A DNA stretch of 64,000 bases. Source: Palleronia sp. LCG004 (lineage in GTDB: Bacteria; Pseudomonadota; Alphaproteobacteria; Rhodobacterales; Rhodobacteraceae). The position numbers and the translations under genes were made by a program. Below, piece by piece: positions 1 through 64,000 of this stretch (positions are counted from its first letter, which is position 1; every line of letters begins with the position of its first letter). The notes beneath the pieces were generated by a model that was not told where the DNA came from, made no database searches, and saw only the letters and a program-made list of their open reading frames with translations. Where the stretch lies: positions 2,422,501-2,486,500 of the forward strand of contig NZ_CP136759.1 of NCBI RefSeq assembly GCF_032931615.1, read 5' to 3'.

Positions 1-81
1 ACCCCGAAGGGCGCGCTCGACTTGCATGTGTTAGGCCTGCCGCCAGCGTTCGTTCTGAGCCAGGATCAAACTCTCAAGTTG
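1..81 (-). rRNA. 16S ribosomal RNA, 5' end only
   Basis: Read on the minus strand, the first bases match the universal 16S start, with AACTTGAGAGTTTGATCC followed by TGGCTCAGAACGAACGCTGG. The rest of the gene, and presumably the 23S and 5S genes, lie left of the window. The mature 5' end is placed at about base 81 by analogy with other bacteria and could be off by one or two bases. The sequence around the first variable region is compatible with Rhodobacteraceae, but 81 bases are too few for a firm placement. Confidence 0.95.
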
Positions 82-308
82 AAAGCTCCGAAGAGCTATC
101 CTTGACGTTCGAACCTCTGCACATCGTCCCGTTGTTCAAACGGGACAGTCTCTGTTCCATGTGCTCAAGGTACCAAAGGTACCGAAAGCCACATCAAACA
201 GTGAAGCTGACACCCCATCATCGGCCGAAACCTAAGGGCGCGATATACAGACGTTGATCCATCGAAATGAACCGAAACCGCCCGCATATCTCTTCAGTAT
301 TATAGCGA

Positions 309-320
309 TGTCAAAGAGCG
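309..320 (-). promoter_or_regulatory. boxA-like antitermination element in the rRNA leader
   Basis: The minus strand reads CGCTCTTTGACA, close to the E. coli rrn boxA TGCTCTTTAACA. It lies about 230 bases upstream of the 16S gene and downstream of the predicted promoter, where an Nus-factor antitermination site is expected. Confidence 0.7.
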
Positions 321-395
321 TGAGACAAAAACAAACAAGATGCGCCCTATCTTCGGCGCGCCCCGCCTGCCTGCCTCGAATTTCGTGGTCCGCAG

Positions 396-424
396 CGTTT
401 ACCGAACCTTGTCTAACTCGTCAA
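396..424 (-). promoter_or_regulatory. rRNA operon promoter
   Basis: On the minus strand a -35 hexamer TTGACG (419-424) is separated by 17 bases from TAAACG (396-401). Transcription would start near base 388, giving a leader of about 300 bases containing boxA before the 16S gene. The match is good but not experimentally anchored. Confidence 0.6.
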
Positions 425-621
425 CACCTTTTTTCGAAGTGCCGCCGAACTAAGCAAAACCGCTAAATCCGCGTCCCGGTAGCGCCTCAGCCCCGCCGGT
501 GAAGCGCTGTCTACGGATATCACCCAAACCCCGCAAGCACATTCCGACAGAAAATCGATAGAAAATCGTAAGTGGTTGATTGGTAATGGGTAAATAGGGG
601 TGGGGTCGGGGAACCAAACCG

Positions 622-1539
622 TCATTTGCTGCGCAGCAACGCCTCTATCTCGGTCCGAAGGGGCATCGACATGGCCGCTCCTGCCCGAGTCACCGAGATT
701 GCGGCAGTCGCATTGCCGAATCTTACGGCGTCTTTTGGATCCGCACCTCGAGACAAGGCAGCTGCGACACCTCCGTTGAACGCATCTCCCGCGCCGGTCG
801 TCTCGGCAACGGGCCCTGCATGCAGTGCAGGCACATGAATTGCGTCGATTCCGTCATGAAAGAGTGCGCCGTTCTCGCCAAGGGTCAGAATCACCGCTCC
901 TACACCACGGGCGACAAGATCCCGGGCCGCGCGCTCCGCTCCTTCGATGCTGGACACATCGATTCCCGTGAGCGCTTCGGCCTCCGACTCGTTCGGGGTT
1001 ATGAAATCGCAAAGCGCGAGCATGTCGCCGGGAATCTCCGTCGCCGGGGCGGGATTGAGAATCGTCCGCGTTCCCGCACTGCGCGCGATCCGCAATCCGG
1101 CATGCGCCGCGTCGAGCGGTTGTTCGAGCTGGGTGAGGAAGATGTCCGCCTCCTCGATCAGCGATCGGTTTGCCTCCACGTCCTCGGGCGAAAGGCCCCC
1201 TGCCGCACCCGGTGCGACGATGATCGCGTTGTCGCCCGTCCCCGCGTCGACGAAGATGAAGGCCGCGCCGGTATGATTGTCGGGATCCTCGATCACCCGG
1301 GGAATCACCCCTGCGTCTTCCCAAGTCCTGCGGGCAAGATCGCCGAAGGCGTCGCGGCCGAGGCGGGTCAGCATCTGCACCTGCCCCCCCGCCCGCGCCG
1401 CGGCGACCGCCTGGTTCGAGCCTTTACCGCCGGGGGTGAGCGCGAACGATTCCCCCAGGATCGTCTCTCCCATCCGCGGCATCCGCGCGGCCCGATAGGT
1501 CGTGTCCGCGTTGAACACTCCCATGATGACGATCGACAT
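622..1539 (-). CDS. rbsK: Ribokinase, PfkB family
   Basis: The 305-residue protein probably phosphorylates D-ribose to ribose 5-phosphate in the cytoplasm. Both PfkB signatures are present: the Gly-rich GGKGSNQA near residues 37-44, and ETTGAGDAFNGG near residue 250, whose Asp is the catalytic base. Length is normal for RbsK. The ATG follows GAAGGAGCAGGAAG, a strong ribosome-binding site. It is divergent from the aldehyde dehydrogenase and has no ribose transporter beside it, so a related nucleoside or sugar kinase activity cannot be excluded. A link to nucleoside salvage would fit the pyrimidine region downstream, but that is inference. Confidence 0.85.
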   Translation of the reverse strand: MSIVIMGVFNADTTYRAARMPRMGETILGESFALTPGGKGSNQAVAAARAGGQVQMLTRLGRDAFGDLARRTWEDAGVIPRVIEDPDNHTGAAFIFVDAGTGDNAIIVAPGAAGGLSPEDVEANRSLIEEADIFLTQLEQPLDAAHAGLRIARSAGTRTILNPAPATEIPGDMLALCDFITPNESEAEALTGIDVSSIEGAERAARDLVARGVGAVILTLGENGALFHDGIDAIHVPALHAGPVAETTGAGDAFNGGVAAALSRGADPKDAVRFGNATAAISVTRAGAAMSMPLRTEIEALLRSK

Positions 1540-1692
1540 CTTCCTGCTCCTTCGTTGTCTGCGAGCGGCAGTTCAAAGCAATCGGACAGCGGTGACCAGA
1601 TCGAATCTCCCGCGGCGATCGGTATCCCGGCTGGACCTCTGGGGGACGGCGGCACGTTGAGGTAGCGATTTCGACACATCCGGAGAACCAAG

Positions 1693-3060
1693 ATGTTCGA
1701 CAGTACGAACCCGGCAACGGGCGAAAAAGTCGCCACACATCCCGAACTGACCGACGACGAACTTGAGGAGCGGATCGCCAAGGCACACGCTACGTTCCGC
1801 AGCTGGCGCAACTCCAGCTACGACGAGCGTACGGCCCTGCTTGATCGAATCGCCGACGTCTACGAAGCCAATGTCGACGATCTCGCGCTCACCATCACCA
1901 AGGAGATGGGCAAGCCGATCGAGGCCGCAAAGGGCGAGATCCGGAAATCGGCCACCGCCTTCCGCTATTATGCAAAGAACGGTCCGGCCCTTCTGGAGCC
2001 CAAGGAATACGACCTCGGCGACGGCAAGCGCGCCGTCGCGCGATATCTTCCACAGGGCGTCGTGCTGGCCGTCATGCCGTGGAATTTTCCCCATTGGCAG
2101 GTTGTGCGGTTCCTCGCTCCGGCGATCATGGCCGGGAATGTCGGCCTCCTCAAACATGCGTCGATCTGTCAGGGCGTGGCACAGGATATCGAGAGAATCG
2201 TCCTCGATGCGGGCGCGCCCGAGGGGCTGTTCCAGAACCTTGCCATCAAGTCCGACAAGGTCGACGGCGTGATCGCCGACGACCGGATCGTTGCCGCGAC
2301 ACTCACTGGCAGCGAAGGGGCCGGTCGGGCGGTCGCCGCCTCGGCGGGACACCATTTGAAGAAGGTCGTGCTCGAACTCGGTGGCTCGGACCCCTTCATC
2401 GTCATGCCCTCCGCCGACATGGATGCCGCCGTCGAGCAGGCCGTGACCGCGCGGGTCCAGAACGCGGGTCAATCCTGCATCTGCGGCAAGCGCCTGATCC
2501 TGCATGCGGACATTCACGACGATTTCCTGGCGCGCTACGCCGAGGCGATGAAGGCCGTGAAGGTCGGCGATCCGATGGATTCGTCGAACGATATCGGTCC
2601 GCTTTCCAGCTTCGACCAGCGCGATACGGTCGTGAAGCAGCTCGAAGATGCGAAATCGCGCGGCGCGACCCTGATGTTCGGGGGCGAGGCGCTGGACGGT
2701 CCCGGGGCCTATATGTCGCCCGGTATCCTCACCGGGGTGGATCCCAAATCCGACCTGATGTCCGAGGAGATCTTCGGCCCCGTCATGATGGTCTTCAGGG
2801 CGGACAACATCGACGAGGCGATCGAGATCGCCAATGCGATCCCCTTCGGCCTCGGATCCTCGGTCTGGACGGAGGATGCCGGCGAGCGGGAGCGATTCAT
2901 CCGCGATATCGAGGCCGGCATGACGGCGATTAACCAGATCACCGCCTCCGCCCCCGAAGCCCCCTTCGGAGGGGTGAAACGGTCGGGACATGGACGCGAG
3001 CTCGGGCCCCATGGCCTGCACGAATTCATGAACCTCAAGACCGTCTTCCTGAGCGATTGA
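1693..3060 (+). CDS. NAD(P)-dependent aldehyde (succinate-semialdehyde type) dehydrogenase
   Basis: The 455-residue protein is an aldehyde dehydrogenase family member that oxidises an aldehyde to its acid in the cytoplasm. The general-base Glu is in LELGGSDP (Glu228), and the nucleophile is in NAGQSCICGKR (Cys262). MPWNFPHWQV near residue 128 belongs to the cofactor site. The chain is short for the family and resembles the GabD/Sad-like group that uses succinate semialdehyde, but the substrate cannot be fixed from sequence. It stands alone between a divergent ribokinase and the convergent urease operon. A role downstream of beta-alanine or 4-aminobutyrate catabolism is possible. Confidence 0.8.
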   Translation: MFDSTNPATGEKVATHPELTDDELEERIAKAHATFRSWRNSSYDERTALLDRIADVYEANVDDLALTITKEMGKPIEAAKGEIRKSATAFRYYAKNGPALLEPKEYDLGDGKRAVARYLPQGVVLAVMPWNFPHWQVVRFLAPAIMAGNVGLLKHASICQGVAQDIERIVLDAGAPEGLFQNLAIKSDKVDGVIADDRIVAATLTGSEGAGRAVAASAGHHLKKVVLELGGSDPFIVMPSADMDAAVEQAVTARVQNAGQSCICGKRLILHADIHDDFLARYAEAMKAVKVGDPMDSSNDIGPLSSFDQRDTVVKQLEDAKSRGATLMFGGEALDGPGAYMSPGILTGVDPKSDLMSEEIFGPVMMVFRADNIDEAIEIANAIPFGLGSSVWTEDAGERERFIRDIEAGMTAINQITASAPEAPFGGVKRSGHGRELGPHGLHEFMNLKTVFLSD

Positions 3061-3068
3061 CCCGATCG

Positions 3069-3095
3069 GCGGCGGATCCCGGCAGGGTCCGCCGC
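3069..3095. terminator. hairpin between convergent genes
   Basis: The arms GCGGCGGA (3069-3076) and TCCGCCGC (3088-3095) pair perfectly, with further CCC/GGG pairing inside. The hairpin fills the 42-base gap between the aldehyde dehydrogenase stop and the ureG stop. No strong T run follows on either strand, so it is a probable bidirectional terminator rather than a textbook one. Confidence 0.55.
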
Positions 3096-3102
3096 TACGC
3101 CC

Positions 3103-3723
3103 TCACGCCGTCTCGGACAGGACCAACCCTCCGAGATCGGCTAGCAGCCGGACGACCTCGTCCACACCCTGCCCCGATTTCAGCGATGCAAAGACGACCG
3201 GACCCTCGCCGCGCATCCGCGCCGCATCGCGCGCCATGACGTCGAGCGATGCACCCACATGCGGGGCGAGGTCGGTCTTGTTGATCACGAGGATGTCCGA
3301 CCGGGTGATCGCGGGGCCGCCCTTGCGCGGAATTTCCTCCCCGGCCGCGACGTCGATGACATAGATCGTCAGATCGGCAAGTTCGGGGCTGAAAGTGGCC
3401 GAGAGGTTGTCGCCCCCGGATTCGATCACTACCACTTCAAGATCGGGATGACGCTCCCTCAGCCGCGCGATTGCGGCGAGATTGATCGATGCATCCTCGC
3501 GAATCGCCGTATGCGGACAGCCGCCCGTCTCGACACCCATCACGCGATCGCCCGGAAGCACCTGCATCCGCATCAGCGCCTCGGCATCCTCCTGCGTGTA
3601 GATATCGTTGGTGATGACCCCGAGCGAGATCGCGGGATGAAGCGCCCGGGCAAGCGCCGCGGTCAGCGTCGTCTTGCCGGCACCGACGGGGCCGCCGATT
3701 CCGATGCGCAATGGTCCGTTCAT
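3103..3723 (-). CDS. ureG: Urease accessory GTPase UreG
   Basis: The 206-residue protein is the SIMIBI-class GTPase that powers nickel delivery to apo-urease with UreD, UreF and UreE. The P-loop GPVGAGKTT lies near residue 10, [14 protein letters not shown] carries the Cys-Pro-His nickel site, and [12 protein letters not shown] contains the NKxD guanine-specificity motif. The start was taken at [12 protein letters not shown]; a longer frame runs on upstream into ureF without homology. Its start overlaps the ureF stop by four bases (TCAT on the plus strand). It is the last gene of the urease operon and ends at a hairpin. Confidence 0.95.
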
Positions 3724-4358
3724 GATCGGAAGATCCTCGGTTGCAATGTCTCGTGTCGCATCGCCGCGATATCCGCGACGAAGCTTGCCGTCGCAAGATC
3801 GTCGGGACCGCATCCGTGCGTCTCTTCTGCGATTCGCTGGCAGAGCGGATGGAGCCCCGCGACGATCGCCTGCGCCCGCGTCTGTCCCAGCGGCATGAGA
3901 CGCTGCGCGGCCGAGACGATGCCGCTCACCATCGCAAGGAGATATTGCGCGACAGTCGCATCGACCGGAAGGCCGAGCCCGCGGCAGGCATGGCCAATCG
4001 CCACCGGATAGCAGAGCGCGCGATCCGCGATGGGCCATGCCGCTGCGACAGTCGTCCCGAAGCTTGCCCCCGTATCCTCGATTTCTACGACCCGCTCGGC
4101 CGAGGCGGCGAAGGCGCGGGCTGTCCGGTCGAGGTCGGCCAGATCCTCATCCTCGCAGATCGCCGCCGCGCGGATGAGAATCGCATCGGCGCGGCCCGAC
4201 CCGTGCATCAGCAGATCGCAGAGCCATTCGTCCAGATCGTCGGGCCCCGCTACAGTCCCGTCGGCGATGGCCTGCTCGAGCCCCTGCGAATACGCGAATG
4301 CCCCCGTGGGAAAGGCGGGAGAGAACCATTGGGACAGGACAAGCTGCGCCTCATCCAT
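3720..4358 (-). CDS. ureF: Urease accessory protein UreF
   Basis: The 212-residue helical protein acts in the UreD-UreF-UreG activation complex that inserts nickel and carbamylates the active-site lysine of urease. The N-terminal [20 protein letters not shown] is the family hallmark. Three in-frame ATGs exist. I chose the third because it gives the usual N-terminus and an eight-base overlap with the ureE stop; the first ATG would add ten residues and enlarge the overlap. It is flanked directly by ureE and ureG. Confidence 0.93.
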
Positions 4359-4803
4359 GGCTGTGCCCCATCGTTCGTCCATGGCCATAGGCCCCGCCTT
4401 CCGGACGGAACGGCCCCATGAACGGGGTCAAAGTCGCGCCGAGCCCGGAGAGCATCTTCTCCATGACCGGCTCGCGCTGGATGACCAGCCGCGTGGATGA
4501 GATTTCGCAAGGGGTGTGGCGATTGCCGATATGCCAGGCAAGACGCGCCAGATCGGGGCCGGTGATCGCGACCAGCGGTTCGTCCGCGGCCAGGACCTCG
4601 ACCGATCGGCCGTCTTCGAGGACGAGCCGATCACCATGATCGAGCGATGTGACCTGTTCCAGGTCGATCAGGAAGGACAGTCCGCCTTCCCCCGTCAGAC
4701 GCTTGCGGCGCAGCAGGCGCGCCGCGTAGTCGAGCCGGACGGCATCGACGGGCGCTTCCCCGTCGGCTGTCCCGACTGTCGAGGCAACGGGAAGGAACGC
4801 CAT
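4351..4803 (-). CDS. ureE: Urease accessory nickel chaperone UreE
   Basis: The 150-residue protein is the metallochaperone that supplies nickel to UreG. It has the peptide-binding N-terminal domain with DYAARLLRRKR, and the central nickel domain with AWHIGNRHTPCEI, whose His is the interfacial ligand. The C-terminus [11 protein letters not shown] is a short His-rich tail, much poorer in histidine than in Klebsiella UreE, so storage capacity is probably low. It follows the DUF1127 gene by 26 bases and overlaps ureF. Confidence 0.93.
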   Translation of the reverse strand: MAFLPVASTVGTADGEAPVDAVRLDYAARLLRRKRLTGEGGLSFLIDLEQVTSLDHGDRLVLEDGRSVEVLAADEPLVAITGPDLARLAWHIGNRHTPCEISSTRLVIQREPVMEKMLSGLGATLTPFMGPFRPEGGAYGHGRTMGHSHG

Positions 4804-4829
4804 TCAGGCATCCCTCCGGTCACATGGCT

Positions 4830-5069
4830 TCAGGCGTAGTAGACGTCCGCGAAGACGTGACGCACGAGGTTCTCGCGCTTCAGGCCACGCTGGGCAAGCT
4901 GCTCGTCGGTCATCGCGTTCAGCGCCTGAAGGCGACGGTAGCGGCTGGAATTCTCGCCCATGGCGATGAGGCCGTGGCCGATCGCCGAGAAGAAGGCCGA
5001 GACGGTCTGGCCGAAGGTGCGGCTGTCGGTGCGGGTGTCGTGTGCGGTGTGGAAGGTCGCGTCTGCCAT
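4830..5069 (-). CDS. DUF1127 small protein inside the urease operon
   Basis: The 79-residue protein ends in a DUF1127/YjiS-like segment: the C-terminal half contains NAMTDEQLAQRGLKRENLVRHVF, an Arg-rich amphipathic helix-turn-helix typical of the family. The start at MADATFHTAHD has AAAGGAAAC at good spacing; an ATG 42 bases upstream is less likely. Some DUF1127 proteins bind RNA or affect phosphate and small-RNA regulation in alphaproteobacteria, but no function is established for this one. It sits between ureC and ureE, where no urease subunit belongs. The 150-base gap before it contains inverted repeats, so it may have its own promoter. Confidence 0.85.
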   Translation of the reverse strand: MADATFHTAHDTRTDSRTFGQTVSAFFSAIGHGLIAMGENSSRYRRLQALNAMTDEQLAQRGLKRENLVRHVFADVYYA

Positions 5070-5124
5070 TGGATCGGTTTCCTTTGGATCGTGTGGGTTC
5101 CTCTTGCACACGAAGGTAGGGAAC

Positions 5125-5178
5125 GCTGCATCGCAGCAAAACCGACAATGAGGAATGTCCGCCTTGCACGAGATGCAA
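5125..5178 (-). promoter_or_regulatory. two inverted repeats upstream of the DUF1127 gene
   Basis: In the gap between ureC and the DUF1127 gene lie GCTGC-ATC-GCAGC (5125-5137) and TTGCA-CGAGA-TGCAA (5164-5178). The region is more A/T rich than its surroundings and may hold an internal promoter or operator. No known regulator consensus is recognised. Confidence 0.3.
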
Positions 5179-5219
5179 ACCGGACAGCTTCGTTGACCTT
5201 ATTTTAGGGAATTCTCGCA

Positions 5220-6929
<1,710 letters not shown>

Positions 6930-7038
6930 CTGGGATCCGGATCCTTGGAAATCTGCCTCAGATTTCCCCGGTGCGTGCGTCACGACAAGACTTCACGCCC
7001 GTCGCGACGGCGTTTGCACAAAATTTACGCGAAGTTCG

Positions 7039-7353
7039 TCAGCCAGGCTGCTTCAACCCGCGCCGACCCAACCGGCGCGCGTTGGAGCGGGTCCGGCGAC
7101 CGATCGGCTTCAGCCAGGCGGAATAGATCTCGTCGGGCCGGCCGCCCTTCATCGCCGCGTTCCACGCCGCGAGGTTGGCGGCCATCAGGGCCGGCCCCTT
7201 CTCGGACACCATGCGGTTGTTTTCGGAAGGCGTGACCGACCAGATCCCGGCCATGCCGAAAAGCCTGTATGTGATGACGGCCTGCGCTTCGGCTGCCATC
7301 TGTGCCCCGGCGAGTCCCGCGCGGAACATGTCGAGCGGTACGTTCATGGTCAT
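7039..7353 (-). CDS. small conserved protein between ureB and ureC ('antifreeze'-labelled family)
   Basis: The 104-residue protein is Ala- and Met-rich and probably helical at its N-terminus (MTMNVPLDMFRAGLAGAQMA), followed by ITYRLFGMAGIWSVTPSENNRM and a basic tail ending in KPIGRRTRSNARRLGRR. It resembles small proteins that databases label antifreeze protein in Rhodobacteraceae, a name with no functional support that I know of; a phasin-like fold is another guess. The start has GGAAGGGA six bases upstream. It lies in the 300-base space between ureB and ureC on the same strand, so it should be co-transcribed with urease. Function unknown. Confidence 0.8.
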   Translation of the reverse strand: MTMNVPLDMFRAGLAGAQMAAEAQAVITYRLFGMAGIWSVTPSENNRMVSEKGPALMAANLAAWNAAMKGGRPDEIYSAWLKPIGRRTRSNARRLGRRGLKQPG

Positions 7354-7422
7354 GGAATATCCCTTCCGAGGAAATGCTGCATATGCGAACACCGCCCAGG
7401 TGCCGATGTTCCACGGGCCGGA

Positions 7423-7728
7423 TCAGAGCGGTCCCATCACCTGCCCGCGAAAGCCGAACACGTTGCGATCGCCCGAATACGCGATCAGGCGCACCTCGCG
7501 CCTCTGGCCCGGTTCGAACCGCACCGCGGTGCCCGCGGCAATATCGAGCCTGCGACCGCGGGCGACCTCGCGATCGAACTCCAGCGCCGCGTTCGTCTCG
7601 GCGAAATGGTAATGGCTGCCCACCTGGACCGGCCGGTCGCCCGTATTGGCGACCATGACCGTCACGGCCTCGCGTCCTTCGTTGAGCGTGATGTCGCCCT
7701 CGGCTGTCAGGATCTCTCCGGGGATCAT
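7423..7728 (-). CDS. ureB: Urease subunit beta
   Basis: The 101-residue structural subunit packs with UreA and UreC in the urease trimer of trimers. It begins [20 protein letters not shown] and contains [18 protein letters not shown], both characteristic. Length is the usual for a separate UreB. It starts nine bases after the ureA stop. Confidence 0.96.
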
Positions 7729-7737
7729 GGCGCACTC

Positions 7738-8040
7738 CTAGCGGATCGGGTTGTGAACGGTGACGAGCTTCGTGCCGTCGGGGAACGTCGCCTCGACCTG
7801 CACGTCGGGGATCATCTCGGGCACCCCCTCCATGCATTGCTCGCGCGTCACGATCCGGGCACCCGCCTGCATCATGTCGGCCACGCTGCGGCCGTCGCGG
7901 GCCCCCTCGACCACTGCATCGGTGATCAGCGCGATCGCCTCGGGGTGGTTGAGCTTCACCCCCCGTTCGAGCCTGTTGCGCGCCACGATCGCGGCCATGG
8001 AGACGAGCAGCTTGTCCTTCTCGCGCGGTGTCAGTTGCAT
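7738..8040 (-). CDS. ureA: Urease subunit gamma
   Basis: The 100-residue smallest urease subunit starts [17 protein letters not shown] and ends with [11 protein letters not shown], both family hallmarks. Length is exactly that of separate UreA proteins. It begins three bases after the ureD stop codon and precedes ureB, the conserved ureDAB order. Confidence 0.97.
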
Positions 8041-8043
8041 GGG

Positions 8044-8877
8044 TCAGAACCTCCAGACGGGGGGAAGCGGTGCGCCCGAAAGGCGCTCCAGAACGGGTAT
8101 CAGAACGGTCCGCAGCGCAAAGCCGTCCTCGGCCAGAACGCGGCAGACGAGAAGTCCGGGCCGGGGCATCGTGACGCCGGCACTGGCCGGCAGCATCGCC
8201 CGCAGGGCTGCCAGTTCGGCCGACACGTCCGGAGCCGCCAGCGCGACGAGCGCCATGGCCCCCGCCCCGCCTCCGATCGCCCGGCGCGCCATCAGCGCGG
8301 CAATATCGCCCGAAAGATCGCATCCGTCGCGGAAGATCTCGCTCCCGCCGCGACGCAGCAGGACCCGGTCGGAGAACGCGCCCGCGCGCAGCACCTCGCC
8401 GCGCGCGTGCCGCCCGAAGACGACCGGCTCGACCATCAGGAATCGCGCCGACGGGTCCATCTCGATCGACAGCCGGCGCCGCAAGCGCGCGCCGTCGAAG
8501 AGGATCGTCTCCTGCGGAAGCCAGTCAAGGGTGCCATTCGCCCCGACGGAAAGCCGCGTGTCCATCCGGCCCGCGATACTGCCCGCCGCGCGGTAGATCC
8601 GCTCGGCCGCCTGCGTCGTCAGGACGAGGGACGCATCCGCTTGCGCATTCGCCTCCACGGTGAAGCGGTCGCCACCGGCGATGCCACCGCCGGTATTGAT
8701 GCAGACCGCCGTCACTGCCGGGCCCCGCGCGGTCGGGAACAGCGCCTTCAGCGCACCGGACTGACGCAGATCCGACAGCCCGCTTGCCCCACTGCGCGCC
8801 GCGACCGACACGACCAGCTGCCCGATCGAACGGGGCTGCTGGTTCTGGGTCAGGTCTATCGCGGGAAGGTCGGTCAT
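8044..8877 (-). CDS. ureD: Urease accessory protein UreD
   Basis: The 277-residue protein is the scaffold that binds apo-urease and recruits UreF and UreG. Recognisable segments are LFPTARGPAVTAVCINTGGGIAGGD, TTQAAERIYR and DWLPQETILFDGARLRR. It is the first gene of the urease operon, following a terminator-like hairpin after the ABC transporter genes. Its ribosome-binding site is weak, and no clear promoter was identified in the 119-base upstream gap. Confidence 0.95.
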   Translation of the reverse strand: MTDLPAIDLTQNQQPRSIGQLVVSVAARSGASGLSDLRQSGALKALFPTARGPAVTAVCINTGGGIAGGDRFTVEANAQADASLVLTTQAAERIYRAAGSIAGRMDTRLSVGANGTLDWLPQETILFDGARLRRRLSIEMDPSARFLMVEPVVFGRHARGEVLRAGAFSDRVLLRRGGSEIFRDGCDLSGDIAALMARRAIGGGAGAMALVALAAPDVSAELAALRAMLPASAGVTMPRPGLLVCRVLAEDGFALRTVLIPVLERLSGAPLPPVWRF

Positions 8878-8936
8878 TTCGCGACCATCCTATCCCGGGT
8901 TTCGCGCTTGCCCAGAGGCACACGCCACTGCCCGTC

Positions 8937-8976
8937 GAAAAACGCGGCGTTCGCCCGAAAATCAGGCAGACGCCGC
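8937..8976 (-). terminator. Rho-independent terminator after the ABC transporter operon
   Basis: On the minus strand GCGGCGT (8970-8976) pairs with ACGCCGC (8944-8950), and the stem is followed by GTTTTTCGACG. It lies just downstream of the substrate-binding protein gene and separates the transporter operon from ureD. Confidence 0.65.
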
Positions 8977-8996
8977 ACCGATCCGCGAGATCCCGA

Positions 8997-9989
8997 TCAG
9001 TTCATCGCCTGATCCGTGACCTCGTGCGTCCATGCGCCCTCGGGCTCTTCGGTGATGGCCGGATTCTCTTCCGAAATCGCCGAGAGCAGCGTCTGGACCG
9101 TCTGGTCGTAGGCCGCCGGGTCGAGCGTGCCGTCGCTGTTCTTCGTGAGCTCCGAGACCTGGTTCATCATGTAGAGCTGATGATCGAGCGTCTGCGCGCC
9201 GGACATGTCGTTGTCGATCACGATCTGCGCGGCCTCCCCGGGATTTTCGGCCGCCCATTCCCATCCGCGCATCGAGGCGCGCACGAATCGCGCCATCTTG
9301 TCGACGAATGCCGGATCCTCCAGATCCTCCTCCATGACGTAAAGCCCGTCCTCCAGCATGCCGACGCCCTCGTCGAGATAGTTGAAGTTCACGAGTTCCT
9401 CGTCGGTATAACCCGCATCGAGGATCTGCCCGTACTCGTTGTAGGTCATGGTCGAAATGCAATCGGCCTGCCCCTGCAGCAGCGGATCGACATTGAAGGC
9501 CTGGCGCAGCACCTCGACGCCGCCCTCGCTGCCATCGGTCGCGATCCCGAGCTGCGCCATCCATGCATAAAAGGGATATTCGTTGCCGAAGAACCAGACC
9601 CCCAGCGTGCGGCCCGGGAAATCATCGGGGCTCTCGACCCCGGTCTCGGCAAGACAGGTGAGCTGCAACCCGCCCGAGGCGAAGGGCTGCGCGATGTTGA
9701 CGAGTGGCAGGCCCCGTTCCCGCGCGGCGAGCGCCGCCGCCATCCACGTGACGATCACGTCCGCGCCGCCGCCCGCGATCACCTGCTCGGGTGCGATGTC
9801 GGGCCCGCCGGGATTGATCGTGACGTCGAGGTTTTCCTCGTCGTAGAAGCCCTGATCCTGCGCCACGTAATAGCCCGCGAACTGGGCCTGCGTCACCCAT
9901 TTGAGCTGCAGGGTGACCTCGTCGGCCTCCTGCGCCTGGGCGGCCCCCGCGATCGTCAGGGCGAGCCCGGCGAGTATCGTCCGTTTCAT
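8997..9989 (-). CDS. ABC transporter substrate-binding protein, NMT1/THI5 family
   Basis: The 330-residue periplasmic protein has a Sec signal peptide (MKRTILAGLALTIAGAAQA, cleavage before QEADEV). LQLKWVTQAQFAGYYVAQDQ is the typical start of NMT1/THI5-like binding proteins, which bind pyrimidine-like or aromatic ligands. Two permeases and an ATPase are encoded upstream on the same strand and complete an importer. Because the operon sits next to dihydropyrimidinase, the ligand is probably a pyrimidine, hydantoin or ureide (inference). The start was set at the signal peptide; the longer open frame upstream reads through the permease region and is a shadow. Confidence 0.88.
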   Translation of the reverse strand: MKRTILAGLALTIAGAAQAQEADEVTLQLKWVTQAQFAGYYVAQDQGFYDEENLDVTINPGGPDIAPEQVIAGGGADVIVTWMAAALAARERGLPLVNIAQPFASGGLQLTCLAETGVESPDDFPGRTLGVWFFGNEYPFYAWMAQLGIATDGSEGGVEVLRQAFNVDPLLQGQADCISTMTYNEYGQILDAGYTDEELVNFNYLDEGVGMLEDGLYVMEEDLEDPAFVDKMARFVRASMRGWEWAAENPGEAAQIVIDNDMSGAQTLDHQLYMMNQVSELTKNSDGTLDPAAYDQTVQTLLSAISEENPAITEEPEGAWTHEVTDQAMN

Positions 9990-10018
9990 ATGAGTCTCCT
10001 TGTTGGGTCGTCCGGGGT

Positions 10019-10864
10019 TCATCCCCGGTTCGACGGATGCCAGAAGGTCAGACGCCGTTCCGCGATGGCTATGATGCCGTAGAATAGCGATCCGGCAAGT
10101 GCGGCGAGCACGATCTCGGCCCAGACCATCTCGAGCGCGAGCTGACCCACCGAGACCGAGATCCGGAACCCCACGCCCACGATGGGCGAGCCGAAGAATT
10201 CCGCGACGATCGCCCCGATCAGCGCCAGCGTGGTCGAGATCTTGAGCCCGTTGAAGATGAAGGGAAGCGCCGCCGGCAGCCGCAGCTTCACAAGCGTCTG
10301 CAGGTAGCTCGCGCCGTAGGTCCGCATCAGGTCGCGCTGCATCGGCTCGGTGGCCGACAATCCCGCGACCGTGTTCACGAGGATCGGGAAGAAGACCATC
10401 ACGACGACGACAGCCGCCTTCGATTCCCATCCGAAACCGAACCACATGACAAGGATGGGTGCCGTGCCCACGATCGGCAACGCGGCCATGAAGTTGCCGA
10501 CCGGCAGCAGCCCGCGCTTCAGAAAGGCGTACCGATCCGCTACGATGGCGACGGCGAAGGCCGCGATCGCGCCGATGATGTATCCGCTGAGCGCGCCCTT
10601 CAGGAACGTCTGCACGAAATCCGCCCAGAGCACCGGGATGCGGCTCACGAAGGTGTCCGCGATGATGGAGGGCGGCGGCAGGATCACCCCGGGCACGTCG
10701 AGACCGCGCACCACCAGTTCCCACATCACCAGAAGCGTCGCACCGAAGATCGCGGGCACCGCGATCCGGACCGACCGCAACCCCGAGGTGGCCCCCCCTG
10801 CCAGCGCCACGTTGAGCGCCCATCCCGCCGCCCAGAGGACCAGTGCCAGCGCGACCAGCATCAT
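10019..10864 (-). CDS. ABC transporter permease (SsuC/TauC-type)
   Basis: The 281-residue inner-membrane protein has about six hydrophobic segments and the EAA loop near LMRTYGASYLQTLVKLRLPAAL, which contacts the ATPase. The family is that of nitrate, taurine and pyrimidine-precursor importers. Its start overlaps the stop of the second permease by four bases, so the pair is translationally coupled. It precedes the binding-protein gene by 29 bases. Confidence 0.9.
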   Translation of the reverse strand: MMLVALALVLWAAGWALNVALAGGATSGLRSVRIAVPAIFGATLLVMWELVVRGLDVPGVILPPPSIIADTFVSRIPVLWADFVQTFLKGALSGYIIGAIAAFAVAIVADRYAFLKRGLLPVGNFMAALPIVGTAPILVMWFGFGWESKAAVVVVMVFFPILVNTVAGLSATEPMQRDLMRTYGASYLQTLVKLRLPAALPFIFNGLKISTTLALIGAIVAEFFGSPIVGVGFRISVSVGQLALEMVWAEIVLAALAGSLFYGIIAIAERRLTFWHPSNRG

Positions 10865-11859
10865 CGCCCGAGCCCCATCCGCGCGAGGAACCCGCGCTCG
10901 ATCACCGCGATCAGCGCGACGAGCCCCGCCGCGAGGATCGCCGCGGCAAAAAGCGCGGACCAGATCTGCACCGTCTGCCCGTAATAGCTTCCGGCCAGTA
11001 GCCGTGCGCCGAGCCCGCTCACCGCGCCCGTCGGCAGCTCGCCCACGATGGCTCCGACGAGGCTCGCCGCGATGCCGATCTTGAGCGAGGCGAAGAGATA
11101 GGGCAGCGAGGCCGGCAGCCTGAGTTTCGAGAATGTCTGCGCCCGGCTCGCGCCATAGGTCGCAAGCAGGTCGAGCTGCATGGCATCGGGGCTGCGGAAC
11201 CCCTTCACCATGCCCACCACGACCGGAAAGAACGACAGATACGCGCTGATCACCGCCTTGGGGACGATCCCCTGCACGCCCACCGAATAAAGCACGACGA
11301 TGATCATGGGCGCGATCGCGATGATCGGCACGGTCTGGCTGACGATAGCCCAGGGCAGCACGCTCATGTCCATGACCCGGCTATGCACGATCCCCACCGC
11401 CAGCACGATCCCGAGCGCCGTGCCGATGGCAAAGCCCAGAAGCGTGGCCGACAGCGTGACCCAGGCATGGAACACCAGGCTTCGCGGAGAGCTGACCGCT
11501 TCGCCGAAAGTCGACGACCAGAGCTCGGCGGCCACCTGATGCGGGGCCGGCAGGCGCGGCCGCTCCTGCTCGAAGGCGCCCGCGACGCTCACTGCCGGAT
11601 TGGCGAGCGCCAGCGCCACGCCCCCCATGCCCCGCCGCTCCGAAGCGGTTTCGGGATGCACCGCGATCTCGGCCCGCGCCGCCGCGATCACGGATTGCTG
11701 CGCATTCATCGGAATGCAGGCCAGATACCAGAGCGCGAGAATCGCCGCCACGACGGTCAGCACGGGCACGAGCGTGCCGCCCATTCCCCTGAGCCAGAGC
11801 GCGACGCGCCCCGACCGGCCGATCCCCGCCTGCGGGGCCGCCAGAGGCGCATCGCTCAT
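10861..11859 (-). CDS. ABC transporter permease with extended periplasmic N-terminus
   Basis: The 332-residue protein is the partner permease, with an EAA loop at LLATYGASRAQTFSKLRLPASL. It has one N-terminal membrane segment (residues about 25-48), then about 80 polar residues before the conserved membrane domain, a longer inserted region than in its partner. I chose MSDAPLAAPQ as the start; an ATG 81 bases upstream lies inside a perfect palindrome and would add a non-homologous extension. The two unequal permeases suggest a heterodimer. Confidence 0.88.
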   Translation of the reverse strand: MSDAPLAAPQAGIGRSGRVALWLRGMGGTLVPVLTVVAAILALWYLACIPMNAQQSVIAAARAEIAVHPETASERRGMGGVALALANPAVSVAGAFEQERPRLPAPHQVAAELWSSTFGEAVSSPRSLVFHAWVTLSATLLGFAIGTALGIVLAVGIVHSRVMDMSVLPWAIVSQTVPIIAIAPMIIVVLYSVGVQGIVPKAVISAYLSFFPVVVGMVKGFRSPDAMQLDLLATYGASRAQTFSKLRLPASLPYLFASLKIGIAASLVGAIVGELPTGAVSGLGARLLAGSYYGQTVQIWSALFAAAILAAGLVALIAVIERGFLARMGLGR

Positions 11860-11917
11860 CCTCGCGGCTCCCGCATTTTCATCTGTCCGGAAATACTCAC
11901 GATCCCGACGGTGCCAC

Positions 11918-11943
11918 GAAATGTTTCGCACGCGAAACATTTC
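11918..11943. promoter_or_regulatory. perfect 12-bp inverted repeat between ABC ATPase and permease genes
   Basis: GAAATGTTTCGC and GCGAAACATTTC face each other across two bases (AC). The repeat lies in the 115-base gap between the ATPase stop and the permease start. It has no T run, so it looks more like an operator or an mRNA-stabilising hairpin than a terminator. No cognate regulator was identified. Confidence 0.55.
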
Positions 11944-11974
11944 CGGGCCCCGCCGCCGATCCTCTCGTGCCGCG

Positions 11975-12754
11975 TCATGCCGCTTCCATCCCCGCGCGCA
12001 GGCCTTCGCGAACCCGGTGCGCGATCTCGATGAACTCCCGCGAATCGCGGATATCGAGCGGCCGCTCCCTCGGCAGGGGGCTGTCGATCACATCGCTGAT
12101 CCGCCCGGGTCGCGGGCTCATCACGACGATCTTCGTCGAGAGATAGACCGCCTCCGGGATCGAATGGGTCACGAACAGCATCGTCTTGCCCGTCCGCCCC
12201 CAGAGCGCCAGCAATTCCTCGTTGAGCCTGTCGCGCACGATCTCGTCGAGCGCGCCGAAAGGCTCGTCCATCAGCAGAAGATCCGCATCGAAGCTCAGCG
12301 CCCGCGCGATGGAGGCCCGCTGTTGCATGCCGCCCGACAGTTGCCAGGGAAACTTCTTCTCGAACCCGTCGAGATCGACGAGGGCCAGCGTGTCCTTCAC
12401 CCTCCGCTTCTTCTCCTCCTCGGAAAAGCCCATGATCTCGAGCGGCAGGCGGATATTTCCCCCGATCGTCCGCCACGGATAGAGCCCCGCCGCCTGGAAG
12501 ACATAGCCATAGGCCCGCGCCCGCCGCGCCTCCTCCGCGCTCATCCCGTTGACCGAAAGCGTCCCGCCGGTGGGCTGCTCCAGCCCCGCGACGCAGCGCA
12601 GGAACGTCGTCTTGCCGCAGCCCGACGGCCCGATGAAGCTCACGAACTCGCCCTGCCCGACCTCCAGATCCACGTCCTTCAACGCATGGACCGGTCCGTC
12701 ATTGGTCTCGAACGTCAGGTTCAGCCCCCGCGCCGAGACGATCATGTCCGGCAT
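11975..12754 (-). CDS. ABC transporter ATP-binding protein
   Basis: The 259-residue ATPase drives the importer encoded by the next three genes. Walker A is GPSGCGKTT near residue 43, the signature is LSGGMQQRASIARAL, Walker B is LLLMDEPFGALDE, and the switch His is in FVTHSIPEAVYLS. It belongs to the SsuB/TauB/NrtD group. It is the first gene of the transporter operon, about 160 bases downstream of the dihydropyrimidinase gene. Confidence 0.92.
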   Translation of the reverse strand: MPDMIVSARGLNLTFETNDGPVHALKDVDLEVGQGEFVSFIGPSGCGKTTFLRCVAGLEQPTGGTLSVNGMSAEEARRARAYGYVFQAAGLYPWRTIGGNIRLPLEIMGFSEEEKKRRVKDTLALVDLDGFEKKFPWQLSGGMQQRASIARALSFDADLLLMDEPFGALDEIVRDRLNEELLALWGRTGKTMLFVTHSIPEAVYLSTKIVVMSPRPGRISDVIDSPLPRERPLDIRDSREFIEIAHRVREGLRAGMEAA

Positions 12755-12852
12755 GATATCGTCTTCCCGGTTTCCGCCTCGACGAGATCCCGAAGCGCAA
12801 GGATGCCTCCGGCGGTCCTCTCGATCTCGGCTCTCAGACGTTGATCGTGCCC

Positions 12853-12871
12853 GGGCGGAAACGTTCCGCCC
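12853..12871. terminator. hairpin between dihydropyrimidinase and ABC transporter genes
   Basis: GGGCGGAA (12853-12860) and TTCCGCCC (12864-12871) pair across a three-base loop. It lies about 42 bases beyond the hydA stop and about 100 bases before the ATPase start. There is no T run, so it could be a terminator, an attenuator or an operator. Confidence 0.4.
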
Positions 12872-12912
12872 TTCGTTGTCTCACCGCATCGACAGGCGCA
12901 GAGCGGCATCGC

Positions 12913-14367
12913 TCAAACCCCGCTCACTGGGATGCCCGACCGCTCCACCGGGCGCGGCGCGCTGATGGCCTTCCAGGACGAAAGCGCCTCGCTCACCGGG
13001 CCTTTCGGCGGGCGCTTGACGAACTGGCCATGGCCTTCTTCGGGGCGCATCTCGCCGTCATGCACCGCCACGCGGCCGCGCGTCAGGGTAAAGCGCGGCA
13101 GGCCCTTCACCTTCTGTCCTTCGAAGACGTTGTAGTCGATCGCGGATTGCTGGCTCTCCGCCGTGATCGTCTTCTCCTTGGCGGGGTCCCATACGACGAT
13201 ATCGGCGTCCGATCCGACAAGGATCGCACCCTTGCGCGGATAGCAGTTGAGGATCTTGGCGATATTGGTCGAGGTCACGGCCACGAACTCGTTGGGCGTG
13301 AGCCGTCCGGTCTCGACACCATGCGTCCAGAGCATCGGCATCCGATCCTCGAGCCCCCCGGTCCCGTTGGGGATCTTGGTGAAGTCGCCCAATCCCGTCC
13401 GCTTCTGATCCGTCGTGAAGGCGCAGTGATCGGTCGCCACGACCGACAGCGATCCGGCCTGCAACCCGGCCCAGAGGCTTTCCTGATGCTTCTTGTTGCG
13501 GAAGGGCGGCGACATCACGCGGCGCGCGGCATGGTCCCAGTCTGCGTTGAAATACTCGCTCTCGTCGAGCGTCAGATGCTGGATCAGCGGCTCGCCCCAG
13601 ACGCGCTTGCCCTGCTGGCGCGCGCGGCGGATGGCCTCGTGGCTCTCTTCGCAGGAGGTGTGCACGACATAGAGCGGCACGCCCGCCATGTCGGCGATCA
13701 TGATGGCGCGGTTCGTGGCCTCCCCCTCGACCTGCGGCGGGCGGGAATAGGCGTGCCCCTCGGGCCCGGTATTGCCCTCGGCCAGCAGCCGGGCCGACAG
13801 GTCCGCGACCACGTCGCCGTTCTCGGCATGGACGAGCGCGATGCCCCCGAGCTCGGCCAGGCGCTGGAACGAGGCATACATCTCGTCGTCCTGCACCATC
13901 AGCGCGCCCTTGTAGGCCATGAAATGCTTGAACGTGTTGATGCCACGGTCGCGCACGACCGTCTCCATCTCGTCGAAGACCTGCTCGCCCCACCATGTCA
14001 CCGCCATGTGGAAGGAATAGTCGCAATGCGCGCGCGTCGACTTGTTGTCCCACATCTTGAGCGCGTCGAGCAGCCCCTGCCCAGGCGAGGGCAGCGCGAA
14101 ATCGACGACCATGGTGGTCCCGCCCGCGAGCGCCGCACGCGTGCCGCTTTCGAAATCGTCGGCGGAATAGGTGCCCATGAAGGGCATCTCGAGATGGGTA
14201 TGCGGGTCGATCCCGCCCGGCATGACGAAGCACCCGTCGGCGTCGAGCACCTCGTCGCCCTTCAGGTCGGGCCCGATCTCGACGATCTTTCCGCCGTCGA
14301 TCAGCACGTCGGCGGCATAGCTCAGGTCGTGGGTCACGACGATGCCGTTCTTGATGACTGTGGTCAT
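12913..14367 (-). CDS. hydA: Dihydropyrimidinase (D-hydantoinase)
   Basis: The 484-residue zinc amidohydrolase opens the ring of 5,6-dihydrouracil or dihydrothymine to the N-carbamoyl beta-amino acid, the second step of reductive pyrimidine catabolism. The metal ligands HTH are in GGIDPHTHLEMPF, the carbamylated-lysine region is TFKHFMAYKGALMVQDDE, and later His and Asp ligands lie in LVHAENGDVV and ATDHCAFT. Length is standard. The ATG has GAGGCACCC upstream. It follows the M20 amidohydrolase gene after a 400-base gap with repeats. Confidence 0.95.
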   Translation of the reverse strand: MTTVIKNGIVVTHDLSYAADVLIDGGKIVEIGPDLKGDEVLDADGCFVMPGGIDPHTHLEMPFMGTYSADDFESGTRAALAGGTTMVVDFALPSPGQGLLDALKMWDNKSTRAHCDYSFHMAVTWWGEQVFDEMETVVRDRGINTFKHFMAYKGALMVQDDEMYASFQRLAELGGIALVHAENGDVVADLSARLLAEGNTGPEGHAYSRPPQVEGEATNRAIMIADMAGVPLYVVHTSCEESHEAIRRARQQGKRVWGEPLIQHLTLDESEYFNADWDHAARRVMSPPFRNKKHQESLWAGLQAGSLSVVATDHCAFTTDQKRTGLGDFTKIPNGTGGLEDRMPMLWTHGVETGRLTPNEFVAVTSTNIAKILNCYPRKGAILVGSDADIVVWDPAKEKTITAESQQSAIDYNVFEGQKVKGLPRFTLTRGRVAVHDGEMRPEEGHGQFVKRPPKGPVSEALSSWKAISAPRPVERSGIPVSGV

Positions 14368-14770
14368 GGGTGCCTCGCTTTTCGCATGTTCTTCGTCGTC
14401 CCGGAGTCGATCCGGGATCTCGGCCAGCCGGAAATCGACCGTCGGGGATCTGTCCGCTCACGCCCCGCTATTCCGGAATCGGCGCGTCGATCAGCTCCGA
14501 CATTCGCGCCCCGTGCAAACCCCGCGCGGCCTGAGATATTCCGGGAGCCTGAAACCGAAGCGGCGTTCGACATACCTAGTGCCCGACATACCCCGACACC
14601 GATTCCGCACCATGATTTGCCACGCAACGGCGCAGAACGCCGGTCGAGCCGAGATGGCGCGCCCGGCCGGGGCACGTCGCGCGGATCTGGACGACTGACG
14701 ATCTGTCCGGCCTTCCGCCCGACGAGGCCCCGGATCGGGTCCGGCGCGGCGTTGCGCGGATCGGCGAGCC
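14368..14770. repeat. intergenic region with REP-like palindromes
   Basis: This 403-base gap separates the amidohydrolase and dihydropyrimidinase genes. Near one end, TCCCGGA (14399-14405) and TCCGGGA (14411-14417) form a hairpin within CGTCGTCCCGGAGTCGATCC, which resembles the short dispersed palindrome common in alphaproteobacterial intergenic DNA. A second CCGGA/TCCGG palindrome lies near 14730. An open minus-strand frame crosses the gap but is Arg/Pro-rich, has no ribosome-binding site and matches nothing I know. Confidence 0.5.
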
Positions 14771-16030
14771 TCACCCTTCGACGCCCGCCGTCTCGATCAC
14801 GGCGTGGAGCAGGACATCCGCCCCGGCCTTGGCCCAGTCCTTGGTGATCTCCTCGGCCTCGTTATGGCTCAGACCGTCGACGCAGGGGCACATCACCATG
14901 GCGGTGGGGGCCACGCGGTTGATCCAGCAGGCATCGTGACCGGCACCCGAGACGATGTTCATGTGGCTGTAGCCCAGACGCTCCGCCGCGTCGCGCAGCG
15001 CCGTCACGCAGCCCTCGTCGAATGCCACCGGGTCGAAATGGCCCGCCTCCTCGATCTCGATCCCGAGGCCGAGCTCGGCGGCGATCGCCGGTGCGGCCTC
15101 TTCGAGCGCGGCCTTCATGCCGTCGAGCTTTCCGAGGTCGGGCGAGCGGAAGTCGATGGTGAAGACCGCCTTGCCGGGGATCACGTTGCGCGAATTGGGA
15201 TAGACGTCGATATGGCCCACCGCGCCCACCGCATCGGGCTGGTTCGCCATCGCGATCTCGTGGACCTTGTCGATGATCCGCGCCATGCCCAGGCCCGCAT
15301 TGCACCGCAACGGCATCGGCGTCGATCCGGTATGCGCGTCCTTGCCGGTCAGCGTCACCTGCAGCCACCAGAGACCCTGTCCATGGGTCACGATGCCGAT
15401 CTGCGTATCCTCGGCCTCGAGGATCGGGCCCTGCTCGATATGCAGCTCGAAGAAGGCATGCATCTTGCGCGCGCCGACCTCTTCCTCGCCTTTCCAGCCG
15501 ATCCGCTCGAGCTCGTCTCCGAAGCTCGCCCCGCTGGCATCGGTACGTCCGTAGGCCCAGTCCTGATCGTGGATGCCCGCGAAGACGCCCGAGGACAGCA
15601 TGGCGGGCGCAAAACGCGTCCCCTCCTCGTTGGTCCAGTTGGTCACGACGATCGGATGCTTCGTCCGGATGCCCAGATCGTTCATCGTGCGCACGATCTC
15701 GAGCCCGCCCAGAACGCCCAGAACGCCGTCGTACTTCCCGCCGGTGGGCTGCGTGTCGAGATGCGATCCCACATAGACCGGCAGCGCCTCGGGGTCGGTC
15801 CCTTCGCGACGGGCGAACATGTTCCCCATCCGGTCCACCCCCATCGTGCAGCCCGCATCCTCGCACCAGCGCTGGAACAGGGCGCGGCCCTCGGCATCGG
15901 CGTCGGTAAGGGTCTGGCGATTGTTGCCGCCCGCCACGCCCGGCCCGATCTTGGCCATCTCCATCAGCGAGTCCCAGAGCCTGTCACCGTCGATCCTCAT
16001 GTTCTCGGCGGGGGCGGCGGGCTGGCTCAT
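14771..16030 (-). CDS. Zn-dependent M20 amidohydrolase (beta-ureidopropionase / N-carbamoyl amino acid hydrolase)
   Basis: The 419-residue protein probably hydrolyses N-carbamoyl-beta-alanine to beta-alanine, CO2 and ammonia, the third step of reductive pyrimidine degradation. M20 metal sites are visible in YVGSHLDTQPTGGKYDGVLG, TNWTNEEGTRFAPAM and FFELHIEQGP. Related members act on allantoate or hydantoin products, but context favours the pyrimidine role. The start at MSQPAAPAEN has GAGGAG six bases upstream. A RutR-like operator lies 31 bases before it. Confidence 0.88.
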   Translation of the reverse strand: MSQPAAPAENMRIDGDRLWDSLMEMAKIGPGVAGGNNRQTLTDADAEGRALFQRWCEDAGCTMGVDRMGNMFARREGTDPEALPVYVGSHLDTQPTGGKYDGVLGVLGGLEIVRTMNDLGIRTKHPIVVTNWTNEEGTRFAPAMLSSGVFAGIHDQDWAYGRTDASGASFGDELERIGWKGEEEVGARKMHAFFELHIEQGPILEAEDTQIGIVTHGQGLWWLQVTLTGKDAHTGSTPMPLRCNAGLGMARIIDKVHEIAMANQPDAVGAVGHIDVYPNSRNVIPGKAVFTIDFRSPDLGKLDGMKAALEEAAPAIAAELGLGIEIEEAGHFDPVAFDEGCVTALRDAAERLGYSHMNIVSGAGHDACWINRVAPTAMVMCPCVDGLSHNEAEEITKDWAKAGADVLLHAVIETAGVEG

Positions 16031-16060
16031 GGCTGGCTCCTCGAATGTGTTAACGGCTAT

Positions 16061-16076
16061 TTGACCAATCGGTAAA
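16061..16076 (-). promoter_or_regulatory. RutR-like operator before the M20 amidohydrolase
   Basis: The minus strand reads TTTACCGATTGGTCAA, an imperfect palindrome close to the E. coli RutR site TTGACCAnnTGGTCAA. It shares 13 of 16 positions with the site upstream of preT. It lies in the divergent region between the amidohydrolase and the TetR regulator genes. Confidence 0.6.
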
Positions 16077-16189
16077 ACGAAGGCTAACAGAGGGTCGAAA
16101 CCAGTCAAGGATCACGATGAGAATGCCGGCGGATGCACAAAGAACGGGCGTATCGCACGGGTCAGGCCGGTTGATTGACCGTTCGCAAC

Positions 16190-16804
16190 ATGGCTGAGAC
16201 CCGCATCCAGTCGCGCAATCGCGCGGCCATCCTCGACGCGGGCCTCGAGGTCTTTTCGCGCCGCGGATTCGGCGGTGCGACGCTCGACCAGATCGCGGCC
16301 GAAGCGGGGCTGTCGAAGCCCAACCTGCTCTATTACTTTCCGTCGAAGGAGGCGATCCACCGTGATCTTCTCCTCGGTCTGATGGGGGCCTGGCTCGACC
16401 CGATGCGCCGCATCGACCCGGAGGGAGAGCCGCTGGACGAGATCATGGGCTACGTCCGGCGCAAGATGGACCTGACCCGCCATTATCCGCGCGAAAGCCG
16501 CCTTTTCGCAAACGAAATCCTCCAAGGCGCGCACCATATCGACGACACGCTCGGCGGCGAATTGCGGGATCTCGTCGACCGGACCGCCGCGTTGATCCAG
16601 GGCTGGGTCGATCGCGGCCGCCTTGCGCCCGTCGATCCGCACCACACCATCATCTCGGTCTGGGCGCTGACCCAGCATTACGCCGATTTCGACGTGCAGG
16701 TCCGTGCGGTCCTCGGCGACGCGGATCCACTCCTGCGCGCCGAGGCCCATGTCGAGCAGCTCTTCCGCCGGCTCCTCACGCCGCCGGCGGACAGTACGCG
16801 CTAG
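16190..16804 (+). CDS. rutR: TetR-family regulator, RutR-like
   Basis: The 204-residue repressor has an N-terminal helix-turn-helix (residues about 10-55, TLDQIAAEAGLSKPNLLYYF) and a TetR C-terminal domain resembling RutR (HYPRESRLFANEILQGAHH). RutR binds uracil or thymine and derepresses pyrimidine-catabolic genes. It is divergent from the amidohydrolase and convergent with preA, with one base between the stop codons. No good ribosome-binding site precedes the ATG; an in-frame TTG at 16175 is an alternative start. TTGACCGTTCGCAA just upstream (16175-16188) is a degenerate match to the operators and could mediate autoregulation. Confidence 0.8.
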   Translation: MAETRIQSRNRAAILDAGLEVFSRRGFGGATLDQIAAEAGLSKPNLLYYFPSKEAIHRDLLLGLMGAWLDPMRRIDPEGEPLDEIMGYVRRKMDLTRHYPRESRLFANEILQGAHHIDDTLGGELRDLVDRTAALIQGWVDRGRLAPVDPHHTIISVWALTQHYADFDVQVRAVLGDADPLLRAEAHVEQLFRRLLTPPADSTR

Positions 16805-16805
16805 C

Positions 16806-18110
16806 TCATTCAGCGGCGATCGCGCCGGGATTGTTCGGATGCGTCGTCCAGTCGGCCGGCTCCTTCTCGACCGTCCGGCCGGTGCGCGGATCGACGGCTC
16901 CGGGTTCGAGCACTTCCATCGTGATGCAGTTCTCGACCGGGCAGACATCCACGCAGAGATTGCAGGCCACGCATTCGTCGTCCTTCACGGTGAAGGTACG
17001 GTCGGCAGACATCGCGATCGCCTGGTGCGACGTGTCCTCGCAGGCGGCGAAGCAGCGTCCGCACTTGATGCAATCGTCCTGGCTGATCCGGGCCTTGGTC
17101 ACGTAGTTGAGGTTCAGATACTGCCAGTCGGTGACATTCGGGACCGCGCGGCCCACCACCTCGGACACGCTGGAATACCCCTTCTCGTCCATCCAGGCCG
17201 ACAGCCCCGCCTTCATTTCCTGCACGATGCGAAAGCCGTAGGTCATCGCGGCGGTGCAGACCTGCACGTTGCCGGCCCCGAGGCTCATGAACTCTGCCGC
17301 GTCGCGCCATGTGGTGATGCCGCCGATCCCCGAGATCGGCAGGCCGCGCGTCTCGGGGTCGCGGGCGATCTCGGCCACCATGTTCATCGCGATGGGCTTG
17401 ACCGCCGGGCCGCAATAGCCGCCATGCGTGCCCTTCCCGTCGATCATCGGCTCCGGTGACATCGTGTCGAGATTGACCGACGTGATCGAGTTGATCGTGT
17501 TGATCAGGCTCACCGCATCCGCGCCGCCGTTCTTCGCCGCGAGGGCCGGCTTGCGGATATCGGTGATGTTGGGCGTCAGCTTCACGATCACGGGGCGGTC
17601 GTAGTACTGCTTGCACCACCGCGTGACCATCTCGATATATTCCGGCACCTGCCCCACGGCCGATCCCATGCCGCGTTCGGCCATCCCGTGCGGGCACCCG
17701 AAATTGAGCTCGATCCCGTCGGCCCCGGTCTCCATCACGCGCGGCAGGATCGACTTCCAGGCCTCCTCCTCGCAGGGCACCATGATCGACGCGATCAGCG
17801 CCCGGTCGGGCCAGTCGGCCTTCACCCGCGCCATTTCCTCGAGGTTCGTCTCCAGCGGCCGGTCGGTGATCAGCTCGATATTGTTGATCCCGAGCACGCG
17901 CCTGTCGGCCCCGTGGATCACGCCGTAGCGCGGCCCGTTGACGTTGACGACCGGCGGCCCCTCGGCCCCGAGCGTCTTCCACACGACGCCGCCCCAGCCG
18001 GCCTCGAAGGCGCGGCGGACATTGTATTCCTTGTCCGTCGGCGGCGCGGAGGCGAGCCAGAACGGGTTGGGCGATGTGATGCCCAGGAAATCGGTCGTCA
18101 GATCAGCCAT
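16806..18110 (-). CDS. preA: NAD-dependent dihydropyrimidine dehydrogenase, subunit PreA
   Basis: The 434-residue FMN/iron-sulfur subunit reduces uracil or thymine to the 5,6-dihydro form with electrons from PreT, the first step of reductive pyrimidine degradation. The dihydroorotate-dehydrogenase-like barrel contains the catalytic cysteine in ELNFGCPHGM. The C-terminal ferredoxin domain has two CxxCxxCxxxC clusters (CIKCGRCFAAC and CVACNLCVDVC). Length is near that of bacterial PreA, with a C-terminal extension ending NNPGAIAAE. It follows the glycosylase gene by 71 bases and is probably in the preT operon. Confidence 0.95.
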   Translation of the reverse strand: MADLTTDFLGITSPNPFWLASAPPTDKEYNVRRAFEAGWGGVVWKTLGAEGPPVVNVNGPRYGVIHGADRRVLGINNIELITDRPLETNLEEMARVKADWPDRALIASIMVPCEEEAWKSILPRVMETGADGIELNFGCPHGMAERGMGSAVGQVPEYIEMVTRWCKQYYDRPVIVKLTPNITDIRKPALAAKNGGADAVSLINTINSITSVNLDTMSPEPMIDGKGTHGGYCGPAVKPIAMNMVAEIARDPETRGLPISGIGGITTWRDAAEFMSLGAGNVQVCTAAMTYGFRIVQEMKAGLSAWMDEKGYSSVSEVVGRAVPNVTDWQYLNLNYVTKARISQDDCIKCGRCFAACEDTSHQAIAMSADRTFTVKDDECVACNLCVDVCPVENCITMEVLEPGAVDPRTGRTVEKEPADWTTHPNNPGAIAAE

Positions 18111-18181
18111 TCTCTAGCCTCCTCGTTTGCATGGTCGGACGCTCCCTCGCGCCCCGACCGAAGATGCGGGCCGCCGCGGCC

Positions 18182-18964
18182 CTAGCCCTGATGCGTCGCG
18201 CAGTGATAGGCCGAGCGTCCGCCGACCTTCTTCATCGCGATCGTACCGCCGCAGCGCGGGCAATCGGCCCCCTCGTCGCGGCGATGGATCAGCCAGTCCT
18301 CGGGCAGATCCGAATACTGCGCGCCGGTGTCGAGCACGCCCTGCAGCACGTCGCGCATCGTGCCGTGCAGATCGCCGAGCCGGTTGCCGCCCAGATCCGT
18401 GCCCGCCTCGTCCGGCGCGATCCCACATTGGAACAGCGCCTCGTCCGACCAGAGATTGCCGATCCCGGCGAGCTTCTTCTGGCTCAGCAGCGCGGATTTC
18501 ACTGCGCCCCTGCTGCCGCCGATCCGCTCGGCGAAGGTCTCGCCGTCGATCTCCATCGCGTCGGGCCCGAGCCCCCGGTGGGCGACGAAGGCGTCCACGT
18601 CGTCGGTCACGCGGACCCATCCGAATTTGCGCGGGCAACGATAGCTGAGCCGCCGCGCACCCTCGAAGACGAAGGTGATCCGCGTGTAGTCCGGCGTCGT
18701 GTCGTCGCCGTCATGAACCCTCAGCGACCCGCTCATTCCCAGATGCACGACGATCCACGGGCCAGTGGCCGAGCCCACGAAGATGTATTTCCCGTGCCGC
18801 CGCGTCTCGGTGAACTGGCCGCCGACAAAGCGCGCGCGCTCTTCCTCCGACGGCAGGTCCAGATGGGTCACGTCGGTGCCGAGCCGAACCTCCACGACGG
18901 TCCGGTTCAGCGCGCCGTCCTCGACGCGCCTGCGATTCGCCTCGGCCTCGGGCAATTCAGGCAC
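18182..18964 (-). CDS. Fpg/Nei-family DNA glycosylase-like protein in the pyrimidine operon
   Basis: The 260-residue protein has the formamidopyrimidine-glycosylase fold: catalytic N-terminus PELPEAE, hairpin lysine in RRHGKYIF (Lys59), helix-two-turn-helix region LSQKKLAGIGNLWSDEALF, and a C-terminal zinc finger. I chose a GTG start because the family needs Pro as first residue after Met removal; GAGAGGA lies five bases before it, while the ATG two codons upstream would bury the proline. The finger is C-x2-C-x16-C-x2-H (Cys235, Cys238, Cys255, His258) rather than four cysteines, with Arg250 kept. The gene overlaps the preT stop by eight bases and precedes preA. Activity and substrate are unproven. 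Confidence 0.85.
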   Translation of the reverse strand: MPELPEAEANRRRVEDGALNRTVVEVRLGTDVTHLDLPSEEERARFVGGQFTETRRHGKYIFVGSATGPWIVVHLGMSGSLRVHDGDDTTPDYTRITFVFEGARRLSYRCPRKFGWVRVTDDVDAFVAHRGLGPDAMEIDGETFAERIGGSRGAVKSALLSQKKLAGIGNLWSDEALFQCGIAPDEAGTDLGGNRLGDLHGTMRDVLQGVLDTGAQYSDLPEDWLIHRRDEGADCPRCGGTIAMKKVGGRSAYHCATHQG

Positions 18965-20327
18965 GCGCATCCTCTCCGATGACCGCACCGGTAGGGTGGA
19001 CCGCCGCATCCATGAGCGTCGCATGGATGTCCTCGGCCGCGTCGCGACCCTCGGCCACGGCGACAACGGTCAGATCGTCGCCGCCGGTGCAATCGCCCCC
19101 GGCCCAGACCCCGTCGACCGAGGTGCGCCCGGCCCCCGTCACGCGGATCTTCCGACCGTCGAGTTCGAGCCCCCGATAGGTCAGGACCTGACCGATCGCC
19201 TTGAAGACCTGATCGGCCGGCAGCCGCAGCTTCTCGCCCGTTCCCCTGAGGCCAGTACCGTCATCGGCGGTGTATTCCAGCTCGATCTCCGCCGCCGCGC
19301 CGTTGCCGTGCACCGCCACGGGCTGCGCGTTGAAGATGATCCTGACGCCCTTGGAAGTGGCGAGGTTCTGCTCGAATTCCGACGCGCCCATCCGCGACTT
19401 GTCACGGCGATAGGCGATCGTCACGTTCTCGGCCCCGAGCAGCTTCGACTGCACCGCGACGTCCACCGCAGTCATGCCGCCGCCGATCACGACCACGTTG
19501 CGCCCGACGGGCAATGTCGTCAGGTCGTCGGCCTGGCGCAGCGCCGCGATGAAGCCCACCGCATCCATCACCCCGTCACGATCGGCCCCCTCCGCATCGA
19601 GATCGTTGACCCCGCCGAGGCCCACGCCCAGGAACACCGCGTCGTAATCGCGCCGTAGATCCCCGAGGTCGAGATTCGTTCCCAGCGCCGAGTTGGGCCG
19701 AAGCTCGATCCCGCCGATCCCGCACAGCCACTCGACCTCGCGCGCGGCGAAATCGTCGGTGGACTTGTAGGCGGCGATCCCGAATTCGTTGAGCCCGCCG
19801 GGCTTGTCCTTGGCGTCGTGCAGCACGACGTCGTGGCCCCGCATGGCGAGCCTGTGCGCACAGGCAAGACCCGCAGGCCCCGCGCCCACCACGGCGACGC
19901 GCTTGCCCGTCGCCTCCGCCCGGCGGAACGGATGGCCCTGTCGCGCCATCAGGCTGTCGGTCGCGTGGCGCTGCAGGCGTCCGATCTCGACCGGCTTGCC
20001 CTCGGCCGCCTCGCGCACGCAGGCCCCCTCGCAGAGATCCTCGGTCGGGCAGACCCGCGCGCACATGCCGCCCAGAATGTTCTGATCCATGATCGTCTGC
20101 CCCGCCGCTTCCGGCTGGCCGGTCGCGATCTGCCGGATGAAAAGGGGGATGTCGATCTCGGTCGGACAGGCCGTGACGCAGGGCGCGTCATAGCAGAAAT
20201 AGCAGCGATCGGCCGCGACCGCCGCCTCGTGCGGATCGAGCGGCCTGTGAAGATCGGCGAAGTTCTCGGCGATCTCGTCCCGGCCCAGACGGCCGGCCAC
20301 GATACCCGGGGTCATGGAATCTGGCAT
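18957..20327 (-). CDS. preT: NAD(P)H-oxidising subunit of dihydropyrimidine dehydrogenase, PreT
   Basis: The 456-residue flavoprotein resembles the glutamate synthase small subunit and feeds electrons to PreA. The N-terminal half holds cysteine motifs for Fe-S clusters (CYFCYDAPCVTACP and CARVCPTEDLCEGAC). A first dinucleotide fold follows at VAVVGAGPAGLACAH, and a second at VVVIGGGMTAVDVA. The start MPDSMTPGI has AGGAGG four bases upstream. It is the first gene of the preT-glycosylase-preA unit, with a RutR-like palindrome 50 bases before the ATG. Confidence 0.93.
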   Translation of the reverse strand: MPDSMTPGIVAGRLGRDEIAENFADLHRPLDPHEAAVAADRCYFCYDAPCVTACPTEIDIPLFIRQIATGQPEAAGQTIMDQNILGGMCARVCPTEDLCEGACVREAAEGKPVEIGRLQRHATDSLMARQGHPFRRAEATGKRVAVVGAGPAGLACAHRLAMRGHDVVLHDAKDKPGGLNEFGIAAYKSTDDFAAREVEWLCGIGGIELRPNSALGTNLDLGDLRRDYDAVFLGVGLGGVNDLDAEGADRDGVMDAVGFIAALRQADDLTTLPVGRNVVVIGGGMTAVDVAVQSKLLGAENVTIAYRRDKSRMGASEFEQNLATSKGVRIIFNAQPVAVHGNGAAAEIELEYTADDGTGLRGTGEKLRLPADQVFKAIGQVLTYRGLELDGRKIRVTGAGRTSVDGVWAGGDCTGGDDLTVVAVAEGRDAAEDIHATLMDAAVHPTGAVIGEDARA

Positions 20328-20376
20328 GGGACCTCCTGGCTCAATTCCTGCACCCGAGCTTTGCACGGAAATTTTT

Positions 20377-20392
20377 TTTATCAAACGGTAAA
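20377..20392 (-). promoter_or_regulatory. RutR-like operator before preT
   Basis: The minus strand reads TTTACCGTTTGATAAA, closely matching the site before the amidohydrolase gene and the RutR palindrome. It lies in the A/T-rich divergent region between preT and the UbiB-family gene. Confidence 0.6.
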
Positions 20393-20464
20393 TTTTGGGC
20401 GGTCCGCGAACCCTGCGACACCTGGTGTCATGGCGGGTCGCGCGGCGGCGCTATCTTGCGGCCC

Positions 20465-21781
20465 ATGTCAGACGACGACGATTTCCCCGGCCGCGCCGTG
20501 CCGAGCGCCCGTCTCGCCCGCCTCTTCGGGATGGGCCGGATGACGGGTGGCCTCGCGGGGCGCGCGCTGCGCGGCGGCGCGGGCAAACTCGCCGCCGGCC
20601 GGCGGCCCCGGATCGGCGATCTGATGATGACGCCCGCCAATGCCCGCGCCGTGACCGAGGAATTGGCCCGGATGCGCGGGGCCGCGATGAAGGTCGGCCA
20701 GCTCGTCTCGATGGAGGCCGAGGATCTCCTCCCGCCCGACCTCGCCGCGATCTTCGCCCGGCTCCAGGCCGATGCCGATCCGATGCCGCCCCGCCAGCTG
20801 CGCGAGGTCCTGACCCGCGAATGGGGCGATGGGTGGCAACGCCGCTTCGCGCGCTTCGACGTGCGCCCCGTCGCCTCCGCCTCCATCGGGCAGGTTCATC
20901 GGGCGACCACCCGCGACGGGCGCAATCTGGCGATCAAGGTGCAATATCCCGGCGTGCGCGGCAGCATCGACAGCGACATCCGCAACATCGCCGCGATCCT
21001 TCGGGTGCCGGGCCTCGTCCCGCGCCAGCTGAACCTCGCCCCCCTTCTGGAAGAGGCGCGCGCCCAGCTCCACGAAGAGGCCGATTACCTGCGCGAAGGG
21101 TCGCAGCTCGAAGCCTATGCCGACGTGATCGGCGACGATCCCCGCTTCGTCGTGCCGCGGCTGCATCCGGAGCTTTCGACCCGCGACATCCTCGCCATGG
21201 ATTACCTCGAAAGCGTCCCTCTGGGCACGCTGGCCGATGGCCCGCAAGAGGTTCGCGACGACGTGGCGGCGCGGCTGATCGACCTCGTCCTGCGCGAGCT
21301 GTTCGAATTCCGCCTGATGCAGACCGACCCCAATTTCGGCAATTACCGCCGGATGGCGGACGGGCGGATCGCGCTGCTCGATTTCGGGGCGACGCAGGTC
21401 ATCCCGGACCGGTTGTCACGCGATTTCCATGCGCTCATGCAGGCGGGCCTCTCCTCCGACCGCGAGGCGTCGCGCGCCGCGGCGATCAGGGTGGGCCTCT
21501 TCGACGATCCGGTGGCCGAGGGACATCGCGAGACGATCCTCGACATGTTCGCGATGACGATGGCCCCGATGCTGCAGGACGGCCCTTTCGATTTCGGGCA
21601 AAGCGACCTCATGGCGCGGATGCGTCTCAAGGGGGCCGAGATCGGGGAGGAGCGCGATTTCTGGCACGTGCCGCCGACCGAGACGCTGTTCGTCCAGCGC
21701 AAGGTCGTGGGAACCTACCTTCTCGCCACGCGGCTCAAGGCGCGCGTCGATCTCAAGGCGATCGCGGCGCGCTACCGCTGA
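20465..21781 (+). CDS. ABC1/UbiB/COQ8-family atypical kinase
   Basis: The 438-residue protein belongs to the ABC1 family of kinase-like ATPases linked to ubiquinone biosynthesis. It has the family-specific KxGQ motif in AMKVGQLVSMEAED near residue 77, the Ala-rich loop ASASIGQVHRA, the ATP-site lysine in LAIKVQYPG, and the metal-binding LLDFGATQ. No transmembrane helix is evident, unlike UbiB. This shorter form is usually a UbiB paralogue of unknown specificity. It starts at ATG 20465 and runs divergent from preT. Confidence 0.85.
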   Translation: MSDDDDFPGRAVPSARLARLFGMGRMTGGLAGRALRGGAGKLAAGRRPRIGDLMMTPANARAVTEELARMRGAAMKVGQLVSMEAEDLLPPDLAAIFARLQADADPMPPRQLREVLTREWGDGWQRRFARFDVRPVASASIGQVHRATTRDGRNLAIKVQYPGVRGSIDSDIRNIAAILRVPGLVPRQLNLAPLLEEARAQLHEEADYLREGSQLEAYADVIGDDPRFVVPRLHPELSTRDILAMDYLESVPLGTLADGPQEVRDDVAARLIDLVLRELFEFRLMQTDPNFGNYRRMADGRIALLDFGATQVIPDRLSRDFHALMQAGLSSDREASRAAAIRVGLFDDPVAEGHRETILDMFAMTMAPMLQDGPFDFGQSDLMARMRLKGAEIGEERDFWHVPPTETLFVQRKVVGTYLLATRLKARVDLKAIAARYR

Positions 21782-21784
21782 CGG

Positions 21785-21811
21785 AAAAAGGGCCCGGATC
21801 TCTCCGGGCCC
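21785..21811. terminator. terminator between ABC1 gene and aldehyde oxidoreductase genes
   Basis: GGGCCCGGA (21790-21798) and TCCGGGCCC (21803-21811) form a nine-pair stem with loop TCTC. On the minus strand it is followed by CTTTTTCC, so it mainly terminates the oxidoreductase operon. It sits between convergent genes and may act in both directions. Confidence 0.85.
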
Positions 21812-21818
21812 TCCTGTC

Positions 21819-24002
21819 TCAATCCAGATACGGAAAGATCTTGTCCGGCGTCGCGGGGTAGTCGTAGACCCTCACGCCGCAGGCATTGTAGATCGCGTTG
21901 GTGACCGCGGCACCGGCCCCCGAGAGGCCCAGCTCGCCGATGCCCTTGATCTGCATCGGGTTCGCCTGGTCGTCGCGCTCTTCCACGAAATGCACCTCGA
22001 GGTCCGGCACGTCGAGATTGACCGGCACGTGGTACTCGGCAAGGTCGTTGTTGACGATGTGACCCGTGCGGGGATCGTGCTGGATCTCCTCGGTCAGCGC
22101 GCCGCCGATGCCCCAGATCTGGCCGCCCCAGACCTGGCTGCGCGCGGTCTGCGCGTTGAGGATCCGGCCTGCCGACATGGCGGCCAGCATCCGGCGCACG
22201 CGCACCTCGCCCGTCACCTTGTTGACCGCGACCTCCGCGAAATGCGCTCCGAAGCCCGACTGCTCGAAATCGTTCGAGGTCGATCCGGGCTCGATATGCC
22301 CCTCTTCGGTGATGGGTCCGTCCATCAGCTCGGCCAGCGGCCGGCGATTGTTGGCCCCCGTCGCCACGCCGTCCTGAAGGCGCAGCTCCTCGGGCGAACA
22401 GCCCAGCCGCTCGGCCAGCTTCTTGCGGATGCCCTTCGCACCCAGGAAGACCGACGAGCCGGCCGATGCCGCACCCCAAGATCCACCCGAGCCCGACGCC
22501 TCTGGCAGCTCGGTATCGCCGAGCTCGACCGTGACCTTGCTCGGGTCGATCCCCAGCATCTCGGCCGCGATCTGGCCGAGAATGGCATAGGTGCCGGTTC
22601 CGATATCGGTCATGTCCGTCTGGACAAGCGCCGTGCCGTCGGGGTTCAGCGTGACGTTGGCGCGGCTCTCCATCAGAACGTTGCTGCGCGCGGCCGAGCC
22701 GACGCCCATACCCACATACCATTCACCCTCGAGCCGCTCCTTGGTGCCCTTGCGCTCGGACCAGCCGAACATCTCGGCCCCCTCGCTCAGACATTGCGCG
22801 AGCGCGTTCGAGGAAAACGGCAGACCGCTTTCCGGCGATTTTTCGGGCACGTTGCGGATGCGGAACTCGACCGGGTCGATGCCCGCCGCCTCAGCAAGCT
22901 CGTCCATCGCGTTCTCGAGCGCGAGCTGCCCCACGGCCTCGCCCGGCGCGCGTACGGCCCCGGAGGCAGAGCGGTTGAGCCGCGCGATGTGCTGGCCATA
23001 CCGGCGGTTCTCGCCGCCATAAAGGAAATGCGTCGCCACATCGACAGGCTCGGCCATCGATTCGCCCGGCAGGTTGGTTTGCCAGTTCTCGTGACCGATC
23101 CCGGTAAGCTTGCCGTCCGCATCGCAGGCAAGCCGCACGCGCTGCTTCGTCTCGGTCCTGAGCGTGATCATCTCGAAGACGTTGTTGCGGTGCAGGACCA
23201 CGCGGACCGGCCGCCCGAGTTTCTTCGCCGCGACCGCGGCCGCCACGCATTCGGGCGAGATCCCGAGCTTCGATCCGAACCCGCCGCCGACATATGGCGA
23301 CAGGATGCGGACGTTCTTGGCGTCGATCCCGAGCGAATCCGCCAGCTCGTTGCGGTTGAAGCCAAGCATCTGCAGCGAACCGCGCAGCGTGACCTTGTCA
23401 CCGTCCCAGTCGGCGACGGCCGCATGAGGCTCCATCGCCGCGGAATTGTGCGGCTTGGTGGTATAGGTCGAATCGATGCTGAACGCGGCATCCGACATCG
23501 CCTTGTCGAGATCACCGATATCGACCGGATCGTCGTCGTCCTCGAACTCCGACGCATCGTCCATCACCGTCTTCGCGCCGTCCTCGGCCGTGTAGGTCAC
23601 CTTGAGAGATTGCGCGATGTCGCGCGCCTGCTCGAAGGTTTCGGCCACGGCGACCGCGATGGGCTGGCCGAGGTAATGCACCTCGCCTTCGGGCTGAACG
23701 GGGTTCGTGCCCATCGTGCCCTGCGCCGAGTTGCGCACCATCCGGTCGGTATAGATGCCGAGGAACCCGGGCATGTCCCTGACCGACGCCTCGTCGATCT
23801 TGCATTTGCCCTTGGTGATCGCGGCCCGCACCATCACCCCTTCGGCGAGGTCGGGTGCACTCCACTCGGCCGCGTAACGCGCGGTACCCGAGACCTTCAG
23901 CGGACCCTCGGGACGCGTCATGGGCTTGTGGATCGCGCCCTGTCCGGTCTCGTCCAGCATGCGCGGCTGGACATTGTCCATCTTGAGATGTTCGGTCATC
24001 AC
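21819..24002 (-). CDS. paoC: Molybdenum hydroxylase large subunit, PaoC-like aldehyde oxidoreductase
   Basis: The 727-residue subunit holds the molybdopterin cofactor of a xanthine-oxidase-family enzyme. It shows the GGGFGSKLG cofactor motif, [14 protein letters not shown], and the active-site Glu in GIGELG (Glu690). It resembles PaoC (YagR) of the E. coli aldehyde oxidoreductase, which oxidises aromatic and other aldehydes. Its start overlaps the paoB stop by four bases. No XdhC/PaoD-type chaperone gene is adjacent. The exact substrate is not predictable. Confidence 0.85.
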
Positions 24003-24967
24003 GAAGCTCCCGTCAGTTCGCCCAGCACCGCCTTCAACGTGCGACGCGCGAGCGGTATCTTGAAATCGTTGTCGCCATGGCCCTTCGCATCGGCCAGCAG
24101 CACGTCGGCCGCCTTGTCGAAAAGCGCCTCGGACGGGGCTTCGCCCACCAGCACCTCCTCCACGGCCGTGTCGCGCCAGGGACGCGGCGCGAGCCCGCCG
24201 AAGGCCAGCGCGGCCTCGGTGATCTTGCCGCCCTGCGTCTCGACGATGCCTGCCACGGAAACCAGCGCGAAGGCATAGGACGATCTGTCACGCACCTTGC
24301 GATAGGTCTGACGCCCCTTCGGGGCCGTCGGCAGATGCACGGCGGTGATCAGGTCGCCGGGATTCAGGACCGTCTCGACCGACGGATCGTCGCCCGGCAG
24401 CACGTAGAACTCGTCCATGGTCAGAAGCTCGGTGCCACGATCGACCGAGTCGATCTCGATCCGCGCATCGAGCGCGCGCATGGCGACCGCCATGTCGGAC
24501 GGGTGCGTCGCGATGCACTTGTCGGATGCCCCCAGCACGGCGAGGATGCGGTTGGCCCCCTCCATCGCCTGGCAGCCCAACCCCGGCTCGCGCTTGTTGC
24601 AGGCCTGCGTGGTGTCGTAGAAATACGGGCACCGCGTGCGCTGCATCAGGTTGCCGCCCGTGGTGGCCTTGTTCCTCAGCTGGCCCGTCGCGCCGGCAAG
24701 CAGCGCGCGGCTCAGGACGGGATAGTCGCGCCTGACGCTCTCATGCGCGGCAAGCTCGGAATTGGTCACGAGCGCGCCGATCCTCAGGGAGTTCTCGGCC
24801 TGCTCCACCTCGGTCATGTCGAGACGCGTGACATCGACGAGGGTCGACGGTGTCTCGATCTGGTGTTTCATCAGGTCGAGCAGGTTGGTCCCGCCCGCGA
24901 TGATCCTGCCACCGGCTTCCTTGACGCCGGCCGCATCGCTTGCGCGGACATAATCGAACGGTTTCAT
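23999..24967 (-). CDS. paoB: Molybdenum hydroxylase FAD-binding subunit, PaoB-like
   Basis: The 322-residue protein is the FAD-binding subunit. The FAD site is [13 protein letters not shown] near residue 23. An insertion [15 protein letters not shown] ending in GLGC supplies cysteines for the extra [4Fe-4S] cluster known in the PaoB and 4-hydroxybenzoyl-CoA reductase groups; this supports the PaoABC assignment over ordinary xanthine dehydrogenase. It overlaps paoA upstream and paoC downstream by four bases each. Confidence 0.88.
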
Positions 24968-25494
24968 TCGGCGGCCTCCGTTCCGGTGTTGCGTTCCTCG
25001 GGCGCGGCTTCCTCGATCGCCGCGCAGATGCCCGGATAGGCCGAGCAGCGGCAAAGGTTCCCGCTCATCCGTTCGCGGATCTCGGTGCGACTGAAATCGG
25101 GAACGGCGGTCAGGTCGTCTGACACGTTCGACGGCCATCCGAGGTCGAACTCGGCCATCATGCCCTTGGCCGACATGATCTGGCCGGGCGTGCAGTACCC
25201 GCACTGATAGCCGTCGTTCTGGACGAAGGCGCGCTGCAGCGGCGACAGCGATCCGGGCTGTCCCACCCCTTCGATCGTCAGGATCTCGTCGCCCTCGTGC
25301 ATCACGGCAAGCGTGAGGCAGGCGTTGATCCGGCGTCCGTTCAGAAGGATGGTGCAGGCCCCGCACTGACCGTGGTCGCAGCCTTTCTTGGACCCCGTCA
25401 GTTCGAGATGGTTGCGAAGCGCATCGAGAAGTGTGGTGCGCGGATCGATGTCGAGGTCGCGATCCTCGCCATTCACGTTCAGCGTTAATTTCAT
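24964..25494 (-). CDS. paoA: Molybdenum hydroxylase [2Fe-2S] subunit, PaoA-like
   Basis: The 176-residue subunit carries two [2Fe-2S] clusters. The N-terminal plant-ferredoxin-like site is [22 protein letters not shown], and the C-terminal four-helix site is QCGYCTPGQ with [10 protein letters not shown]. Unlike E. coli PaoA, it has no twin-arginine signal peptide: the protein begins directly with [13 protein letters not shown]. The complex is therefore probably cytoplasmic here. AAGGAA precedes the ATG by about six bases. Confidence 0.9.
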
Positions 25495-25622
25495 GACGAT
25501 TCCTTCGTCTTAGGATATTCCAGACGCCCGCCCTGACCGGATCGTCCCCGGTCGCGGGCGCGCTTGCACGGGTCCGCTCGGTCCCGCAGGCACATGATGA
25601 CATTCGTAGCGCGGGACCGCAT
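25491..25622 (-). CDS. possible 43-residue leader ORF coupled to paoA
   Basis: An ATG preceded by GGAGGAGGGG eight bases upstream opens a 43-codon frame whose stop overlaps the paoA start as ATGA. The product is Arg-rich, with [20 protein letters not shown] at its start and EYPKTKESS at its end, and resembles no family I know. A ribosome-binding site this strong followed by exact overlap suggests translational coupling, but chance cannot be excluded in G/C-rich DNA. The frame can be extended upstream to 80 codons. Confidence 0.3.
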
Positions 25623-25749
25623 GCGGGCCACCCCTCCTCCGTCTGTCGATGATGCCAGGCTCGGGACCGTGCACGAGATCTGAACGCACCGCACGCCGTT
25701 TCGGTCCCACCTTCGGGAACATCCGTTCCGCATCGACCGCCCCGACGGG

Positions 25750-28700
25750 TCAGGCGACCATCGCCTCGGCCTTCTTCAGATCCACGCTGACAAGCTGCGA
25801 GACGCCCTGCTCGCCCATCGTCACGCCGAAAAGCCGGTCCATCCGCGCCATCGTCACGGCATGATGGGTGATGATGAGGAACCGCGTCTCGGTCTGGCGG
25901 CACATCTCGTCGAGCATGTCGCAGAACCGCGTGACGTTCGCGTCGTCGAGCGGCGCGTCCACCTCGTCGAGCACGCAGATCGGCGCGGGATTGGCGAGGA
26001 AGACCGCAAAAATCAGCGCCATCGCCGTCAAGGTCTGCTCTCCCCCGCTCAGAAGGCTCAGCGTGCTCAGCCGCTTGCCCGGCGGCGAGCACAGGATCTC
26101 GAGCCCAGCATCGAGCGGATCGTCCGATTCCACCAGCTCCAGCCGCGCCTCTCCGCCTCCGAAAAGGTGCTTGAAAAGCATGCCAAAATTCTCGTTCACA
26201 CGCTCGAACGCGGCCAGAAGACGCTCGCGGCCCTCGCGGTTCAGCCCGGCGATCCCGCGCCGCAGCTCGGCGATCGCGCCTTCGAGATCGGCCTTCTCGG
26301 CGACAAGCCCGGAATGCTCGCCCTCGATCTCGCTCGCATCCTCCTCGGCACGCAGGTTGACCGCGCCCATCGCGTCGCGTTGTTGGCGCAGCCGGGCGAT
26401 CTCGGCCTCGATCTCGTTGGCCGGCGGCATCTTCTCGGGATCGGCCCCCAACCCTTCGAGCAATTGCGCGGGCGTCGTGTCGAGCGCCTCCTCGATCCGG
26501 TGCGCGGCGGCCTCGGCGGCCTCGCCTGCGGCATCGCGTCGCGCGCCCGCGCTCGCCCGCGCCTCGCGCGCCTCTCCGGCCGCGCGCTCGGTGTCGCGTT
26601 CGGCGCGTGCGGCCTCCGTCAGCGCGCTCTCGGCGGCACTCAGCGCCTCGGCCGCCTTGACGCGGCGCGCCTCCGCGCCGCTCGCATCGCGGTCGAGCGT
26701 TTCGCGGCGGGCCTTCAGCTCGGCGGGGCGGCTCCGCGCGGCGGCAAGCTCGGTCTCGGTCGCCTCGCGGCGGCGCGCCAGATCCGCGAGCCGGCTGTCG
26801 GCATTGCCGAGCCGCCCGCGCCAGCCCGCCAGCTCCTTCTCGATGGCCGTCTGCCGCCGCTCCCGCGCCGCGATCTCGCGATCGAGCTCGTCATGAGCCG
26901 AGCGTTTCGACAGCATCGCGATCCGCGCGGCCTCGACCGCGATCTTCAGATCCTCGACCCGCGCCCGCAGCGCATCCAGATCGTCGAGCCCGTCGCGCTG
27001 CGCCTCGGCCTCGGCCATCGCCTTGCGGGCGGCCCCGGCCTCCTCGTCGTGGCGCGCGACGGCGAGGCGCGCGGATTCGAGCTTGCCGTCGGCGATGTTG
27101 CGATCGGCCTCGGCCCGGCTCAGATCGCGCCCCAGCGCCGCGACCGACGCATCGGCCGCGCGCCGCGCCTCGCGCGCATCGGCCTCGGCGCGGGATTGCG
27201 CCTTGGCCTCGACCCCGATCGCCTCATGCGCGTCCCGCGCCTCGCTCGCGCGGGCCTCGAGCCCGGCCAGATCGGCGCGCAGGGCCTCCAGCCGATTGAC
27301 CTGCTGCAATCTCAGCGCCTCGGCCGACGGCGCGTCGGCCGCCCGCGCGCAAAGCCCGTCCCAGCGCCAGAGGTCGCCCTCGCGGCTGACGAGCCTCTGT
27401 CCCGGCTTCAGATCCGCCTGCAGCCGCGCCCCATCCCCGGCCTCGACGATGCCCACCTGCGCCAGACGCCGCGCGAGCAGATCCGGCATCTTCACCTGCG
27501 CGGCGAGCGGCCCAACACCGGCCGGAAGCGCCTGCGGTTCGTCGTAATCGGGCAGCGTCCGCCAGCCCGATCCCTCCTCCGAGACCCGCGCGCGCAGATC
27601 GTCGGCCAGCGCCGCGCCCAGCGCGGCCTCGTATCCCGGCGCGACGCTCAGCGCATCGACGAGCTGGTCGCCCGCATCGTCGCCGCGCGCCACCAGCTTT
27701 TCGAGCGCCGCGGCCTCGGCCCGGATCGCGCCGAGTTCGCCCTCGATCTCGGACCGCGCGGCGCGGGCCTCGGCCTCGCGCGACTGGATTTCGGCACGGC
27801 TCGCCTCGACCCCGGCAAGCGCGGCCTCGGCCGCCTCTGCCCTGGCCTGTGCGTCGCCCTGCGCGCCCTCGGCGACCTCCTGCGCGGCACCGGCGCGGGA
27901 GAGCGCGGCCTCGGCCTCCTCCACGGCGGTGCGCGCTTTGGAGGCGGCGGCCTCGGCGCGGTCGCGGTTGGTGCGGCCCTCGGCCACCAGCCGCTCGGCC
28001 GATTGGTGCCGCGCGGCGAGGCGGGCGACCTCTTCGGTCATGCGCCCGAGATCCCCTTCCCGATCGGCGAGGATGCGGGCGGCCGTCTCGGCCTCCCCTT
28101 CGGCCTCGGAAAGCGCATCGGCGGCGCCCTCGCCCGCCTGGGTCAGCTCGGCGGCCTCGGCCATGAGCCTGTCGATGCTCTCGCCCGCATCGGCGTTGAG
28201 CGCCTCTTCCCGCGCACCGTCGCGGGCGATCTGTTCGAGCCGGGCCTCGAGCGTCTCGATGGCGCGCTCCGCGCGGGTCGCCTCCTCGTCGAGCGTCGCA
28301 CGCTCGACCTGCAGCCGCTGGAGGATCGCGGCGGCGATGGAATCCTCCTCGCGGAGGGGCGGCAGCGCGATCTCGGCCGCCTCGCGGGCCTCGACGGCCT
28401 GCCGTGCGGCGCGTTCGGCCTCGCCCGCTCGGGCGACACGGTCTTCCATCTCGGCGACGGCAACCGCGCGGGCGGTGTCGGCCTCGCGCCAGCGGCGATA
28501 GAGCAAGAGCCCCTCGGCCTCGCGCAGGCGCGCGCCGATCTCGCGGTAGCGCGCCGCCTGCTTCGCCTGGCGGGCGAGCTGCGAGAGCTGCTGGGCCATC
28601 TGGTCGATCACGTCGTCAAGCCGCGCGAGGTTCGCCTCGGCCCCCTTGAGCTTGAGCTCGGCCTCGTGGCGACGCTGATAGAGCCCCGAAATGCCCGCCG

Positions 28701-29199
28701 CCTCCTCGAGGACGCGGCGGCGGGATTTGGGCTTGGCGTTGATGAGTTCGGAAATCTGACCCTGCCGGACGAGGGCCGGAGATTGCGAGCCGGTCGAGGC
28801 ATCGGCGAAGAGCATCTGCACGTCGCGCGCCCGGACGTCGCGGCCCGCCGCCTTGAAGGCCGAGCCCGCATCGCGGGTGATCCGGCGGATGATCTCGATC
28901 TGGTCGGTATCGTTGAAGGCCGCCGGGGCCAGACGCTCGGAATTGTCGATATGGATCGCGACCTCGGCGAAATTGCGCGCCGACCGGCTCGACGTGCCGG
29001 CGAAGATCACGTCCTCCATCCCGCCGCCGCGCATGGCGGTCGGGCGGTTTTCGCCCATCACCCAGCGCAACGCCTCGAGCAGGTTGGACTTGCCGCAGCC
29101 ATTCGGCCCGACCACACCGGTCAGCCCGTCATGGATGACCAGGTCGGTCGGGTCCACGAAAGACTTGAAGCCGTTGAGCCTGAGCTTCGTGAATCGCAT
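25750..29199 (-). CDS. smc: Chromosome segregation protein SMC
   Basis: The 1149-residue ATPase is the core of the SMC-ScpAB condensin that compacts and segregates replicated chromosomes. The N-terminal head has Walker [10 protein letters not shown] near residue 32 and the R-loop region. Two long Ala/Glu/Arg-rich coiled coils flank a hinge at about residues 500-650. The C-terminal head has signature [13 protein letters not shown] and Walker [15 protein letters not shown]. The start [14 protein letters not shown] is the family standard; an upstream in-frame ATG adds eight unlikely residues. The coiled-coil region creates long false frames on the other strand. Confidence 0.96.
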
Positions 29200-29228
29200 G
29201 GGCGCTCCGCAGATAACTTGCACGCGTC

Positions 29229-29247
29229 AGGTTTCGCGGCGAAACCT
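29229..29247. promoter_or_regulatory. perfect palindrome upstream of smc
   Basis: AGGTTTCGC (29229-29237) and GCGAAACCT (29239-29247) flank one base, 30 bases upstream of the smc start. The GTTTCGC / GCGAAAC core is shared with the palindrome at 11918-11943. A regulator-binding site is plausible but unidentified. Confidence 0.4.
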
Positions 29248-29386
29248 CCGAAGTCAACCACACTGCGCCAGATAACGGCCCCTCGGCCTTGTTTTCCACA
29301 AGATATCGCGGGTCCCATCCGATATTGCGGTCCCCGGCGGCGGCTCGCCGAACCCGATGCGTCCGGGCCGGCAGGCCGCCGGGGGA

Positions 29387-29554
29387 TCAGTCCTCGTCGT
29401 CCTCCGCGTGGCCTTCGGGGCCGCGGATGGGCTTGTCACGCATCTCGTCGGTCGCGAAATCGTCCATGCCCTTGGAGGGCTTGTCGAACTTCGTCTGCCC
29501 ACCTTCGGGCTTTTCCTCGGCCGCGATCGGGCCTTTCGCGTCGTCCTTGGTCAT
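29387..29554 (-). CDS. small acidic hypothetical protein
   Basis: The 55-residue frame starts MTKDDAKGPIAAEEKPEGG and ends PEGHAEDDED. It is highly charged, probably disordered, and has no hydrophobic segment. GAAGGAG lies six bases before the ATG, which is the main reason to accept it. It is flanked by smc on the same strand and the divergent LrgA-like gene. No function is recognised. Confidence 0.55.
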   Translation of the reverse strand: MTKDDAKGPIAAEEKPEGGQTKFDKPSKGMDDFATDEMRDKPIRGPEGHAEDDED

Positions 29555-29743
29555 CGAATGCTCCTTCTCGATCCTGCGAGGGCAAAGATCGACGGCCGGC
29601 CGATCGTTCCCCCGATGGACAATCGACCGCACCCGGGGGATGCGCGATCGCCCGCCGGGAAATTGCCGCTTGCCCGGAGACGCCGCGTGGCGGATCACGG
29701 GGAGGTGATACGTCGCGACCCGGCGCAACGGAAGGATCCCAGC

Positions 29744-30100
29744 ATGATCGTGCCCATCGTCGTTCTCCTGATGCTGCAGCTCGCGGGGGAGGTCGCGGCG
29801 CGCGGGCTCGACCTGCCGGTGCCGGGGCCCGTCATCGGCCTTGTCCTGCTGCTTGTCGCGCTGGCGCTGAGACCGTCGCTGGAGGATCTGCTGCGGCCGG
29901 TGACGAGCACGCTGCTGGGCAATCTCTCGCTGCTCTTCGTGCCGGCGGGCGTCGGGATCGTCGGGCATCTCGACACGCTGAGGGAGAGCGGCGTCGCGCT
30001 GGTGGGGATCATCATCGCCTCGACCATCCTCGCGCTGCTGGCGGGGGCATGGACATTCGCCGCGATCGCGCGCGTGACGGGCGGGGAGGACCCGACATGA
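29744..30100 (+). CDS. lrgA: CidA/LrgA-family membrane protein
   Basis: The 118-residue protein has four predicted membrane helices and the family pattern DLPVPGPVIGLVLLL near residue 23, followed by LFVPAGVGIV. LrgA/CidA proteins are holin-like and work with an LrgB partner; in some bacteria the pair transports pyruvate or affects cell lysis. GGAAGGA precedes the ATG. The stop overlaps the lrgB start as ATGA. Confidence 0.88.
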   Translation: MIVPIVVLLMLQLAGEVAARGLDLPVPGPVIGLVLLLVALALRPSLEDLLRPVTSTLLGNLSLLFVPAGVGIVGHLDTLRESGVALVGIIIASTILALLAGAWTFAAIARVTGGEDPT

Positions 30101-30804
30101 CCGAGATCTGGTCCTATCTCCGGCAGGGGGAACTTCTGTGGCTGACCGCGACGCTGCTGGCCTATCTCTGCGGCGACAGGCTGTTCCGGCTGTCTGGACG
30201 CTCGCCGCTGGTCAATCCGGTGCTGGTCGCGATCGTCATCCTCGGGGCCGCGCTGATCCTGAGCGGGACGCGCTACGACACCTATTTCGAGGGCGCGCAG
30301 TTCGTCCACTTCATGCTGGGGCCCGCGACCGTGTCGCTGGCCGTGCCGCTCTGGGCGAACCGGACGCGCGTCGGACGGGTGATGCTGCCGATGGGGGCCG
30401 CGCTCCTCGTGGGGTCGATGGTGGCGCTGCTCTCGGCGCTCGGGATGGGGATGGCGCTGGGGCTCGACCGGACGGCGCTCGTCTCGCTCGCGTCGAAATC
30501 GGTCACGGCCCCGGTCGCGATCGGCATCACCGAGGAACTCGGCGGCGCGCCGACGCTGACGGCGGTCCTCGTGATCCTGACGGGGATCATCGGCGCGATC
30601 GTGGTCACCCCGCTCTTCAACCTCGCGCGGCTGACGGACTGGCGCGCGCGCGGCTTCTCGGCGGGCGTCGCCTCGCACGGGATCGGCACGGCGCGGGCCT
30701 TTCAGGTCAACGAGACGGCCGGGACGTTCTCGGGGATCGGGATGGGGCTGAACGCGGTCCTGACCGCGATCCTCGCCCCCATCGTGATCCGCCTGATCCT
30801 CTAG
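30097..30804 (+). CDS. lrgB: LrgB/CidB-family membrane protein
   Basis: The 235-residue polytopic membrane protein carries the conserved LrgB segments SKSVTAPVAIGITEELGG near residue 130 and GVASHGIGTARA near residue 187. It is the obligate partner of the LrgA-like protein encoded immediately upstream, and the two genes share an ATGA overlap. Physiological role in this lineage is unproven; murein-hydrolase control or small-acid transport are the known options. Confidence 0.9.
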   Translation: MTEIWSYLRQGELLWLTATLLAYLCGDRLFRLSGRSPLVNPVLVAIVILGAALILSGTRYDTYFEGAQFVHFMLGPATVSLAVPLWANRTRVGRVMLPMGAALLVGSMVALLSALGMGMALGLDRTALVSLASKSVTAPVAIGITEELGGAPTLTAVLVILTGIIGAIVVTPLFNLARLTDWRARGFSAGVASHGIGTARAFQVNETAGTFSGIGMGLNAVLTAILAPIVIRLIL

Positions 30805-30817
30805 GTGGCGGCGGCGC

Positions 30818-31522
30818 TCAGGGCGCGCCGTCGATCAGGGCGGGGGACAGCATCTCGATCAGCTCGGGCTCGAGATCGCGGAGCACCTCGACCAGGATGG
30901 CGGAATAGATGAGGCCCGTGGCGACGAGCACGAAGACGTGCCAGATCGTCGTGTGATAGGGCAGAGCTTCCCACAGGAAGAAGGCCACCCCGATCGTGTA
31001 GAGCAATCCGCCGATCACGATGAGCCACATCGCGCCGGGGCTGAGCGAGGAGAAGACCCCGCCGCCCGCCCAGACGCCGACCCAGCCCATCCCGAGATAG
31101 AGCGCGAGCCCCAGCCAGCGCAGCCGGTCGGGGGCCAGCATCTTGAGAGAGGTGCCGCCGAGCGCCGCACCCCAGAGCCCCACGAGGAACGGCACGCCCG
31201 CCCCGCCCGTCAGCGCCACGAGCGGCGTGAAGCTGCCCGCGATCTTGAGGTAGATTGCCGAATGGTCGAGCCGTTTCAGCACGGGGGTCCAGCGGTGCTG
31301 GCCGGTGATGTTGTAGACGGCCGAGGCCCCGAGCATGGCGAGAAGCGTGGCGCAATAGACGCCGATCGCCGTCACGACCATCCAGTCGCCGCGCCGGTCG
31401 ACCGCCAGCACGAGGAGGGCGGGCACGGCGAGTGCCGCGAGGCACAGGCCCGCGTAATGCACGATCGCGTCGCTGCGCGATTCGATCCGGTAGGCCTTCT
31501 TGTATCTGCGCTTGGGGCTCAT
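30818..31522 (-). CDS. trhA: Hemolysin III / TrhA (PAQR family) membrane protein
   Basis: The 234-residue protein has seven hydrophobic segments. PAQR metal-site motifs are visible: SAVYNITGQHRWTPVLKRLDHSAIYLKIAGSF with the Asp-His pair, and the C-terminal PYHTTIWHVFVLVA with two His. TrhA homologues affect membrane fluidity homeostasis in E. coli; the haemolysin name is historical. It is convergent with lrgB and followed upstream by mscL on the same strand. Confidence 0.88.
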   Translation of the reverse strand: MSPKRRYKKAYRIESRSDAIVHYAGLCLAALAVPALLVLAVDRRGDWMVVTAIGVYCATLLAMLGASAVYNITGQHRWTPVLKRLDHSAIYLKIAGSFTPLVALTGGAGVPFLVGLWGAALGGTSLKMLAPDRLRWLGLALYLGMGWVGVWAGGGVFSSLSPGAMWLIVIGGLLYTIGVAFFLWEALPYHTTIWHVFVLVATGLIYSAILVEVLRDLEPELIEMLSPALIDGAP

Positions 31523-31589
31523 GCCCCGAAGATACGTACCGGGCCGTTAATTTTAAACGACGATCGCCTGACGAAGCGGTGACCTGGCG

Positions 31590-32030
31590 TCAGCCGCGAG
31601 GCGTGCCGTCGCGCTTGAGCGCGTCGCGGATCTCGAGCAGGACGTCGATCTCGGACGGGCCCGTCTTGACCTCGGGCACCACGTCGTCGGGCCGTTCCGC
31701 CGCCGATTTCACGCGATTGACGATCTTCACGAGCATGAAGACCACGAAGGCGATGATGAAGAAGTTGATGACCGCCATGACGAAGCGCCCGACCGCGAAG
31801 ACGGGAACGCCCGCCGTCTGCGCCGCCTCGATCGAGCTGTAGTCGCCCTCGCCCAGCGTGTAGAACCACCCCGAGAAGTCGATACCCCCGGTGAAGACGG
31901 CGATGACCGGGTTGATGATGTCGCCCACGAGCGAGCTGACGATGGCCGTGAAGGCCGCGCCGATGATGATCCCGACGGCGAGATCCATGACGTTGCCCTT
32001 GGCGATGAAATCCTTGAATTCCCTGATCAT
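31590..32030 (-). CDS. mscL: Large-conductance mechanosensitive channel MscL
   Basis: The 146-residue channel opens on membrane tension to release solutes after hypo-osmotic shock. The N-terminal amphipathic helix is [13 protein letters not shown], the pore-lining first membrane helix is [21 protein letters not shown], and the second is [16 protein letters not shown] near residue 95. The C-terminal bundle includes [13 protein letters not shown]. Length is normal. It is divergent from the glutathione transferase gene. Confidence 0.96.
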
Positions 32031-32204
32031 GGCCCGTGCCCCTGATTTCCTGCGGCCTCCGCCGCCCCGGTTTCGCGAAAGTTCGATTTCCGAAGGAATG
32101 GCAAGCTGCCGTGCGGGACGCAAGACCCGGCCCGCGACGCGGCTCTGTCTTGCGCGGGGATGCGCGCTAGGTCGGGGCGGGACCACAGAACGAAGGTGCC
32201 GACC

Positions 32205-32900
32205 ATGACAGACCTCAGAGATTTCGAGATCACGCGCAAATGGCAGCCGGAAGACCCCTCGAAGCTGCAGCTCTATTCCTTTCCGACGCCGAACGGGCAG
32301 AAGGTCGCGATCATGCTCGAGGAGCTCGGCCTGCCCTACGAGCCGCACAAGGTGACGCTGTCCGACGCGGACGTGAAATCGCCGGAATTCCTGTCGCTGA
32401 ACCCGAACAACAAGATCCCCGCGATCATCGACCCGGACGGGCCCGGCGGAGAACCCATCGGCCTGTTCGAGAGTGGTGCGATCCTGATGTACCTGGCCGA
32501 GAAGACCGGCCGCTTCATGGGAACGGGCACGCAGCGCTGGGAGACGATCACCTGGCTGCAATGGCAGATGGCCGGGCTCGGGCCGATGTTCGGGCAGATG
32601 GGATTCTTCGTGAAGCTCGGCGGCAAGGAGATCGAGGACCCCCGCCCGCGCGAGCGGTATGTCGGCGAGGCGAAGCGGCTTCTCGGGGTGCTCGAACGCA
32701 AGCTCGACGGCTACGACTGGGTGGCGGGAGAGTATTCCATCGCCGACATGGCCATCGCGCCGTGGCTCAGGGCGCTCGATTTCTACGAGGCGAAGGAGAT
32801 GGTCGGATGGGACGGGCATCCGCGGGTCGCGGCCTATCTCGACCGGTTCCTCGAACGGCCGGCGGTGCAGCGCGGGCTCGACATCCCCAGCCGGGAGTGA
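32205..32900 (+). CDS. Glutathione S-transferase, YfcG/YghU-like
   Basis: The 231-residue protein has a thioredoxin-like N-terminal domain ([20 protein letters not shown], then [11 protein letters not shown] and [15 protein letters not shown] for glutathione binding) and a helical C-terminal domain. The pattern TPNGQKV matches the Nu-class YfcG/YghU group with disulfide-bond reductase activity towards small substrates. The start ATG at 32205 is favoured by the family N-terminus. TAGGTC at 32168-32173 may be its -10 element. It stands alone upstream of mrp. Confidence 0.85.
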
Positions 32901-32905
32901 GGCGC

Positions 32906-32934
32906 TTGCAAGCGCACGGGGCCGCGCATAGGTC
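32906..32934 (+). promoter_or_regulatory. promoter of mrp
   Basis: TTGCAA (32906-32911) and TAGGTC (32929-32934) are 17 bases apart. Transcription would begin near 32941. The short leader could encode a 14-residue peptide from ATG 32974 whose stop overlaps the mrp start codon region. Confidence 0.5.
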
Positions 32935-33008
32935 GCGCGGATGACGCAGCGACGAGAAAGACGAGGAACGCCCATGCCCGACGGATCCGCGATGGTGGGG
33001 GACACGTC

Positions 33009-34073
33009 ATGGGCGTGACCCGCGAGGACGTTCTGAGCGCGCTCGGCGGGCTGAAGGATCCTGCGACGGGGCAGGACCTCGTCGCGGCCGACGTCATCCG
33101 GGCGATGACGGTCGATGGCGGCACGGTGCGCTTCGTGATCGAGATCGACCCGAAGGCGGCGAAGGCCTACGAGCCCGTCCGCGCGGAGGCACAGGCGCGG
33201 GTGCAGGCGCTGCCGGGGGTCGAGACGGCCTCGGTCGTGCTGACGGCGCATTCGAAACCCGCCGATCCGCCGGAACTCAAGGCGGCGCGCAAGCCCGCGC
33301 CGAAGCCCGAGGCCGTTCCGGGCGTGGACCGGATCGTCGCCATCGGATCGGGCAAGGGCGGCGTCGGCAAGTCGACCGTGTCGGCCAACCTCGCCTGCGC
33401 GCTCGCGGCCGAGGGACGGCGCGTCGGCCTTCTCGATGCGGATGTCTACGGGCCCTCGCAGCCGCGCATGATGGGCGTGTCGGGCCGCCCGGCGAGCCCC
33501 GACGGCAAGACGATCCTGCCGATGCGCAACCACGGCGTCACGATGATGTCGATCGGCCTGATGGTGGCCGAGGGACAGGCCGTGGCCTGGCGCGGACCGA
33601 TGCTGATGGGCGCGCTGCAGCAGATGCTGATGCAGGTAAAATGGGGCGAGCTCGACATCCTGCTGGTGGACCTGCCGCCCGGGACGGGTGACGTGCAGAT
33701 GACGCTGGCGCAGAAGGCGCGGCTCGACGGGGCGATCATGGTCTCGACCCCTCAGGACGTGGCACTGCTCGATGCCCGGAAGGGGATCGACATGTTCAAC
33801 ACGCTGAAGACGCCGCTTCACGGCCTGATCGAGAACATGAGCACGCATGTCTGTTCGAATTGCGGCCACGAGGAGCATATCTTCGGCCATGGCGGCGTCG
33901 CGCGCGAAGCCGAGAAGCTCGGGGTGCCGCTGCTGGCGGAGATCCCGCTCCATCTCGATATCCGGACGGCGGCGGATGACGGCGTGCCGATCGTGGTCTC
34001 GCATCCCGACAGCGCGCAGGCGCAATCGTTCCGCGACCTCGCCCGCCGCCTGATCGCGGACGGCCTCGCCTGA
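33009..34073 (+). CDS. mrp: Mrp/NBP35-family Fe-S carrier ATPase
   Basis: The 354-residue protein is an ApbC/Mrp P-loop ATPase that carries and transfers Fe-S clusters. An N-terminal DUF59 domain (residues 1-80) is followed by the deviant Walker [18 protein letters not shown] near residue 117. The C-terminal [19 protein letters not shown] has the CxxC pair that binds the bridging cluster. GGGGGA six bases upstream supports the ATG at 33009. It is monocistronic, convergent with pdxJ. Confidence 0.93.
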
Positions 34074-34109
34074 CCGGAGGCTTCTGAAGGCCGCCGGTCG
34101 GGAAGGTCC

Positions 34110-34856
34110 TCAGTTCCTGCGGCTGTCGTCCATCACGCGGCGCATCTCCGCGATCGCGGGGGCGAGGCCGCGGAAGATCGCCTCGCCGATCAGGAAATGC
34201 CCGATATTGAGCTCGACCACCTGCGGGAGGGCCGCGATCGGCGGCACGCTCTCGTAGGTGAGACCGTGGCCCGCATGAACCTCGAGCCCGCGCGCCGCGG
34301 CATGGCCGGCCATCTCGGCGATGCGGGCAAGCTCGGCATCCCTGTCCCCGAAATGCCCTTCGGCATGGGCATCGCAATAAGCCCCCGTATGCAGTTCGAC
34401 TACCTGCGCGCCGATCCGGGCCGCGGCGTCGATCTGGCCCCGGTCGGCGGCGATGAACATCGACACCCGCGCGCCGGCCTCCCTGAGCGGGGCGATGAAG
34501 CGCGCGAGGCGGTCTTCCTCGCGCAGGATGTCGAGCCCGCCCTCGGTCGTGCGCTCCTCCCGCCTTTCGGGGACGAGGCAGACGGCATGCGGCCGGTGGC
34601 GCAGCGCGATGGCCTGCATCTCGTCGGTGGCGGCCATCTCGAAGTTGAGCGGCACCCTGAGGGCATCCATCAGCCGTTCGATGTCGTCGTCCGAGATATG
34701 GCGGCGATCCTCGCGCAGATGCGCGGTGATGCCGTCGGCCCCCGCCTCCTCGGCCAGCTTCGCGGCCCGGACCGGATCGGGCAGCGCGCCGCCGCGGGCG
34801 TTTCGCACGGTGGCGACGTGATCGATGTTCACGCCCAGTCGCAACGGATCACTCAT
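34110..34856 (-). CDS. pdxJ: Pyridoxine 5'-phosphate synthase PdxJ
   Basis: The 248-residue TIM-barrel enzyme condenses 3-amino-1-hydroxyacetone phosphate with deoxyxylulose 5-phosphate to form pyridoxine 5'-phosphate. Characteristic segments are [17 protein letters not shown] at the N-terminus, [23 protein letters not shown] and [14 protein letters not shown]. Length is standard. Its start overlaps the end of the DUF2062 gene by eight bases, so the two are coupled. Confidence 0.96.
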
Positions 34857-35511
34857 TCGGCGCTTCCTTTTTCTGCCGGATCGCGGCGGTCTTCTGCGCG
34901 GCGCGGGCCTGCTTGTCGAATTTCCGGCGCAACCGGTTGATGCGCCCTTTCTGATAGGCGGCGATCACGGGACGCGAAATCGCGTAGGCCGCGATCGCGG
35001 CGATGATGCCGGGAAGAATCCCCCCCACGAGATAGGGCAGGAAGACCTGCGTCGCGAAGACCTCGAATCCGTCCCAGTGGACGGCGCGTCCCGTCAGAAG
35101 CGCGCTGAGATTGGCCCAGAGCTCGACCGAGACGCGGCTGAACGCGTCGAACGTCTCGTCGAGCGGCAGGGCATGGCGCCGTCCGAGCATCCGCGAGCCG
35201 ATCTCGACCGAGATCCCGGCGATGATCGGAAAGGTGACGGGATTGCCCACGAAGGTCGCGAGCAGCGCCGCCAGCATGTTGCCGCCGATCAGCCATGCGA
35301 GACCGGCCGAAACGAGGAAATGCAGGCCGAAGAAGGGGGTGAAGCTCACGAACACCCCGGCCGCGATCCCGCGGCTGATCTTGTAGGCGGGATCCGGCAG
35401 CCTGCGCAGCCGGTAGGCCATGTAGCGGATGGCGCGCCACCAGCCGCCGCGTGGATAGAACCATCGCCCCACGCTGGCCAGCATCGATCTGCGCGTGCGT
35501 CGCTTGAACAC
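34849..35511 (-). CDS. DUF2062 membrane protein
   Basis: The 220-residue protein has a DUF2062 core with several hydrophobic segments, including [20 protein letters not shown] near residue 50 and [13 protein letters not shown] near residue 87. N- and C-termini are rich in Arg/Lys and probably cytoplasmic. Family function is unknown; such genes often sit beside pdxJ and acpS in alphaproteobacteria. It lies between spoT and pdxJ on the same strand and overlaps pdxJ. Confidence 0.85.
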
Positions 35512-35534
35512 GAATGTCCACCTTTCGTCCTGCC

Positions 35535-37655
35535 CTATGCGGCGCGATGCCTGTCGCGCACCCGTGCGATGGTCACCACGTCCTGATCGGCCTCGAGGGC
35601 AAGGCGCACCGCATGCATGTGTTCCACAGAGCGCAGATCTATGTCTATGCGCACGCGATAGAAATCCGGTTTCTTGTCGCGAAACTCGAGATCAGAGATG
35701 TTCGCCTTCTGTGCGCCGATGAGCGTGCAGACCCGGCCGAGGACGCCCGCATCGTTGGTGATGGCAAGCTCGAACGTCACGGTATGGATCGCGGGATGCG
35801 TGCCGCCGTGCCAGTGCAGGTCGATCCAGCGGTCGGGCTGGTCCTCGTAATCGGCGAGGACGGGGCAATCGATGGCATGCAGCGTCACGCCCTTTCCGCG
35901 CCGGCTGATGCCGACGATCCGCTCGCCCGGGACGGGCTGGCAGCATTGCGCGCGCTCGAACGCGGCGTCGCCCTCGAGCCCGACGATGGCGGCGCGGGCG
36001 TCGATCTCGTCGCTGTCGCGCGTCGCGAGTTCGGGATAGAGCACCCCGATCACCTGGCGGCTCTGGATCTCGGCCGAGCCGAGCCGGGCCAGAAGCTCGT
36101 CCGCGTCCTGCAGGTGAAGCTCCCGTGCGGCGGTGGCCAGCGCCTTCATCGACATCCGCTTGTTCACGCCGTCGAAGGCCACGCGGGCAAGTTCGGTCCC
36201 GAGACGGATGAACTTGTCACGGTCGGCCGCCCGGAGCGACCGGCGGATGGCGGATTTCGCGCGGCCCGTCACCACGATGTCCATCCAGGTCGCCTGCGGG
36301 CGCTGCGCCTCGGCGGTCAGGATCTCGCAGCTCTGCCCGTTGCGGAGGCGGGTCCAGAGCGGCACGCGCACCGAATCGACCTTGGCCCCGACGCAGGCAT
36401 CGCCGATCCGGGTGTGGATCGCATAGGCGAAATCGAGCGGCGTGGCCCCTTTCGGCAGCTTCACCACCTCGCCCTTGGGCGTGAAGCAGAAGACCTGGTC
36501 CTGGTACATCTCGAGCTTCACGGCCTCGAGGAACTCGTCGTGGTCCTGCGCCGAATCGAACTGCTCGTTCAGGGACGAGACCCACCCGGCGGGATCGACC
36601 GCGAAGGGATTCTCGACCCGCTCGCCGTCGCGGTAGGACCAGTGCGCGGCCACGCCCGTCTCGGCCACCTCGTGCATCTGGCGCGTGCGGATCTGCACCT
36701 CGACGCGCTTGCCGTCGCGCCCCGAGACCGAGGTGTGCAGCGAACGGTAGCCGTTCGATTTGGGCTGGCTGATGTAATCCTTGAACCGGCCCGGAACGGC
36801 GCGCCAGCGCTGGTGGATGGCCCCGAGCACGGCGTAGCATTCCTGCTCCGTCGCGACGATGACGCGGAAGCCGTAGATGTCCGACAGGCGCGAGAAGCCG
36901 ATCTGCTTCTCCTCCATCTTGCGCCAGATCGAGAAGGGACGCTTGGCGCGGCCCCGCACCTCGCCCACGATTCCCACGCGGTCGAGTTCGGTCCGGATGT
37001 CCGTCGCGATCTTGTCGATCACGTCGCCAGATTCGCGCTGCAGCGTGACGAAGCGGCGGATGATCGAGTTGCGGCCCTCGGGGTTGAGGACCGAGAAGGC
37101 CAGATCCTCGAGCTCCTCGCGCATCCACTGCATGCCCATGCGGCCGGCGAGCGGCGCGAAGATGTCCATCGTCTCGCGCGCCTTGCGCTGCTGGCCCTCG
37201 GGCTTCATCGACTTGATGGTGCGCATGTTGTGCAGGCGGTCGGCGAGCTTCACGAGGATGACCCGCATGTCGCGGCTCATCGCCATGAAGAGCTTGCGGA
37301 AGTTCTCGGCCTGCTTGGTCTCGTTGGAATTGAGTTGCAGCTTGGTGAGCTTCGTCACGCCGTCGACCAGATCGGCGATCACGGGGCCGAATTCGCGCAC
37401 CAGATCGGCGTGGGAGGCGCGGGTATCCTCGACCGTGTCGTGCAGGAGCGCGGTCACGATCGTGGCGTCGTCGAGCTGCTGTTCGGCGAGGATGTTCGCG
37501 ACGGCGAGCGGATGGGTGATGTAGGGGTCGCCGGAATGGCGGAACTGCCCGTCATGCATCGTCGCGCCGAACGCATAGGCACGCAGGATGAGGCCGCTGT
37601 CGCTGTTGGGGTGGTAGCCTTTGACGCGGGTGATCAGACCGGAGATCGTGTCCAT
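35535..37655 (-). CDS. spoT: Bifunctional (p)ppGpp synthetase/hydrolase, RelA/SpoT
   Basis: The 706-residue Rsh enzyme makes and degrades the alarmone (p)ppGpp. The hydrolase HD domain has HDTVED at residues 72-77. The synthetase domain contains GRFKDYISQPKSNGYRSLH; its RxKD motif is typical of bifunctional Rsh enzymes rather than RelA's acidic version. TGS (FTPKGEVVKLPKGATPLDFAYAIH), helical and C-terminal ACT domains follow. It is 27 bases downstream of rpoZ in the conserved rpoZ-spoT arrangement and is probably the only long Rsh of the cell. Confidence 0.96.
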   Translation of the reverse strand: MDTISGLITRVKGYHPNSDSGLILRAYAFGATMHDGQFRHSGDPYITHPLAVANILAEQQLDDATIVTALLHDTVEDTRASHADLVREFGPVIADLVDGVTKLTKLQLNSNETKQAENFRKLFMAMSRDMRVILVKLADRLHNMRTIKSMKPEGQQRKARETMDIFAPLAGRMGMQWMREELEDLAFSVLNPEGRNSIIRRFVTLQRESGDVIDKIATDIRTELDRVGIVGEVRGRAKRPFSIWRKMEEKQIGFSRLSDIYGFRVIVATEQECYAVLGAIHQRWRAVPGRFKDYISQPKSNGYRSLHTSVSGRDGKRVEVQIRTRQMHEVAETGVAAHWSYRDGERVENPFAVDPAGWVSSLNEQFDSAQDHDEFLEAVKLEMYQDQVFCFTPKGEVVKLPKGATPLDFAYAIHTRIGDACVGAKVDSVRVPLWTRLRNGQSCEILTAEAQRPQATWMDIVVTGRAKSAIRRSLRAADRDKFIRLGTELARVAFDGVNKRMSMKALATAARELHLQDADELLARLGSAEIQSRQVIGVLYPELATRDSDEIDARAAIVGLEGDAAFERAQCCQPVPGERIVGISRRGKGVTLHAIDCPVLADYEDQPDRWIDLHWHGGTHPAIHTVTFELAITNDAGVLGRVCTLIGAQKANISDLEFRDKKPDFYRVRIDIDLRSVEHMHAVRLALEADQDVVTIARVRDRHRAA

Positions 37656-37682
37656 GAAATCCGACCGCCCGCGCCGTGTGAC

Positions 37683-38039
37683 TTATTGCTGACCCTGCGC
37701 TTCCATCAGCGCGCGGAGCAGCTTTTCCTCGGAGAGGTCGTCATCGGCGGGCTTGTCCTGCTCGCCGCCACCCATGAGGAGGGACATCGAATCCTCCTCG
37801 GGCTCGTCGACCTCGATCTGGGTCTGGTAGGATTCGATCATCCGCTCGCGCAGATCGTCGGCGAGCTGCGTCTCCTCGGCGACCTCGCGCAGCGAGACGA
37901 CCGGGTTCTTGTCGTTGTCGCGATCCACGGTGGGCGCGGAACCTGCGGTGATCTCGCGCGCACGATGCGCGGCCAGCATCACGAGCTCGAACCGGTTGGG
38001 GACTTTATCGACGCAATCTTCGACGGTCACGCGGGCCAT
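37683..38039 (-). CDS. rpoZ: RNA polymerase omega subunit
   Basis: The 118-residue subunit assists assembly of the beta-prime subunit and, in some bacteria, ppGpp binding at the core enzyme. [29 protein letters not shown] is invariant-like. The C-terminus is a long acidic tail. It is followed by spoT in the same operon. A promoter with TTGTCA and TACGTC lies upstream. Confidence 0.96.
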
Positions 38040-38071
38040 GGGGCACCTCTTCGACGGAATGAGAAGGTATC

Positions 38072-38100
38072 GACGTAGATCATCCGAAAGGGATTGACAA
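38072..38100 (-). promoter_or_regulatory. promoter of rpoZ-spoT
   Basis: On the minus strand TTGTCA (38095-38100) and TACGTC (38072-38077) are 17 bases apart and end 32 bases before the rpoZ ATG, in the short gap after folK. Confidence 0.5.
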
Positions 38101-38110
38101 GGTGGCTGTC

Positions 38111-38689
38111 TCAGGGAAACCCGCCGTCGATGGGCACGATCGCGGCAAGCTCCCCGGGCGGACGGGCTGCCAGCATCTGCCTCACCGTGAGACCCAGCAC
38201 CGGATGCCGCCAGTCGGGCGCGGTTTCGGCCATGGGAAGCAGGACGAAACCGCGATCCTGCATCCGCGGATGCGGCAGGATCAGCCTTCGCGGCGTCAGC
38301 CGGCGCTGCGCGGACGGGGGCAATCGCATCCACCGCGCAAGCGACGGAACATCGGGACGAATCGATCGTTCAACTGCAAGGAGATCGAGATCGACCGTTC
38401 GCGGCCCCCACCGCGACAGACGCATCCGCCCCAGAGCGCGCTCGCACGCATGCAACCGCGCCACGATCGCGGAGGGTGGAAGCGGTGTGGAAAAGGCGGC
38501 GACGGCGTTCACGAAATCCGGCCCCGACCCGGCGGGAAACGCCGGGCTGCGGAACAGGCGGCTGAGAGATAGGAGACGGAAATCATGTCGCCGTAAATGC
38601 TCGACGGCCATCATCAATGTCCGCTCCGGCGCGCCGCCGGGGCCGGGGAGATTCGCCCCGAGGGCAATGTGACATTTCCGTGGCGTCAC
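38111..38689 (-). CDS. folK: 2-amino-4-hydroxy-6-hydroxymethyldihydropteridine pyrophosphokinase
   Basis: The 192-residue enzyme transfers pyrophosphate from ATP to the pterin in folate synthesis. Visible motifs are [12 protein letters not shown] at the N-terminus, [18 protein letters not shown], the [12 protein letters not shown] magnesium-binding signature near residue 95, and [16 protein letters not shown]. Length is a little above the enterobacterial average because of C-terminal residues. It lies upstream of rpoZ on the same strand, but rpoZ appears to have its own promoter. Confidence 0.93.
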
Positions 38690-38801
38690 CAGGTCGGGGC
38701 CTTATTGCGCGTAACCATGATGTGATTAAGTGTCTCGCCTATATTCTACAACAGCACAACGAACGGACACGGCCCGAAGGCCTGTTCGAGAAGGAAACCC
38801 A

Positions 38802-39374
38802 ATGTTTTATCGCGACGAACGGCTCGCGCTCTTTATTGACGGTTCGAACCTTTATGCGGCCGCCAAGGCCTTGAGCTTCGACATTGATTACAAGTTGCTG
38901 CGGCAGGAATTCATGCGCCGGGGCAAGCTTATTAGGGCGTTCTACTATACCGCACTGCTCGAGAACGAGGATTATTCCCCGATCCGTCCCCTCGTCGACT
39001 GGCTGAACTACAACGGGTTCACCATGGTCACGAAGCCCGCGAAGGAATTCACCGACAGCACCGGCCGCCGCAAGGTCAAGGGCAACATGGATATCGAGCT
39101 GACCGTCGATGCGATGGAGTTGGCCCCGCGGGTCGATCACATCGTCCTGTTCTCGGGCGACGGCGATTTCAGGCCACTGGTCGAATCGCTGCAGCGCGCC
39201 GGTGTGCGCGTCTCGGTTGTGTCGACGATCCGCAGCCAGCCGCCGATGATCGCCGACGAGCTTCGCCGTCAGGCCGATAATTTTATCGAGCTGGACGAGC
39301 TTCGCGACATCATCGGCCGCACGTCGCGCGAGACTGCCATTCATTCGACGCCGAACCAGGCCGTCAACGAATAG
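38802..39374 (+). CDS. NYN-domain (LabA-like, PIN-fold) protein
   Basis: The 190-residue protein is a single NYN/PIN-like nuclease domain. The acidic residues of the putative active site are in LALFIDGSNLYAAAK near residue 10, GNMDIELTVDAME near residue 95, and IVLFSGDGDFRPLVE near residue 113. Such proteins are inferred ribonucleases acting on structured or stable [14 protein letters not shown] lies upstream of the chosen ATG. The 112-base upstream region is A/T rich with a possible TATATT element. Confidence 0.88.
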   Translation: MFYRDERLALFIDGSNLYAAAKALSFDIDYKLLRQEFMRRGKLIRAFYYTALLENEDYSPIRPLVDWLNYNGFTMVTKPAKEFTDSTGRRKVKGNMDIELTVDAMELAPRVDHIVLFSGDGDFRPLVESLQRAGVRVSVVSTIRSQPPMIADELRRQADNFIELDELRDIIGRTSRETAIHSTPNQAVNE

Positions 39375-39519
39375 CGCGGCCCGAAAGGTATCTGGGGGCT
39401 ATCCTCCGCCCAAGCGGGCGCATGCGCCGCGCCTCGGGTGAGGTCGCGCCGAACGGTGGCGTCGTACCGGAACGGGGCCGGACGCCCGCGGAATTCGCGG
39501 GCGCGACGCCGTGCCCGCC

Positions 39520-39548
39520 TTTACGGCGGCGCGGCTCTTGCCTAGGTC
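39520..39548 (+). promoter_or_regulatory. promoter of ispH
   Basis: TTTACG (39520-39525) and TAGGTC (39543-39548) are exactly 17 bases apart, 26 bases before the ispH ATG. Confidence 0.5.
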
Positions 39549-39573
39549 TTTGGCAGGAACAGGAGAGATCCTC

Positions 39574-40530
39574 ATGACCAAACCGCCCCTGACCCTCTAT
39601 CTCGCCGCGCCGCGCGGTTTCTGCGCGGGTGTCGAACGCGCGATCAAGATCGTCGAGATGGCGATCGAGAAATGGGGCGCCCCGGTCTATGTCCGTCACG
39701 AGATCGTCCATAACCGCTATGTCGTCGACGATCTGCGCGACAAGGGGGCTGTCTTCGTCGAGGAGCTCGACGAGGCACCGGACGACCGGCCAGTGATCTT
39801 CTCGGCCCATGGCGTGCCGAAATCGGTTCCGGCCGAGGCCCGCGCGCGCGAGATGGTCTATGTCGATGCGACCTGCCCCCTCGTCTCCAAGGTTCATATC
39901 GAGGCGGAGCGCCATCACCAGAACGGCCTGCAGATGGTGATGATCGGCCATGCCGGCCACCCCGAGACGCTCGGCACGATGGGGCAGCTGCCCGATGGCG
40001 AGGTCCTGCTGGTCGAGACGGTGGCCGACGTGGCCGAAATCGCGCCGCGCGACCCCGAACGGCTCGCCTTCATCACCCAGACGACACTGAGCGTCGACGA
40101 CACGGTCGATATCGTGGCCGCGCTCAAGGAGCGGTTCCCGGCGATCGTCGGGCCGCACAAGGAAGATATCTGCTACGCCACGACCAACCGCCAGGAGGCG
40201 GTCAAGGCGATGGCTCCGAATTGCGACGCCATGCTGGTCGTGGGCGCGCCCAATTCGTCCAATTCCAAGCGCCTGGTCGAAGTCGGCTCCAAGGCCGGAT
40301 GCCGGTATTCGCAACTGGTCCAGCGGGCGACCGATATCGACTGGCGCGCGCTCGACGGGATCGAAAGCCTGGGCGTCACCGCCGGTGCCTCGGCCCCCGA
40401 GGTGCTGATCGACGAGGTGGTCGATGCCTTCCGCGACCGCTACGACGTGCGGGTGGAGCTGGTCGAGACTGCGGTCGAGACCGTCGAGTTCAAGGTGCCG
40501 CGCGCGCTGCGCGAGCCTGTCCGGGCCTGA
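39574..40530 (+). CDS. ispH: 4-hydroxy-3-methylbut-2-enyl diphosphate reductase
   Basis: The 318-residue iron-sulfur enzyme makes IPP and DMAPP in the last step of the MEP isoprenoid pathway. The three cluster cysteines are in [13 protein letters not shown] (residue 15), [11 protein letters not shown] and [13 protein letters not shown] / KAGCRY context. [10 protein letters not shown] and the HGVPKS histidine motif are present. The start [15 protein letters not shown] has AGGAGAG upstream; the longer open frame is not coding. It is followed by the DUF3429 gene and rnhA on the same strand. Confidence 0.96.
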
Positions 40531-40597
40531 GACCCGTGACGGATCGCACGCGACCGGAACGGCCGGAAACGACCATCGCCGTATCGGGAACAGGGTC

Positions 40598-41044
40598 ATG
40601 ATCGTCCCGCCCGCCCCCCTGCTTCTCGGGCTTGCCGGCCTTCTGCCGTTCGTCTGGGGCGCGGCCACGATGCTGATCCCGGGCCTTGCCATGTGGACGG
40701 CCGAGGCGATAGGGCCGCGCTTCGTCGGGCCGTATGTCCAGCTTGCCTACGGCACCGTGATCCTGAGTTTCATGTCGGGCGCGCTCTGGGGGTTCGCGAC
40801 GCGCGCCCATGGGCAGGTCGCGGCGACGGGCTATGCGCTGTCGGTGATCCCCGCGCTCTGGGCGTTCTTTCTCGTGGGGGGCGGCCCGGTCTCGGCGGCG
40901 GTCTATCTCGCGCTCGGCTTCGTGGGGATCCTCGGGCTCGACTGGCTTTTCTGGCGGCAGGGGCTTGCGCCCCCGTGGTGGATGGCGTTGAGGCTGATGC
41001 TGACGACGGGCGTGGTGCTCTGCCTGCTGCCGATCATCCTCTGA
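40598..41044 (+). CDS. DUF3429 membrane protein
   Basis: The 148-residue protein has about five hydrophobic segments and the DUF3429 pattern YGTVILSFMSGALWGFA near residue 50, with LDWLFWRQGLAPPWWM near the C-terminus. Function is unknown; the family is found in proteobacterial inner membranes. It begins 67 bases after ispH and precedes rnhA, which appears to have its own promoter. Confidence 0.8.
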   Translation: MIVPPAPLLLGLAGLLPFVWGAATMLIPGLAMWTAEAIGPRFVGPYVQLAYGTVILSFMSGALWGFATRAHGQVAATGYALSVIPALWAFFLVGGGPVSAAVYLALGFVGILGLDWLFWRQGLAPPWWMALRLMLTTGVVLCLLPIIL

Positions 41045-41053
41045 CGGGCCGGA

Positions 41054-41082
41054 TTGCACCCGGGCGGCACCGCCCCTAGAAC
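41054..41082 (+). promoter_or_regulatory. promoter of rnhA
   Basis: TTGCAC (41054-41059) and TAGAAC (41077-41082) are 17 bases apart, ending 22 bases before the rnhA ATG. The pair resembles the mrp and fabA promoters. Confidence 0.5.
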
Positions 41083-41104
41083 GCCTCTTTTCAGGAGGTC
41101 GCCC

Positions 41105-41563
41105 ATGCCCAAGCTCTTCGCCTATACCGACGGTGCCTGCTCGGGCAATCCGGGGCCCGGCGGCTGGGGTGCGCTGCTCGTCGCGCGCGAGGGAGAGGCC
41201 GTCCTGCGGCAGCGCGATCTGAACGGCGGCGAGGCGCAGACGACGAACAACCGGATGGAGCTCCTGGCGGCGATCTCGGCGCTCGAAAGCCTGAGCCGCG
41301 CCTCGCAGATCACGATCGTCACCGACAGCCAGTACGTGAAGAACGGCGTGACGAGCTGGATCCACGGCTGGAAGCGCAACGGCTGGAAGACCTCGGCCAA
41401 GAAGCCGGTCAAGAACGACGATCTCTGGAAGCGGCTCGACGCGGCACAGGCGCGCCACGACGTGACGTGGGAATGGGTCAAGGGCCATGCCGGCCACCCC
41501 GAGAACGAACGTGCCGACGAGCTCGCGCGCGAGGGGATGGCCCCCTTCAAGCCCGGTCGCTAG
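41105..41563 (+). CDS. rnhA: Ribonuclease HI
   Basis: The 152-residue enzyme cuts the RNA strand of RNA:DNA hybrids. The carboxylates are visible: Asp in [16 protein letters not shown], Glu in [10 protein letters not shown], Asp in [11 protein letters not shown], and the distal Asp in [11 protein letters not shown], with the flexible His in GHAGHPEN. The basic protrusion [16 protein letters not shown] is present. The start [10 protein letters not shown] is preceded by AGGAGG. Its stop TAG and the fmt stop share the palindrome CTAG at 41560-41563. Confidence 0.96.
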
Positions 41564-42459
41564 CCAAGCAGCTCCGGCAGGCGGAAGCCGCGCAGGGCCT
41601 CGTCGGCGGTTCCGGGCTTGCGGCCGGCGCGCTGAAGCTCGAGCAGTTCGACGGCCCCCTCTCCGCAGGCGATGCGGTGGCCGCCCAGAACCTCGCCCGG
41701 CGCGCCCTGCCCATCGGCCATGCGGGAGCGGAGAAGCTTCACGCGCCCGCCCGCGATCTCGCACCATGCACCCGGGAAGGGCGAAAGCCCGCGGATCTTC
41801 CTGTCGACCTCGGCAGCCGGAAGGGACCAGTCGATCCGCGCCTCGGCCTTGTCGATCTTGGCCGCATAACTCACGCCGTCCTCGGGCTGAGGCACGGGGG
41901 GCAGCGCGTCGATCCGCGACAGCGCCTCGACGATGGCCGCGGCCCCCATGCGCGACAGGCGGTCGTGCAGGTCGCCCGTCGTCTCGGTCGCGCCGATCGG
42001 AGTCCGCTCGGTCAGCAGGACCGGCCCGGTATCGAGCCCGGCCTCCATCCCCATGACGCAGATCCCGGTCTCGGCATCGCCCGACATCACCGCGCGGTGG
42101 ATCGGCGCCGCCCCGCGCCAGCGCGGCAAAAGCGAGGCATGGATGTTGAGACACCCCCGCCGCGGGGCGTCGAGTACGGCTTGCGGCAGGATCAGGCCAT
42201 AGGCCACCACAACCGCGATATCGGCCCCGAGGGCGGCGAATTCGGCCTGTGCCTCGGCACCGCGCAGGCTTTCGGGGTGACGGACCTCGAGGCCCAGCGC
42301 CTCGGCCCGGGCATGAACCGCACCAGGGCGCGGGCGCTTGCCGCGCCCTGCCGGGCGGGGCGGCTGGGTATAGACGGCCGCGATCTCGTGGCCCGCTTCG
42401 ACCAGCGCGTCGAGCGGCGGCACCGAGAAGTCGGGCGTTCCCATGAAAACGATGCGCAT
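41560..42459 (-). CDS. fmt: Methionyl-tRNA formyltransferase
   Basis: The 299-residue enzyme formylates initiator Met-tRNA with 10-formyltetrahydrofolate. The N-terminal hydrolase-like domain starts [19 protein letters not shown]. The catalytic Asn-His-Asp are in [20 protein letters not shown] and [13 protein letters not shown]. The C-terminal OB-like domain contains FPGAWCE. It is the last gene of the def-orf150-def-like-fmt operon, starting three bases after the previous stop, a logical pairing of N-terminal formylation and deformylation. Confidence 0.96.
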
Positions 42460-42462
42460 GGA

Positions 42463-42960
42463 CTATCCTTTCCGCTTGGCCGCACGACGGATCAGCATGT
42501 CGCGCTTCACCCGTCCGAGCCTGTCGAAATACATCCGGCCCGCCAGATGATCGATCTGGTGCTGGACGCTCGTCGCCCAGAGATCGACGAAGTCACGCTC
42601 GACCCATTCGCCCTGCTCGTCGAGGAACCGGACCGTCACCGCGCGGGGCCGCGTCACCACCGCCGAGACGCCCGGCAGGTTCGGCGATGCCTCCTCGTGG
42701 TCGCGCGGCTTGACGCTTGCATGCAGGATTTCGGGATTGGCCATGCGGATCGCACGGCCGCGCGCCTCGGACGCATCGACGACGGCAAGGCGGAGCATCA
42801 CGCCGATCTGCGGCGCGGCGAGGCCCACGCCCGGCATCGCCTCCATCGTGTCGATCATGTCGGTCCAGATGGCGCGGATCTCGTCGGTGACGGCGTCCAC
42901 CGGCGCGGCGGGCCTCCGCAGGCGCGGATCGGGCCAAGGGATGCAGGGACGGACGGCCAT
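42463..42960 (-). CDS. Peptide-deformylase-like protein lacking catalytic residues
   Basis: The 165-residue protein has the deformylase fold and keeps motif 1, GVGLAAPQ (residues 44-51). Motif 2, normally EGCLS, reads EASPN, so the metal-ligand cysteine is replaced by Ser92. Motif 3, normally HEIDH, reads HQIDH, so the general-base Glu is Gln135. Both His ligands remain. A normal peptide deformylase with all motifs is encoded two genes upstream in the same operon. This copy is therefore probably enzymatically dead or altered, and may be regulatory or structural. It shares one base with orf150 and is followed by fmt. Confidence 0.9.
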   Translation of the reverse strand: MAVRPCIPWPDPRLRRPAAPVDAVTDEIRAIWTDMIDTMEAMPGVGLAAPQIGVMLRLAVVDASEARGRAIRMANPEILHASVKPRDHEEASPNLPGVSAVVTRPRAVTVRFLDEQGEWVERDFVDLWATSVQHQIDHLAGRMYFDRLGRVKRDMLIRRAAKRKG

Positions 42961-43412
42961 CAGACGGTGCCCGCGCTCAGCCTGTCGGCCAGATACCCGT
43001 TGGGCGAGGGCGCGCCCTGCATCATGTGGCGGATCCATGCGTCGCGCTCGTGCATCAGCACCGGCAGCTCCCACACGCAGGCCGTGAGCGGTCGCGCATC
43101 GACGGAGGCGAAGCCCGCCCCGTCGTCGAAGCTGAGCCTCTGGCACAGGATGTCGCCATGCGCCCACCAGTCGAGCAGCAACCAGGTTCCCGCGACGCCC
43201 TCGTGGATCACGGCGAACCCGAGATCCTGCGAGCCGCCCTCGCTCGCGCACTCGCCCTCCATCCGGCGGGCCTCAACTTCGGCGGAAGCAAGGCGTTCGG
43301 GGGCAAGCTCGCGCGCGCCGATATGATAGGGTTTCACCCGGACCGGCCCGATCCGCCATTCGGGCAAGGGCCGAACGGGCCGGGGCTCGTAGACCGGGAG
43401 GAGGTCAGGCAC
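42960..43412 (-). CDS. conserved hypothetical protein in the def-fmt operon
   Basis: The 150-residue protein has no membrane segment or signal peptide and no motif I recognise. It is rich in Trp and acidic residues, with WLLLDWWAHGDILCQRLSF in the middle and VWELPVLMHERDAWIRHMM near the C-terminus. It overlaps the true deformylase by eight bases and the deformylase-like gene by one base, so it is tightly coupled to N-terminal processing genes. Function unknown. Confidence 0.82.
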   Translation of the reverse strand: MPDLLPVYEPRPVRPLPEWRIGPVRVKPYHIGARELAPERLASAEVEARRMEGECASEGGSQDLGFAVIHEGVAGTWLLLDWWAHGDILCQRLSFDDGAGFASVDARPLTACVWELPVLMHERDAWIRHMMQGAPSPNGYLADRLSAGTV

Positions 43413-43926
43413 GGGCCTGTTCGCGCTTCAGCTTGACCATCCTGCGGGTGATCATCTGCCGCCGCATCGGGCGGAGGTAGTCGATGAAGAGCTTGCCGTC
43501 GAGGTGGTCGATCTCGTGCTGGACGCAGGTGGCCCAGAGGCCCTCGAACCGCTCGGTGGCCTGCGTGCCGTCGAGCGTGGTCCAGCGGACCTCGACCGTG
43601 CTCGGACGCTCCACGTCGGCATATTGTTCGGGGATGGAAAGACACCCTTCCTCGTAGGTGCTGAGCTCCTCGGACCGCCAGATGATCTCGGGATCGACGA
43701 GGGTCATGGGGCGCGGCTCGGCCCCCTCCTCCTTCACGCAATCCATGACGAGAAGGCGCACCATCGCCCCCACCTGCGGCGCGGCGAGACCGATGCCCGG
43801 CGCGTCGTACATCGTCTCGAGCATGTCGGAGGCGAGCGTGCGGATCTCGTCGGTGATCTCGCCCACGGGGGCTGCGGGCTTCTTCAGGCGCGGATCGGGA
43901 TGGATCAGGATGGGGCGTATCGTCAT
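43405..43926 (-). CDS. def: Peptide deformylase
   Basis: The 173-residue metalloenzyme removes the formyl group from nascent proteins. All three motifs are intact: GIGLAAPQ (44-51), EGCLS (93-97, ligand Cys95) and HEIDH (137-141). Length is normal. The start MTIRPILIHPDPRLKK is the family standard; the longer frame upstream is not conserved. It is the first gene of the operon with orf150, the degenerate paralogue and fmt. Confidence 0.96.
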   Translation of the reverse strand: MTIRPILIHPDPRLKKPAAPVGEITDEIRTLASDMLETMYDAPGIGLAAPQVGAMVRLLVMDCVKEEGAEPRPMTLVDPEIIWRSEELSTYEEGCLSIPEQYADVERPSTVEVRWTTLDGTQATERFEGLWATCVQHEIDHLDGKLFIDYLRPMRRQMITRRMVKLKREQARA

Positions 43927-44043
43927 GGCGAAGGATCTAGTCGGGCCCCTTCTCGGATGCAACAAATGTCGCGCATTCCCCATTCGCCCTTGAGCCCGCC
44001 GCGAGAGCCGGACAGGTTGGGCCCGAAGACGAGGAGCCGCAAG

Positions 44044-45213
44044 ATGTCATTCGACGAGATCATCGACCGCACGAACACCCATTCGGTCAAGTGGGACATG
44101 ATGGAGCCGATCTACGGCGTCCCGCCCGGGGACGGCATCGCCATGTGGGTCGCCGACATGGATTTCCGGCCGCCCGATTGCGTGAACCGTGCCGTGGCCG
44201 GGATGCAGGCGCACGGGATCTACGGCTATTTCGGCGACGACCGGCCCTATCGCGAGGCGATCCGCTGGTGGATGGAGACGCGCCATGGCTGGCAGCTCGA
44301 TCCGGAGCACGTCTTCACCACGCAGGGCCTCGTCAACGGCACGGCCATGTGCGTCGACGCCTTCACCGATCCCGGTGACGGCGTCGTGCTCTTCACGCCG
44401 GTCTACCACGCCTTCGCCCGCGTCATCACGGCCGCGGGGCGCGAGGTCGTGCAGTGCGAGATGCCCGTCGAGGACGGGAAATACGTGCTCGATTTCGACG
44501 CGTTCGACGCAGCCATGACCGGGCGCGAGAAGATGCTGGTCCTGTGCTCGCCGCACAATCCCGGCGGCCGCGTCTGGACCCGCTCCGAACTCGAGGGCGT
44601 GGCGGACTTCGCGCGCCGTCACGACCTGATCCTCGTCTCGGACGAGATCCACCACGACCTCGTCTTTCCGGGCGAGAGCCACACGCCCATGGCGCTGATC
44701 GACGGGATCGCGGACCGGCTGGTCATGATGACGGCCACCACCAAGACCTTCAACATCGCGGGCAGCCATGTCGGCAACGTCACGATCGCCGACGAGGGGC
44801 TGCGCGCGCGGTTCGGCGCGCGGATGGCGGCGCTCGGGCTGTCGCCCAATTCCTTCGGCCTGCACATGGCGACGGCCGCCTATTCGACCGAGGGCGCGGC
44901 ATGGGTCGACGATCTCGTTGCCTATCTCGACGGCAACAGGCGGGTCTTCGACGAGGGGATCGCCGCGATCCCCGGCCTGCATTCCATGCCGCTGGAGGCG
45001 ACGTATCTCTCCTGGGTCGATTTCTCCGGCACCGGGCTCACGCGGGCGGAGCTGACGGGACGGGTGCAGAAGGATGCGCGCATCGCCGCCAACCATGGGC
45101 CGACCTTCGGAAAGGGCGGGGAAAGCTTCCTGCGCTTCAACATCGCCACGCCGCGCAAGCGCGTCGAGGAGGCCGTGGAACGCCTGCAATCGGCCTTCGC
45201 CGACCTGCAATAG
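44044..45213 (+). CDS. PatB/MalY-type PLP aminotransferase (possible cystathionine beta-lyase)
   Basis: The 389-residue class I/II PLP enzyme has the MalY/PatB pattern: NTHSVKWDMMEPIYGV at the N-terminus, MWVADMDFRPPDCV, LCSPHNPGGRVW, SDEIHHDLVFPG, and the PLP-binding lysine in TATTKTFNIAGSH. Members of this group often cleave cystathionine or cysteine conjugates as C-S lyases. Physiological substrate is not clear. It is monocistronic, divergent from def, and followed by a likely promoter for the helicase gene. Confidence 0.87.
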   Translation: MSFDEIIDRTNTHSVKWDMMEPIYGVPPGDGIAMWVADMDFRPPDCVNRAVAGMQAHGIYGYFGDDRPYREAIRWWMETRHGWQLDPEHVFTTQGLVNGTAMCVDAFTDPGDGVVLFTPVYHAFARVITAAGREVVQCEMPVEDGKYVLDFDAFDAAMTGREKMLVLCSPHNPGGRVWTRSELEGVADFARRHDLILVSDEIHHDLVFPGESHTPMALIDGIADRLVMMTATTKTFNIAGSHVGNVTIADEGLRARFGARMAALGLSPNSFGLHMATAAYSTEGAAWVDDLVAYLDGNRRVFDEGIAAIPGLHSMPLEATYLSWVDFSGTGLTRAELTGRVQKDARIAANHGPTFGKGGESFLRFNIATPRKRVEEAVERLQSAFADLQ

Positions 45214-45214
45214 C

Positions 45215-45243
45215 TTGACAGCGGGCCCTCGCCCGCCGATATG
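45215..45243 (+). promoter_or_regulatory. promoter and long leader of the DEAD-box helicase gene
   Basis: TTGACA (45215-45220) and GATATG (45238-45243) are 17 bases apart. Transcription from here gives a 5' leader of roughly 210 bases before the helicase ATG at 45461. The leader contains no convincing gene. Long leaders are common on cold-inducible helicase mRNAs. Confidence 0.5.
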
Positions 45244-45460
45244 CCACATCAAGACGCCGATCCCTGCCGCGTGAGCAGACGGGCCCCAAGGCCCCACGAG
45301 ATCGACGCACCGTTTCCCAGATCACGCGGGGAGGCACGCATTCAGGACGGCCCGGCGGCAATGCGGCCCCGAGTCAGTTCCCGGATGTCTCCTCTTGCTG
45401 CACGGACACCCCGGCATCCTGCCGCGGGCCTCCGACCCATTTTCCGAAAGGATCCATTCG

Positions 45461-46726
45461 ATGGATTTCGATATGCTGGGCCTCTCGCCCAAGATGACCG
45501 CCCGCCTGGCCGAGATCGGCCTCAAGGACCCGACGCCCATCCAGAAGCAGGCGATCCCGCATGCCATGAACGGCCGCGACGTCATGGGCCTCGCCCAGAC
45601 CGGCACCGGCAAGACCGCGGCCTTCGGCCTGCCGCTCGTCCATGCGCTGTCGGCCGAAGGGACGAAGCCCGAGCCCCGCTCGGTCCGCGGGCTGATCCTC
45701 GCGCCGACGCGCGAGCTTGCCAACCAGATCGCCGAGAGCCTCAGGAATTTCGCGGGCGGCACGCATCTGTCGATCGCGGTCGTCGTGGGCGGCGTGTCGA
45801 TCAACCGGCAGATCGGCCGACTGGAGCGCGGCACCGACCTGCTCGTGGCGACGCCCGGCCGGCTCATCGACCTGATCGAGCGCAAGGCCGTACGGCTTTC
45901 CGATACGCGCTTCCTCGTCCTCGACGAAGCGGACCAGATGCTCGACATGGGATTCATCCACGCGCTGCGCCAGATCGCGCCGCTGCTCCGGCCCGAGCGT
46001 CAGACGATGCTCTTCTCGGCCACGATGCCGAAGCTCATGTCCGAGATCGCGGACAAGTACCTCACCAACCCCGTCCGCATCGAGGTCGCCCGCCCCGGGC
46101 AGGCCGCCGACAAGGTCGAGCAGGAAGTCCATTTCGTGTCGAAGGAAGGCAAGCAGGACCTGCTGGTCGAATGCCTTTCGCGCCACAAGGACGAACGTGC
46201 GCTGGTCTTCGGCCGCACCAAGCACGGGTCCGAGCGCCTGATGAAGCAGCTCGACCGCGCGGGCTTTGCGACCGCCTCGATCCACGGCAACAAGAGCCAA
46301 GGACAGCGCGACCGCGCGATCCAAGGCTTCAAGGACGGCACGATCAAGGTTCTGGTCGCGACCGACGTGGCCGCCCGCGGCATCGACATCCCCGGCGTCG
46401 AATACGTCTACAATTACGAGTTGCCGAACGTGGCCGAGAACTACGTCCACCGGATCGGGCGGACCGCGCGTGCGGGCCGTGACGGACAGGCCGTGGCCTT
46501 CTGCGCACCCGACGAGATGTCCTATCTGCGCGATATCGAGAAGGTGCTGAAGACGAAGGTCACGGTCGCCTCCGGCGCGCCCTGGGCCGAGGACACCCCG
46601 CCGCCGAAACAGGGCGGCCGCGGTGGCAAGCCCGGTGGTGGCGGTGGACGCGGCGGCCCGGCGAAGGCGAAATCGGGCCGGCCGCGCCGCCGGTCGAAGC
46701 CCGGTGGCAATCGCCGCGCGGCCTGA
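45461..46726 (+). CDS. rhlE: DEAD-box RNA helicase, RhlE-like
   Basis: The 421-residue ATP-dependent RNA helicase has the Q motif [19 protein letters not shown] / [10 protein letters not shown], Walker [23 protein letters not shown]-type motif II as DEADQML, SAT in LFSATMP, and motif [12 protein letters not shown]. The C-terminal tail (about residues 385-421) is Gly/Arg/Lys-rich and likely binds RNA. It probably acts in ribosome assembly or mRNA turnover. An upstream in-frame ATG is ignored because the family N-terminus begins at MDFDML. Confidence 0.93.
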
Positions 46727-46869
46727 CGACCCCCGTCCAAACGCCCCGGCCGCCTTCGCGCGGCGGGTGCGCAGTCCCGGCAGCCGGGACGACGCGATTG
46801 ATCCGACCCGCCCGTTCAGGCGCGCCGGTTCATTCCCAGATGTGAGTGGATACTGGAGAGACGAGCCCC

Positions 46870-46889
46870 GGCGATCCGACTGGATCGCC
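46870..46889. terminator. hairpins between helicase and irr genes
   Basis: In the 175-base convergent gap, GGCGATCC (46870-46877) pairs with GGATCGCC (46882-46889) across four bases, just beyond the irr stop. A second perfect repeat, TCCCGGC and GCCGGGA, lies at 46775-46789. Neither has a T run, so termination strength is uncertain. Confidence 0.45.
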
Positions 46890-46901
46890 CGGAGGTGCGT
46901 T

Positions 46902-47339
46902 TCAGCTGCGGCGCAGCCGGATGACCACGTCCACCGCGCTGATCCGCGTGCCGTCGGGGGCCGTGGGAAGGGATTCGATCTTGAGCTCTTCGGCCGGGGC
47001 GTCGGTCAGGCGACCGTCGTCTTCCCAGTAGAAATGCGGATGGTCGTCCATTCGGGTGTCGAAATAGCTTTTCGAACCTTCGACGGTCACTTCCTGCATC
47101 AGGCCCGCATCGCAGAACGCCCTGAGCGTGTTGTAGACCGTCGCAAGCGATACGGCCTCGCCGGTCTCGCGGCTCGCCGCATAGAGGCTCTCGGCGGTGA
47201 CGTGCCGGTCGCGACCGTCGCCCACGAGAAGGGCGGCAAGCGAGACGCGCTGCCGCGTGGGCCTGAGACGTGCGGCATTCAGCCACTCGATCCCGCGATC
47301 GCGTGCAAGGGTGTCCACGATGTTGCCTCTTTCACTCAT
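46902..47339 (-). CDS. irr: Fur-family iron response regulator Irr
   Basis: The 145-residue protein resembles alphaproteobacterial Irr, a haem-responsive Fur-family regulator that controls iron and haem genes. The winged helix includes [17 protein letters not shown] and [12 protein letters not shown]. The metal/haem region [14 protein letters not shown] has the Irr-like spacing of His residues. It is divergent from fabA, a conserved neighbourhood in Rhodobacterales. Distinction from Fur rests on remembered family patterns. Confidence 0.9.
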
Positions 47340-47401
47340 AGCAGCACATATAGGACAGGAAATGCCCCGATTTCAATCGGCAATCCCGCCGGCCCGCGCC
47401 C

Positions 47402-47431
47402 TTGCACGCGGGAAGAGGCCGGTGATAGACC
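47402..47431 (+). promoter_or_regulatory. promoter of fabA-fabB-fabI
   Basis: TTGCAC (47402-47407) and TAGACC (47426-47431) are 18 bases apart, 40 bases before the fabA ATG. The -35 matches that before rnhA. Confidence 0.45.
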
Positions 47432-47471
47432 GCTCGGACAAGGAAAACGAGCCCAAGGGGAGGCCTTCCGC

Positions 47472-47981
47472 ATGACGCGCTATCCAACGAGCTTCGATCG
47501 CGACGCGCTGCTGAAATGCGCGCGCGGCGAGCTGTTCGGACCCGGCAATGCGCAATTGCCCGAGCCGCCCATGCTGATGATGGACCGGATCACCGACATC
47601 TCGGACGATGGCGGCGCGCATGGCAAGGGTCACGTCGTGGCCGAGTTCGACATCAATCCGGACCTCTGGTTCTTCGAGTGCCATTTCCCGGGCAATCCGA
47701 TCATGCCGGGATGTCTGGGGCTCGACGGGCTCTGGCAGCTCACGGGCTTCAACCTCGGCTGGCGCGGCTGGCAGGGGCGCGGCTATGCGCTGGGTGTGGG
47801 CGAGGTCAAGCTGACCGGCATGGTCCGCCCCGAACGCAAGATGCTGACCTACACCGTCGATTTCACGAAGGCCGTGCAATCGCGCCGCCTGACGATGGGC
47901 GTGGCCGACGGGACCGTCCATGCCGACGGGGAACTGATCTATCAGGTGACGGGGATGAAAGTCGCCCTGTCCGAAAGCTGA
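47472..47981 (+). CDS. fabA: 3-hydroxydecanoyl-ACP dehydratase/isomerase
   Basis: The 169-residue enzyme dehydrates 3-hydroxydecanoyl-ACP and isomerises the product to the cis-3 form, starting unsaturated fatty acid synthesis. The catalytic His is in [20 protein letters not shown], and the same stretch holds the catalytic Asp. Length matches FabA. AGGGGAGG lies a few bases upstream. It heads the fabA-fabB-fabI operon and is divergent from irr. Confidence 0.96.
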
Positions 47982-48002
47982 TCCATCCAGAGGGAGAGCG
48001 CC

Positions 48003-49229
48003 ATGCGCCGCGTCGTCGTCACCGGGCTGGGCATCGTCTCGCCCATCGGGAATAACGCTGAGGAAGTGACCGCCGCGCTCAGGGCCGGCCGATCGGGCAT
48101 CGAGGCGAGTGCCGACATGGCCGAGCACGGCTTTCGCAGCCAGATCGCCGGAACGCTCAAGATCGACGTGGCCGACCATGTCGACAAGCGCACGCTGCGG
48201 TTCATGGGGCCGGGTGCCGCCTATGCCCATATCGCGCTGCAGCAGGCCATCGCGGATGCGGGGCTCAGCCCCGATCAGGTCTCGAATCCCTCGACAGGGC
48301 TGATCGCGGGGTCGGGCGGCCCCTCGACCTCGGCCATGTTCGAGGCGCACCAGACCGTCCTGCAGAAGGGCAGCCCCAAGCGCATCGGCCCCTTCGCGGT
48401 GCCCAAGACCATGTCCTCGACCGTGAGTGCGAACCTTTCGACCGCCTTCGCGATCAAGGGGATGAACTTCTCGATCACCTCCGCCTGCTCGACCTCGCTG
48501 CACTGCATCGGCATGGCCGCGCAGCAGATCGCGGTCGGGGGCCAGGACGTGATGTTCGCCGGCGGCGGAGAGGAGCTCGACTGGACGCTCTCCTGCCTCT
48601 TCGACGCGATGGGCGCGATGAGCTCGAAATACAACGACACCCCCGAGAAGGCGAGCCGCGCCTTCGATGCGAACCGCGACGGATTCGTCATCGCGGGCGG
48701 CGGCGGAATGGTCGTTCTCGAAAGCCTCGAACACGCCCAGGCGCGCGGTGCAAAGATCTATGCCGAGGTCACGGGCTTCGGCGCGACGAGCGACGGGCAC
48801 GACATGGTCGCGCCCTCGGGCGAGGGCGGCGAGCGGGCGATGCGCCTCGCGCTCAAGGATTTCGAGCCGTCGCGCGTGGGATACATCAACGCGCACGGCA
48901 CCTCGACGCCGGTGGGCGATGTGGGCGAGGTCGAGGCCGTGCGCCGCGTCTTCGGCGAAGGCACCTCGCCTCTCATCAGTTCCACCAAGTCGATGACCGG
49001 CCATTCGCAGGGGGCCACCGGTGCCCAGGAGGCCGTCTATTGCCTCCTGATGCTAGAAAACGACTTCATCGCGCCCTCGATCAACGTCGAGACGCTCGAC
49101 CCCGCGATCCGGCCCGGAGAGATCGCGACGGAACTGGTGGAGAATGCCGGGCTCGATACGGTCATGACCAATTCCTTCGGCTTCGGCGGGACGAACGGGT
49201 CGATGCTTCTCACGAAATTCAGGGAATAG
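48003..49229 (+). CDS. fabB: 3-oxoacyl-ACP synthase I
   Basis: The 408-residue condensing enzyme elongates the cis-3-decenoyl-ACP made by FabA. The Cys-His-His triad is visible: Cys in [11 protein letters not shown] near residue 163, His in [14 protein letters not shown] near residue 298, and His in [15 protein letters not shown] near residue 333. Operon position directly after fabA supports FabB rather than FabF. It starts 21 bases after fabA and ends four bases before fabI. Confidence 0.95.
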
Positions 49230-49233
49230 GCTC

Positions 49234-50022
49234 ATGGCGGATCTGCTCCGGGGCAAACGCGGTCTCGTCATGGGCGTGGCCAACGATCACTCGATCGCAT
49301 GGGGCATCGCCCGCGCGATGGCCGCCGAGGGGGCGGAGCTCGCCTTTTCCTACCAGGGAGAGGCCTTCGGCAAGCGGGTCGAACCGCTGGCGGCCTCCGT
49401 CGGCAGCGACTTCCTGATCGACATCGATGTCGGCAGCGACGACAGCATGGATGCGGGATTCGACAAGATCCGCGAACGCTGGGGCGGCCTCGACTTCGTG
49501 GTCCACGCGATTGCCTTTTCCGACAAGAAGGAACTGACGGGCCGCTTCATCAACACGACGCGGGCCAATTTCGGCAATTCGCTCGCTGTCAGCTGCTATT
49601 CATTCATCGACGTGGCGAAACGCGCCTCCGAGCTCATGCCTGAGGGCGGGACGCTCCTGACGCTCACCTATCAGGGGTCGAACAAGGTCACGCCGTTCTA
49701 CAACGTCATGGGCGTGGCGAAGGCCGCGCTGGAATCCGCGGTCAGGTATCTCGCGAACGATCTCGGGCCTGACGGCATCCGCGTCAACGCGATTTCGCCG
49801 GGGCCAATGAAGACTTTGGCCGGCGCGGCGATCGGCGGCGCGCGCAAGACCTTCAAGCATACGGGCGAGAATGCGCCGCTCAGATCCAATGCGACGCTCG
49901 ATGCCGTCGGCGGCACGGCGGTCTATCTCGCCTCCGAGGCCGGGTCGTACACCACGGGCGAGATCGTGCACGTGGATGGCGGCTACCACGTCCTCGGCAT
50001 GCCGCAGCCGGACCACATCTGA
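49234..50022 (+). CDS. fabI: Enoyl-ACP reductase FabI
   Basis: The 262-residue short-chain dehydrogenase reduces enoyl-ACP with NADH in each elongation cycle. The cofactor region is GLVMGVANDHSIAWGIARAM, and the Tyr-x6-Lys pair is in YNVMGVAKAALES. VHAIAFSDKKEL and SPGPMKTLAG are typical of FabI. It is the third gene of the fab operon and is followed by a hairpin. Confidence 0.95.
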   Translation: MADLLRGKRGLVMGVANDHSIAWGIARAMAAEGAELAFSYQGEAFGKRVEPLAASVGSDFLIDIDVGSDDSMDAGFDKIRERWGGLDFVVHAIAFSDKKELTGRFINTTRANFGNSLAVSCYSFIDVAKRASELMPEGGTLLTLTYQGSNKVTPFYNVMGVAKAALESAVRYLANDLGPDGIRVNAISPGPMKTLAGAAIGGARKTFKHTGENAPLRSNATLDAVGGTAVYLASEAGSYTTGEIVHVDGGYHVLGMPQPDHI

Positions 50023-50030
50023 AACGAAAG

Positions 50031-50055
50031 CGGGCCGCCCCATGGGGACGGCCCG
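50031..50055. terminator. hairpin between fabI and the FKBP gene
   Basis: CGGGCCG (50031-50037) and CGGCCCG (50049-50055) form the outer stem, with CCCC/GGGG pairing inside. On the minus strand it is followed by CTTTCGTTTC. It lies between convergent genes. Confidence 0.6.
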
Positions 50056-50102
50056 GCATCGCGACGGCACCTCGAGGATGCCGTCGCCGAATTCGCGCAG
50101 GC

Positions 50103-50537
50103 TCAGGCGGCCTTGATGTCGACGAGCTCGACGTCGAACTTCAGTTCCTGACCCGCAAGCGGGTGGTTCGCGTCGAGCATTACCTCGGTGTCGTTCGCCT
50201 CGGCCACCATCACGGGAATCGTCTGACCGTCGGGCGTCTGCATCTGCAGCTGGGTGCCCGGATCGGTCGGGATGTGATCGGGAAGCTGGTCACGCGGAAC
50301 CGCTTGGACGCGCTGCGGATCGCGGGGGCCGTAGCCCTCTTCCGGCGTCACGGTCACGGTCTTCTTGTCGCCGACTTCCATGCCGGTCAGGGCATTGTCG
50401 AGGCCCGGGATAATCTGGCCGGTGCCGAGCTGGAATTCCAGCGGCTCGCGGCCTTGGCTGCTGTCGAACTGGGTGCCGTCCGTCAGGCTGCCGGTGTAAT
50501 GCATGGAAACGGTGTCGCCTGCCTTTGCCTGGCTCAT
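50103..50537 (-). CDS. FKBP-type peptidyl-prolyl isomerase, SlyD-like
   Basis: The 144-residue cytoplasmic isomerase/chaperone has an FKBP core, VSMHYTGSLTDGTQFDSS near residue 10 and IPGLDNALTGMEVGDKK near residue 43. An IF insertion (residues about 75-125) is followed by the returning strand AGQELKFDVELVDIKAA. It lacks the Cys/His-rich nickel-binding tail of E. coli SlyD, so a role in urease nickel supply is not supported. A promoter lies about 78 bases upstream. Confidence 0.9.
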   Translation of the reverse strand: MSQAKAGDTVSMHYTGSLTDGTQFDSSQGREPLEFQLGTGQIIPGLDNALTGMEVGDKKTVTVTPEEGYGPRDPQRVQAVPRDQLPDHIPTDPGTQLQMQTPDGQTIPVMVAEANDTEVMLDANHPLAGQELKFDVELVDIKAA

Positions 50538-50614
50538 GTCGAACTCCTTCGATGTCGGATGAAATTTGAAGAGGCCGCCAATCTCGGCGGGTGCTCTGTC
50601 GCGTCTTGCGGGTA

Positions 50615-50642
50615 GACCTAGGGATCATTGCGCGGCTGTAAA
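50615..50642 (-). promoter_or_regulatory. promoter of the FKBP gene
   Basis: On the minus strand TTTACA (50637-50642) and TAGGTC (50615-50620) are 16 bases apart. The -10 hexamer equals those before mrp and ispH. Confidence 0.45.
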
Positions 50643-50780
50643 CCCCCGAAACCCTGCATTTCGGGCCAAAAACATGCAAATTCGGCGATTTTTCCGCCGG
50701 TTTTCGTGTTGTTTCGCAAAACGCCACCTTCCGCCACATGATGTTGCGCAGCGCCCGCCCCCGGTGCATCCTCGCCCCGC

Positions 50781-50800
50781 CGGGGGCCGAAGAGCCCCCG
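50781..50800 (+). other. hairpin in the leader of the alpha/beta hydrolase gene
   Basis: CGGGGGC (50781-50787) and GCCCCCG (50794-50800) pair across a six-base loop, 21 bases before the ATG. The rest of the 284-base gap (50538-50821) is unusually A/T rich around 50640-50740 and has no convincing gene. Confidence 0.45.
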
Positions 50801-50821
50801 AAATGACGAGAGGTCGCGCCG

Positions 50822-51637
50822 ATGCCTGATTTCACCACCTCCGACGGTCTCAGGCTTCATTACGAGGATCGCGGCGAGGGCACGGCGATCCTCTGCCTGT
50901 CCGGCTTGACGCGCAATTCGACCGATTTCGACTATGTCGCGCCGCACCTTTCGGGCCGTGTCATCGCGCTCGATTATCGCGGGCGGGGAAAATCCGACTG
51001 GGCCGAGAGCGACAGCTACAGCGTCCCCGTCGAGGCGCGCGACGCGCTCGAGCTTCTCGATCATCTGGAACTGCCCCGTGCCGCGATCCTGGGCACGTCG
51101 CGCGGCGGGCTCATCGCCATGCTGATCGCCGCCACCGCCAAGGACCGTCTCACGGGCGTCTGCCTCAACGATATCGGCCCCGAGATCGCGCCCGAGGGGA
51201 TCGCCGCGATCATGGACTATATCGGCCGCGCGCCCGAGCAGGCGACGCTGGCCGAAGCGGCGGCGATCCGTTCGGGCCTCATGGCGGGGTTCGAGGAGGT
51301 GCCGCAATCGCGCTGGATCGACGAGGTCGCCAAGCATTACGTCGAGGGCGAGAACGGCCTGACCATCAACTACGACCCGGGCCTCGCCGATGCCGTCCGG
51401 GCGGGCGGCGCCGAGCCCGCGCCGGACATGTGGCCGCTCTTCGACGCGCTGGAGGGGCTGCCGCTCGCCGCGATCAGGGGGCGCAACTCGAACCTCCTGT
51501 CGCCCGAGACCTTCGCCGAGATGCAGCGCCGCAGGCCCGACATGATCGCGGTCGAGGTGCCGGGGCGCGGCCACGTCCCCTTTCTCGACGAACCCGAGGC
51601 GCTCGACGCGCTTGCCAGATGGCAGGCGCTGCTGTGA
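50822..51637 (+). CDS. alpha/beta-fold hydrolase
   Basis: The 271-residue protein is an alpha/beta hydrolase with nucleophile Ser93 in GTSRGG and a C-terminal His in VPGRGHVPFLDEPEAL near residue 253. The oxyanion-side motif is LCLSGLTRNSTDF. No signal peptide is present. Its stop overlaps the GTG start of the dehydratase gene (GTGA), so the two products are probably made together. Substrate unknown; esterase or lactonase activity is the generic expectation. Confidence 0.85.
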   Translation: MPDFTTSDGLRLHYEDRGEGTAILCLSGLTRNSTDFDYVAPHLSGRVIALDYRGRGKSDWAESDSYSVPVEARDALELLDHLELPRAAILGTSRGGLIAMLIAATAKDRLTGVCLNDIGPEIAPEGIAAIMDYIGRAPEQATLAEAAAIRSGLMAGFEEVPQSRWIDEVAKHYVEGENGLTINYDPGLADAVRAGGAEPAPDMWPLFDALEGLPLAAIRGRNSNLLSPETFAEMQRRRPDMIAVEVPGRGHVPFLDEPEALDALARWQALL

Positions 51638-52602
51638 CGCCCGACGCCATCGACGCCGCCGCGCGGAGATTGCAGGGCCATGCCCGACGCACGCCGCTTC
51701 TCTCAGCGCCGCTTCTCGACGAGGTGGCCGGCCGGCGCGTGCTGGTGAAGGCCGAATGCCTGCAGCTCACCGGCAGCTTCAAGTTCCGAGGAGCCTTCTC
51801 GGCGATCAGCGCTATGGACGAGACGACGCGCAATCGCGGCATCCTCGCCTATTCCTCGGGCAACCACGCGCAGGGCGTGGCGCTCGCCGCCCGGATGCAC
51901 GGCGTGCCCGCGACGATCGTGATGCCCGCCGACGCGCCCGCGACGAAGCTCGCCAATACGCGCGCCTACGGGGCCGAGATCGTGACCTATGACCGCCATG
52001 CAGAGGATCGCGAGGCGATCGGCGAGACGATGGCGCGCGACCGTGGCCTGACGCTCGTCCGTCCCTATGACGAGCCGGATGTTATCGCGGGCCAGGCGTC
52101 CTGCGGGATCGAGATCGCGGAGGAGCTGGGCGATGCCACGGGCGACGTGCTCGTCTGCTGCGGCGGCGGCGGGCTCACATCGGGCATCGCGCTTGCGCTG
52201 GCCGAGCGTGCGCCGGGCCTGCGTGTGCGACCGGTGGAGCCTCGGGGCTTCGACGACACGGCCCGTTCGCTTGCCGCCGGAGAGATCCTGCGCAACGCGC
52301 CGGACGCCCGCAGCATCTGCGACGCGATCGTGACGCCCGCGCCGGGGCAGTTGACCTTTCCGATCATGAAGCGCCATTGCGGTCCGGGCATCGCCGTTAC
52401 CGACGACGAGGCGCTGCACGCGATGGCGCTGGCCTTCGCGCGGCTGAAGATCGTGCTCGAGCCCGGCGGTGCCGTCGCGCTTGCCGCCGCGCTCTTCCAT
52501 GGCGGGGAGGTCGCGGGCGACACGGTCGTCTGCGTGGCCTCGGGCGGCAATGTCGATCCCGCAACCTTCCGGGCGGCGCTCGAACGGTTCGGCGATGGCT
52601 GA
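51634..52602 (+). CDS. Serine/threonine dehydratase (PLP fold II)
   Basis: The 322-residue PLP enzyme resembles catabolic threonine dehydratase and serine racemase. The Schiff-base lysine is in TGSFKFRGAFS near residue 50, the substrate loop is SSGNHAQG, the phosphate-binding loop is CGGGGLTSG, and VASGGNVDP lies near the end. No ACT regulatory domain is present. The start is GTG at 51634, overlapping the previous stop. Hydroxyamino acids or related 3-hydroxyaspartate compounds are possible substrates. Confidence 0.88.
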   Translation: MTPDAIDAAARRLQGHARRTPLLSAPLLDEVAGRRVLVKAECLQLTGSFKFRGAFSAISAMDETTRNRGILAYSSGNHAQGVALAARMHGVPATIVMPADAPATKLANTRAYGAEIVTYDRHAEDREAIGETMARDRGLTLVRPYDEPDVIAGQASCGIEIAEELGDATGDVLVCCGGGGLTSGIALALAERAPGLRVRPVEPRGFDDTARSLAAGEILRNAPDARSICDAIVTPAPGQLTFPIMKRHCGPGIAVTDDEALHAMALAFARLKIVLEPGGAVALAAALFHGGEVAGDTVVCVASGGNVDPATFRAALERFGDG

Positions 52603-52646
52603 GACCGGCGCGCCCCACCGCCCCACCCCCCTATCGGAGCCTTCCC

Positions 52647-53435
52647 ATGCCCATCGCCACCTTTGACGGTTTGCATCTGCATTACGAGGAAAGCGGCGAT
52701 CCGGACGGCGCGCCGATCGTCTTCGCGAATTCCCTCGGCACGGACATGCGGCTCTGGGATGCGATCCTGCCGCTGCTGCCAGCGGGCCTCAGGATCATCC
52801 GCTACGACAAGCGTGGCCACGGGCTGAGCGATTGCCCACCGATGCCCTATTCCATGGGCATGCTCATCACCGATGCCGAACGGCTCATGGACCGTCTCGA
52901 TGTGCGCGACAGCCTCTTCGTGGGGCTTTCCATAGGCGGCATGATCGCGCAGGGCCTTTCGGTGAAGCGGCCCGACCTCATCCGCGCCGTGGTGCTGTCG
53001 AACACCGCCGCCAAGATCGGCACGCCCGAGATCTGGAAGGACCGGATCGACACGCTCAAGATCGACGGGATCGAGGCGCTGGCGGATGCGGTGATGGAGC
53101 GGTGGTTCTCGGCCGAATTCCGTGCGACGGACGAGATCGTGAAATGGCGGCACCTGCTCTGCCGCACGCCGCGCGACGGCTATGGCGGATGCTCGGCCGC
53201 GATCTCGGGCACGGATTTCTACGCCTCGACCGCGACGCTGCGCCTGCCCGCGCTCGGCATCGCGGGGTCCGAGGACGGCAGCACGCCGCCCGACCTCATG
53301 CGCGAGACGATGGACCTGATCCCCGGATCGGACTTCGCGCTGATCCGCGGGGCGGGACATCTGCCCTGCGTCGAGAAGCCCGAGGAATACGCAGGGATCC
53401 TGTCGGATTTCATTCGCCGCACCGGCCACGTCTGA
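52647..53435 (+). CDS. 3-oxoadipate enol-lactonase-like alpha/beta hydrolase
   Basis: The 262-residue protein closely follows the PcaD pattern: FANSLGTDMRLWDAILPLL near residue 27, RYDKRGHGLSD, the nucleophile Ser in FVGLSIGGMIAQGLS, and a late His in IRGAGHLPCVEKPEE. PcaD hydrolyses 3-oxoadipate enol-lactone in protocatechuate degradation. No other pca genes are in the window, so the specific role is unconfirmed. GGAGC lies upstream of the ATG. It starts 44 bases after the dehydratase gene on the same strand. Confidence 0.8.
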   Translation: MPIATFDGLHLHYEESGDPDGAPIVFANSLGTDMRLWDAILPLLPAGLRIIRYDKRGHGLSDCPPMPYSMGMLITDAERLMDRLDVRDSLFVGLSIGGMIAQGLSVKRPDLIRAVVLSNTAAKIGTPEIWKDRIDTLKIDGIEALADAVMERWFSAEFRATDEIVKWRHLLCRTPRDGYGGCSAAISGTDFYASTATLRLPALGIAGSEDGSTPPDLMRETMDLIPGSDFALIRGAGHLPCVEKPEEYAGILSDFIRRTGHV

Positions 53436-53491
53436 GGCATGTCCCGCGCGCGGGGTACCTGAGCGCCGACCCGCGTCCGCCTGCCGCAGGA

Positions 53492-53520
53492 TTGACACCG
53501 CCCGGAGCCCGCGCGATGAC
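53492..53520 (+). promoter_or_regulatory. promoter of the MFS transporter gene
   Basis: TTGACA (53492-53497) and GATGAC (53515-53520) are 17 bases apart, 44 bases before the ATG. It resembles the tRNA-Ala and helicase promoters. Confidence 0.5.
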
Positions 53521-53564
53521 GCGCGCTTGCGCCAGCGACATCCGTCGCGCCTTTGGGAGACCCG

Positions 53565-54773
53565 ATGAAAGACCGCCTGCCCCTGACCTTCATCATGGTG
53601 ACACTCATCATCGATGCGATGGGGATCGGCCTCGTCCTGCCGGTGATGCCCGACCTCATCGAGGAGGTGTCGGGCGGCAACCTTGCCGAGGCCGCGCTCT
53701 GGGGCGGGATCCTCTCGACCAGCTTCGCGGTGATGCAGTTCCTCTTCGGCCCGTTCCTCGGATCGCTGAGCGACCGGTTCGGACGACGTCCGGTCCTGCT
53801 CGTCTCGCTTCTCGTCATGAGCCTCGACTATCTCGTCATCGCACTCGCCGGCAGTATCTGGGTCCTGCTCGCGGGACGGATCGTGGGCGGCATCGCGGCC
53901 TCGACGCAATCGACGGCGACGGCTTTCGTCGCCGACATCTCGACCCCGGCGCAGAAGGCCGCGCGCTTCGGCATGGTCGGTGCGTCCTTCGGGGTGGGCT
54001 TCGTGCTCGGCCCGCTGCTGGGTGGCGTGCTGGCCGAATACGGGACCCGCGCGCCGTTCTACATGGCGAGCGTTCTCGCCGCGCTGAACCTCTGCTTCGG
54101 CTATTTCATCCTGCCCGAGACCGTGACCGACCGGATCAGGCGGCCCTTCTCGTGGGTCAGGGCCAATCCGCTGGGTGCGCTGCTCGATCTGGGCCGGATG
54201 GAGGGGGTCACGCGGCTGGTCCTGATGTTCTTCCTCTATCAGGTGGCGTTCTTCGTCTATCCCGCGATCTGGGCCTACTTCACCAAGGCGCGGTTCGGGT
54301 GGAACCCGCAGATGGTCGGCCTGTCGCTCGCCTTCTTCGGCATCGCGCTGGCCCTCGTGCAGGGCTGGCTCATCCGCTACATCCTGCGCTGGCTGGGAGA
54401 TCGGGGCACGGTGATCTACGGGCTGATCTTCAACAGCATCGCCTTCATCCTGCTGGCCTTCGTGACAAGCGGGACGGTCGCGCTGATCCTCACGCCGCTC
54501 GCGGCCCTAGGCGCGGTCGTGACGCCCGCACTGCAGGGGATCATGTCGCGGACCATTCCCGACAATGCCCAAGGCGGCCTGCAGGGCCTGCTGACGAGTG
54601 CGGGCGCGCTCGCCATGATCGTCTCGCCGCTGATGATGACGCAGGTCTTCTGGCTCGCCACGGCCGACAGCACGCCCTTCTACCTTCCGGGCGCGCCGTT
54701 CCTCCTGTCGATGCTGCTTCTCGTCGCCTGCGCCTTCGTGTTCCTGACCCGACGCCGCAAGCCCGCCGCCTGA
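53565..54773 (+). CDS. MFS transporter, TCR/Tet-like
   Basis: The 402-residue inner-membrane protein has about 12 hydrophobic helices. MFS motif A is GSLSDRFGRRPVLLVSL near residue 67, and the Tet-like first helix is TLIIDAMGIGLVLPVMPDL with a charged Asp. The group comprises proton-driven drug exporters of the tetracycline-resistance type, but most chromosomal members have no proven antibiotic substrate. ATG at 53565 follows GGGAGA; an in-frame TTG upstream is less likely. It is convergent with the aminotransferase gene three bases away. Confidence 0.87.
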   Translation: MKDRLPLTFIMVTLIIDAMGIGLVLPVMPDLIEEVSGGNLAEAALWGGILSTSFAVMQFLFGPFLGSLSDRFGRRPVLLVSLLVMSLDYLVIALAGSIWVLLAGRIVGGIAASTQSTATAFVADISTPAQKAARFGMVGASFGVGFVLGPLLGGVLAEYGTRAPFYMASVLAALNLCFGYFILPETVTDRIRRPFSWVRANPLGALLDLGRMEGVTRLVLMFFLYQVAFFVYPAIWAYFTKARFGWNPQMVGLSLAFFGIALALVQGWLIRYILRWLGDRGTVIYGLIFNSIAFILLAFVTSGTVALILTPLAALGAVVTPALQGIMSRTIPDNAQGGLQGLLTSAGALAMIVSPLMMTQVFWLATADSTPFYLPGAPFLLSMLLLVACAFVFLTRRRKPAA

Positions 54774-54776
54774 GCC

Positions 54777-56156
54777 TCAGAGCCCGGCGGCGCGGATCGC
54801 CTTGACGGTGGTGCCCACGATCTCGTCCACGTTCTCGCGCGAGAGGCTGAGCGGCGGGGCGAAGCCCAGGATGTCGCCGCCGGGCATGGCGCGCGCGATC
54901 ACGCGCTCCTCGGCCATCTTGCCCACGACCTTGGCCGCCACCTTGCGCGACGGATCGAAGAACCTGCGACGCCCGCGATCCTCGACCAGCTCGACCGCGG
55001 CCAGCATTCCCTCGCCACGGACTTCGCCCACATGGGGATGGTCGGCAAGCGCCGCGCGCATCTCCGAGGTGAGATAGGCCCCCACGGTCCCTGCATTCTC
55101 GACGAGCTTCAGGTCGTCGATGAGCTTGAGGTTCGCGACGCCCGCCGCCGCGCCGATCGGATGCGCGGAATAGGTCCAGCCATGGCCGAGCGGTCCGTTC
55201 TCGTCCGTGCCCTGCTCGAGCACCTTCCAGACCTTGTCGCTGACGATGGACCCCGAGAGCGGAGCATAGGCGCTGGTCAGCCCCTTGGCGATCGTGATGA
55301 GGTCGGGCTCGATCCCGTAATGGTCCGACCCGAACATGGTGCCGAGCCGACCGAAACCGGTCACGACCTCATCGGCGACGAGAAGGATGTCATGACGTTT
55401 CAGGATCGGCTCGATCGCCTGCCAGTAGCCCTCGGGCGGCGGGACGATACCACCGGTTCCGAGCATCGGTTCGGCCCAGAAGGCGGCGATCGTCTCGGGG
55501 CCCTCGCGCTCGATCAGTTCCTCAAGATCGGCCGCGCATTGCGCGACGAACTGGGCCTCGCTCTGATCGGGATCGTCGCGGTGGAAATAATATGGCGCGG
55601 TCGTGTGCAGGACGGGGGCGAGCGGCAGGTCGAACTTGCGGTGGAAGAGCTCGAGCCCGGTCAGCGATCCGGTCATCAGGCCCGATCCGTGGTAACCCCG
55701 CCAGCGCGAGATGATCTTCTTCTTCTCGGGCAGGCCACGGATATTGTTATAGTACCAGACGAGCTTGAGGTTCGTTTCGTTCGCGTCGGACCCCGACAGT
55801 CCGAAATAGACCTTGGACATGTTCCTGGGCGCGCGTTCGATCACCATCCGGGCAAGCGTGATCGACGCCTCGGTCCCGTGGCCCACATAGGCGTGGTAAT
55901 AGGCGAGCTCCTGCGCCTGCCTGGCGATCGCGTCGGATATTTCCCGCCGGCCATAGCCTACGTTCACGCAATAGAGCCCGGCAAAGGCATCCAGCATGCG
56001 GTTGCCGTCGGAATCCTCGATATGCACGCCCGAGGCGCTGCGGATCACGCGGGTCGCCGTCTCTCCGCGGGCATGTTGGGCCAGATGTGTCGACGGATGC
56101 AGAAAATGGTCGCGATCCCATTTGGAAAGCTCGTCGTTCAGGCGCAGATCGTCCAT
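54777..56156 (-). CDS. Class III (omega) PLP aminotransferase
   Basis: The 459-residue aminotransferase has the class III pattern: FAGLYCVNVGYGRREI near residue 58, GSDANETNLKLVWYYN, RGYHGSGLMTGSLTG, LLVADEVVTGFGRLG with the cofactor Asp, and the Schiff-base lysine in LITIAKGLTSAYAPL near residue 289. Group members transaminate diamines, omega-amino acids or taurine to pyruvate. It is divergent from an ectoine-hydrolase-like gene, so a DoeD-like role on 2,4-diaminobutyrate is proposed; beta-alanine from pyrimidine catabolism is another plausible amino donor. Confidence 0.88.
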   Translation of the reverse strand: MDDLRLNDELSKWDRDHFLHPSTHLAQHARGETATRVIRSASGVHIEDSDGNRMLDAFAGLYCVNVGYGRREISDAIARQAQELAYYHAYVGHGTEASITLARMVIERAPRNMSKVYFGLSGSDANETNLKLVWYYNNIRGLPEKKKIISRWRGYHGSGLMTGSLTGLELFHRKFDLPLAPVLHTTAPYYFHRDDPDQSEAQFVAQCAADLEELIEREGPETIAAFWAEPMLGTGGIVPPPEGYWQAIEPILKRHDILLVADEVVTGFGRLGTMFGSDHYGIEPDLITIAKGLTSAYAPLSGSIVSDKVWKVLEQGTDENGPLGHGWTYSAHPIGAAAGVANLKLIDDLKLVENAGTVGAYLTSEMRAALADHPHVGEVRGEGMLAAVELVEDRGRRRFFDPSRKVAAKVVGKMAEERVIARAMPGGDILGFAPPLSLSRENVDEIVGTTVKAIRAAGL

Positions 56157-56256
56157 GTCGCGGACCCTCCTTTTGCGATATGCTCGAGGCTAGCCGCAGG
56201 CGGCGGCGCTTGGAACCCCCCAAGGGGGACGACCGCGACCCCGAAGGAGGATGCCC

Positions 56257-57438
56257 ATGACGAAACACGAACCTGCCTTCAGCGTCGCGGAATACCAGAG
56301 ACGATTGTCGCTGGTGCGCGGCCGGATGGAGGCGGAAGGGCTCGACATCCTGTTCGTCACGAACCCGTCGAACATGGCCTGGCTCACCGGGTATGACGGG
56401 TGGTCGTTCTATGTCCATCAGGGCGTGATCGTACTGCCCGATGCCGATCCGCTCTGGTGGGGGCGGTACATGGACGGGTTCGGGGCGCATCGCACCGTCT
56501 GGATGAGCAACGACCGCGTTCTGAGTTATTCCGACGACTACATCCAGTCCGACGACCGCCATCCGATGCAGACGCTCGCCGCGCATCTGGGCGATCTCGG
56601 AGGGGCCGAGGCCCGGATCGGCGTTGAGAAGGAGAACTATTACTTCACCGCCCGCGCGATGGAGGTGCTGAGCGCCGAATTGCCGCAGGCGGTGTTTGTC
56701 GATGCGACGAATCTCTGCAACTGGCAGCGCACCGTCAAATCGGCGGAAGAGCTCGTCTTCATGCGCAAGGCAGGGGCGATCAGCTCGAAGATGATCCGCG
56801 GGCTGATGGAGCGCGTCGAGGTCGGCCTGCCCAAGAACGAGCTCGTGGCCGATATCTATCGCGATGCGCTGATGGGCGTCGACGGCGATTGGGGCGACTA
56901 TCCGGCGATCGTGCCGCTGCTGCCCTCGGGATCGGACGCGGCCGCCGCGCATCTGACCTGGGACGGGCGACCCTTTCAGAAGGACGAAGCGACCTTCTTC
57001 GAGATCTCGGGCTGCTACCGCCGCTATCACGCACCATTCTGCCGGACCGTGTTCCTCGGCGATCCGCCGCGCGAGATGCGCCATGCCGAGGCCGCGGTCG
57101 CCCGCGGGATCGAGGCGGGGCTGAAGGCGGCAACGCCCGGCAACCGCGCCTGTGACGTCGCCATAGCGCTAAAATCCGAACTCGAACGGGCGGGCATCAC
57201 CAAGACCGGGCGTGTGGGCTATGCCGTCGGGCTGAGCTACCCGCCCGACTGGGGCGAGCATACGGTCAGCCTGCGCGAGACGGACGAAACGCTGCTCCGA
57301 CCCGGCATGACCTTCCATTTCATGCCGGCGCTCTGGATGGAGGATTGGGGGCTGGAGCTGACGGAAACCATCGTCATCGGCGAAAGCGGCCCGGCGGAAT
57401 GCCTGTGCGACTTTCCCCGCGCGCTCGTCGCGAAATGA
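56257..57438 (+). CDS. doeA: Ectoine hydrolase-like M24 (creatinase-type) protein
   Basis: The 393-residue protein resembles DoeA/EutD, which opens ectoine to N-acetyl-2,4-diaminobutyrate. NPSNMAWLTGYDGWSFYVHQ, KENYYFTARA, LLPSGSDAAAAHLTWD and MTFHFMPALWMEDWG fit remembered family sequence. The positions of the usual M24 metal ligands are altered: FFEISGCYRRYHAPFCRTVF lacks the two Asp residues, as in metal-free creatinase-type enzymes. GGAGG lies six bases before the second ATG, which I chose. The stop overlaps the ArgE-like gene as ATGA. No ectoine transporter or EnuR gene is in the window. Confidence 0.82.
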   Translation: MTKHEPAFSVAEYQRRLSLVRGRMEAEGLDILFVTNPSNMAWLTGYDGWSFYVHQGVIVLPDADPLWWGRYMDGFGAHRTVWMSNDRVLSYSDDYIQSDDRHPMQTLAAHLGDLGGAEARIGVEKENYYFTARAMEVLSAELPQAVFVDATNLCNWQRTVKSAEELVFMRKAGAISSKMIRGLMERVEVGLPKNELVADIYRDALMGVDGDWGDYPAIVPLLPSGSDAAAAHLTWDGRPFQKDEATFFEISGCYRRYHAPFCRTVFLGDPPREMRHAEAAVARGIEAGLKAATPGNRACDVAIALKSELERAGITKTGRVGYAVGLSYPPDWGEHTVSLRETDETLLRPGMTFHFMPALWMEDWGLELTETIVIGESGPAECLCDFPRALVAK

Positions 57439-58592
57439 GCCGGATCGACGAGACGGTCACGATTCTGGGCGAGCTCATCGCCTATCCGACCGTATCCTCC
57501 GACAGCAACCTCGCCATGATCGATTTTCTCGCGGACTGTCTGGGCGCCCTGGGCGCACGGTGCGAGATCCTGCGGGACGAGACAGGCGGGAAGGCGAACC
57601 TCTTCGCCACGATCGGACCCGAGACCGGCGGCGGCATCCTGCTGTCGGGACATACCGACGTCGTGCCCGTTGCCGATCAGGACTGGAGCACGGATCCCTT
57701 CGCGATGCGGGAGGTGGACGGCCTGCTCTACGGGCGGGGGACGTGCGACATGAAGGGGTTCATCGCAGCATGCCTCGCCACCGCCCCGGTCTATGCGCGG
57801 GGGACGCTGTCGCGGCCCGTGCATTTCGCCTTCACCCATGACGAGGAGGTCGGATGCCTCGGCGCGCAGGCACTGGTGGCCGAGATGCGCGGCCGCGACA
57901 CCCGCCCCGCCCTCGCCATCATCGGCGAGCCGACCTTGATGCGCGTGATCGAAGGGCACAAGGGGTGCTGCGAATACACGACCCGCTTCCACGGACTCGA
58001 AGGACACGGATCGGCGCCCGATCTGGGCGTCTCGGCCACCGAATACGCCGCGCGGTTCGTCGTGCGGCTTCTGGAGCTGCGCGGAGAACTGGCCGCGCGC
58101 GCGCCAGAAGGCAGCCGGTTCGACCCGCCGGGCAGCACGGTGCAGACGGGCCGCATCGCGGGTGGCGTCGCGCATAACGTGATCGCGGGTCTGGCGGAGG
58201 TCGATTGGGAGCTGCGCCCGGTCACCGCCGCCGACAAGGATTTCGCGACGCGGACGATGCGCGACTATTGCAACGACACGCTGCTGCCCGCGATGCGCGC
58301 GGTGCATGAGGGCGCGCGGATCGAGACGCAGGTGATCGGCGACGTGGAAGGGCTGGAGCCCGTCACCGACAACGAGGCGGCGCGGATCGTGTCGGAGCTG
58401 ACGGGCGCGAATGGCGCGGATGTCGTGGCCTTCGCGACCGAAGCGGGCCTGTTCCAGAGCCTCGGGATGCAGGCGGTGGTCTGCGGGCCCGGAGATATCG
58501 CACAGGCGCACAAGCCGGACGAGTTCGTGGCGCGCGACCAGCTTGCCGCCTGTCTCGCGATGCTGGAAGGGCTCGACGCGAAGCTGCGTTAG
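57435..58592 (+). CDS. ArgE-like M20 deacetylase
   Basis: The 385-residue metallopeptidase-family protein matches acetylornithine deacetylase: SGHTDVVPV with the first ligands near residue 72, YGRGTCDMKGF with the bridging Asp, and the catalytic Glu pair in THDEEVGCLGA. ArgE removes acetyl from N-acetylornithine. Here the gene is translationally coupled to an ectoine-hydrolase-like gene, whose expected product, N-acetyl-2,4-diaminobutyrate, is an N-acetylornithine analogue one carbon shorter. A pathway role in ectoine breakdown is therefore suggested but not shown. The 3' end overlaps the convergent dipeptidase gene by four bases. Confidence 0.85.
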   Translation: MSRIDETVTILGELIAYPTVSSDSNLAMIDFLADCLGALGARCEILRDETGGKANLFATIGPETGGGILLSGHTDVVPVADQDWSTDPFAMREVDGLLYGRGTCDMKGFIAACLATAPVYARGTLSRPVHFAFTHDEEVGCLGAQALVAEMRGRDTRPALAIIGEPTLMRVIEGHKGCCEYTTRFHGLEGHGSAPDLGVSATEYAARFVVRLLELRGELAARAPEGSRFDPPGSTVQTGRIAGGVAHNVIAGLAEVDWELRPVTAADKDFATRTMRDYCNDTLLPAMRAVHEGARIETQVIGDVEGLEPVTDNEAARIVSELTGANGADVVAFATEAGLFQSLGMQAVVCGPGDIAQAHKPDEFVARDQLAACLAMLEGLDAKLR

Positions 58593-59632
58593 GCCCAGCT
58601 CTTTTCCAGCACGCGCAGCCAGTTGCCGTGGCAGAGCTTTTCCATCAGCGCGTCGTCGTAGCCGTGATCGCGCATCGCGCTGCGCAGCCTGGGCAGGTCG
58701 GCGACGCTCGTCAGATCCTCCGGCACCATCGCGCCGTCGTAATCCGAGCCGAGCCCCACGCGATTCTCGCCGAGCCGGTCGATCAGGTGATCGAGATGGC
58801 GCAGCATGACGTCGATCCCGACATCCGCGCGCATCCTGCCGTCGGGGCGCAGGAAGGCCACCGCGAAGTTCAGCCCCACCATCCCGTCGCTTTCGGCGAT
58901 CGCGTCGAGCTGCGCATCGGTGAGGTTGCGCGCATGCGGGCTGATCGCATGCGCGTTGGAATGCGTGGCGACGAGGGGCCGCGTGCTGGTCCTGGCCACG
59001 TCCCAGAACCCCGCCTCGTTCAGATGCGACAGGTCGAGCATGATCCCCAGCTTGTCGCAGCGCCGGACGAGCCGGATCCCCGCATCGGTGAGGCCGGGCC
59101 CCGTATCGCCGGTCGAGGGGAAACGGAACGGCACGCCATGACCGAAGATCGTCTCGCGGCTCCAGACGGGCCCGAGCGAGCGCAGGCCGCGATCGTAATA
59201 ATCGTCGAGCTCGGTCAGATCGGGGCCGATGGCCTCCGCTCCCTCCATGTGCAGGATCGCGGCCATGCCGTCGCCGCCGATCGCGGCGCGCAGATCCCCG
59301 ACACTGCGGCATTGGGTCAGAAAGCCGAGCCGCACGAGGTCGTCGAAGATCGCGATCTGGTCGTTCACGACCTTCGTTGCCTCGTCCTGCGGCACCATCC
59401 CGGGCAGAGGCATGTCGTATCCGTCGCCCTGCATCGCCGCCATCTTGGCGATGACATCGACATGCGACGGCACCCAGAGTGCAAAGAAGCCGCCGGCGAA
59501 ACCGCCCTCGCGCGCGGCGGGTGCAAAGATCGCACCCTGCCCCTCGCCGCCAACGCTTTCGGGGCCGTCGGGCGCACCATAGAGCCGCGTCAGCAGATCG
59601 TTGTGACCATCAAAGATGAGGGGTGCGCGCAT
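58589..59632 (-). CDS. Membrane dipeptidase (M19, renal dipeptidase family)
   Basis: The 347-residue zinc dipeptidase has the M19 metal residues: HxD in [10 protein letters not shown] near residue 10, the bridging Glu in [10 protein letters not shown] near residue 118, and His in [13 protein letters not shown] and VATHSNAHA. No signal peptide is evident, so it is probably cytoplasmic, as in many bacterial members. Substrates may include D-containing or dehydro-dipeptides. The ATG at 59632 gives the family N-terminus; a longer frame runs upstream through the tRNA flank. Confidence 0.88.
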
Positions 59633-59692
59633 GGCCGGAACCTCCCGGGGTGGCGGACCGCCCGGGCGCATGACGATCGCGATCGAGAAAGG

Positions 59693-59768
<76 letters not shown>

Positions 59769-59778
59769 AACGGGCCGA

Positions 59779-59807
59779 GGCATCGCGCGTCGCGCAGCAA
59801 TTGTCAA
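59779..59807 (-). promoter_or_regulatory. promoter of tRNA-Ala
   Basis: On the minus strand TTGACA (59802-59807) and GATGCC (59779-59784) are 17 bases apart, ending 10 bases before the mature tRNA. Confidence 0.6.
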
Positions 59808-59847
59808 GCGGATGCGGAACCGGGCGCGGACCGCGACGTTCGACGGG

Positions 59848-61182
59848 ATGATAACTTCGGTCTACTGGCAGGTACGGCGGTTCGCGCGCCGATTCTGGGT
59901 GCGCGTGACGCTGATTTCCTGCCTCGCGATCCTCGCGGCGGTGCTGTCGCCACTGTCGCATTTCCTGCCCTTTTCGCTGAAGGCCGAGATCGACGAGGAA
60001 TCGCTCGACGATCTGCTGTCGATCCTGACCAATTCGATGCTGACGGTGACGACGTTCTCGCTGTCGATCATGGTGTCCTCGCATCTGGCCGCCGACGGAA
60101 ACGCGACACCGCGGGCCCACAGGCTCCTGCGCGAGGACGGGCGCACGCAGACCGTCATCGCGACCTTCATCGGGGCCTTCATCTATGCGCTGACGATGAC
60201 CGTGATGCTCAATCTCGGATTCTTCGAGCAGGACAATTACGGGATGATCTATCTCGTCACGGTGGGGGTTCTGGCACTTCTCGTCGTGGCGATGCTGCGC
60301 TGGGTCGCGCATCTTGCCGGGCTCGGCTCGATCGAGGCGACTATCGGCCGGGTGGAGGAAAGCGCGATCGCCTCGCTCAAGGCGCGCTGCGCGTATCCGT
60401 TCCTAGGCGCACGTCCGCTGTCGGAAGCCGAGATCCCGGAAGACGCGGCCGTGTTTCATTCGAAGCGCTTCGGATACATTCAGAACATCGACACAAACCG
60501 GCTGAACGAATGCGCCTCGGACTGGGCCACGCGGATCTTCGTCTCCGTCTCGCCCGGGGATTGGGTGGGTGCGGGCGATCCGCTCGGCCAGGTCGATCTC
60601 GAGACGCTCGACGAGGAGCAGGAGAACGCGATCTACGCGGCCATCGCGATCGGCGACCAGCAGGATTACGATCAGGACGCGATCTTCTCGCTGGTCGTGC
60701 TTGCCGAGATCGCCGAACGCGCATTGTCACCCGGCATCAACGACCCGCGCACCGGCATCGACGTGGTCAGCCGCCTGACCCGCATGATCGGTGAGATGCC
60801 ACCCGAACGGCCGATCGATCCGCCGACCGCACCCGCGGTCTATTGCCCCCCGCTCGACATGCGGCAAATGCTGCTCAGCACGCTCGACCCGATCGCGCGC
60901 GACGGGCGCGCCTTCGTCGAGGTGCAGATCGCCGTGCAGAAGGCCTATGCGCTGCTCTCGCGTCACCGCGACCCGGATCTTGCCGAGGCCGCGGTGGCAT
61001 TGTCGGCGCGCGCGCTCAGCTACGCGCGCGAAGGGATCCCGGTGATCGAGGATCTCCAGCGTCTGGCCGCCGTGGCCCCCGCCGACTACCTCGCCGAAAC
61101 GACGGCGAGCGAACCGAGCCGCCGGGTCAGTTCCCTTCTCGGCGACGAGCGCCAGATGAACATCGAGCGCTCAGACGGCTAG
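59848..61182 (+). CDS. DUF2254 membrane protein
   Basis: The 444-residue protein starts with a basic segment and two hydrophobic helices ([20 protein letters not shown] and [19 protein letters not shown]), then two more near residues 120-170. A long cytoplasmic C-terminal region includes [17 protein letters not shown], a conserved DUF2254 motif. Function is unknown. An upstream ATG at 59812 would add 12 residues; the internal ATG fits the usual family N-terminus, but its ribosome-binding site is poor either way. It ends three bases before the gcvP stop (convergent). Confidence 0.83.
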
Positions 61183-61185
61183 GTA

Positions 61186-64000
61186 TCACTCGGCCGCGTC
61201 GAGATAGGTCTCGAGCGGCGGGCAGGTGCAGACGAGGTTGCGGTCGCCATAGACGTTGTCGACACGGTTGACCGGCGGCCAGTACTTGTCGACCCGGAAC
61301 GCGCCCGCCGGATAGCATCCCGTTTCGCGGCTGTAGGGCCGATCCCAGTCGCCGATGAGGTCCTCGACCGTATGCGGCGCATGCTTCAGGGGGTTGTTCT
61401 CGGCATCGCCGCCCTCCTCGATCGCGCGGATCTCCTCGCGGATCGACAGCATCGCGTCGCAGAAGCGATCGAGTTCGGCCTTGGTCTCGCTCTCGGTCGG
61501 CTCGACCATCAGCGTTCCGGCCACGGGCCAGCTCATCGTCGGAGCGTGGAAGCCGTTGTCGATCAACCGCTTGGCGACATCGTCGACCGTCACATGGGCC
61601 GACTTGTCGAAGGGCCGCGTGTCGAGGATGCATTCATGCGCGATGCGTCCGTTCCGCCCGCGATAGAGGACGTCGTAGGCCCCTTCGAGCCGCTTGGCGA
61701 TGTAGTTCGCGTTGAGGATCGCGACCTTGGTGGCCTGCGTCAGCCCCTCGCCCCCCATGAGCAGGCAATAGGCCCACGAGATCGGCAGGATCGAGGCCGA
61801 CCCGAAGGGGGCCGCCGAGACCGCGCCGCCATTCTCGCCGAAGCCCGGCAGATGCTCGGCCAGATGGGCGCGCACGCCGATCGGCCCCATGCCGGGACCG
61901 CCGCCGCCATGCGGGATGCAGAAGGTCTTGTGCAGGTTCAAGTGGCTTACATCGGCACCGATCTCGCCCGGTTTCGACAGGCCGACCATCGCGTTGAGGT
62001 TCGCTCCGTCGAGATAGACCTGCCCGCCATGCCGGTGCGTGATCTCGCAGATCTCGCTCACCGTTTCCTCGAAGACGCCGTGGGTCGAGGGATAGGTGAT
62101 CATGCAAGCGGCGAGATCGTCGCCCGCGGCCTCGGCCTTGGCGCGGAAATCCTCGACATCGACATCGCCGCGCGCGGTGCACTTCACAACCACGACCTTC
62201 ATGCCGCACATCTGCGCCGAGGCGGGGTTGGTGCCATGCGCGTTGACGGGGATGAGACAGATCCGGCGATGCCCCTCGCCGCGCGCCTCGTGGTAGCGCT
62301 GGATCGTCAGGAGGCCTGCATATTCGCCCTGCGCGCCCGAATTGGGCTGCATCGACATGGCGTCGTAGCCGGTGATCTCGCAGAGCTTGGCGCTCAGATC
62401 CCCGATCATCTCGGCATAACCCTCGGTCTGGTCGGCGGGCGCGAACGGGTGGATCATCGCGAATTCCGGCCAGGTGATCGGGGCCATCTCGACCGCGGCG
62501 TTGAGCTTCATCGTGCAGGAGCCGAGCGGGATCATCGCGCGGTCGAGCGCGAGATCGCGATCCGACAGACGCCGCATGTAGCGCATCATCTCTGTCTCGG
62601 CCCGGTTCATGTGGAAGACCGGATGGTCGAGATAGCCGGTCTGCCGCGCGAGCGCCTCGGGGAAGCGCGCATGGGTCGGGGCCTGCGTCTCGGGATCCTC
62701 GATCCCGAAACAGCCCAGAAGCTTCACGACGGTTTCGAGCCGCGTCGTCTCGTCGAGCGCGATGCCGAGCCTGGTCCGCCCCACCCGACGCAGGTTGATC
62801 CGCTGGCGAGCGGCCTCGGCGAAGATCGTGCCCTGCAACGCGCCGACCTCGACCGTGATCGTGTCGAAGAAATGCTCGGGCGCGACCGAATAGCCGGCCT
62901 TCGCCAGTGCCTCGGCCACGTGGACGGCCTTGGAATGTATCCGCTCGGCGATGGCGCGAAGGCCCTCGGGGCCATGGAAGACCGCATAGAAGCTCGCCAT
63001 CACGGCGAGGAGCGCCTGCGCGGTGCAGACGTTGCTCGTGGCCTTCTCGCGGCGGATGTGCTGCTCGCGCGTCTGCAGGCTCAGGCGGAAGGCCTGATTG
63101 CCGCGCGCGTCGACGCTGACGCCCACGATCCGTCCGGGCATGGAGCGCTTGAGCGGGTCGCGGCACGCCATGTAAGCGGCATGCGGCCCGCCATAGCCCA
63201 TCGGCACGCCGAAGCGCTGGGTGGAGCCCACCGCGATATCGGCCCCCATCGCGCCCGGCTCCTTCAGGAGGGTGAGCGCCATTGGGTCGGCGATGACGAT
63301 GCCGAGCGCGGCGTTGTCGTGCAGCGCCGCGATGATGTCGGTGAAATCGATGAGCCCGCCATGCGTGCCGGGATACTGGAAGATCCCCGCGAAAACGGAG
63401 GCGGGGTCGAGATCCGCGGGCGCGCCCACGATCACCTCGATCCCCAGCGGGGCGCAGCGGGTGCGGATCACGTCGATATTCTGCGGGTGGCAGTTCTCGT
63501 CGACGAAGACCGCTCGGGCCTTCGACTTGGCGGTGCGCTCGGCCATCGTGACCGCTTCGGCCGCCGCCGTCGCCTCGTCGAGGAGCGAGGCATTGGCGAT
63601 GTCGAGCCCCGTGAGGTCGCAGACCATCGTCTGGTAGTTTAGAAGCGCCTCGAGCCGGCCTTGGCTGATCTCGGGCTGGTAGGGCGTGTAGGCCGTGTAC
63701 CAAGCCGGATTCTCGAGGATGTTGCGCTGGATCGCGGGCGGCGTGACCGTACCGTGAAAGCCCTGGCCGATCATGGTCGAGAAGACCTGGTTCTTGCGCG
63801 CGGTCTGGCGCATGTGCCAGAGCAGCTCGCGCTCGGACAATGCCGGCCCGAAATCGAGCGGTTTCGCCTGCCGGATCGAGGACGGCACCGTCTCGTCGAT
63901 GAGCTGGTCGAGCGACCCGGCCCCGAGCCGGTCGAGCATCTCGGCCATTTCCGAGGGAGACGGTCCGATATGGCGCCTGTTGGCGAAATCGTAGGGATCG
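61186..64000 (-). CDS. gcvP: Glycine dehydrogenase (decarboxylating), P protein, 5' end missing
   Basis: The open frame runs off the right edge, and about 938 residues are visible. It is the PLP-dependent P protein of the glycine cleavage system, which decarboxylates glycine and passes the aminomethyl group to H protein. The cofactor lysine is in [21 protein letters not shown]. Both halves of the homodimer-type enzyme (GcvPA- and GcvPB-like) are in one chain. The edge sequence translates as [21 protein letters not shown], so the real start is upstream; an internal ATG at 63948 is not the start. gcvT and gcvH probably lie to the right. Confidence 0.96.

Follow-up and report, generated by a model that had tools for sequence, protein, structure and literature searches.

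The window analysed here, the whole stretch of 64,000 nucleotides from Palleronia sp. LCG004, carries an intact gene for a predicted Fpg-fold DNA glycosylase/AP lyase between preT and preA, the two subunit genes of dihydropyrimidine dehydrogenase. We consider it probable that this accessory Fpg-type enzyme is cargo in an operon junction, made together with the enzymes of pyrimidine catabolism and not obliged to act on the products of PreTA. The features of the locus are as follows.

12913..14367, minus strand: dihydropyrimidinase/D-hydantoinase (TIGR02033, 595 bits, cut-off 393)
14771..16033, minus strand: allantoate amidohydrolase/hydantoinase-carbamoylase family amidase (NF006769, 704 bits, cut-off 452)
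16061..16076, minus strand: degenerate copy of the palindrome, TTTACCGATTGGTCAA, with 2 mismatches, lying in the interval that separates the amidohydrolase and RutR-like genes
16175..16804, plus strand: RutR-like TetR-family regulator (TIGR03613, 212 bits, below the cut-off of 368)
16806..18110, minus strand: preA, NAD-dependent dihydropyrimidine dehydrogenase subunit PreA (NF006183, 723 bits, cut-off 335)
18182..18964, minus strand: Fpg-type DNA glycosylase/AP lyase gene, 260 aa, GTG start, without capping loop, with a CCCH zinc finger
18957..18964, minus strand: glycosylase start (GTGCCTGA) overlapping the preT stop by 8 nt
18957..20327, minus strand: preT, dihydropyrimidine dehydrogenase small subunit (Fer4_20, 120 bits, and Pyr_redox_2)
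20377..20392, minus strand: operator-like palindrome TTTACCGTTTGATAAA, 49 nt 5' of preT, the sole mismatch-free match in the genome

The locus looks like a complete reductive pyrimidine-catabolism set together with one gene foreign to the pathway. A PreTA operon is identified by a PreA above its equivalog cut-off adjoining a PreT with DPD domain II, and both subunits have 4Fe-4S and flavoprotein-type domains; the amidase is presumed to perform the beta-ureidopropionase step. With PreA, the dihydropyrimidinase and the amidohydrolase all above curated cut-offs, the arrangement corresponds to the preTA/hydantoinase catabolism operon with a RutR-like regulator. Unlike the known preTA operon, it has an unrelated gene between the two subunit genes. 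Beside the pre operon (21819-25494 of the window) lie genes that, from their translations, look like molybdopterin-type aldehyde oxidase/xanthine dehydrogenase genes; a large-subunit-like gene of this kind is also found near preT in two related loci (L003 and L022).

On the minus strand, preT, the glycosylase gene and preA follow one another consecutively. The GTG start occupies 18962-18964 and the stop codon 18182-18184; the preT stop (18957-18959) lies inside the 5' end of the glycosylase gene, and the preA ATG is found at 18110, 71 nt past the glycosylase stop. The overlap and the spacing claimed in the earlier note are both borne out by these positions. An ATG two codons 5' of the GTG was rejected as the start because the proline would then fall at position 4 and because relatives begin at the position of the GTG.

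The protein scores above the Pfam gathering thresholds for both Fapy_DNA_glyco (PF01149; 83.6 bits, cut-off 25.5) and H2TH (PF06831; 56.2 bits, cut-off 34.7), which places it in the Fpg/Nei superfamily; zf-FPG_IleRS is slightly below its threshold (19.5 bits, cut-off 21.3). It remains below the equivalog cut-offs of the NCBIfam Fpg models (164 bits against 212, and 162 against 203.3), and the Nei and Nei2 models give far lower scores (41.7 bits against 252, and 54.7 against 400). The Nei-type label given previously has to be abandoned on the comparison of 164 and 162 bits with 55 and 42. It is also contradicted by the retained Lys156/Asp174 pair (positions by offset mapping), which the consulted portion of PMC3188539 assigns to the Fpg-side clades, unlike Nei. 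On these sequence characters, the glycosylase is classed as Fpg-type, not Nei-type.

Residue conservation was assessed among nearest relatives only, in an alignment of the window protein and 116 top-scoring relatives (117 of the 120 best-scoring matches out of 2795, three with an extra precomputed Pfam domain having been dropped). Among these sequences, Pro2 is present in 115 of the 117, Glu3 in 116, and Lys59 and the finger arginine (Arg250) in all. We take Pro2 to be the N-terminal nucleophile and, with Glu3, the hairpin Lys59 and the finger arginine, to make up the catalytic set of the superfamily. The Pro-Glu N-terminus and the hairpin lysine read earlier from the translation hold in nearly all of the nearest relatives. 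The zinc finger noted with them is present and its ligands are near-invariant (Cys235, Cys238 and Cys255 in 117/117, His258 in 115/117), but it has the form C-x2-C...C-x2-H, Cys3His, with His258 as fourth ligand, not the four cysteines of canonical bacterial Fpg/MutM. At the site of the capping loop, all 117 sequences have a segment of 10 residues, and alignments to bacterial Fpg require an insertion there. The long loop absent here is the one that caps 8-oxoguanine in bacterial Fpg. Phe114 is replaced by Leu in 61 of the 117; it is present in 11/14 rows linked to preT and preA versus 0/18 unlinked rows, a split that is not taken as evidence because it follows the tree.

Arabidopsis FPG1/MMH-1 (3TWK, 3TWL, 3TWM) and plant and fungal Fpg give the best profile match and the best VIA-align match. 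They share with the glycosylase the short segment at the bacterial capping-loop site (where the profile alignment to 3twk needs no more than a one-residue gap), the Fpg-type N-terminus and H2TH. The identity to Arabidopsis FPG is about 27%, with a small margin over MutM structures; Foldseek scores for plant FPG and bacterial MutM are nearly equal, and in a single-sequence PDB search the best match is bacterial MutM 6tc6, Arabidopsis FPG coming third and fourth. According to the part of PMC3188539 consulted, the plant and fungal finger is zincless, whereas the glycosylase keeps its Cys3His ligands, the three cysteines being invariant. Bacterial Fpg/MutM (E. coli 1K82, Geobacillus MutM, Lactococcus and Neisseria Fpg) has in common with the glycosylase the fold, Pro2/Glu3/Lys/Arg, and the HLGM and PRKFG motifs, which match by motif the sites mutated in MutM structures to judge from the structure titles (M77A, R112A, F114A). 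The glycosylase differs from this group in lacking the capping loop, in its histidine ligand and in falling below the NCBIfam Fpg cut-offs. Other relatives are more remote: E. coli Nei (endonuclease VIII) is a weak match (41.7 of 252 bits), and the human NEIL2-type CHCC finger, as given in the same extracts of PMC3188539, also has one histidine ligand but in another position, NEIL2 being otherwise distant (6vji, 43.5 bits). The BaFpg2 clade of that article has, in those extracts, a four-Cys finger, at odds with the CCCH finger found here. The protein joins two uncommon structural traits, the missing loop and the Cys3His finger, to a presumably ordinary chemistry. Two Methanosaeta contigs (L029 and L030) also encode Fpg-like relatives (40 and 32% identity), in which Asp stands in place of the second Cys of the finger and the last ligand is His.

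The genome has one further Fapy-domain gene, MutM (L001), which is 25% identical to the glycosylase in a local match and has a full capping loop, as judged by eye. No third Fapy-domain match was found in the genome; HhH-GPD matches number three. The glycosylase is a second paralogue beside canonical MutM. Two Fapy domains are likewise found in 15 of 17 relatives carrying the subfamily, and the two cases with one domain are both metagenome assemblies.

The order preT-glycosylase-preA occurs in at least 15 distinct operons, the window included and repeats removed (L084 = L011, L088 = L025, L002/L083 = window). The nesting that the earlier note described is therefore real and not chance, 14 further operons having the gene in the preT-preA interval. 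The start overlaps preT in 11 of the 15 (by 8 nt in six and by 1 nt in five), and the 14 intact linked proteins all differ from one another in sequence. In one operon (L089) a DedA/VTT-domain gene also lies between preT and the glycosylase gene; in another (L090, about 1416-1510) the reading frame of the linked gene is broken at about codon 29, which may be a real loss or an assembly error.

In a sample of 394 genomes of the family, the glycosylase was detected in 10 (E <= 1e-50) and PreT in 315. The preT-preA interval is its place in eight of the 10, so that 8/315 preT-bearing genomes sampled carry it in the slot; no match at E <= 1e-50 was obtained in 305 of the 315. Among 385 genomes of the class, nothing was recovered beyond the window's own genome and a single match of 40% identity. 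A scan of genome contigs found at least 26 close relatives (L003-L028) among the 80 loci kept. Eight of the 26 listed lie in a preT-preA interval and 18 have no PreT/PreA match in the flanking sequence retrieved, for the most part 6 kb on each side (only about 0.6 kb downstream for L007 and 1 kb upstream for L016). A search for PreA and PreT (E <= 1e-60) in the genomes of 17 of these 18 listed unlinked copies, L007 being left out, found neither in 15 and both in two. By record title or tree label, 14 of the 15 belong to Erythrobacteraceae/Sphingomonadaceae, several being metagenome assemblies. The glycosylase is thus kept where PreTA is not found. The conserved neighbourhood that had been expected among homologues holds for eight of the 10 family genomes carrying the gene but not for most close relatives listed. 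Where PreTA and the subfamily co-occur, among the matches listed, there are 15 linked copies of the gene versus two unlinked ones (L009 and L025; three with the 41%-identical L092). This exceeds what might be expected of a neutral passenger, though the cases are non-independent because of shared ancestry.

The junction receives other genes as well. Among the 307 genomes with PreT and a slot without glycosylase, we fetched 80 preT-preA intervals; these are the higher-scoring PreT matches listed and not a random sample, and two of the genomes (G066 and G350) have the glycosylase elsewhere. The gap is shorter than 350 nt in 60 of the 80, and 20 have a gap of at least 350 nt with an open reading frame unrelated to the glycosylase. 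Slot genes were grouped by BLAST against one representative, Pfam being run on one representative per group. Nine occupants are class-I methyltransferases with 43-63% identity to their representative (L097, L099, L122, L132, L138, L139, L146, L154 and L163), and three are glycosyltransferases (L115, L124 and L125), one of which overlaps the preT stop. Four form a single family of 160-171 aa (L095, L101, L106 and L107), whose representative L101 matches no model of Pfam or NCBIfam; the others are one glyoxalase/VOC-type protein and three small unknown proteins. At least five occupants overlap the stop codon of preT when their starts are assigned by the rule of the script. In G066, a congener of the window, the 160-171-aa family fills the slot and the glycosylase gene lies on another contig. 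The methyltransferase is weakly similar to sarcosine/dimethylglycine methyltransferase (65 of 550 bits). Because pyrimidine breakdown ends in beta-alanine, beta-alanine N-methyltransferase is a candidate role worth testing for it.

The phylogenies reject a history in which the gene was gained once and thereafter inherited strictly with the operon. Across 13 linked operons, each of the three alignments (glycosylase, PreT, PreA) rejects both trees built from the remaining two proteins (AU p <= 0.0004; under LG+G4 and with a quick tree, the frame-broken L090 and L089, whose PreT is cut off, being set aside). The components of the operon have moved independently of one another, and the junctions are likely exchange points. 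In a tree built from 94 PreT proteins, also without L089, the presence of the glycosylase takes 10 changes (minimum 7), against a mean of 13.2 for shuffled labels, and 3/500 shuffles were as low as 10; the label is scattered yet somewhat clustered. The other slot occupants show no greater clustering than shuffled labels. In the maximum-likelihood tree the linked copies stand at the base of the subfamily, and linkage may be ancestral. We do not uphold this as certain: the best tree suggests it, and the AU tests do not decide, neither a single clade of linked nor one of unlinked copies being rejected (p 0.216 and 0.367).

Expression together with the pyrimidine genes is suggested by the palindrome upstream of preT. 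The pattern TTTACCNNTTGATAAA is found 45-74 nt 5' of preT in 27 of the 28 operons inspected, eight of them with the glycosylase; it is mismatch-free in 25, with one mismatch in one and two in another. At two mismatches the genome has six more sites, versus two for a reversed control pattern, and similar sites occur between the regulator and the amidohydrolase gene in three of seven other linked loci scanned (L013, L015 and L020). The palindrome is likely the operator of the pyrimidine operon, and the RutR-like regulator may bind it, although that protein falls below both curated RutR models (212 bits, cut-off 368; 194 bits, cut-off 230). The parts of PMC10891134 and PMC5343134 consulted describe a RutR palindrome of roughly 16 bp and taxon-specific changes of the motif. 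The intact gene, its overlap with preT in most linked operons and the conserved palindrome make co-production of the glycosylase with PreTA likely, as the earlier note had anticipated.

That note went further and proposed that the glycosylase may process reduced or oxidised pyrimidines in DNA, such as dihydrothymine and dihydrouracil, which PreTA activity could supply through the free base or nucleotide pool. A dedicated enzyme of this kind would agree with its position in at least 15 operons, with linkage in 15 of 17 co-occurring cases among the matches listed, and with the excerpts reporting that E. coli Fpg cleaves dihydrouracil (PMC8287915) and excises dihydrothymine (PMC3112496) in DNA. 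The E. coli enzyme also excises pyrimidine hydantoins (PMC3143120). However, since E. coli Fpg acts on dihydropyrimidines, these would be possible substrates without special adaptation, and such activity would be no sign of a dedicated role. The proposed substrates are therefore plausible but unspecific. The partnership itself appears quite improbable: the subfamily persists in 15/17 tested unlinked genomes without a PreT/PreA match, a slot copy is present in only 8/315 preT-bearing family genomes, unrelated genes fill 20/80 other gaps, the three trees reject one another, the enzyme is of the Fpg and not the Nei type, and the route from free base to DNA is hypothetical.

A coupling to stress would require no particular lesion, if the iron-sulphur flavoprotein PreTA, or the switch to growth on nucleic-acid bases, raised oxidative damage and a repair enzyme were co-induced. 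The preT overlap, the palindrome and the 4Fe-4S and flavoprotein-type domains fit this idea; we hold it to be unlikely, as the 305 preT-bearing family genomes without a glycosylase match would be equally exposed and the gene is present where PreTA was not found. It is very unlikely, in our view, that the locus is a uracil-controlled repair-and-salvage module, in which the Fpg without its loop excises ring-reduced bases and hydantoins from DNA during pyrimidine catabolism, the dihydropyrimidinase/hydantoinase of the operon opens the freed bases, and the junction is a cargo site selected for pyrimidine-controlled expression. The patchy distribution (10/394 family genomes) and the broken frame of L090, if not an assembly error, could indicate a near-neutral hitchhiker heading for loss. 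This is highly improbable given the near-invariant catalytic and zinc residues in the 117 nearest sequences and a dN well below dS in all four pairs tested (dN/dS 0.21 versus L003), the glycosylase gene being under purifying selection.

A passenger under operon control is more likely than a partner of PreTA, and the place it occupies in the operon resembles a slot for accessory genes more than a functional module. The glycosylase itself would be a functional bifunctional Fpg-type DNA glycosylase/AP lyase, cutting the strand by beta,delta-elimination. Because the 8-oxoguanine capping loop is missing, as in plant FPG, it would most likely excise formamidopyrimidines and lesions of the hydantoin type and, as is usual for Fpg, act on reduced or oxidised pyrimidines as a side activity. 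The preT-preA junction takes in unrelated genes in other family members, probably by recombination via its conserved flanks, and genes entering it would fall behind the operon promoter, next to the preT stop. The glycosylase would be made during pyrimidine catabolism because of this placement.

In the open-licence PMC literature, judged largely by titles and abstract openings, we found no description of a glycosylase tied to a preTA operon, nor of a loop-less Cys3His Fpg group in alphaproteobacteria. A bacterial Fpg group without the 8-oxoguanine loop and with a Cys3His finger offers a ready comparison to plant FPG. Nesting between the subunit genes of one enzyme, with an overlap in 11 of 15 operons, does not have to mean that a gene shares the function of that enzyme. 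The same junction also takes methyltransferases, glycosyltransferases and unknown proteins, which calls for caution in guilt-by-association annotation and makes the preT-preA junction a natural setting in which to study how internal genes are acquired and exchanged by operons.
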